A stretch of DNA of 24,967 nt from the IMG/VR virus record IMGVR_UViG_3300037010_001852, positions 1 to 24,967 of that record; one strand, 5' to 3'. Of this stretch, positions 1-24,967 are shown piece after piece. The notes beneath the pieces are model-generated. The model was not told where the DNA came from and made no database searches. It was given only the letters and a program-made list of their open reading frames with translations. The stretch comes from a virus. Made by a program: the position numbers and the translations under genes. Position 1 is the stretch's first letter; each line of letters starts with the position of its first letter.

Positions 1-148
1 ATTGGTAATTAATACCATTTTTAGAGACACCAGCCGTTGGTACTCTTTTATTCCAAATTTTATTTAGTTTAATAAGAAAGAACCCATAATAGGGCTCTTT
101 CAACATTAAATCTTTTCCTGTTTTACTTAAGGTATCTTCTCTAGTCAT
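1..148 (-). CDS. VWA-like/DUF2201-type putative metallopeptidase, N-terminal part
   Basis: Only the first 49 codons are in the window; the gene continues past the left edge. The protein begins MTREDTLSKTGKDLMLKEP and continues with an YYGFFLIKLNKIWN segment and then VPTAGVSKNGINYQ. This pattern (helix, then a PxFG-like hydrophobic segment, then a TAxxxxxxI strand) is how the DUF2201 N-terminal putative metallopeptidase/VWA-like family opens. Those proteins are often phage-encoded and paired with a MoxR-type AAA ATPase. Its ATG overlaps the TAG stop of the upstream gene, so the two are probably translationally coupled. The catalytic HExxH region would lie outside the window, so the function cannot be confirmed here. 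Confidence 0.5.
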   Translation of the reverse strand, partial: MTREDTLSKTGKDLMLKEPYYGFFLIKLNKIWNKRVPTAGVSKNGINYQ

Positions 149-545
149 TGTCTTTTAATTTTACAGTTATTTCAAATTTATCAGTAGGGTAACCCATATT
201 ATATAAATGGTTAGAAAATTGATTAGTAAAAAATTCTAAATATAATTCTGTTGATGCCTCACTACATTTATTAGCTGTTAAAGCAGAAAATACTGTAGAA
301 GAAGGTAATCTATAATCTTTACTATCAAGTTTTAAAACATTTTTTATAATTTTAAAACCTTTTTTACATTCTTTTTCCCATACTTCAGCTGTTGTTTTAC
401 CAAATTGGTATAATACTAATAATTCACCTAAATATTTTTTACTAGCATAGTTATTAAGACAAGAAAAAGCAATTATAGCATTTTCTTTATCTTCAGAAAG
501 TAACATACTTAATATGTTTTTAATTTCTTGTTTGTTTAAAATCAT
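141..545 (-). CDS. hypothetical protein, 134 aa
   Basis: Not recognised. The protein is largely helical in appearance, starting MILNKQEIKNILSMLLSEDKEN, with no signal peptide or membrane segment. It ends in TAG and overlaps the start of the DUF2201-like gene by 8 nt, which suggests coupling with that gene. The position directly upstream of a metallopeptidase-like gene raises the possibility of a partner protein, but nothing in the sequence proves it. Confidence 0.75.
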   Translation of the reverse strand: MILNKQEIKNILSMLLSEDKENAIIAFSCLNNYASKKYLGELLVLYQFGKTTAEVWEKECKKGFKIIKNVLKLDSKDYRLPSSTVFSALTANKCSEASTELYLEFFTNQFSNHLYNMGYPTDKFEITVKLKDND

Positions 546-546
546 A

Positions 547-669
547 TTATTTATTTGTTAAAGTCCAAACTAAATCTTGAATTTTTTCAACTATTTCTTC
601 TTTAAGTTCATCTGTAAGTGTTTGCAATTCTAAATTGTATATCCACTTATATAATTCTTCTTCTGTCAT
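547..669 (-). CDS. small hypothetical protein, 40 aa
   Basis: This short reading frame begins MTEEELYKWIYNLELQTLTD and is acidic and probably a single helix. Its ATG sits in ATGA, overlapping the TGA stop of the upstream 31-aa gene, and its TAA lies 1 nt before the ATG of the next gene. The tight coupling on both sides, rather than any homology, is the support. Function unknown. Confidence 0.55.
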   Translation of the reverse strand: MTEEELYKWIYNLELQTLTDELKEEIVEKIQDLVWTLTNK

Positions 670-761
670 AATTTTGATATTACTAAATAATTTGCATAAG
701 CATCTTCATATGCTATGGCCCATATTTTATAGCCATCAATAATATATAGTTTTTTTTTCAT
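666..761 (-). CDS. small hypothetical protein, 31 aa
   Basis: The frame starts MKKKLYIIDGYKIWAIAYED and ends in TGA, overlapping the next ATG (ATGA). Its start is embedded in the repeated TAATG junction described below, sharing one base with the stop of the upstream gene. YKIWAIAYEDAYANYLVI looks like a small phage protein of the kind that carries an IWA-x-A-x-xxDAxxxY motif. No function can be assigned. Confidence 0.55.
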   Translation of the reverse strand: MKKKLYIIDGYKIWAIAYEDAYANYLVISKL

Positions 762-1045
762 TAGTCTTCTATTTTAAATAAATGTAATCCTTTAATAATT
801 TTATCTAAAGATTTTTTAATACTAGAATGCATACTTTTAGTATCTAATATTAAACCATCTTTTTCATTTTCATCTTTAGTTACAAATGCTACATATATCT
901 GATGACCATTATATTTATCTTCAGTGAGTATATCACCTCTTTCAAATGGTGAACTTTCAGGTATCTGATATACTCCAGTTAGTTTTATATAAGAACCATC
1001 TATTGTTACAGTATCTACTGTAAATATGTTATTTACTTTTTCCAT
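761..1045 (-). CDS. hypothetical protein, 94 aa, KIED C-terminus
   Basis: Not recognised. It looks like a beta-rich N-terminal half (VDTVTIDGSYIKLTGVYQI) followed by a helical C-terminus ending LFKIED. The KIED end is encoded by a junction sequence that also forms the start region of the next gene, and the same four residues end two neighbouring unrelated proteins. The ATG overlaps the upstream stop as TAATG. Confidence 0.7.
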   Translation of the reverse strand: MEKVNNIFTVDTVTIDGSYIKLTGVYQIPESSPFERGDILTEDKYNGHQIYVAFVTKDENEKDGLILDTKSMHSSIKKSLDKIIKGLHLFKIED

Positions 1046-1245
1046 TAGTCTTCTATTTTAAAAGTTTTAATCATAAGTTCTTTGTCAGTTTTAAATAATT
1101 CTACAGCTTTTAAAAATCCAGCTTCATAACCTTCTTTAACTTCTTCATATCTTTCATATTTAGAAATATGATCTCCTTTTTCCATTTTATGTTTTGAGAC
1201 AGCATATTCATCTGCTAATCCCCAATAATTAATTATTTTTTCCAT
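1045..1245 (-). CDS. hypothetical protein, 66 aa, KIED C-terminus
   Basis: The protein begins MEKIINYWGLADEYAVSKHK and contains a GYEAGFLKAVELFK segment typical of small phage proteins with an AGF-x-xA helix. The downstream 50-aa neighbour has a similar YVGFLAGFKTAIKLI segment, so the two may be diverged paralogues. The C-terminus is KTFKIED. It is coupled on both sides by TAATG overlaps. Confidence 0.7.
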   Translation of the reverse strand: MEKIINYWGLADEYAVSKHKMEKGDHISKYERYEEVKEGYEAGFLKAVELFKTDKELMIKTFKIED

Positions 1246-1397
1246 TAGTCTTTTATTTTATTATTTATTAATTTAATTGCTGTTTTAAAACCAGCTAAAA
1301 ACCCTACATATAAATCAGGTTGAAGATCACCATAGCTTTCTTCTATCATATACTTTTCAGCCATTTCTTTTAAAATATTATCAGTTATGTCTTCCAT
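1245..1397 (-). CDS. small hypothetical protein, 50 aa, KIKD C-terminus
   Basis: The frame starts MEDITDNILKEMAEKYMIEE and ends NNKIKD, so its tail is a one-residue variant of the KIED end of its neighbours. The central GFLAGFKTAIKLI segment resembles GYEAGFLKAVELF in the next gene, suggesting duplication. The start sits in the repeated junction; the stop overlaps the next ATG by one base (TAATG). Confidence 0.6.
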   Translation of the reverse strand: MEDITDNILKEMAEKYMIEESYGDLQPDLYVGFLAGFKTAIKLINNKIKD

Positions 1398-1409
1398 TAG
1401 TCTTCTATT

Positions 1410-1532
1410 TTAAGGTTTATAATCAAGTTTTAGTTCTAAACATAACCATGCATAACTAGCATGTATTCCTTTTAATCTTTTTGGAATTAATTTCCATTCC
1501 AATAAATTAATTTTTAATGTTATTTGTTTCAT
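1410..1532 (-). CDS. small hypothetical protein, 40 aa
   Basis: The frame begins MKQITLKINLLEWKLIPKRL and ends LKLDYKP. It is basic and probably a beta-helix mini-protein. It stops a few bases before reaching the repeated junction in frame, so unlike its neighbours it does not end in KIED, although the junction DNA is present directly after its stop. The ATG overlaps the stop of the DUF6915-like gene as TAATG. Confidence 0.5.
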   Translation of the reverse strand: MKQITLKINLLEWKLIPKRLKGIHASYAWLCLELKLDYKP

Positions 1533-1879
1533 TAGTCTTCTATTTTAAGTGTTTTAATTGCCCATTCTTTAGGTTTACCTGATGATATCATATCAACCCA
1601 TTCTTTAGCAGTAGGAATATAATTATTACAATCCTCTTTTACATGTTGTTCTCCAACATATCTAGTGTACACAGTTTTACCATCTGAATTTATAAATGAG
1701 TTACCAAATACTTTTTCACATTCAAATATACCTTCACTATGATGTCTAAACATTCTGTGTTTACTGTGTCCTATCCAAGCCTTAGTTTCATCAAACCAAT
1801 CATGAATAGTTTGGTAATCAGATAATTGACCACCCCATTTTCTAACTGAGGATTTGCAATGTTGCATTGGATGTGCCAT
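1532..1879 (-). CDS. DUF6915 family protein
   Basis: The 115-aa protein starts MAHPMQHCKSSVRKWGG and contains the signature stretch YQTIHDWFDETKAWIGHSKHR, then RHHSEGIFECEKVFG and RYVGEQHVKEDCNNYIPTAKEW. This order matches the DUF6915 family found in many phages and bacteria, whose function is unknown. The several conserved His residues (HDWFD, RHHSEG, GEQHV) could bind metal, but that is inference. The C-terminus KTLKIED is added by the repeated junction. Confidence 0.8.
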   Translation of the reverse strand: MAHPMQHCKSSVRKWGGQLSDYQTIHDWFDETKAWIGHSKHRMFRHHSEGIFECEKVFGNSFINSDGKTVYTRYVGEQHVKEDCNNYIPTAKEWVDMISSGKPKEWAIKTLKIED

Positions 1880-2337
1880 TATTCTATACTTTCTGTAAGT
1901 AAATCACTTGTGTGAATATAATTATGAAATTCTGAATATCTAACATTATTTTCTATTACATATTTACCAGAAGGAATTAAAATACATAATGTACCATATC
2001 CTCCGTCATTATTCCACCAATCTTCTATATTATCAAGAATTGTACAATGTGCAAATTCTTCTAATTTTCTAGATAACTCATTATTTAAAACTGATAAATC
2101 ATTTTCAGAATTTAAATAATCAACATCTTTAACTATTTCAAACATTTCTTCATCAGTATAATCAGCTGCTCTTCCTGTTGTGTAAGTTATTGATTCAATA
2201 GAACCATCGTCTCCACCACCTTCATAATATATTCTAATTCCCGTAACACCAAGGTCAGCCAACTGTAATAGAAGGCCTGTCATTTCATTTTCTGTCATAT
2301 TATTTTGTTTTGTAAAATCTGCCAAGAATATTGGCAT
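1879..2337 (-). CDS. DUF6878-like protein, 152 aa
   Basis: The central segment GIRIYYEGGGDDGSIESITY and the later DWWNNDGGYGTLCILIPSGKYVIENN resemble the DUF6878 family (IxYxGGGDSGxI followed by a WxxNxGxxG segment), which often occurs on mobile elements. The function is unknown. The stop overlaps the ATG of the DUF6915-like gene by one base, and the start overlaps the upstream nuclease-like gene by 38 nt. Confidence 0.6.
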   Translation of the reverse strand: MPIFLADFTKQNNMTENEMTGLLLQLADLGVTGIRIYYEGGGDDGSIESITYTTGRAADYTDEEMFEIVKDVDYLNSENDLSVLNNELSRKLEEFAHCTILDNIEDWWNNDGGYGTLCILIPSGKYVIENNVRYSEFHNYIHTSDLLTESIE

Positions 2338-2725
2338 TTAAATAATTTTCTTTCTCAAGCACCTCATACTTAAACTGGTGCTTTACTTCTTGATAAGTTA
2401 ATTCTGTAGAAGAAAAACAAATCAACAAGATCTCTCTTTTAATCATAACTCCTGCTTTGTGAGCTTCTTTTAATTGTTGATTACTACTGTAGTAATTTTC
2501 AAAATTAGCTTTTTGTTCTTTAGTATATTTCTTTAACCTTTTATCAGTAACTAATGCTAAAGCTTTTTTACCAAGTTTCTTTTTTACATTTGAAAAGAAA
2601 TTCTTTTTACCAATATAGGCATAAGTATTTCCATTTAATATCACAGACATGTGATAAATAAATCCAATACCATTTTCTGGTATATTTGTTTCAGTAAATT
2701 TTTTACCTTGGTATATCCAACTCAT
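2300..2725 (-). CDS. GIY-YIG-like endonuclease (putative)
   Basis: Near residues 20-40 the protein carries GFIYHM followed about ten residues later by YAYIGKKNF, which fits the paired GIY and YIG strands of GIY-YIG nucleases. A basic helix follows (KKLGKKALALVTDKRLKKY). The C-terminal half (ELTYQEVKHQFKYEVLE and NANILGRFY) matches a phage nuclease type I know as putative GIY-YIG-like or structure-specific nucleases. The catalytic Arg and Glu cannot be fixed without an alignment. It lies next to the primase, so repair or recombination is plausible. Confidence 0.55.
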   Translation of the reverse strand: MSWIYQGKKFTETNIPENGIGFIYHMSVILNGNTYAYIGKKNFFSNVKKKLGKKALALVTDKRLKKYTKEQKANFENYYSSNQQLKEAHKAGVMIKREILLICFSSTELTYQEVKHQFKYEVLEKENYLNANILGRFYKTK

Positions 2726-3705
2726 AGTGCTTGTTTTAATAAAGGTAATAATATATCTCTAACTTTATCAATACCATGTTTTGCTACTGAATCAGATAAA
2801 TCTTTTTCCATAGGAAGAACAACATAACTAAAATTATATTTATGTTTATATCTTTCAGCAGCTTTGATACCAGGTTCATCATTATCAAATAGTACAATTA
2901 TAGATTTATAACTTTTACTAAGTTTGTTAATTATAGTTTCTGAAATCATAGTATTCTCACTGTCTGGTGCTATACATTCTGTATTAACTATTTTAAGTTT
3001 TTGAAATACCATAAGATCTTTTAAAGAAGAAGTTATAATTAAATAATCTTTTTCATAACTTATTTGATCAAGACCTTGTACATAATTTTGTACTTTAATG
3101 AATTTTTTATCAGAATTTTTTGGCATATAAACTTTATACAAAGAACCATCATTTCTAAAATAACCATAAGTATATGGTTTTTCAAATTTAAATAAAAGTA
3201 TATTACCATCTATATCTTTTTTTTTCATTGTAAAATACTGCAATGGTGATACATTATAATGCTCAAGTAATTTAGAACCAATTTTAAATCTTGTCCAATA
3301 TTGTTGATCTATTGTGTTCCAATGTCTTATTTCATGGTCAACTACTTTAAATTTATCATGAATCTTAAACTCTCTTTTTTCAAAAAAAGTATTATTAGCA
3401 AGAAAGTCTTCATAATCAGAAAGTATTTTATTTACTGCATTAGCCCTAGTTGGCATATTATATAATGCTTTAACTAATTCTATTGTATCTCCTTGAATAC
3501 CAGATGAAAAATCTTTAAACTTATAGTATCCTGAAATTGTATCTGTATAAATACACATTGAAGGTACTTTATCTTTTGAATTAAAAGCAGACAATATTTT
3601 TACATCTTGTCCTGTAAGTTTTTCTTTTAAATTTAAATAATTTTCAAAAACCCATTCTCTAGGAACATCACTTAAATCTGAAATTATGTGTTTAGTTGAA
3701 ATCAT
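2722..3705 (-). CDS. DNA primase, DnaG-like with Toprim domain
   Basis: The N-terminus has a zinc-binding-domain-like segment without the zinc cysteines: FNSKDKVPSMCIY followed by GYYKFKDFSSGIQGDTIELVKALY, the fold seen at the front of phage DnaG primases. The Toprim part is near residues 220-310: DYLIITSSLKDLMVFQKL, then IIVLFDNDEPGIKAAERYK and PMEKDLSD. The usual acidic residue of the E-G-x-x-D motif is Ser here (ITSSLKD), while DNDE is intact. At 327 aa it is short for a full primase. It should make RNA primers with the DnaB-type helicase encoded upstream in the same block. Confidence 0.75.
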   Translation of the reverse strand: MISTKHIISDLSDVPREWVFENYLNLKEKLTGQDVKILSAFNSKDKVPSMCIYTDTISGYYKFKDFSSGIQGDTIELVKALYNMPTRANAVNKILSDYEDFLANNTFFEKREFKIHDKFKVVDHEIRHWNTIDQQYWTRFKIGSKLLEHYNVSPLQYFTMKKKDIDGNILLFKFEKPYTYGYFRNDGSLYKVYMPKNSDKKFIKVQNYVQGLDQISYEKDYLIITSSLKDLMVFQKLKIVNTECIAPDSENTMISETIINKLSKSYKSIIVLFDNDEPGIKAAERYKHKYNFSYVVLPMEKDLSDSVAKHGIDKVRDILLPLLKQAL

Positions 3706-3727
3706 AATATAAATTTTAAAAATAAAA

Positions 3728-3753
3728 AAGAGGAACCATTTCTGATTCCTCTT
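3728..3753 (-). terminator. rho-independent terminator after the SSB-like gene
   Basis: AAGAGGAA and TTCCTCTT form an 8 bp stem with a 10 nt loop. On the minus strand it is followed by a T-rich run (3721-3727). It lies 15 nt after the SSB-like stop and just before the primase gene, so the primase may be read partly by read-through. Confidence 0.8.
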
Positions 3754-3768
3754 ATAACTAAATTTTAT

Positions 3769-4449
3769 TTAGTCTAAATTGAAATCAGAACTTGATTTTG
3801 TAGTTGTAGAAAAATCATCATCATCACCAAATTTCTTTACTTCAGTAACTTCTAGTTTTTTAAGATGTTTTGCTTCATCATATACTAAAACTTTACCTTG
3901 TTCAATTTCACCATAACTATATTTTCCTTTTTCTGCTTTAGCTAAATACATATCATAATTGGTATAACCAGATTTATTTAAGTATTCTTTACCAGCTACA
4001 CAAAATTCTAAATACTTATCTTGAAAAAGACCTGCTTTATTAAATGCACTTACAAAATCTTCAATAGTTTTGTGTTTATCATTTTCTCCTACAAACCATT
4101 CATTAAAACCAAGAGTTTTAGATAAATTTTGTAAGAAAATTAATATTGATCTGTCTCTCTGAATTTTAATTCCAGATTTAGTTTCACCATCTGCAAATGC
4201 ATATTGACTAGCTTTTACTCTACCAATTTGACCTTCATAGTGTCCTTTTGACTCATCATCTTTATCAATCATAAATCCTTCAAAACCTGCAATTGGTTCA
4301 GTTTCTACATTTAAAATTAAATGATAAGCATTATCAAGAAATCTAAAATCTTCTAATACAAGACTATTAATTTTTAATAAATGATTGCCTGGAGCAATTG
4401 TTTTTACTCCTCCTGAGCCTGTGCCCAAGTCTGTTGTACTTAATCCCAT
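3769..4449 (-). CDS. putative single-stranded DNA-binding protein
   Basis: The 226-aa protein has a beta-rich body (TIAPGNHLLKINSLVLEDF, YHLILNVETEPI) and a strongly acidic tail with DDDDFS and a final SSSDFNLD. An OB-like body with an acidic D/F-containing tip is the layout of phage SSBs that recruit partners through the tail. The position between primase and the Sak4-like ATPase supports a role in replication and recombination. I infer the function from layout and context rather than a firm family match. Confidence 0.5.
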   Translation of the reverse strand: MGLSTTDLGTGSGGVKTIAPGNHLLKINSLVLEDFRFLDNAYHLILNVETEPIAGFEGFMIDKDDESKGHYEGQIGRVKASQYAFADGETKSGIKIQRDRSILIFLQNLSKTLGFNEWFVGENDKHKTIEDFVSAFNKAGLFQDKYLEFCVAGKEYLNKSGYTNYDMYLAKAEKGKYSYGEIEQGKVLVYDEAKHLKKLEVTEVKKFGDDDDFSTTTKSSSDFNLD

Positions 4450-4469
4450 TTTTATTTTATTTTTATTTG

Positions 4470-5192
4470 TTACACATATATTTTATCCCAGTGAAAAATA
4501 ATTTCACCTTTGTCATTCATTTCAGAAACTACTATCTCTTCATTTCTTAAGTGCTCTGGTCTTGCACCACAAGTTACTTCTTCACTAGTTTTGAAAGATA
4601 AAATTGTTTTATTTCCTTTTCTAAACATGTAACCAATAGCATCAGCATTAGCACATATTAAGGATTTAATTTTACCAGTTAAATCTATGTTAGCTGCCAT
4701 TACCATTTCTCCTTTATCATCTACCTGTTTGTCTTTAATATGACCAGATAAAATAATATGGGGTGCTAAGGTATCAATAAAATCTAAAACTTGAAAAAAA
4801 GCTTGTCTTAAATATAAATATCCTGCACCATTAGGTAAACTTAATACATTGTCTCCATCATAGTTTTTACCCATAGATGTTTCTTTGTATAATTTTATTG
4901 CCAAAGGCATTACCATATCTTCTAATGCAGTTACTGTATCTATAGTAAGATACTTGTATGGATTATTTGCTTCTTTAATTGCTTTACCAGCATCTAGAAG
5001 TTCCTTAAGACTTGAAATTTTAATTTTCATAGCTTCTACATAATCAGAACCATTTTCTAAATCCACTAATAAATTACCTTCTAAACCAGAAAAAGCAGTT
5101 GTTTTTCCTGTTTTAGGTTTAGAATAAATAATTAATCTTTTAGGATTAAATCTTGTTGGTTTTTCTTTTTTTGTTGGAAGTACTATACTCAT
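4470..5192 (-). CDS. Sak4-like RecA-family ATPase (recombinase)
   Basis: A Walker A motif SKPKTGKT lies at residues 24-31 after the strand KRLIIY, and a Walker B-like YLTIDT strand is near residue 82. The total length of 240 aa, VDLENGSDYVEA just after the P-loop, and the later PHIILSGHIKD strand all match the Sak4/AAA-24 group of phage single-strand annealing ATPases. It should promote strand annealing or exchange together with the SSB encoded next to it. The start overlaps nothing; its stop is 20 nt before the SSB gene start. Confidence 0.8.
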   Translation of the reverse strand: MSIVLPTKKEKPTRFNPKRLIIYSKPKTGKTTAFSGLEGNLLVDLENGSDYVEAMKIKISSLKELLDAGKAIKEANNPYKYLTIDTVTALEDMVMPLAIKLYKETSMGKNYDGDNVLSLPNGAGYLYLRQAFFQVLDFIDTLAPHIILSGHIKDKQVDDKGEMVMAANIDLTGKIKSLICANADAIGYMFRKGNKTILSFKTSEEVTCGARPEHLRNEEIVVSEMNDKGEIIFHWDKIYV

Positions 5193-5836
5193 TGTTTTTC
5201 AATTAAAGTATTTAACCATAACTTATTACTAACTGGTTTTTTCCACATAATAGCAGCAAAGTCAGTAATAGACATTTCAGATAATAAAGCATCTTCAGTT
5301 ATTAAAACATCATCAAGTGTAACTTCTTTCTTTGAAAAATTTTCTTCAAAATCTGGAAATATACTTAATGTTGTTTGTAGTTTAGGAACAGATTCTTCTT
5401 TTTGACTCTCTTGTTCTTTTCTTTTTTCAAACAAACCATAAGTAATTTCACTTCCATCAGCAAGAACAACATTTAATTCAGATAAAGGAATTATAAATGC
5501 ATGATAAGGTTCTCCTTTAGAATTACTACCTTCTTTTATTTCATATTCTTCTGAAAAATAAGGATTATATTTAAATTTAAATAAATCTCTGTTAGAGTTA
5601 GCAGGTGTAAGATCCACATCTTTTCCTTGGTTGTCTCTTACAACTTCAATAAATTCTATAAAAATATCTTCTCCTCTTCTCAATTCACTTTCAAATAGTT
5701 GTATTTGTTTTCCATATTTTCCTTTTTGGAAAAATGCTGTTTTTACAACAAAGAAAGGATCAATTATTTTGAGTTTATTAAACCTATCAAGATGATAAGC
5801 AAACAACTCTCTTTCTTTTTCTTTTCTATTAAACAT
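5189..5836 (-). CDS. hypothetical protein in replication block, 215 aa
   Basis: Not recognised. The N-terminal part looks beta-rich (FFVVKTAFFQKGKYGKQIQLFE), the middle is charged (LFEKRKEQESQKEESVP) and the C-terminus is helical (TDFAAIMWKKPVSNKLWLNTLI). Its stop overlaps the Sak4 start by 4 nt (ATGA), so both are co-translated. Its position between DnaB and Sak4 points to DNA replication or recombination. Confidence 0.8.
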   Translation of the reverse strand: MFNRKEKERELFAYHLDRFNKLKIIDPFFVVKTAFFQKGKYGKQIQLFESELRRGEDIFIEFIEVVRDNQGKDVDLTPANSNRDLFKFKYNPYFSEEYEIKEGSNSKGEPYHAFIIPLSELNVVLADGSEITYGLFEKRKEQESQKEESVPKLQTTLSIFPDFEENFSKKEVTLDDVLITEDALLSEMSITDFAAIMWKKPVSNKLWLNTLIEKQ

Positions 5837-5845
5837 ATATTATTT

Positions 5846-6844
5846 TTAAATTGTTACTTTTTTTGTAGCTTGGGCAGGTGTTGCTATTTCTACAATTCTC
5901 ATGTTAGTTCTATCAAGTTTAAAAAAACTTAATCTTGTAGTACTATTTCTAGACTTAAGAAAGTGAAATACTAATGTATCTTCATCAGATATAATAAACC
6001 TCTCGGGACCATATTGTCTTATTTTTCTTATAGAAGGTTTATTTATTCCAAGAACTACATCAGCATGTTGCAACAGTGCATCTGCACCAAACAAATCAGA
6101 ATCTAATACATAATTTCCATATTCTCCATCACGGGCTCTATCAGCATTATCAATATTTCTATTTAACTGACTAAGAACAACAAATGCAATTGGATATTTT
6201 TTCTTCATCATAGTTAGGCCTTCACCTAATGCATATAACATTTCAAATTTATCTTTTTGACCTTTGCCAACTCTAAATAAAGCAGAATGATCTATAGACA
6301 CAAGCATATTTGGATATGTACCATCTTCTGTTTTGTATTTTTCCATTTCATAATGAATGGTAGAACACATTTCATCAACTGTACAAGCATCATAAACTAC
6401 ATTTATAAAATCTTTATCTTCATATTTATGATAATAATCAACACATTTTTTATAAATTGCTTTATCTACTGGTGAACCTTTACTCATTAATGTATTATAA
6501 TCATACCCTGTATTCAGACTCAATTTTCTTATACCATTGGTTTCATCCAACATTTCAAACTGAAACTTTAAAACTCTAAATTCTTGGTCAGCATTGTTAT
6601 CTATAACATCACTAATTAACTGTTCCATAAATAAAGTTTTACCTGTTCCAGGTCTAGCACCAACTACGGTGATAGTTCTCCATTCTAATCCATCACAAAA
6701 AGCATCATTAAATTTTGGCCATGCACTCTTAAGTGATTTAATATCACCATTTCTTCTTGCTTTCATTTTCAGAATAGCCTTTTTTAAAGAGTCTCTTTCA
6801 CTTACAGGCACCAAAGGCCTTGCACCATTAAATAATTCTGCCAT
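5846..6844 (-). CDS. replicative DNA helicase, DnaB/SF4 type
   Basis: The P-loop VGARPGTGKT is at residues 61-70. It is followed by LKFQFEMLDETNGIRKLSL (the FSLEM-like motif H1a), a Walker B strand near residue 180 (MLVSIDHSAL) and VVLSQLNRNID (motif H3). At 332 aa it holds the RecA-like motor plus a short N-terminus and lacks the full DnaB N-terminal domain, as in some phage SF4 helicases. It should unwind DNA at the fork with the primase of this block. Confidence 0.9.
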   Translation of the reverse strand: MAELFNGARPLVPVSERDSLKKAILKMKARRNGDIKSLKSAWPKFNDAFCDGLEWRTITVVGARPGTGKTLFMEQLISDVIDNNADQEFRVLKFQFEMLDETNGIRKLSLNTGYDYNTLMSKGSPVDKAIYKKCVDYYHKYEDKDFINVVYDACTVDEMCSTIHYEMEKYKTEDGTYPNMLVSIDHSALFRVGKGQKDKFEMLYALGEGLTMMKKKYPIAFVVLSQLNRNIDNADRARDGEYGNYVLDSDLFGADALLQHADVVLGINKPSIRKIRQYGPERFIISDEDTLVFHFLKSRNSTTRLSFFKLDRTNMRIVEIATPAQATKKVTI

Positions 6845-6845
6845 C

Positions 6846-7028
6846 TTAATCTAGATTAGGTTTAATTTGAATTTTTGCTATATTATATAGCGAATGCATA
6901 ACTGTAATAATTAACTCTATAAAAATATAGTTAAGTACACTTATATTAATAACTAATAAATCAATCAACATAAAAGCAATCACACTCCCCACTATAGCAA
7001 TCATAAATAACTTTGTTCTTTTACTCAT
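6846..7028 (-). CDS. small membrane protein, 60 aa
   Basis: Two hydrophobic segments (about residues 8-28, MIAIVGSVIAFMLIDLLVI, and 30-48) predict two membrane helices with a positive N-terminus (MSKRTK). The gene ends 1 nt before the helicase ATG and overlaps the upstream gene by 4 nt, so it is part of the replication operon. The function is unknown. Confidence 0.65.
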   Translation of the reverse strand: MSKRTKLFMIAIVGSVIAFMLIDLLVINISVLNYIFIELIITVMHSLYNIAKIQIKPNLD

Positions 7029-7612
7029 ACTATTCTTTCTTTAAAATATACTTGTTCCTCATCAGAACCGTTTATTATTATATCACAATAATTTGCTAAA
7101 TCAGACTCATATGTTTTATCAATTCCTTGTTTTCTTATAAAATATTGTGCAGTTCTCATAAATTCAAAATTTCTTATGCTAAATTCATCAACATACTTTT
7201 CTGTAGCTGCAATAACAATATTCCAATCATAATTGTAATTTTCAAAGAACCATCTAAAAGCAACTTCAAGGTTTTTTGGATTAACTCTTGCATATTTGCC
7301 TGAAGACAGTTTTTTATTAGGAAATATTTCAACATATTCCTTTATTTTATCTAAAAAATCAACTCCCAATAAAGTTTGTGACGTTTTCTTTTTGCTACTT
7401 TTAAAGTAACTATTTATTTCTGTAACAAATATAATACTTTTATTTGTTAAAGTCAAATTTTTATTTAACCAATTGTCATTAATTAATTTTTTTGTTTCTA
7501 AGTTTCCATTAACATAAGAATTTGGTATAATATTTTCTTTTATACAGTTTAAAACATAAAAAGAATTAGGTGTTATTTTATTTTCTGCTAGTTTAATAAA
7601 TATTTCTGTCAT
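7025..7612 (-). CDS. putative replication protein, possibly helicase-loader-like, 195 aa
   Basis: The N-terminal 70 residues resemble a winged-helix layout (TPNSFYVLNCIKENI, then LINDNWLNKNLTLTNK). The C-terminal part LSSGKYARVNPKNLEVAFRWFFENYNYDW and YVDEFSIRNFEFMRTAQYFIRKQ is a conserved-looking helical domain that I associate with phage replication-initiation proteins encoded beside DnaB. It is the first gene of the leftward operon, 71 bp from the divergent plus-strand gene. Assignment as loader is inference. Confidence 0.6.
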   Translation of the reverse strand: MTEIFIKLAENKITPNSFYVLNCIKENIIPNSYVNGNLETKKLINDNWLNKNLTLTNKSIIFVTEINSYFKSSKKKTSQTLLGVDFLDKIKEYVEIFPNKKLSSGKYARVNPKNLEVAFRWFFENYNYDWNIVIAATEKYVDEFSIRNFEFMRTAQYFIRKQGIDKTYESDLANYCDIIINGSDEEQVYFKERIV

Positions 7613-7639
7613 TGTTAAATTATATTTTTATATTTATTT

Positions 7640-7668
7640 TTTGTAAATGTATTTTTTTATTATATTTG
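7640..7668 (+). promoter_or_regulatory. Bacteroidota-type promoter (TTTG ... TAnnTTTG)
   Basis: TTTG at 7640-7643 is followed after 17 bp by TATATTTG at 7661-7668, matching the -33/-7 consensus of the Bacteroidota primary sigma factor. The plus-strand ATG follows at 7684, leaving a very short leader. This supports both the host guess and the ATG at 7684 as the start of the downstream gene. Confidence 0.6.
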
Positions 7669-7683
7669 TTAAAAAATTATGTT

Positions 7684-8049
7684 ATGCCACAAATACTTAA
7701 AGAAATTGCAGATGATGCCCTTATAAACATTAAGGTAAATAAAAGTTATTATAATATGGTAAAAAATTTAGGATTTACATTATTTAAATTAATGTCTGAA
7801 GAAGATTCTGAAATTTTTAATAAAGCAATGACTGATAAAGAAAATTTTAAAATGCCAGATTATAATGAATTATCTGAACCTCAACAAAATTTTTATACAG
7901 TTATGTTATTATTAGCAGAAATTGAAAAAGAAGCTATTAAAAATAATTTAATTAAAACTACTGAAGTATTAATGCCTGAAGATGAAGGATTTAACCCTGA
8001 AACTATTCAAAAAGACTTTGATATTCCAGATCCTACTACTCAAGATTAA
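7684..8049 (+). CDS. hypothetical protein, 121 aa
   Basis: The start at 7684 (MPQILKEIADDALINIKVNK) is chosen because the promoter-like box ends at 7668; an upstream in-frame extension to 7612 would translate promoter DNA and overlap the divergent gene. The protein is helical and acidic at the C-terminus (PEDEGFNPETIQKDFDIP). It is not recognised. Its end overlaps the convergent minus gene by 14 nt. Confidence 0.75.
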   Translation: MPQILKEIADDALINIKVNKSYYNMVKNLGFTLFKLMSEEDSEIFNKAMTDKENFKMPDYNELSEPQQNFYTVMLLLAEIEKEAIKNNLIKTTEVLMPEDEGFNPETIQKDFDIPDPTTQD

Positions 8050-8410
8050 TATTATATATTCTTCCAATTTCTATACAAGCTTGTATAGTTAACATTATTT
8101 CATCTTTAGAACAATCTGCAAAAGATTTACATATTGTTTCTTCTCCTGTACTATAACATAATCCTGATTGTTCTTTTACTAAAGTTTTCATTTCTTCAAA
8201 TGTATAACCAGATTCTTTAGCTAATTCTCTTATACATGCATATACTTTTGCAAGTTGTGCAACACTTTTATTACTTGTTGCTAAACCTATAAATATTTCT
8301 ATTTCCTGACCTTCAGGAAGTTTATCTAAAAATAATTTATAATTTAATTTTGATTTATCATCTAGATAAACTAACTTTCCACTTTCTTTTATTAATTTTG
8401 ATGTAAACAT
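8036..8410 (-). CDS. hypothetical protein, possibly NinB-like, 124 aa
   Basis: The protein has an N-terminal strand region with LPEGQEIEIFIG and then helices SVAQLAKVYACIRELAKESGY and KSFADCSKDEIMLTIQACIEIGR. The order (short beta start, residues resembling an rSxxQN helix, late conserved helix) is reminiscent of NinB/recombination-mediator-like phage proteins, but the match is weak. It is a lone minus gene between two plus-strand units and overlaps the convergent gene by 14 nt. Confidence 0.65.
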   Translation of the reverse strand: MFTSKLIKESGKLVYLDDKSKLNYKLFLDKLPEGQEIEIFIGLATSNKSVAQLAKVYACIRELAKESGYTFEEMKTLVKEQSGLCYSTGEETICKSFADCSKDEIMLTIQACIEIGRIYNINLE

Positions 8411-8441
8411 AGTTGTTTTTTTTATTAAATATAGTGATTAT

Positions 8442-9470
8442 ATGTCAATTGTAAAGCAGCCAAGTGCTAAAAAAAGTAACACTAATATAATATTAGATTA
8501 CTTAGAAAAATTTCCTAATGCTCCTTCCAGAACTATTGCTAAAAAAATTTATAATGAAAATTCTGCATTTTTTACAGATGTTGAAAATGTATATTTTAGA
8601 GTTAGATATTATAGAGGACAAAGTGGAAGTACAAATAGAGATAAATTAAAAAATACTAAATTTCAAAAAGAACTTAAAGTTAAAGTTATGATACAAAAAT
8701 TACAATTACCTGAATCACATACAAAAGTAAGAAGTTCATTTACATTTCCAACTGGTTGCAAAAAACTAGGAGTATTTGGAGATGTTCATATACCTTATCA
8801 TGATAACACTGCTTTAGAAGTAATGTTTAAAAAGTTTGAAGAAGAACAAGTAGACTCTATATTTATTAATGGAGACTTATTAGACTTTTACCAATTGTCT
8901 TTTCATGAAAAAGATCCAAGAGAAGTTCATTTTAAGGGTGAGATAGAAGCAGGAAAAGAATTTCTTGCATATATCAGAAGTAGATTCCCGGATATTCCTA
9001 TCTACTACATTACAGGTAACCATGAAAATAGATTTGAAAGATACTTAAGAATAAAAGCATCTGAACTATTAGATATAGATGAATGTAGACTAGATGTAAT
9101 ACTACATGTTGCAGAATACAAAATAGAATACTTACCTTTTAGAAGTAAAGTTGTATTTGGTGACTATACTATTGAGCACGGTGATAAAATACCAGGTGCT
9201 GGTGGTGTAGTACCTGCAAGAACACTTCTAATGAGACTTAAGTCTAATTCCATAGTAAATCACTTCCATAAGTCTAGTGAAAGCTCACAAAGAATATATG
9301 GTGTAGGAGAACCTACAAACATTAGAGCCTATAGTTTAGGTTGTATGTGTGACTTAGCTCCGGAATATATGGAAATCAATGAATGGAACCATGGTTTCTG
9401 TATAATGAGTAAGATTAAAGATAAAGTATCAGTATCTAATTATAAAATAGAAGGTAATACACTAATTTAA
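8442..9470 (+). CDS. calcineurin-like metallophosphoesterase with N-terminal HTH-like domain
   Basis: All core motifs of the family are visible: GDVH (113-116), GDLLD (144-148), GNHE (192-195), HGD (246-248) and HFH (about 274-276). The catalytic two-metal site therefore looks intact. The first 60 residues (NIILDYLEKFPNAPSRTIAKKIY) look like a winged-helix segment, as in other phage phosphoesterases of about 340 aa. Substrate unknown; nucleic acid or nucleotide phosphodiesters are typical for the superfamily. It overlaps the next gene by 1 nt (TAATG), so the two form a small plus-strand operon. Confidence 0.88.
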   Translation: MSIVKQPSAKKSNTNIILDYLEKFPNAPSRTIAKKIYNENSAFFTDVENVYFRVRYYRGQSGSTNRDKLKNTKFQKELKVKVMIQKLQLPESHTKVRSSFTFPTGCKKLGVFGDVHIPYHDNTALEVMFKKFEEEQVDSIFINGDLLDFYQLSFHEKDPREVHFKGEIEAGKEFLAYIRSRFPDIPIYYITGNHENRFERYLRIKASELLDIDECRLDVILHVAEYKIEYLPFRSKVVFGDYTIEHGDKIPGAGGVVPARTLLMRLKSNSIVNHFHKSSESSQRIYGVGEPTNIRAYSLGCMCDLAPEYMEINEWNHGFCIMSKIKDKVSVSNYKIEGNTLI

Positions 9471-9784
9471 TGTTTTTACCAATAACTCTCAAAGATAAAG
9501 AAGGTTCTTATATTGAGCACTTAAATGTGACTCACATAACTAGAACTGCATTTATTAATGTTATGAACCCAGATGCGGGAACTAAAATATATTTAAGAAC
9601 CGGAGAAGTATTATCTACTATGGTTCCTATGGATATATTACAACAAGAAATTGATGAGTGTTGGAAATCAGCTTCTGCAATGATCATATTTAACATCATT
9701 GCAGAAAAAACAAGAGTTCTCTCTGCAAGTGAAGAACCTGATATTATTGATGATTATATTGAGAAATCCTCTTCAACTCAATAA
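9470..9784 (+). CDS. hypothetical protein coupled to phosphoesterase, 104 aa
   Basis: The N-terminal half (HLNVTHITRTAFINVMNPDAGTKIYLRTGEVL) resembles the small beta fold of FlbD-like proteins, in which a beta strand is followed by a hairpin with a T-x-I-x-L-x-x-G motif. The C-terminus is helical and acidic. Its ATG overlaps the phosphoesterase stop. Its 3' end overlaps the convergent minus gene by 41 nt. Function unknown. Confidence 0.7.
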   Translation: MFLPITLKDKEGSYIEHLNVTHITRTAFINVMNPDAGTKIYLRTGEVLSTMVPMDILQQEIDECWKSASAMIIFNIIAEKTRVLSASEEPDIIDDYIEKSSSTQ

Positions 9785-9995
9785 TACTTTCTTTTGTAGG
9801 AAACAAGGCTGCTGGCCAATCCCAATTCTTAACTTTCCAGTTATCATCTTTAGTTTCATCACTGTCTGTAGAAACTAAATGTAATCCAGGCATTATTAAT
9901 AATTCATAATAATAATATTCTTTTTCATTATTACTTTCTTTAGTAGTAACTACTATTTTATTAAAGTTTAATTCTTTTAAATCATTTTCTGTCAT
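9744..9995 (-). CDS. hypothetical protein, 83 aa
   Basis: Not recognised. It is acidic and rich in aromatic residues (KEYYYYELLIMPGLHLV, NWDWPAALFPTKESI). The start is 2 nt from the stop of the upstream zinc-ribbon gene, consistent with an operon. The 41 nt 3' overlap with a convergent gene is long for a phage. Confidence 0.65.
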   Translation of the reverse strand: MTENDLKELNFNKIVVTTKESNNEKEYYYYELLIMPGLHLVSTDSDETKDDNWKVKNWDWPAALFPTKESIIELKRISQYNHQ

Positions 9996-9996
9996 G

Positions 9997-10140
9997 TTAT
10001 TTACTATTTAATTTTTTAGACTTTACTTTGGTTGGTTTATCATACTTATCTAAACATGTATTACATACCCATACTCCAATTTCCTTCATGTCACTAATAT
10101 TCTTAATAATGTGACAATTATAACAAGGTTTTTCTGTCAT
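9997..10140 (-). CDS. small zinc-ribbon protein, 47 aa
   Basis: The frame begins MTEKPCYNCHIIKNI and has a second pair in WVCNTCLDKY, giving CxxC...CxxC spaced by about 20 residues, a zinc-ribbon arrangement. The basic tail (KPTKVKSKKLNSK) would suit nucleic-acid or protein binding. It sits 2 nt before the next start on each side. Too short for confident family placement. Confidence 0.6.
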   Translation of the reverse strand: MTEKPCYNCHIIKNISDMKEIGVWVCNTCLDKYDKPTKVKSKKLNSK

Positions 10141-10142
10141 TT

Positions 10143-10568
10143 TTAATTTTTTAATGCATTTTGAAACAATGTTGTATTTAATATTTTAGAAGCATAATCT
10201 GGAACAAGATCCATATAAACTTTACTTCCTTGACTAAATGCTCCATGTTCTTTAATTCTTTTGCTTCTTAAAGATTCTAAAGATAGATATCCAAGATAAA
10301 AATTATCTTTATCTTCTGACTTAATCATTTCATTAAGATTTTTAATATCATCATTTTCCATATAACCCATTTCTTTAAGTAAATGCATTTCTGCCATAAA
10401 TATAAATGGTCTATATGTTCCAGCTTTTACACCTTTATGATACATGTACCATAAATAATTTAATATATTTCCTTCTGAAGTCATATTATAATGTTCTTCT
10501 ATAATACTATGTAAAAACTTTTTAAATTTCTTAGTAAGTACAATATCATTTGTTGCTGTTTTTTCCAT
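10143..10568 (-). CDS. hypothetical protein, 141 aa
   Basis: Not recognised. It is mostly helical (NILNYLWYMYHKGVKAGTY, FMAEMHLLKEMGYM) with no membrane segment. The stop of the upstream 79-aa gene touches its start (CCATTTAG on the plus strand), a degenerate form of the junction repeated at 759-1548. It is part of the 9.7-11.2 kb minus operon. Confidence 0.75.
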   Translation of the reverse strand: MEKTATNDIVLTKKFKKFLHSIIEEHYNMTSEGNILNYLWYMYHKGVKAGTYRPFIFMAEMHLLKEMGYMENDDIKNLNEMIKSEDKDNFYLGYLSLESLRSKRIKEHGAFSQGSKVYMDLVPDYASKILNTTLFQNALKN

Positions 10569-10808
10569 TTAGTCTTCTAAGTTTAAATTATGTTCATCTA
10601 ATATATCTCTTATAGCTTCTCTTACTTTATCAGCCATATCTTGTTCAGCTGCTGTTGCTTCTCTTTTTTCAAAAACAGCATACTTTGTTGTACTTCTAAG
10701 TAGTTGGTCTAATTCCCACATAGCATTTTTCCATTTATAGCCATCTAATGCTACTCTTACATCACTTTGTTCTTCAATAGAGTCAAACTCCAGTATTATT
10801 TTTCCCAT
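10569..10808 (-). CDS. conserved small phage protein, 79 aa
   Basis: The pattern MGKIILEFDSIEEQSDVRVALDG...KWKNAMWELDQLLRSTTKYA...HNLNLED is one I recognise as a common conserved hypothetical in phages of Bacteroidota and other hosts; no function is established. It ends in NLED, resembling the KIED ends at the left of the window. It overlaps the upstream DUF7695-like gene by 26 nt. Confidence 0.75.
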   Translation of the reverse strand: MGKIILEFDSIEEQSDVRVALDGYKWKNAMWELDQLLRSTTKYAVFEKREATAAEQDMADKVREAIRDILDEHNLNLED

Positions 10809-11175
10809 CTTTTCTATATTCTATTTCTTTATTCATTAATTCTAGGTGCCAATCATCACCACCATAGTCAAGCACTGCTTTTAGATAGTCATCATCCATA
10901 TCAGCTATAGCTATCCAAGTTAGTGGTGTTTCACCATACTTACCTCTACTACCTCTTACTGCATGTTTTCTAACAATCTCAAAGTCATCATCTGCATAAA
11001 CATAATGAGTTTCAATCTTATCCATGTCCATTGCACCATATCTTCCATACTCATTGCCACCATCTACCATAGCATCATTTGGGCAACCACATGTTACATA
11101 GTCATGTACATGTCTACTTACTAATACCTCATTACACTCAAGGCATTTTACTGAATTATATACTATCTGTCTCAT
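10783..11175 (-). CDS. DUF7695-like protein with N-terminal zinc-binding motif
   Basis: The first 60 residues carry CLEC (12-15) and a CGC pair (about 29-31), then DGGNEYGRY. The layout NSVKCxxCxxVxxSxxVHDYVxC...VDGGxEYxRR is the signature of DUF7695, a phage family of unknown function. The remaining 70 residues form an acidic extension (IADMDDDYLKAVLDYGGDDW). The gene is preceded by a 93 bp gap containing tandem repeats and interleaved inverted repeats. Confidence 0.7.
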   Translation of the reverse strand: MRQIVYNSVKCLECNEVLVSRHVHDYVTCGCPNDAMVDGGNEYGRYGAMDMDKIETHYVYADDDFEIVRKHAVRGSRGKYGETPLTWIAIADMDDDYLKAVLDYGGDDWHLELMNKEIEYRKDGKNNTGV

Positions 11176-11177
11176 TT

Positions 11178-11212
11178 TTATAAGTTTTACTTGTTAATTA
11201 TAAGTTTTACTT
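11178..11212. repeat. tandem 15 bp repeat, 20 bp period
   Basis: TTATAAGTTTTACTT occurs at 11178-11192 and exactly again at 11198-11212, separated by 5 bp. It lies in the leader of the DUF7695-like gene, just before the start codon. Confidence 0.85.
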
Positions 11213-11265
11213 TGTCCCATATATTAGCTAAATTTGGGACAAATAGTTGTTAATAGCTAATATAT
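11211..11265 (-). promoter_or_regulatory. interleaved inverted repeats in leader
   Basis: TTTGTCCCA (11211-11219) pairs with TGGGACAAA (11235-11243), and ATATATTAGCTA (11219-11230) pairs with TAGCTAATATAT (11254-11265). The arms interleave, so in RNA they could form a pseudoknot-like fold or two competing hairpins. The element sits between two minus genes and upstream of the DUF7695-like start, so a leader regulatory role is plausible but unproven. Confidence 0.6.
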
Positions 11266-11268
11266 TAG

Positions 11269-11646
11269 TTACATTCCATTTTTTATCATGTTTAATACTT
11301 CTAATTTTTCCTCATCTGTTAGTTTAACAGGTAGCTCATACTCTTTTGTATTGTCCAACCTACACTGCTCTACCTCTTCCCATAATGACTGAATATCATA
11401 ACAAATAGGTTTTCCGTCATTAGTAGTTGCTTGGTCAATTGTTCCAAGAGGGTCTCTCTCCCATAGATACCAACTAATCCAATCTGCTCCATCCTTACCA
11501 TAGTACACTTCTAATAAAATGTTTATCACTGAGGTATAATTATCTGAGAAATTAATAGTGTCTATATCTAATACATACAATGCATGTTCCTTGTCTGATT
11601 GCTTCCTAAGTCTATTTAGAATTTCTGTAAATACTTCTAGTTTCAT
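11269..11646 (-). CDS. conserved phage protein, 125 aa
   Basis: The segment VINILLEVYYGKDGADWISWYLWE followed by D-G-K-P-I-C-YDIQSLWEEVEQ is a pattern I recognise from conserved hypothetical phage proteins. No enzymatic motif is visible. The start overlaps the TGA of the upstream 59-aa gene (ATGA). Confidence 0.75.
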   Translation of the reverse strand: MKLEVFTEILNRLRKQSDKEHALYVLDIDTINFSDNYTSVINILLEVYYGKDGADWISWYLWERDPLGTIDQATTNDGKPICYDIQSLWEEVEQCRLDNTKEYELPVKLTDEEKLEVLNMIKNGM

Positions 11647-11822
11647 AGTTTTTCTATTTCTTGTTTAACTTTCATCCAAATATGTGATTCTGAATTATAG
11701 CCTACTACTTTTATTATCTCATCAACTGCAATCAATGCACATTGTTTAGCTTCATAACTATCTAATAAAGGTACAGCACTAAACTTATCTACTAACTCTT
11801 TTGCTTTTAATTTTGGTATCAT
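11643..11822 (-). CDS. conserved small phage protein, 59 aa
   Basis: The protein has KAKELVDKFSAV, then AKQCALIAVDEIIK and a terminal W-x-KVKQEIEKL. This is a very common small protein in phages of Bacteroidota with no known function. It is first in its operon, and the roughly 280 bp upstream are non-coding. The stop overlaps the next start. Confidence 0.75.
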   Translation of the reverse strand: MIPKLKAKELVDKFSAVPLLDSYEAKQCALIAVDEIIKVVGYNSESHIWMKVKQEIEKL

Positions 11823-11868
11823 AGTTATTGTTTAAATTGTTATAGTTAATTGGAAATATTCCGAGTAT

Positions 11869-12022
11869 GTGTTATAAATTATACATAAATACATATAATT
11901 GTGCCTTATATAACACTTTAACTTGTAATTACATAATTATGTACAACAAAAAGTACATAATAACGTACAAATTTATACTGTGAGTATAAAAATCTGCATG
12001 AATTTTTCCAAATGTTCATGCA
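11869..12022. promoter_or_regulatory. cluster of inverted repeats (possible origin or control region)
   Basis: Four inverted repeats lie close together: GTGTTATA/TATAACAC (11869-11876 and 11909-11916); ATTATGTAC/GTACATAAT (11936-11944 and 11953-11961, loop 8 nt); TTTATACT/AGTATAAA (11972-11979 and 11983-11990, loop 3 nt); TGCATGAA/TTCATGCA (11995-12002 and 12015-12022). A minus-strand TAAATTTG box (TAnnTTTG) at 11968-11975 could be a -7 element for the operon that starts at 11822, but no matching -33 box is evident. No gene is visible in this stretch. Confidence 0.5.
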
Positions 12023-12062
12023 AATTGTAAAATATATTTAACAAAAATGATGGTTTTTGTAA

Positions 12063-12120
12063 ACTTTATTTAGCATTATACTATTTAATGATAGAATTTG
12101 CATACTTTATTTAGCATTAT
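12063..12120. repeat. 17 bp direct repeat, 41 bp period
   Basis: ACTTTATTTAGCATTAT occurs exactly at 12063-12079 and 12104-12120. The second copy contains the stop codon of the possible small gene at 12107-12232; the first copy is in non-coding DNA. They lie beside the hairpin cluster, and may be iterons or a recombination scar. Confidence 0.8.
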
Positions 12121-12232
12121 CCCTATAGTCTATTATAAAGCCAATGGCTACAATAATGTTCATGCCACAGGACATTAGTATCTCATGGATGTCAGCATAT
12201 ACATTTGTTGAAAGATGTACATGACCTACCAT
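12107..12232 (-). CDS. possible small membrane peptide, up to 41 aa
   Basis: A minus frame begins MVGHVHLSTNVYADIHEILM and continues with MNIIVAIGFIIDYRDNAK before TAA. The hydrophobic segment followed by DYRDNAK resembles the end of small phage membrane proteins. The ATG at 12232 is only 8 nt from a terminator stem, leaving no room for a promoter, so an internal ATG (12172 or 12160) may be the true start, or it may not be a gene. Confidence 0.3.
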   Translation of the reverse strand: MVGHVHLSTNVYADIHEILMSCGMNIIVAIGFIIDYRDNAK

Positions 12233-12239
12233 CCAAAAA

Positions 12240-12269
12240 GGTATGGACAAGTTTTGGCTTATCCATACC
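12240..12269 (-). terminator. rho-independent terminator of the 12.3-13.9 kb operon
   Basis: GGTATGGA(C)AAG and CTT(A)TCCATACC form a stem of 8 plus 3 bp with one mismatch and a 6 nt loop. On the minus strand it is followed by TTTTTGG. It lies 27 nt past the stop of the 182-aa membrane protein gene. Confidence 0.85.
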
Positions 12270-12296
12270 ATTAGATATTTTGTGAAATGTTTCAGT

Positions 12297-12845
12297 TTAA
12301 CTATTTAAATATTGTTTATTCTTCATTCTTGCATAAATACCAAGAGGTAAAATAAGAAAACCTATTAAAAGTGGTATTGTAACAATACCTAAAATTATAT
12401 AAATTGTAGGAAGATTCTTTTTTGCAAACCAAGGTTTATCATCTTCTTCTTTAGCTTTACTAATATTCTCTATAATAGCACTGTATTTTTTATTAAAATC
12501 AGTATCAGATAATATTATAACCTCAGATAAATACTTTACTAAATCTGTAAAATGATAACTTGCTCTTTGTACTTCTACATCTGTATCAAAAGAACCTATT
12601 TTTCTTCTTATTTCTATTGTAATTTCTGTTGAAGTATCTGATTTTTTTACTAAATTAAAATCAATAAATACACCTAAAGATAAGAACTCTAAACATTCTA
12701 ATATTACTTGATTAAATATTGGATTAACTTCTGTTAATTTATATTTGTTATCTGAAGCAATTTGAACTTTTGGTATACTTGTCATTACTTGTTCAATTGA
12801 AAAATCAATTGTAATTGTTTTTTTTGGATTTGGTATTGTAAACAT
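12297..12845 (-). CDS. C-terminally membrane-anchored protein, 182 aa
   Basis: Residues 1-115 look like a soluble alpha/beta domain (ITIDFSIEQVMTSIPK, FIDFNLVKKSDTSTEITIEIRR), reminiscent of a START-like or PH-like fold but not a firm match. A charged linker (KAKEEDDKPWFAKK) leads to one or two hydrophobic segments near residues 147-172 (TIYIILGIVTIPLLIGFLIL). The soluble domain is probably cytoplasmic. Function unknown. It is the last gene before a strong terminator. Confidence 0.75.
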   Translation of the reverse strand: MFTIPNPKKTITIDFSIEQVMTSIPKVQIASDNKYKLTEVNPIFNQVILECLEFLSLGVFIDFNLVKKSDTSTEITIEIRRKIGSFDTDVEVQRASYHFTDLVKYLSEVIILSDTDFNKKYSAIIENISKAKEEDDKPWFAKKNLPTIYIILGIVTIPLLIGFLILPLGIYARMKNKQYLNS

Positions 12846-12870
12846 ATTTTTTTATTTATTTAATTATTAA

Positions 12871-13176
12871 TTATTTATTTATTTCTTTATAATATAACAT
12901 TTCTTTAAGAAGTTTATTTTCTTCTAATAGTAAATTGCATCTTTCAGCATCTCTATACATAAAAATGCTTGTAAGTATACCCATAGTAAGTCCTATTACT
13001 ACACCTATAAATGCATAAGTATATTCTGAACTTTTCTTTACTGGTTTCTTTTTACCTGGAATAGATTTCCAACCATATTCTTTTTCTTGTCTATGTTCAT
13101 TAAGACTGCTCCCCTTTAATACTTCCTTCATTTTTTGATTTGTTATTTTGGGTTCTTTCATATTCTCTCCATTCAT
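12871..13176 (-). CDS. single-pass membrane protein, 101 aa
   Basis: A basic N-terminal half (KKKPVKKSSEY) precedes a membrane helix at about residues 54-74 (YAFIGVVIGLTMGILTSIFMY) and a short coiled-coil-like tail (RCNLLLEENKLLKEMLYYKE). The annotated start overlaps the upstream gene by 77 nt; a second ATG (M6, base 13161) would trim this slightly. Positive-inside suggests an N-in topology. Function unknown. Confidence 0.65.
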   Translation of the reverse strand: MNGENMKEPKITNQKMKEVLKGSSLNEHRQEKEYGWKSIPGKKKPVKKSSEYTYAFIGVVIGLTMGILTSIFMYRDAERCNLLLEENKLLKEMLYYKEINK

Positions 13177-13285
13177 AAATTTTTAAATCATTCATTCTCG
13201 CTAGGTCAGCTATAGTAGCTTCCTGTGGTATTTCTCCATTATTTGCTTGTAATAACTCATTATATAATTCTTTCATTCTTCCCAT
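13100..13285 (-). CDS. small hypothetical protein, 61 aa
   Basis: The protein begins MGRMKELYNELLQANNGEIP and contains ATIADLARMNDLKIYEWREYERT, resembling small phage proteins with a KIYEWxxYE motif. It overlaps the next gene by 77 nt in another frame and the HTH-like gene by 13 nt at its start. Both of the long-overlap frames look protein-like. M4 is an alternative start. Confidence 0.6.
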   Translation of the reverse strand: MGRMKELYNELLQANNGEIPQEATIADLARMNDLKIYEWREYERTQNNKSKNEGSIKGEQS

Positions 13286-13725
13286 AATTTTAATAAATTA
13301 GTTAATATATGTTTAGCACCAATATTAACTGACCCAAATGCTTTACGATCAGTATATCTTTTTAGCTGGTCCATTATAGTTGGAGAAACTCTAAAACTAA
13401 CTTTCTGTAAACCTGGGTTTAACTTAACTTTAACCAAATTATCTGGAAAGTCAAAGGGAAACTTCTCAATAAGTTCTTGAGTATTCCTCATAAACACAGG
13501 ATCTTGAGATTTATATAACCCTGCACCTGATCTTTTAGCATGATGTATACTAGATCTATTTGTAAGATTGGTGTAGTTAAAGATATCATATTCTATTACT
13601 TTAAACTTATAATATAATATAGCAATAAGATAATACCTTTTATCTGTTAAATGTCTTACTCTAGTCTTAGGACCAAGATATAATTCCCTGAGCTCATCAG
13701 TTACTTCTTGTTGTGTATATTCCAT
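13273..13725 (-). CDS. putative DNA-binding protein, 150 aa
   Basis: Residues 20-75 (KTRVRHLTDKRYYLIAILYYKFKV ... NYTNLTNRSSIHHAKRS) resemble a helix-turn-helix of the DnaA C-terminal type, where an Rxx-x-HH-like recognition helix contacts DNA. The C-terminal 45 residues (KVSFRVSPTIMDQLKRYTDR) look like a ribbon-helix-helix strand and helix. A transcription or replication regulator is plausible. The assignment is from pattern only. Confidence 0.55.
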   Translation of the reverse strand: MEYTQQEVTDELRELYLGPKTRVRHLTDKRYYLIAILYYKFKVIEYDIFNYTNLTNRSSIHHAKRSGAGLYKSQDPVFMRNTQELIEKFPFDFPDNLVKVKLNPGLQKVSFRVSPTIMDQLKRYTDRKAFGSVNIGAKHILTNLLKLWEE

Positions 13726-13730
13726 AAATT

Positions 13731-13907
13731 TTATATAAAAAAAGGAAAGAATATTCCTTTAATTTCTGATATTATTACTCCTAATGTTATAGTATTTAAA
13801 AAACCATGACTATTAGACCATATGTATAAAAAATAAAGAGTCATTATCTGACTCATTATTACATATATAACTGATATTAAACATATAATGTTTATAAATT
13901 TAGACAT
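13731..13907 (-). CDS. small membrane protein, 58 aa
   Basis: The frame begins MSKFINIICLISVIYVIMSQ and has two hydrophobic stretches (about residues 4-30 and 36-58), ending FFPFFI. Its last codons form part of a terminator-like hairpin. It lies directly between the DUF6428 gene and the HTH-like gene with short spacings. Function unknown. Confidence 0.5.
   Translation of the reverse strand: MSKFINIICLISVIYVIMSQIMTLYFLYIWSNSHGFLNTITLGVIISEIKGIFFPFFI
13741..13760 (-). terminator. terminator-like hairpin overlapping gene end
   Basis: AAAGGAA and TTCCTTT form a 7 bp stem with a 6 nt loop, followed on the minus strand by TTTTATATAA. It lies inside the last codons of the 58-aa membrane protein gene, the same arrangement as in the cassettes at 23-24 kb. 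Confidence 0.6.
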
Positions 13908-13925
13908 AAACTTTATTTATTTAGA

Positions 13926-14381
13926 TTAACAGCAGCTAGTCCCAGGTGTACAACAAGATTTTACTTTTTCCTTATTTATTTCTAAAATAGGAATACCACA
14001 TTTATCCATTGCAAGGCAAGCTGTATTTGTACTAATTAATTGAAAAATACCATTAGTAAATACAACTCCATACTTCTCAATAGTTTCTCCTTGATATTCC
14101 ATTTCAATTTCATAATCTCCAATTTCTAATTTTTTTTCAGAAAGTTCAATAATTAAATTGAGTTTACTTGGTTCTAATCTGTGCAAAAAATCTATACTTT
14201 GCCAAAGTTGCATAGAAATAACTTCTACATTTCTAACAGTTCCTCCACAGTCAATAAATTTTTTACTGGTTTGTCCCACTTCTGTAATATGAAAATGTTC
14301 TGGAATCTTGTTTCCATTTGGTTTTAAAAAGGTTACTTCTGTAACTATTTTTAAAGATTGTTTAAATTCTGATAATATCAT
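13926..14381 (-). CDS. DUF6428 family protein
   Basis: The 151-aa protein matches the family order that I recognise from Bacteroidota: PEHFHITEVGQTSKKFIDCGGTVRN, then LWQSIDFLHRLEPSKLNLIIELSEK, then DYEIEMEYQGETIEKYG, ACLAMDKCGIP and a Cys-rich tail CCTPGTSCC (143-151). In bacteria the family is often encoded next to ArsR-type regulators and arsenate-resistance genes, and the Cys pairs suggest thiol or metal binding. Here it stands among phage genes without arsenic genes. Probably acquired from a host; function not established. Confidence 0.8.
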   Translation of the reverse strand: MILSEFKQSLKIVTEVTFLKPNGNKIPEHFHITEVGQTSKKFIDCGGTVRNVEVISMQLWQSIDFLHRLEPSKLNLIIELSEKKLEIGDYEIEMEYQGETIEKYGVVFTNGIFQLISTNTACLAMDKCGIPILEINKEKVKSCCTPGTSCC

Positions 14382-14395
14382 TTTGATTTATTTAT

Positions 14396-14677
14396 TTAGA
14401 TTAACTCAAGACATGCTTCTTCAATAATTACTTCTTCCTTTTTTTCTTCTTTCATCATAGATAAAAGATCAATTGGTAAAAATCTTGTTGCATCATAAAG
14501 TTCATAAGGAAATGATCTGCTTGATAATTGTACTTCTTTAAGTAAGTACCCATAAGTATCTTTCTGTAATCCCATTCTAACAATCCTGGTTACAGTATAA
14601 GCATCACCTTCTTGTACCCATTCTTCAACAGGTACATTTTTTGGCTTTTTACTATTATCAATGCATATCACTTTCAT
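14396..14677 (-). CDS. conserved small phage protein, 93 aa
   Basis: The N-terminus MKVICIDNSKKPKNVPVEEWVQEGDAYTV is typical of a small SH3-like phage protein family with the order IDN...P...W-x-xxGxxYTV, then a strand GYLLKEVQL and PYELYDATRFLP. No function is known. It overlaps the ClpS-like gene by 20 nt and continues with an acidic tail. Confidence 0.7.
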   Translation of the reverse strand: MKVICIDNSKKPKNVPVEEWVQEGDAYTVTRIVRMGLQKDTYGYLLKEVQLSSRSFPYELYDATRFLPIDLLSMMKEEKKEEVIIEEACLELI

Positions 14678-14912
14678 ATTCTTCTAATTCAACTTTAATA
14701 TTCAAGTCATCAAAGGTAGTTTTTAATTCAAACATATCCATAAAATCTCCATGTTTTATTTCACATTTGCCTTTATTATGTGCAATTAAAGCACATTGTT
14801 CTGCTTGTATTACTTCATGTTTACATAGACCTATTAAACAGGCCATAATATATTCATGTGAGTTTATATCATCATTATATAACATGATCTTATGTGTTTG
14901 TATATCTTCCAT
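14658..14912 (-). CDS. ClpS-like ATP-dependent Clp protease adaptor
   Basis: The 84-aa protein has the ClpS core: HKIMLYNDDINSHEYIMACLIGL, with the NDD (13-16 region) that in ClpS contacts N-degrons, then EVIQAEQCALIAHNKGKCEIKHGD, equivalent to AxxxxxxVHxxGxA, and a last strand LNIKVELEE. Length and motif order fit a complete ClpS core without the extended N-terminal peptide. ClpS delivers N-end-rule substrates to ClpAP. A phage copy could redirect host proteolysis; this is inference. It starts the operon that includes the DUF6428 gene. Confidence 0.75.
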   Translation of the reverse strand: MEDIQTHKIMLYNDDINSHEYIMACLIGLCKHEVIQAEQCALIAHNKGKCEIKHGDFMDMFELKTTFDDLNIKVELEEYESDMH

Positions 14913-14930
14913 ACTCTTAATATATATAAA

Positions 14931-16022
14931 TTATACGGGAATATTGTAATTTTTCCATATAATTTTAGTTTGGTCAAAATCTTCTAAGGCTTCTTTAACC
15001 CATCTTTCATCAACTGTGTTCATATAACATAGTATATGTACAATAGCTTTATCATCAGGATTTAATCTTAAAAGTCTACCTATTCTTTGACTAGCTTTTC
15101 TTTCATTACCATATGAATGCATAATAATACCTTGTTTAAGATTAGATATATTAACACCTTCATTTAACTGCATAACAGATGAAAGTTTTGTAATAGATCC
15201 ATCTTTAAACATCTCAAGATTTTCTTCAGAATTAGGATTATTACTATGATAACTATGAGAACATAATCTATCAGCCTGATCTTGTGTATTAGCAAATACA
15301 ATACATTTAGTACTAATGCTATCCATTAACTTTTTAGTATATTTTTCTTTACTTGCATACTCCATCATTGCTTTCATTCTCATTACTCTAAGAATATGGA
15401 CAGGTCCAGAACCAGTTTCAAGTCTTTGACCCCAATAACTATAGTTTTGTACTTCAGAACTCATAAAACTTTTATTCTTCATTACTACAGAATAATTTTT
15501 TTCATTACTGAGTTCTAACTCATGTACTATAATTTGGTAATCATTTAGTATTCCTTGTTCTATAGCAGAGTCTGCTTTAAAAGTATATATTACAGGACAA
15601 AATTCATGTATTAATCTACCTTTTTCAGAATCTTTATATCTTGGAGGAGTCCCGGTAAGACCAATTATCTTTCCTTTATATAATTGTAGAAATCCTCTAT
15701 GACTATCTAATAAACTATGAGCTTCATCTAAATACACTGCATCAAAGTCAGCAGGATTATGTTTATTTAAACTTAGATAAGTTGTAAATGTAATCCTACT
15801 TAATTGTTCATGCATATCAAACTTTGCTGCATCATCTTTCCAAGATTGAAAAATAGATTTTTTAGGTGCAACTACTAATGTTCTCATAAGAGGTGTAGTA
15901 TAAAATTGCATATGTTTTAGGCCAACAAGGGTCTTACCGACCCCTGTTCCCAACACAATGCTACATCTTTGCTTACCTTCAGTTGCTTTTAATGCTTCTG
16001 CTTGTATTTCTTCTCTGTTCAT
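14931..16022 (-). CDS. SF2 DEAH-box helicase
   Basis: Motif I GTGVGKT (25-31), motif II DEAH (99-102), motif III-like TGTPP (about 123-127) and motif VI QRIGRLLR (about 315) are all visible, so the ATPase looks active. At 363 aa it is a compact helicase, comparable to UvsW-like or DEAD/DEAH phage helicases involved in recombination and replication restart. It overlaps the ParB-like gene by 4 nt (ATGA). Confidence 0.9.
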   Translation of the reverse strand: MNREEIQAEALKATEGKQRCSIVLGTGVGKTLVGLKHMQFYTTPLMRTLVVAPKKSIFQSWKDDAAKFDMHEQLSRITFTTYLSLNKHNPADFDAVYLDEAHSLLDSHRGFLQLYKGKIIGLTGTPPRYKDSEKGRLIHEFCPVIYTFKADSAIEQGILNDYQIIVHELELSNEKNYSVVMKNKSFMSSEVQNYSYWGQRLETGSGPVHILRVMRMKAMMEYASKEKYTKKLMDSISTKCIVFANTQDQADRLCSHSYHSNNPNSEENLEMFKDGSITKLSSVMQLNEGVNISNLKQGIIMHSYGNERKASQRIGRLLRLNPDDKAIVHILCYMNTVDERWVKEALEDFDQTKIIWKNYNIPV

Positions 16023-16783
16023 TTTGTTAATTTAAATATATTTTTGCTTATAAAAGCTTCTGCAGCTTCTGTATCACTCATAGCTTTTATAGTCTTAATA
16101 TGTTTATCAAGATTTGCTAATGAATTTGCATGATTATAAGTACCCCAAGCACGCATAAATACTTGTAAAAATTGATGTTTAACCCAACGGTCAGCTCTAC
16201 CAATTTTTAAAAAGAAATCATTAAATGCTTTAGCCATTTGTTGTGCTTCTGTATTTGTAATCTTAAAGTTACCAGATTTTAGTAATTGACTACCTGTTAC
16301 TACTGATGATGTTCCTTTAGTACATATTGCAGCTAACATTAATGGTTCAATATTATAACTATCTCTTAATTCAAATAAAGTATTGTAATCTGGAATATAC
16401 ATTTTAAATGCATTTACATAATTTAGTAATGTCCAAGATTTTGATGAGTTATTTAACATAGCCATTTTATTAACTAAATCTATTTTATCATCACTTTCAA
16501 TAACTACATAAGGTATTTCAAGATCTTCTGCTACTAAACCTTTAAATAAATGTTGACCATCAATAATGTACAATTTAAATGTACCATCAAGAAATTTAAT
16601 TTTAACACAAATAACTGGTCTTATAACACCCATTGCTCTAATGCTAGTTACCATTTTTTGAATATGGTTTGGACATGGGATCCTATTAATACCATCTAAT
16701 AAGTGAAATTGGTTATAATTTTTTGTAAATTTCATTTTTTTAAGTAATGCTAAAGCATTTTTTAATTCTGTTTTCATAATCAT
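16019..16783 (-). CDS. ParB/sulfiredoxin-like domain protein
   Basis: The N-terminal region QKMVTSIRAMGVIRPVICVKIKFLDGTFKLYIIDGQHLFKG has the ParB N-terminal pattern: helix, RPVxV strand, and a final DGQHR-like loop (DGQHLF). The remainder is helical (SSKSWTLLNYVNAFKMY) with no recognised DNA-binding domain. In phages such proteins vary from partition-like DNA binders to nucleases or CTPases; function here is not fixed. Its stop is coupled to the helicase. Confidence 0.7.
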   Translation of the reverse strand: MIMKTELKNALALLKKMKFTKNYNQFHLLDGINRIPCPNHIQKMVTSIRAMGVIRPVICVKIKFLDGTFKLYIIDGQHLFKGLVAEDLEIPYVVIESDDKIDLVNKMAMLNNSSKSWTLLNYVNAFKMYIPDYNTLFELRDSYNIEPLMLAAICTKGTSSVVTGSQLLKSGNFKITNTEAQQMAKAFNDFFLKIGRADRWVKHQFLQVFMRAWGTYNHANSLANLDKHIKTIKAMSDTEAAEAFISKNIFKLTK

Positions 16784-16798
16784 AAATTTTAAATCATA

Positions 16799-17233
16799 TT
16801 ATTTTAAAAATCCAAGTATTCTAGCCTCTTCAGGATGTTCGTGGATCCAACTGTGACAAGGTCTACAAGTTGATATCCATGATAATTGTGTTAATGTTTT
16901 TTCACCTCTTCCTTCCATGTGATGTATATCAGTAGCATTAAAGAAACAATCTTTTGATACTTTAACATTACATAAAGGATTCTTATCCATATATTCTTTT
17001 CTCATTAATAAATAAGCCTTATCTAATGCTTTTTGTTTATCAGATTTTAGCTTTATTCTTGGTCTTTTCTTTACATTAGGAAGAACCACAGGGACTAGGT
17101 TTTCAGTTGGTTTCTGAGCAACAAGATTGCTTTTGTGACAACTCCAGCAATTTTTGCAATATCTAAATCCCTCATGGTTTTTCCAAATTACAGATGGTTT
17201 CATACATCCATAACATTCTTTCAATTTTACCAT
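16799..17233 (-). CDS. HNH endonuclease with N-terminal zinc finger
   Basis: An N-terminal CxxC pair (CYGC, then YCKNCWSC) suggests a zinc ribbon. The C-terminal HNH part reads CNVKVSKDCFFNATDIHHMEGRGEK, then STCRPCHSWIHEHPEEARILG, giving the paired His and the terminal Cys-x-x-Cys-His of HNH nucleases. At 144 aa it matches free-standing phage HNH proteins (packaging-linked or recombination-type). It is in the operon with helicase and ParB-like gene, so not obviously an inserted homing element. Confidence 0.85.
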   Translation of the reverse strand: MVKLKECYGCMKPSVIWKNHEGFRYCKNCWSCHKSNLVAQKPTENLVPVVLPNVKKRPRIKLKSDKQKALDKAYLLMRKEYMDKNPLCNVKVSKDCFFNATDIHHMEGRGEKTLTQLSWISTCRPCHSWIHEHPEEARILGFLK

Positions 17234-17237
17234 TTAA

Positions 17238-17453
17238 CTATTCTTTTGGTTTAGGTACACCTTTTGCAATATAATATCTTATAAGATCTATTTTTTCATA
17301 TTTAGGTCTAGATACCATAGCTCCTGTAAATATACAGGTAGTCCACCAATAGTTTTCATCTCTCATGGTTCTTAAATCTTCTAAATCTAATCCAGAAAGT
17401 AAATCAAAAAATTCTTGATCTATTGCATTTAATTTTGGTTCATATTTATTCAT
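17238..17453 (-). CDS. small hypothetical protein, 71 aa
   Basis: The protein MNKYEPKLNAIDQEFFDLLSGLDL ... WWTTCIFTGAMVSRPKYEKIDLIRYYI looks globular and helical. It is not recognised. It overlaps the next upstream gene by 4 nt, so it is coupled in the operon. Confidence 0.7.
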   Translation of the reverse strand: MNKYEPKLNAIDQEFFDLLSGLDLEDLRTMRDENYWWTTCIFTGAMVSRPKYEKIDLIRYYIAKGVPKPKE

Positions 17454-17920
17454 TCAGATTTTAATCTTGGTAATTGGTTTTGAGGTAATTCTAAACTTAA
17501 AAAGTTTTTTGGTAAAATACCTTCAGACATAAAGATAGTAATAATTTTATCTTTATTTATATCAAGATCTCTAAAAGTTAAAGTATTTTTAAAAGATGTA
17601 TCTGTTTTAGTGTCAGATAATAAATACTCAGTTATTGGACTATTTGGAAACAATGTTTTAAATATAAAATTACTATATGATATAGTAATATCTTGTTTAA
17701 GTTTGTTTAGAACTATTTGTGCTTTTTTATACACATTTATAATCCTTTGTTTCTTTTTACTACACATTGTAGCAAGTTCTTGTTCAGTTAATGAACTTAG
17801 ACCATATAATGCTCTTTTGTATAAGTAATTTTGGTATTGATTCAGACCATCAGTATCATACTTTACATATGTTTTACTGTTTATCTGATAATTTTGTAAA
17901 TCTTGTTTAAACTTTTCCAT
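17450..17920 (-). CDS. conserved phage protein, 156 aa
   Basis: I recognise the pattern YLYKRALYGLSSLTEQELATM, then KKKQRIINVYKKAQIVLNKLKQ, TLFPN and FKNTLTFRDLDINKDKIITIFMSEGILPKNF as a conserved hypothetical of Bacteroidota phages; no function is known. It is the first gene of the HNH-ParB-helicase operon, immediately after the 17.95 kb terminator. Confidence 0.7.
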   Translation of the reverse strand: MEKFKQDLQNYQINSKTYVKYDTDGLNQYQNYLYKRALYGLSSLTEQELATMCSKKKQRIINVYKKAQIVLNKLKQDITISYSNFIFKTLFPNSPITEYLLSDTKTDTSFKNTLTFRDLDINKDKIITIFMSEGILPKNFLSLELPQNQLPRLKSE

Positions 17921-17946
17921 TTTTTATACATTTTTAATTAATAAAA

Positions 17947-17967
17947 AAGGGGACTATTAATCCCCTT
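17947..17967 (-). terminator. rho-independent terminator
   Basis: AAGGGGA and TCCCCTT form a 7 bp stem with a 7 nt loop, followed on the minus strand by a T-rich run (17941-17946). It closes the 17983-18456 gene; the next gene starts at 17920, leaving only a short promoter space with AAAAATGTAT, similar to the early-cassette promoter. Confidence 0.85.
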
Positions 17968-17982
17968 GTAACTATAATATTA

Positions 17983-18456
17983 TTAAATATTAAACTCTTC
18001 AGAAGGTTTCATTTTAGAAACTACATTCTTAAGTGGTGAATAAGCAGCTCTTAATTCTTCAATGTTGTCATGTTTAACAAATACATCTGGAATAGCAGCA
18101 TTATAAGAAAATCTTGTTCTTCTGTAAATTGGTTGTCCTTCTACTGTACACAAAATACCAGTATCACCTGCTATTTTAATTTCACGTTCTGCATTTTTTT
18201 CATTAAATGGAGTTAAAGATTCTTCTATAACAATTTTACCATCTAGTTTTTGACCAGCATGAAAACCTGTTAATTTTAAATCTACAAGACTACCAATAAT
18301 TAATGCTGAAATTGGTTTAGCAGATAAAAATCCATTATCATCAATAATAGTTTTTACTTGTTCTACTTTAATAAAACCATACATAGAATTTTTTGTTGAA
18401 ACATTTATTACTGAACCGGTTGTTTCATCCGCTTTTACTACAACTTTTGATTGCAT
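17983..18456 (-). CDS. hypothetical protein, possibly OB-like, 157 aa
   Basis: The protein is rich in beta strands (SVINVSTKNSMYGFIKVEQV, SALIIGSLVDLKLTGFHAGQ, KIVIEESLTPF), which could form an OB-like or Greek-key body. It then has helices (NIEELRAAYSPLKNVVSKM). There is no clear family. A monocistronic gene with its own terminator. Single-strand DNA binding is only a guess. Confidence 0.7.
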   Translation of the reverse strand: MQSKVVVKADETTGSVINVSTKNSMYGFIKVEQVKTIIDDNGFLSAKPISALIIGSLVDLKLTGFHAGQKLDGKIVIEESLTPFNEKNAEREIKIAGDTGILCTVEGQPIYRRTRFSYNAAIPDVFVKHDNIEELRAAYSPLKNVVSKMKPSEEFNI

Positions 18457-18548
18457 AATTTTAAGTTTTAAATAAATAAATAAATTGAATTGTGAGTTGA
18501 ATACTATATTATAGTCACTCTACCTATAATAAGTTAATATATAATATA

Positions 18549-18821
18549 TTAATTATCCAATGGACCGGATAGGTCAATTATATCATCAAATGGTTGATCA
18601 TCTGATTTATAATTTTGTATTTCATCATCATCTAATGAAACATAATCAAAGTCATAATACTTTTCTTTAGTATTAACATTTACTGCTGACTCTGAAAAAG
18701 GATTTATCATATGGTCACCGGCATCTAATGCAATTAAATGCTGGATATCTAAATCAGTTAAATCAAGATATTGTTCAACTGTTAGATGTATTACTTTGCC
18801 ATTTGGTAACTGATATAACAT
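18549..18821 (-). CDS. acidic conserved phage protein, 90 aa
   Basis: The opening MLYQLPNGKVIHLTVEQYLDLTDLDIQHL is a signature that I recognise from conserved hypotheticals of Bacteroidota phages. The C-terminus is very acidic (DDDEIQNYKSDDQPFDDIIDL). Function unknown. It lies between two regions with long leaders and is probably a single-gene unit. Confidence 0.7.
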   Translation of the reverse strand: MLYQLPNGKVIHLTVEQYLDLTDLDIQHLIALDAGDHMINPFSESAVNVNTKEKYYDFDYVSLDDDEIQNYKSDDQPFDDIIDLSGPLDN

Positions 18822-18916
18822 TTATTCATATAATCTGGTAGTAAATGTATGTTATTATTTTCATAATACTTACTGTAAGATTAATTAAATTTTTATTATA
18901 TAGCTAAAACAATAAA

Positions 18917-18937
18917 AAGGGGCTATTATAACCCCTT
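18917..18937 (-). terminator. rho-independent terminator
   Basis: AAGGGG and CCCCTT form a stem with a 9 nt loop, followed by TTTATT on the minus strand. It closes the operon ending with the 68-aa gene (stop at 18973). The 18822-18916 stretch after it holds the leader of the acidic protein; it contains only a CTTACTGTAAG palindrome, no gene. Confidence 0.75.
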
Positions 18938-18972
18938 ATTATTTGGAAAAGTATACCATAGATATACTATTT

Positions 18973-19179
18973 TTAATTATGTTTTTGATAATCTCTTATT
19001 TTATTTAACAAACCTTCATTAAAGTTTGTCCATTTAGAATAATTGGTATTGTAAACATAATTAGGTTTCTCTTCAGGTATATAATTACAAGTAGTTCCGG
19101 AAGCCAAAACATTCCCTTCATTATCTGTAATTTCTGCATCAAGATCAAATCCTAATACAGATGTTATAGTATTACTCAT
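18973..19179 (-). CDS. small hypothetical protein, 68 aa
   Basis: The protein begins MSNTITSVLGFDLDAEITDN and has a TWTNFNEGLLNKIRDYQ-like helical end. It is not recognised. Its start overlaps the upstream stop as TAATG, like the left-end cluster. It is the last gene of its operon, 36 nt before the terminator stem. Confidence 0.65.
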   Translation of the reverse strand: MSNTITSVLGFDLDAEITDNEGNVLASGTTCNYIPEEKPNYVYNTNYSKWTNFNEGLLNKIRDYQKHN

Positions 19180-19409
19180 TACTTAAAAAACATATAAATT
19201 AACATTACTATACTTACAATTACAAAACCATATAACATATATTTTAATGGTCTCATCATTTTAAGATTATATATTTCTTTTTCTAAGAGATACATTTCAT
19301 AGTCTATATCATTAATTGCTTGTAATTTAAAGTCATAATCTGAATCTGATCTTCTTGCTTCATCAAGTAAGATTAATAATTCTTTTCTTTTTTTTAATAG
19401 TTTTTTCAT
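19179..19409 (-). CDS. tail-anchored coiled-coil membrane protein, 76 aa
   Basis: Residues 1-50 form a charged coiled-coil-like stretch (LLKKRKELLILLDEARRSD, AINDIDYEMYLLEKEIYNL) and residues 55-75 a C-terminal membrane helix (LKYMLYGFVIVSIVMLIYMFF). The N-terminus is basic, so an N-in tail anchor is likely. Function unknown, and a single-helix phage membrane protein could be of many kinds. Confidence 0.65.
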   Translation of the reverse strand: MKKLLKKRKELLILLDEARRSDSDYDFKLQAINDIDYEMYLLEKEIYNLKMMRPLKYMLYGFVIVSIVMLIYMFFK

Positions 19410-19412
19410 AAG

Positions 19413-19481
19413 TTATACTTTTGTAAGCATCCAACATATAAAACTTATATACATTATAGCTAAAATTAATAATAGTTTCAT
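19413..19481 (-). CDS. possible 22-aa membrane micropeptide
   Basis: The frame MKLLLILAIMYISFICWMLTKV starts in ATGA overlapping the TGA of the upstream gene and ends 4 nt before the next gene. It would be one membrane helix. The tight fit between two genes argues for translation, but no homologue is known to me and it could be a spacer. Confidence 0.4.
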   Translation of the reverse strand: MKLLLILAIMYISFICWMLTKV

Positions 19482-19756
19482 AATTCTTGTATTTGTTTCA
19501 TTAAAGCATCTATTTCTTCTTGGGATAAGTGACCGATACTATCATTTGATATAGGATTGTTATAAGATGCAACACTAAAATTTTTTTCAGGAATCCATTG
19601 AAGTATAGTGAGCTCATATTTACCTACAAGACCGCCCTTTGTGAACGGTCCCATAAGTATACTCACTCCCCAGTTATTATCAAATATAAGTTGACCCTTA
19701 ACACAACCATCTTCTAATATTAATGGTATATCTTTAAAGGTCTTCATTGTATTCAA
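19478..19756 (-). CDS. hypothetical protein, 92 aa
   Basis: The N-terminal part (NTMKTFKDIPLILEDG) and WGVSILMGPFTKGGLVGKYELTILQW suggest a compact beta protein with a helical C-terminus (LSQEEIDALMKQIQEL). It is not recognised. It overlaps its neighbour upstream by 23 nt; M4 is an alternative start. Confidence 0.7.
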   Translation of the reverse strand: MNTMKTFKDIPLILEDGCVKGQLIFDNNWGVSILMGPFTKGGLVGKYELTILQWIPEKNFSVASYNNPISNDSIGHLSQEEIDALMKQIQEL

Positions 19757-19952
19757 ATGTATTAGTTTCTATATATTCTATTATTTCTTCTTTGTAACAA
19801 TAATCAACAGTTTTACCGTAAAATATTTGGTTACCTTCAGTAATTTGAGTTGAATCCTGAAACTCTAATCTATAAGTATTTCTACCATCAATGTTTTTTT
19901 CATAAACTATGGTACCTGTAATCAGATACCATAGAAAAATTATTGTATTCAT
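19734..19952 (-). CDS. small protein with hydrophobic N-terminus, 72 aa
   Basis: MNTIIFLWYLITGTIVYEKN could be a signal-anchor or membrane-facing N-terminus, followed by an acidic, beta-like body (DSTQITEGNQIFYGKTVDYCYK). It is not recognised. It shows a 23 nt overlap with the downstream gene and 4 nt with the upstream one, so it is part of a tightly coupled cluster. Confidence 0.6.
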   Translation of the reverse strand: MNTIIFLWYLITGTIVYEKNIDGRNTYRLEFQDSTQITEGNQIFYGKTVDYCYKEEIIEYIETNTFEYNEDL

Positions 19953-20278
19953 ATTTCATTAAGATTAGCAAAACTTAATTCAAGATTTCCTTGTTTTAAA
20001 AGTGCTTGATTTGCATCTATTAACTTATTGATTTTAAAGTCATTTAAGTTTAAAGCAAGACTTAATTTAAAGTCTTCAAACTTTGTATATACATATACAT
20101 TGTTTTGTTTAGTATTAAAACTACCTTCTATTCTATAACCATTTCTTGTTTGCATTATACAAATTTCAGGAAATTTCTTTTCAAGTTCTATTGCTTGTTG
20201 ATTACTCATCTTGCAATTAATTTTTACAAGAATGTTTGTTCCCAATTGGGAATAGCCATATTTTAATTGATGATTCAT
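19949..20278 (-). CDS. hypothetical protein, 109 aa
   Basis: Not recognised. It alternates short strands and helices (NILVKINCKMSNQQAIELEKKFPEI; NGYRIEGSF; NVYVYTKFEDFKLSLAL) and may be a ferredoxin-like alpha/beta fold. It is coupled to the next gene by a 4 nt overlap. Confidence 0.65.
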   Translation of the reverse strand: MNHQLKYGYSQLGTNILVKINCKMSNQQAIELEKKFPEICIMQTRNGYRIEGSFNTKQNNVYVYTKFEDFKLSLALNLNDFKINKLIDANQALLKQGNLELSFANLNEI

Positions 20279-20282
20279 AAGT

Positions 20283-20465
20283 TTATTTTTTAAGTGCTAG
20301 TGTTATTACAAATGTTAAATACATAATTTCCAAAATCCAGTTATGAATTGCAAAACCAGAAAAATCCATCATGTTATAAGTAAACATTCCTACAATAAAA
20401 TACTGTAAGAATATAGCTATCAGTAAATGAATACTGATAGCATTAATAATATTAATTGTCTTCAT
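20283..20465 (-). CDS. small membrane protein, 60 aa
   Basis: Two hydrophobic segments (about residues 8-30, ISIHLLIAIFLQYFIVGMF, and 40-57, NWILEIMYLTFVITLAL) predict two membrane helices. The ATG overlaps the TGA of the upstream gene (ATGA). Function unknown. Confidence 0.65.
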   Translation of the reverse strand: MKTINIINAISIHLLIAIFLQYFIVGMFTYNMMDFSGFAIHNWILEIMYLTFVITLALKK

Positions 20466-20761
20466 AGTAATTGATTTAATAATTTAAGTGTGTGAGTAGA
20501 CCATTTAATTGATAAGTTTTGGTAAATCCATTTCATATAAGATGGATAAAATTTAATTGCTTGTTCAACAGTTAAATTAATAATGTGTGGTTTATTACTA
20601 AACCAACAGTTGTCCCATGGTCTAGTTCTTTGTCTTGTTTGAACTATTTCACGTTCATTTGGTAGACCATAAAAGTTTTTATTCTCAGGTCTATGTTTTT
20701 CTTTAAGATTAATAATATTATTAACCTGTAATTCTTGGAGATAAGTAGAAATCATAATCAT
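20462..20761 (-). CDS. hypothetical protein, 99 aa
   Basis: The start at 20761 (MIMISTYLQELQVNNI) is chosen because the upstream frame runs through a leader that is repeated at 21189-21204; M3 at 20755 is an alternative. The C-terminus PHIINLTVEQAIKFYPSYMKWIYQNLSIKW resembles the YxxWI segment of exonuclease-X-C-terminal-like phage proteins, though only weakly. Function unknown. Confidence 0.6.
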   Translation of the reverse strand: MIMISTYLQELQVNNIINLKEKHRPENKNFYGLPNEREIVQTRQRTRPWDNCWFSNKPHIINLTVEQAIKFYPSYMKWIYQNLSIKWSTHTLKLLNQLL

Positions 20762-20768
20762 ATTTTTT

Positions 20769-20784
20769 AAGTATTTAATAAGTA
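20769..20784. repeat. leader repeat AAGTATTTAATAAGTA, copy 1
   Basis: The 16 bp sequence occurs here and exactly again at 21189-21204, each a few bases upstream (minus strand) of a start codon. It probably belongs to a shared promoter or leader. It fixes the choice of start for the gene at 20462-20761. Confidence 0.7.
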
Positions 20785-20821
20785 TAAGCAGTTTCACCAT
20801 CCCACTGCTAAGGTCAATTAA

Positions 20822-20983
20822 TTAGTAAGGTGACTGATTCTTTAAAGCATTTAAGTCTGTTTCATTTTTTCTGTCTTCCCAACATTGTTGGCATTCATGT
20901 ACTTCATCACAAGTACAAGTTAATTCCGGAGATATACTGTATAACATATACATATCTCTTGCATCATCAAAAAATTCTCCCAT
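20822..20983 (-). CDS. small Cys-rich protein, 53 aa
   Basis: The frame starts MGEFFDDARDMYMLYSISPE and carries CTCDEVHECQQC, a CxC...CxxC arrangement that could bind zinc. The C-terminus is LKNQSPY. The start lies just after a T-rich leader with AAACTTATTTAAAATG. It is acidic overall. Function unknown. Confidence 0.55.
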   Translation of the reverse strand: MGEFFDDARDMYMLYSISPELTCTCDEVHECQQCWEDRKNETDLNALKNQSPY

Positions 20984-21014
20984 TTTAAATAAGTTTAAGT
21001 AGTTAAATTAATAA

Positions 21015-21182
21015 TTATGCAGAGACTAATTTCTCTGCACTGTAAGATTCCCGTAACTCTACTATAACATTAATAGGTAAGTCATAAAGAGCATCAATAT
21101 ACTCTTGAGAAAATGTAATGTTGTTTTTCTGTGCAGAAGCTACCAACTTGGTAACTTCAGTAATCATAAACATTGTAATCAT
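21015..21182 (-). CDS. small hypothetical protein, 55 aa
   Basis: The frame has three close in-frame ATGs (21182, 21173, 21167). The core EVTKLVASAQKNNITFSQEYI, then DALYDLPINVIVELRE, looks like a complete small helical domain. Its last codons form the 21018-21039 hairpin. It is not assigned to a family. Confidence 0.6.
   Translation of the reverse strand: MITMFMITEVTKLVASAQKNNITFSQEYIDALYDLPINVIVELRESYSAEKLVSA
21018..21039 (-). terminator. hairpin overlapping gene end (weak terminator)
   Basis: TGCAGAGA and TCTCTGCA form an 8 bp stem with a 6 nt loop, inside the last codons of the 55-aa gene. The following minus-strand tract TAATTATTAATTT is only partly T-rich, so termination may be weak. 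Confidence 0.5.
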
Positions 21183-21188
21183 AATTGT

Positions 21189-21204
21189 AAGTATTTAATA
21201 AGTA
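21189..21204. repeat. leader repeat AAGTATTTAATAAGTA, copy 2
   Basis: This is the exact second copy of the 16 bp sequence at 20769-20784. It lies 7 nt upstream of the 21182 ATG on the minus strand, equivalent to the spacing in the first copy. Confidence 0.7.
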
Positions 21205-21242
21205 AAATTATAACAGTATCAAGCCCTGTCATTGGCAATATC

Positions 21243-21512
21243 TTAAATCCATTCATCATCATCATCTTCTTCATCATCTTCATCTTTATCTTCTTCATCA
21301 TCTCCATGTAATCTTCCTGAAAATCTTGTAATACTTGTTATGTTATGATGTTTAAAACATTTTATACATTTTATATATACAGATGTAGATCCAGGAATAC
21401 TTTCATAATCTTCTTTAGTTGCTACAAATACTATAGTTTTAAATAAGTCACGATCTTTATTACCACATTCACATTTTAATGTTAATGGTTTAATATCTTT
21501 TGATTTTGACAT
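21243..21512 (-). CDS. zinc-ribbon protein with polyacidic tail, 89 aa
   Basis: The ATG at 21512 (MSKSKDIKPLTLKCECGNKD) is preferred over one 39 nt upstream, which would translate the shared leader. CECGN and CIKC form a zinc ribbon with about 35 residues between pairs. The last 20 residues are nearly all Asp and Glu, encoded by a simple GAT/GAA repeat. The tail could mimic DNA or recruit a basic partner. No family assigned. Confidence 0.65.
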   Translation of the reverse strand: MSKSKDIKPLTLKCECGNKDRDLFKTIVFVATKEDYESIPGSTSVYIKCIKCFKHHNITSITRFSGRLHGDDEEDKDEDDEEDDDDEWI

Positions 21513-21760
21513 TTCATATAAGTTTAATTGGTTACATTTTAAAAATAGCAATGGTAGAACCTTTCTTTATTCTACATTTATGAAGCCATAATGACCAGAC
21601 TCTTATCTATCTGCAGAGCCATTGCTATTAGTTTTAATACTCTTGGGTTACGCACATTAGTATCCATAGTGCCGATGTCTGGTTACATCTTCAAGGTTTT
21701 TCACCTATGTGTAGTTCAAATACTACACTACTAATCCCTCTGTACTCAATATGCATATCC

Positions 21761-21863
21761 TAAATATTTACATCACAAATATATTAAGACCTTAAGTGGT
21801 CAAGTACAAGTACTTATATTTTATAAATATTTATCACGAATATGTTAAGACACTAAATGGTCA
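21761..21863. repeat. degenerate direct repeat of about 40 bp
   Basis: Positions 21761-21802 and 21824-21863 share TAAATATTTA, then TCACRAATAT, then TTAAGACM and GGTCA; they differ by a 2 bp gap and a few bases. In both copies GAC and GTC flank a short AT loop, so each can form a small hairpin. Confidence 0.75.
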
Positions 21864-22275
21864 CATATTGTCTACCCTTGGGAAGTAGAAATGGTACATT
21901 ACTAATAGACATTATTGTTTAGTCTATTGCTTGTAATCAGGATTTCTGCCTGACCTATAGGATACTACCCTAATTATAATTATTTTTTTATTCTGTAATC
22001 TGTTCCTATCATTAGTTCAAGGATACTGATTAGTAAAATTTTAAAGATTTCGGAAATACTAATATTGCTTCTATCATAGAGAGAAACAATACTAATAGTA
22101 ATAGTTATAGATATAGTAGAGAACTCATATGTATTTAGCTATATAACATATATTATATGACTTTATTCCAAATCTGTTAGTACTCTTACTACTAAAGATA
22201 TGGTGAGAGTTTTATTCTCAAACATCCTGTAACCCTTATACACACTGACTTACAGAACTTTTATCAAAATATTTT

Positions 22276-22368
22276 ATAATACTTTTAAGGTGACCGTAAC
22301 CTATTGTTACAGCCACAGAATATGTTTGGGAGACCCTTTGGGTGACCGCAGATATCCAAAAGTATTAT
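22276..22368. ncRNA. candidate structured RNA, 93 nt
   Basis: ATAATACTTTT (22276-22286) and AAAAGTATTAT (22358-22368) form an 11 bp closing stem. Inside, GGTGACCG occurs twice (22289-22296 and 22341-22348) and the two copies can pair as GGT/ACC with one mismatch. GTAAC/GTTAC (22296-22300 and 22306-22310) and CCC/GGG (22334-22342) form two arms. A cassette-type promoter element lies just right of it (minus orientation), but on the plus strand the stem is followed by CTTTTTATT, so orientation is not settled. Confidence 0.4.
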
Positions 22369-22380
22369 CTTTTTATTGTG

Positions 22381-22415
22381 CTTTTAAATACATTTTTAAG
22401 CCTTTCCGAAGGAAA
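22381..22415 (-). promoter_or_regulatory. early-type promoter element with upstream hairpin, copy A
   Basis: CTTTTAAATACA (22381-22392) matches the element upstream of the early cassettes (TGTATTTATAAG on the minus strand), and after exactly 10 bp comes the triloop hairpin TTTCC-GAA-GGAAA (22403-22415). No gene follows; on the minus strand the element points at the 93 nt structured candidate. Confidence 0.55.
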
Positions 22416-22425
22416 TAAGAGTAAT

Positions 22426-22461
22426 AACTGTTACTTTTAGGTATGAAAACTGTTACTTTTA
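22426..22461. repeat. 14 bp direct repeat AACTGTTACTTTTA
   Basis: The sequence occurs exactly at 22426-22439 and 22448-22461 (22 bp period). Two helical turns of spacing suggests adjacent protein sites on one face of the DNA, next to promoter element copy A. Confidence 0.75.
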
Positions 22462-22534
22462 CAAATTCTACATTTTGTAACTACTTGGTTTTCAATACCA
22501 AAGTCACATAGTTACACACGGTGGATACAAAAAA

Positions 22535-22562
22535 AAATAGTGCATATCTCTATGCACTATTT
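22535..22562 (-). terminator. strong rho-independent terminator
   Basis: AAATAGTGCATA and TATGCACTATTT form a 12 bp perfect stem with a 4 nt loop (TCTC on plus), followed on the minus strand by nine T's. It closes the 22572-22946 cassette. Confidence 0.9.
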
Positions 22563-22571
22563 CTTTATGAC

Positions 22572-22946
22572 TTATGCCATTTCAAAATCATCAAAAGAAA
22601 TTTCTTGTCCTTTAACAAATGAACTTAACATAATCCACGGTTGTCTACGTGAGCCGTCTTCATTAGGTTCTTTATTAAGAGTAATTTTCCCTAAATAATT
22701 TTTACCTAATTCCATACCTTTATCATATGAAGTTTCATAGATAACACAACGGTCTGTGGTAGTTTCTTCCCCATTAAGGTCTTTGAAAGACATAGTGGCA
22801 AGTTTATAAAACACGGTATCCTTTGTAACAGGAGATACATATTCAAAAACTTTGTCACTAATGGATAATAATTTACCACTAATGTTAGCATTGCTAACAA
22901 CATTTCCAAGAGAGGTTGTCTCTTCAACAAATTTTAATTTAATCAT
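22572..22946 (-). CDS. putative SSB-like early protein, 124 aa
   Basis: The protein has several strands (NISGKLLSISDKVFEYVSP, VFYKLATMSFKDLNG, NYLGKITLNKEP), a likely OB or similar beta barrel. It ends in ISFDDFEMA, an acidic aromatic tip like that of SSBs. The strands and tip are suggestive only. It is a single-gene cassette with a palindromic operator-like leader and a strong terminator, as expected for an early gene. Confidence 0.6.
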   Translation of the reverse strand: MIKLKFVEETTSLGNVVSNANISGKLLSISDKVFEYVSPVTKDTVFYKLATMSFKDLNGEETTTDRCVIYETSYDKGMELGKNYLGKITLNKEPNEDGSRRQPWIMLSSFVKGQEISFDDFEMA

Positions 22947-22960
22947 ACCTTATAGTTTTT

Positions 22961-22982
22961 AAATAAACAACGTTGTTTATTT
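22961..22982. promoter_or_regulatory. 22 bp perfect palindrome in leader (operator-like)
   Basis: The left half AAATAAACAAC is followed by its exact reverse complement, with CG at the centre. It lies between the cassette promoter element (22989-23000) and the start at 22946. A dimeric regulator site is the simplest reading; an RNA hairpin in the leader is the alternative. Confidence 0.7.
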
Positions 22983-22988
22983 TATGTA

Positions 22989-23023
22989 CTTATAAATACA
23001 GTTTAAAGCCTTGCCGAAGGCAA
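22989..23023 (-). promoter_or_regulatory. early promoter element with upstream hairpin, copy B
   Basis: CTTATAAATACA (22989-23000) is followed after 10 bp by TTGCC-GAA-GGCAA (23011-23023). Compared with copy A the hairpin has a compensatory T-A to G-C change, with loop, spacing and flanking AAGCC and ATAAGAGT conserved. It points leftward to the 22572-22946 gene. Confidence 0.6.
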
Positions 23024-23064
23024 TAAGAGTGAACATTTTTACTTGTGTATTTTTATAAAAGAAA

Positions 23065-23084
23065 AAAGGGAATTTTTTCCCTTT
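23065..23084 (-). terminator. rho-independent terminator
   Basis: AAAGGGAA and TTCCCTTT form an 8 bp stem with a 4 nt T loop, followed by TTTC on the minus strand. It lies 9 nt beyond the stop of the 69-aa gene at 23093. Confidence 0.8.
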
Positions 23085-23092
23085 ATTTTTTA

Positions 23093-23302
23093 TTATTCTA
23101 CTATATATATTATATTATATAAATCCATATTATTTTTTAATATTTTAAGTGGAACATTTTTTTGTGACTTATTTACATAAGCCATAGTAAAAAATATATC
23201 TATATCTTCACCGTCATAGTCAACTGTTTGTAATATTTCAATAGCTCTGTAGTTATTAGCAAGTAAGTTATCTATTGCTTGTTGTTTAGTTACTTTAATC
23301 AT
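23093..23302 (-). CDS. small hypothetical early protein, 69 aa
   Basis: The protein begins MIKVTKQQAIDNLLANNYRAIEILQTVDYDGED and continues with IDIFFTMAYVNKSQ. It is not recognised. It is a monocistronic cassette with the leader AAACTAAAAATTATG and the promoter element at 23328-23339, 25 nt upstream of the start. Confidence 0.7.
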   Translation of the reverse strand: MIKVTKQQAIDNLLANNYRAIEILQTVDYDGEDIDIFFTMAYVNKSQKNVPLKILKNNMDLYNIIYIVE

Positions 23303-23327
23303 AATTTTTAGTTTTTAAGTTTTAGTA

Positions 23328-23339
23328 CTTATAAATACA
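23328..23339 (-). promoter_or_regulatory. early promoter element (TGTATTTATAAG)
   Basis: The minus-strand TGTATTTATAAG lies 25 nt upstream of the 23302 start. The same 12 bases occur before 22946 and 24065, and with variants before 23855 and the structured candidate at 22.3 kb. The preceding cassette's terminator hairpin lies 12-15 nt upstream. Confidence 0.65.
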
Positions 23340-23351
23340 TTTTTATTTAAA

Positions 23352-23371
23352 AAAGGGAATTTCTTCCCTTT
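23352..23371 (-). terminator. rho-independent terminator
   Basis: AAAGGGAA and TTCCCTTT form an 8 bp stem with loop TTTC (plus), followed by TTTAAAT on the minus strand. The stop codon of the 81-aa gene (23370-23372) is part of the stem. Confidence 0.8.
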
Positions 23372-23615
23372 ACATCCACACAGATATTGTATACCAACCT
23401 TTTTCATAGTGTACTATCATAAGAGAACCTGATATTTTTGCTTTTAACCAAGTTCCTTCACTTATGTTATTATGCCATAAAGTAGTAGCATAAATCATTG
23501 CTTTGTATTTCTTATCATCTATACTTACAACACACCAAAAATATAATGTTCCATTTATATTACTGTGTGCTTTTTTAGAGGTGACTTCTACAAATTGACA
23601 ATCTATTTCTTCCAT
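23370..23615 (-). CDS. hypothetical early protein, 81 aa
   Basis: The protein is beta-rich: MEEIDCQFVEVTSKKAHSN, LYFWCVVSIDDKKYKAMIY, WLKAKISGSLMIVHYE. It may form a small OB or SH3-like barrel, but there is no firm family. Its leader has AAACTAAAAATTATG, like the other cassettes, but no TGTATTTATAAG element between the start and the preceding terminator, so it may be transcribed by read-through. Confidence 0.65.
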   Translation of the reverse strand: MEEIDCQFVEVTSKKAHSNINGTLYFWCVVSIDDKKYKAMIYATTLWHNNISEGTWLKAKISGSLMIVHYEKGWYTISVWM

Positions 23616-23645
23616 AATTTTTAGTTTAAATTTAAATTAATAAAA

Positions 23646-23661
23646 AGGGGATTACTCCCCT
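23646..23661 (-). terminator. rho-independent terminator
   Basis: AGGGGA and TCCCCT form the stem with loop TTAC, and on the minus strand TTTTATT follows. The TAA stop of the 67-aa gene (23652-23654) lies in the loop, so the hairpin encodes the last residues Gly-Glu. Confidence 0.85.
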
Positions 23662-23855
23662 GTTTCTTCTTGAGATGAAATACATTGCTCTATACCTTCT
23701 TGTATATGCTGCATATAATCATCTAATACTTTAAGTTGTTCTTTACAATACTTCATATCTTCAGCATTTGGATTAGCAACCATATGTCTTTGAAGTATAC
23801 CTATTTGTATTTCTAATGACTCTAATGTAAAATACATTTTGTTTAGTGTTTCCAT
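23652..23855 (-). CDS. small coiled-coil-like early protein, 67 aa
   Basis: The protein METLNKMYFTLESLEIQIGI ... MKYCKEQLKVLDDYMQHIQEGIEQ is helical with heptad-like leucines and an acidic C-terminus. It resembles the 51-aa upstream neighbour only in type. The leader is AAACTATATATTATG, and the promoter element (variant CTTATTTATAAT) is at 23879-23890. Confidence 0.7.
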   Translation of the reverse strand: METLNKMYFTLESLEIQIGILQRHMVANPNAEDMKYCKEQLKVLDDYMQHIQEGIEQCISSQEETGE

Positions 23856-23878
23856 AATATATAGTTTAAGTTTAAGTA

Positions 23879-23890
23879 ATTATAAATAAG
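23879..23890 (-). promoter_or_regulatory. early promoter element, variant
   Basis: The minus-strand CTTATTTATAAT differs from the consensus TGTATTTATAAG at three positions and lies 23 nt upstream of the 23855 start. The terminator of the next cassette lies about 15 nt further upstream. Confidence 0.5.
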
Positions 23891-23901
23891 TTTTTTTTAA
23901 A

Positions 23902-23921
23902 AAAGGGGATTACTCCCCTTT
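23902..23921 (-). terminator. rho-independent terminator
   Basis: AAAGGGGA and TCCCCTTT form an 8 bp stem with loop TTAC (containing the stop complement), followed by TTTAAAAAA on the minus strand. The stop of the 51-aa gene (23910-23912) is in the loop, exactly as in the previous cassette. Confidence 0.85.
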
Positions 23922-24065
23922 GTTTCTGTTAATTTGTATTTGAATACAGTTGATTTCAAATGCTAAATCAAACAATGAAATACCATCTTCATTTACAATA
24001 TCACCACTTTTAAGTGATTGATATAATTCTTTTAGTTGGTTTAAATGTTGTTGTAAATCAGTCAT
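23910..24065 (-). CDS. small hypothetical early protein, 51 aa
   Basis: The frame starts MTDLQQHLNQLKELYQSLKS and ends INRNKGE. It is helical and acidic, with the FEINCIQIQINRN segment resembling small phage coiled-coil proteins. It is the first cassette after the strand switch, with the consensus promoter element at 24090-24101, 24 nt upstream of the start. Its terminator overlaps its stop. Confidence 0.65.
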   Translation of the reverse strand: MTDLQQHLNQLKELYQSLKSGDIVNEDGISLFDLAFEINCIQIQINRNKGE

Positions 24066-24089
24066 AATATTTATTTTTAATTTTATTTA

Positions 24090-24101
24090 CTTATAAATAC
24101 A
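24090..24101 (-). promoter_or_regulatory. early promoter element (TGTATTTATAAG)
   Basis: The exact consensus element lies 24 nt upstream of the 24065 start. It is the rightmost copy. Here the upstream hairpin-like sequence is ATACTA-TACA-TAGTAT, further away than in the other cassettes. Confidence 0.65.
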
Positions 24102-24120
24102 TTTTCTTTACATATATACT

Positions 24121-24240
24121 ACATACTATGTATAGTATCTTTAGTATAGTATCTTAGATCTTTTTCTTTCTTTGTTACTTAGTAGTGTATCATAGTATAG
24201 TATAGTATATAGTATGTATACTTAGTATAGTATTCTTATC
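24121..24240. repeat. ATAGT/AGTAT repeat tract in strand switch
   Basis: TTAGTATAGTAT followed by CTTA or TCTTA occurs at about 24141-24156 and 24222-24238, and ATAGT is repeated three times in tandem near 24192-24206. The whole 24102-24585 stretch has no credible gene. The tract separates divergent transcription units. Confidence 0.7.
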
Positions 24241-24370
24241 TTAGAGTACATAAAACTTTCTTGTAGGATTTTGTTTTGTATTTTTTTTCTTTGGTTTGGA
24301 TTAGTTCTTTCAGTTTCATGGGGGGTACCACCCAACTGTGGAGAGCCGGGGAGTGTTTTGCTAAGGACCC

Positions 24371-24436
24371 ACCATAATCTCATACATACCACAAATCCCA
24401 AATACCATAATGTCATACATATTAAAAACCCAAATA
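24371..24436. repeat. two tandem 33-34 bp repeats
   Basis: 24371-24404 and 24404-24436 both read ACCATAAT-x-TCATACATA, then a variable short stretch and CCCAAATA; about six positions differ and one base is missing in the second copy. They lie between G-runs (GGGGGG at 24320 and 24475 areas, GGGGG near 24503) that stand out in this AT-rich DNA. Iteron or regulator sites are plausible. Confidence 0.7.
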
Positions 24437-24542
24437 ACTTTGTCCAGTTTTTAGTGCAATAAACTTGACATCCTGGGGGGTGCATCTAAGACAAAGTATA
24501 CCCGGGGGAATAAACACCTACTATAAATTTTATATATAGGTG

Positions 24543-24573
24543 ATGTCACAAATGTTCTCTATATTTGTGACAT
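24543..24573. promoter_or_regulatory. 11 bp inverted repeat over a late-type -7 box
   Basis: ATGTCACAAAT (24543-24553) and ATTTGTGACAT (24563-24573) are perfect inverted repeats with 9 nt between. TATATTTG (24560-24567), matching the TAnnTTTG -7 box, overlaps the right arm, and the ATG follows at 24586. No TTTG at -33 spacing is present, which would suit an activator-dependent promoter. A second, weaker stem CACCTA/TAGGTG lies just upstream. Confidence 0.6.
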
Positions 24574-24585
24574 AAAATATTTACT

Positions 24586-24967
24586 ATGGCTTATATAGAA
24601 CATAACTTTTTTCCTCTTAAAGTATTTGTAAGAAATGAATACATGTACCAACATAAAAAAGGTCTAGGAGAATTTACACCAGGAGTAATTATATCTGTAA
24701 GATGTTTACCTGGTCAAGCAGCATTGTTTCAAGTACTCTTAGAGAATGGTGTTCTTAGGGATAAGTTACCAAGTCATGCTTTATTACATGAACCAAAGAT
24801 GCCGGATCCAGATCTACCTTTTCATTACCTTCAGATATGGAATTGCTTTTCTTATAACTTTACTCTTCTCCATCTCTCTTATCTTTATGATACCAATGTA
24901 GAAGTGTATATGAAAGATCATAAGTTTTACCCGGGTAGTTATTACGGTACCATAAACTGGGGGTCTG
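24586..24967 (+). CDS. conserved phage protein, first gene of plus-strand block, partial
   Basis: The start ATG at 24586 gives MAYIEHNFFPLKVFVRNEYM, then HKKGLGEFTPGVIISVRCLPGQAALFQVLLENG, KLPSHALLHEP, LQIWNCFSY and FYPGSYYGTINWGS at the window edge (127 codons seen). I associate the order VFVRNEYxY...HGEFxxGxxxxVxxxxGxxxxFxVLL...LPxxAL with conserved hypotheticals in large phages, usually near structural genes. No function is known. The switch of strand suggests it opens the late region. Confidence 0.75.
   Translation, partial: MAYIEHNFFPLKVFVRNEYMYQHKKGLGEFTPGVIISVRCLPGQAALFQVLLENGVLRDKLPSHALLHEPKMPDPDLPFHYLQIWNCFSYNFTLLHLSYLYDTNVEVYMKDHKFYPGSYYGTINWGS

Follow-up and report, generated by a model that had tools for sequence, protein, structure and literature searches.

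A triloop hairpin kept as a structure at two putative early promoters across many phages, with indications that it acts as DNA

A short hairpin stands just upstream of two putative early promoters, P1 and P2, in the 24,967-nt stretch of viral DNA analyzed here (the window), and strong comparative sequence evidence indicates that it has been kept as a structure at these promoters across many phages. We put the probability at roughly 55% that the hairpin acts at the DNA level as a component of two special early promoters, similar to the hairpin promoters of phage N4 in how it works, without being of the N4 family.

Two hairpins in the window

The initial annotation described two triloop hairpins at an equal 10 bp spacing to promoter-type elements, and this description is exact. 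On the plus strand, TTTCC-GAA-GGAAA (22403-22415) and TTGCC-GAA-GGCAA (23011-23023), 13 nt each and differing by one compensated pair, both have a perfect CTTnTAAATACA at a distance of 10 bp (22381-22392 and 22989-23000), and fall within a 72-nt direct repeat of 78% identity. Perfect 5-bp triloop hairpins number 91 in this AT-rich DNA (27% G+C), versus about 60 expected, while CGAAG occurs only twice in the 25 kb, in these two hairpins. In random sequence, the probability per position is 3.8e-4 for a 5-bp triloop hairpin containing G/C, and 2.5e-6 for one with the loop class seen in the window.

All genes neighboring the hairpins are on the minus strand, so each hairpin is located upstream of its promoter element, with the GAA loop on the template strand and TTNCC-TTC-GGN'AA as the coding-strand form. 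In the direction of the genes, the order is the terminator of the previous cassette, upstream repeats, the hairpin, GGCTT, the core TGTATTTA(T/A)AAG, and the leader. We read the core as a promoter from its position and repetition. The features are as follows:

23063..23082, minus strand: terminator belonging to the cassette before P1, distinct from the P1 hairpin
23011..23023, minus strand: P1 hairpin, coding TTGCC-TTC-GGCAA, template (plus) strand loop 5'-C-GAA-G-3' (from sequence and covariation with relatives)
23006..23010, minus strand: P1 GGCTT box, directly after the hairpin base
22989..23000, minus strand: putative P1 core promoter element TGTATTTATAAG, common to the hairpin-less early cassettes at 23328 and 24090
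22572..22946, minus strand: gene behind P1, 124 aa, predicted SSB/PriB-like OB fold (AlphaFold2 models and Foldseek)
22528..22569, minus strand: terminator of the 124-aa gene, upstream of P2
22403..22415, minus strand: P2 hairpin, coding TTTCC-TTC-GGAAA (from sequence and covariation)
22398..22402, minus strand: P2 GGCTT box, directly after the hairpin base
22381..22392, minus strand: putative P2 core promoter element TGTATTTAAAAG, common to hairpin-less early cassettes
21552..22380, minus strand: leader or noncoding region after P2, about 830 nt with no minus-strand ORF of at least 40 aa, followed by the early/replication operon

Two further kinds of repeat were observed upstream of the hairpins. 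Operator-like direct repeats, about 22 nt apart, lie upstream of the P2 hairpin in the window (22426-22461) and in the relative L113 (about 3470-3520). A dyad, CCACCGTGTG ... GTTACAAAA, is conserved between the terminator and the hairpin promoter (window 22466-22530, minus strand); which of the two promoters it accompanies depends on the phage, as it is upstream of P1 in L105 and L111 and upstream of P2 in L118.

Recurrence and covariation in relatives

Relatives were gathered from viral contigs by means of the downstream 124-aa protein and the SF2 helicase. Eleven sequence groups carry the hairpin element at the two corresponding sites: P1, which precedes the 124-aa gene, and P2, which lies beyond this gene at about 0.5-0.6 kb from P1. 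Representative hairpins are:

L055: GATGC-TAC-GCATC and ATTCC-TAC-GGAAT
L072: ATTCC-TGC-GGAAT
L116: TGGCT-TTC-AGCCA and TGCCTT-TTC-AAGGCA
L122: AGCCTT-TTC-AAGGCT
L118: GAGCC-TTT-GGCTC
L104: TTGCGC-TGC-GCGCAA and TTCCCC-TGC-GGGGAA
L106: TGTTGC-TGC-GCAACA
L109: TAAGCC-TGC-GGCTTA
L111: TGTTCC-TGC-GGAACA
L112: TGTTGC-TTC-GCAACA
L113: TTGTTGC-TCC-GCAACAA

There are exceptions to the common form, with a 4-nt loop in L118 P1 and L106/L107 P2, and stems of 3-4 bp in L111 P1 and L112/L113 P2. In every element a GCTT or GCCTT box follows the hairpin base, with at most 1-2 bases between. The core after the box differs between phages and is common to other early cassettes of the same phage. The hairpin is found at P1 and P2 and is absent from the other core/early promoters of the same contigs, where other triloop hairpins containing G/C are few and mostly terminators. 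The suggestion that the terminator hairpins of other cassettes double as this element did not hold up, since their distance varies, their loops are different, and they contain G-U pairs.

The initial annotation took the single exchange between the two window copies as covariation, and concluded that the fold matters. From two copies, with one pair changed, this argument was weak; with the relatives added it is strong, as the 19 distinct stems are all Watson-Crick, and an attempt at refutation by seeking non-compensatory stem changes in the relatives failed. The compensatory step can be seen directly in close pairs. The P2 hairpin of the closest relative, L009, is TTCCC-TTC-GGGAA, where C-G replaces the T-A of the window, a third pair type at that position, and L116 and L122 differ at P2 by a compensatory swap of T-A to A-T.

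For a statistical test we used a loop-anchored alignment of 21 distinct triloop elements, because MAFFT on longer stretches misregistered the hairpins. Paired cells amounted to 98.1%, versus 57.2 +/- 3.7 in shuffled alignments (reached in 0 of 500), and 42 cells were changed on both sides, versus 12.5 shuffled, with double changes in all five pairs; kinship of the sequences inflates these shuffle contrasts. The covariation score was 1.07, compared with 0.26 shuffled and at most 0.25 in the slid control, which retains relatedness. We also scanned the viral collection with the downstream box and core of one group only, leaving stem and loop free. Ten of the 11 matches were in five contigs of the family, two per contig, and all ten were preceded by a perfect 6-bp hairpin; the eleventh was a chance match in an unrelated GC-rich coding region.

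These data also bear on the idea, which we consider quite improbable, that the inverted repeat is a double-stranded DNA binding site for a dimeric phage regulator at P1 and P2. The repeats upstream of P2 (AAAGTAACAGTT, present twice in the window, and AGTTAACCATGG in L113) could be operator-like. However, a dimer that reads half-sites would keep sequence rather than pairing, whereas the arms change freely with pairing kept, and even differ between P1 and P2 of one phage (TTGCGC and TTCCCC in L104). Moreover, it is the 3-nt loop class that is conserved.

Other features of these promoters were seen in some groups. At certain hairpin-less early promoters, an ACCATAnTG motif directly precedes the core (L111 2330, L112 2591, L116 2041), and a similar motif precedes the hairpin at P1 and P2 of the same phages, as if the hairpin had been inserted. 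By eye, the proposal that an extruded hairpin restores the motif-to-core spacing of the hairpin-less promoters was unsupported, as 6-11 nt are left over. In two groups (L104-L111 and L112-L114), the core is followed by a G-run (GAGGG, GTAGGGG, GGGAGTGGGG) at P1 and P2 but not at promoters that lack the hairpin.

DNA or RNA hairpin

The hairpin could be needed in DNA or in a transcript. On the template strand, 24 of 27 elements, from 10 of 11 groups, have a GNA or GNNA loop, and 21 of 27, including both window hairpins, combine this loop with a closing C-G pair and a second G-C pair; the other loops are CTTG, AAA and TTTA, and three elements have a closing T-A pair. Loops of the GNA and GNNA type, when two or more G-C pairs accompany them, form extraordinarily stable DNA mini-hairpins (PMC4686876). 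The stems of 3-4 bp all carry GC-GNA-GC, where extra loop stability would be most needed, although one of the two 3-bp P2 stems was checked with standard DNA parameters and was not predicted to be stable. No G-U pair was found among 102 stem pairs, whereas G-U makes up 4-9% of the pairs in these phages' terminator hairpins (p between 0.04 and 0.0003 according to how many inner pairs enter the count; the elements are not fully independent). This is expected if DNA, not RNA, must pair.

An RNA-level hairpin, formed when upstream transcription crosses the site and serving as a second intrinsic terminator, a stabilizer of the 5' leader or a processing site, appears unlikely to us. RNA folding energies are fair for most elements, and in L005-L008 the P1 hairpin precedes CTTTTTTT, so that a GCCTT-CGGC-AAGGC fold with a T run behind it can form. 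However, the sites are already preceded by a true terminator, most P2 sites are without a T run (GGCTTAAAAATG, AGCTTCTAAC, GGCTTTCTGGCC), and most elements are followed by AGGCTT or AGCTT rather than by the U run of an intrinsic terminator. The lack of G-U pairs also speaks against this reading, as do the 3-bp stems of L112 and L113 P2, which would not fold as RNA. In the window family, the alternative register GCCTT-CGGC-AAGGC folds as well or better, but it is not kept in other groups, and we rejected it as the conserved fold. Nor does the conserved C-TNC-G loop have an RNA reason, and the pairing of a UNCG RNA tetraloop is impossible on GC-TNC-GC stems. Together, the loop class, the 3-4 bp stems, the missing G-U pairs and the exclusion of UNCG favor DNA over RNA, as judged from sequence.

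Genes behind P1 and P2

The 124-aa protein behind P1 likely has an OB fold. In two AlphaFold2 models (pLDDT 85 and 75), SSB and PriB OB folds made up most of the best Foldseek matches, with E values of 0.003-0.1 and low TM scores; from these models, the protein may have SSB function. It had no Pfam or PHROG match, and no relatives were found in the collection of named phages or in genome contigs. Because the host SSB aids N4 hairpin promoters, it is suggestive to find a gene for an SSB-like protein behind a promoter of this sort.

The leader behind P2 had no Rfam, tRNA, Pfam or PHROG match. Blocks of it are conserved in relatives (GCGGTCA, GGGTTACAGGATGTTTGAG, and GGTCAGGCAGTTGTAA ... TTACAACTGAGTGCAGAGGG), and long noncoding leaders also follow P2 in L055 (2650-4640) and L073 (2660-3890). 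Behind the L055 leader is a 461-aa ORF that by eye resembles a TROVE-domain protein, as annotated in crAss001; with such an ORF there, a Y-RNA-like role for the leader is conceivable. No further convincing core element was found on the minus strand of the window after P2, and P2 may thus drive both the leader and the replication operon.

The nature of the P1 gene raises another explanation, to which we give little credence: that the hairpin is a single-strand initiation site or an SSB/primosome-loading site for DNA replication and its promoter position is incidental. Stable GNA hairpins occur in single-strand phage origins. The P1 product resembles SSB/PriB, and hairpins with repeats near a noncoding region are origin-like. 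Against this, the hairpin stands at two places, both of which precede a transcription unit and keep a near-constant distance to a core promoter element.

Polymerase and phage affiliation

In crAss-like phages the early genes are transcribed by a virion enzyme (PMC10136315, PMC7886860), the type to which phi14:2 gp66 belongs. The phages studied here appear to resemble the crAss-like phages in having a Crassvirales-like gene set, with Sak4, DnaB, primase and SF2 helicase genes in the window, and giant ORFs in long relatives. The window helicase is closest to those of Flavobacterium and crAss-like phages (24-31% identity). They differ in that the hairpin element was not found in crAss001, Flavobacterium phage Fpv20 or the searched half of phi14:2.

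The initial annotation proposed a search for a large polymerase gene of the DFDxD type. Of 11 long relatives, 10 contain giant ORFs matching phi14:2 gp66, which is of the two-barrel type, and several of these ORFs carry the DFDxD motif; these polymerase-carrying relatives have 73-85% helicase identity. The same 11 long relatives yielded two pattern matches for the hairpin, neither of them a hairpin, and no polymerase gene was found in the hairpin-bearing contigs, which are at most 41.5 kb. As hairpin and polymerase gene were never on the same contig, the link between them is one that we infer. PF00940 (T7-like polymerase) had no match in the contigs, nor in the control. We found no promoter rule for a crAss-type virion RNA polymerase in the papers that we consulted.

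Comparison with N4 and other systems

The likeness to N4 is closer than the initial annotation knew, extending to the strand, the 5-7 bp stem and the loop class. Exactly three hairpins with a C-TNC-G coding loop and a stem of at least 4 bp are present in the first 9 kb of N4 (positions 95, 564 and 4553); they immediately precede gp1, gp2 and gp15, and we take them to be the three early promoters, N4 P1-P3. Both N4 and most elements here have a short perfect stem of 5-7 bp with a 3-nt loop; both have the template loop 5'-C-G(A/G)A-G-3', beside early genes and few per genome. L112 P1 contains the 13-nt N4 P1 hairpin letter for letter, which may be coincidental, given a few dozen variants.

In N4, extrusion requires the closing C-G pair and the 5' G and 3' A of the loop, the polymerase reads the -11 purine, -10G, -8G and +1C of the template, and the host SSB assists the hairpin promoters (PMC4496689). 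N4 hairpin promoters are active only on single-stranded or supercoiled templates. The extrusion features are kept in 21 of our 27 elements. In contrast, the full set read by the polymerase (-8G, -11 purine) is found in three of 27, the window having -8C, and the N4 start (+1C on the template, 11 nt from the loop centre) has no counterpart here in a conserved G; at this position the coding strand has T in the window and the relatives inspected. Thus we do not see the N4 start rule, which places a G some 11 nt downstream from the centre of the loop. That extrusion features are kept while reading features and start G are not argues that the hairpin is conserved as a hairpin, for another reader. 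P1 and P2 differ in several groups at the pair adjacent to the closing pair (GC in P1, CC in P2), a sequence difference that might let a reader distinguish the two.

There are other differences from N4. The GCTT box lies at a constant distance from the stem base, whereas the distance from the loop centre varies with stem length; the core element, which other promoters use by itself, is supplemented here by the hairpin; and the polymerase of this group is expected to be two-barrel, whereas that of N4 is T7-like. The P1/P2 hairpin is most likely functionally convergent with the N4 hairpin promoters and, on present evidence, not a member of the N4 family. The d(GCGNAGC)/GNNA mini-hairpins share the loop class and G-C closing pairs with 21 of 27 elements, but are a physical class of DNA rather than a gene-regulatory system. 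Phage P23-45 has a two-barrel virion polymerase with an AT-rich early promoter motif (PMC10770324), but this source mentions no hairpin.

Discussion

In the model that we favor, P1 would drive the gene for the SSB/PriB-like OB-fold protein, and P2 the long noncoding leader, probably together with the replication operon that follows. When the incoming DNA is negatively supercoiled or partly single-stranded, a hyperstable hairpin would be extruded from the template strand, immediately upstream of the GCTT box and the core. This hairpin could expose or mark the template for a polymerase carried by the phage, expected to be a two-barrel virion RNA polymerase of the crAss type, possibly assisted by SSB as the host SSB helps N4. 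Other cassettes presumably have a working core without a hairpin, so the role of the hairpin would be to set how strongly or when a promoter fires, not its basic identity as a promoter, and the hairpin promoters may be the class that fires first.

The reader of the hairpin is probably the two-barrel virion RNA polymerase or an SSB-like protein. More tentatively, and as a possibility that we rate well below even, this could be a second, independently evolved hairpin-promoter system, in which a two-barrel virion polymerase, without kinship to the T7-like enzyme of N4, selects extruded template-strand hairpins, and the SSB-like product of one of the first genes fired may act on them.

A structural element at two defined promoters across many phages provides a testable handle on promoter choice by the crAss-like polymerase. 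If the hairpin acts at the DNA level, DNA hairpins would have arisen as promoter signals at least twice, probably with unrelated polymerases, which would suggest a general way for polymerases to begin transcription on incoming phage DNA.
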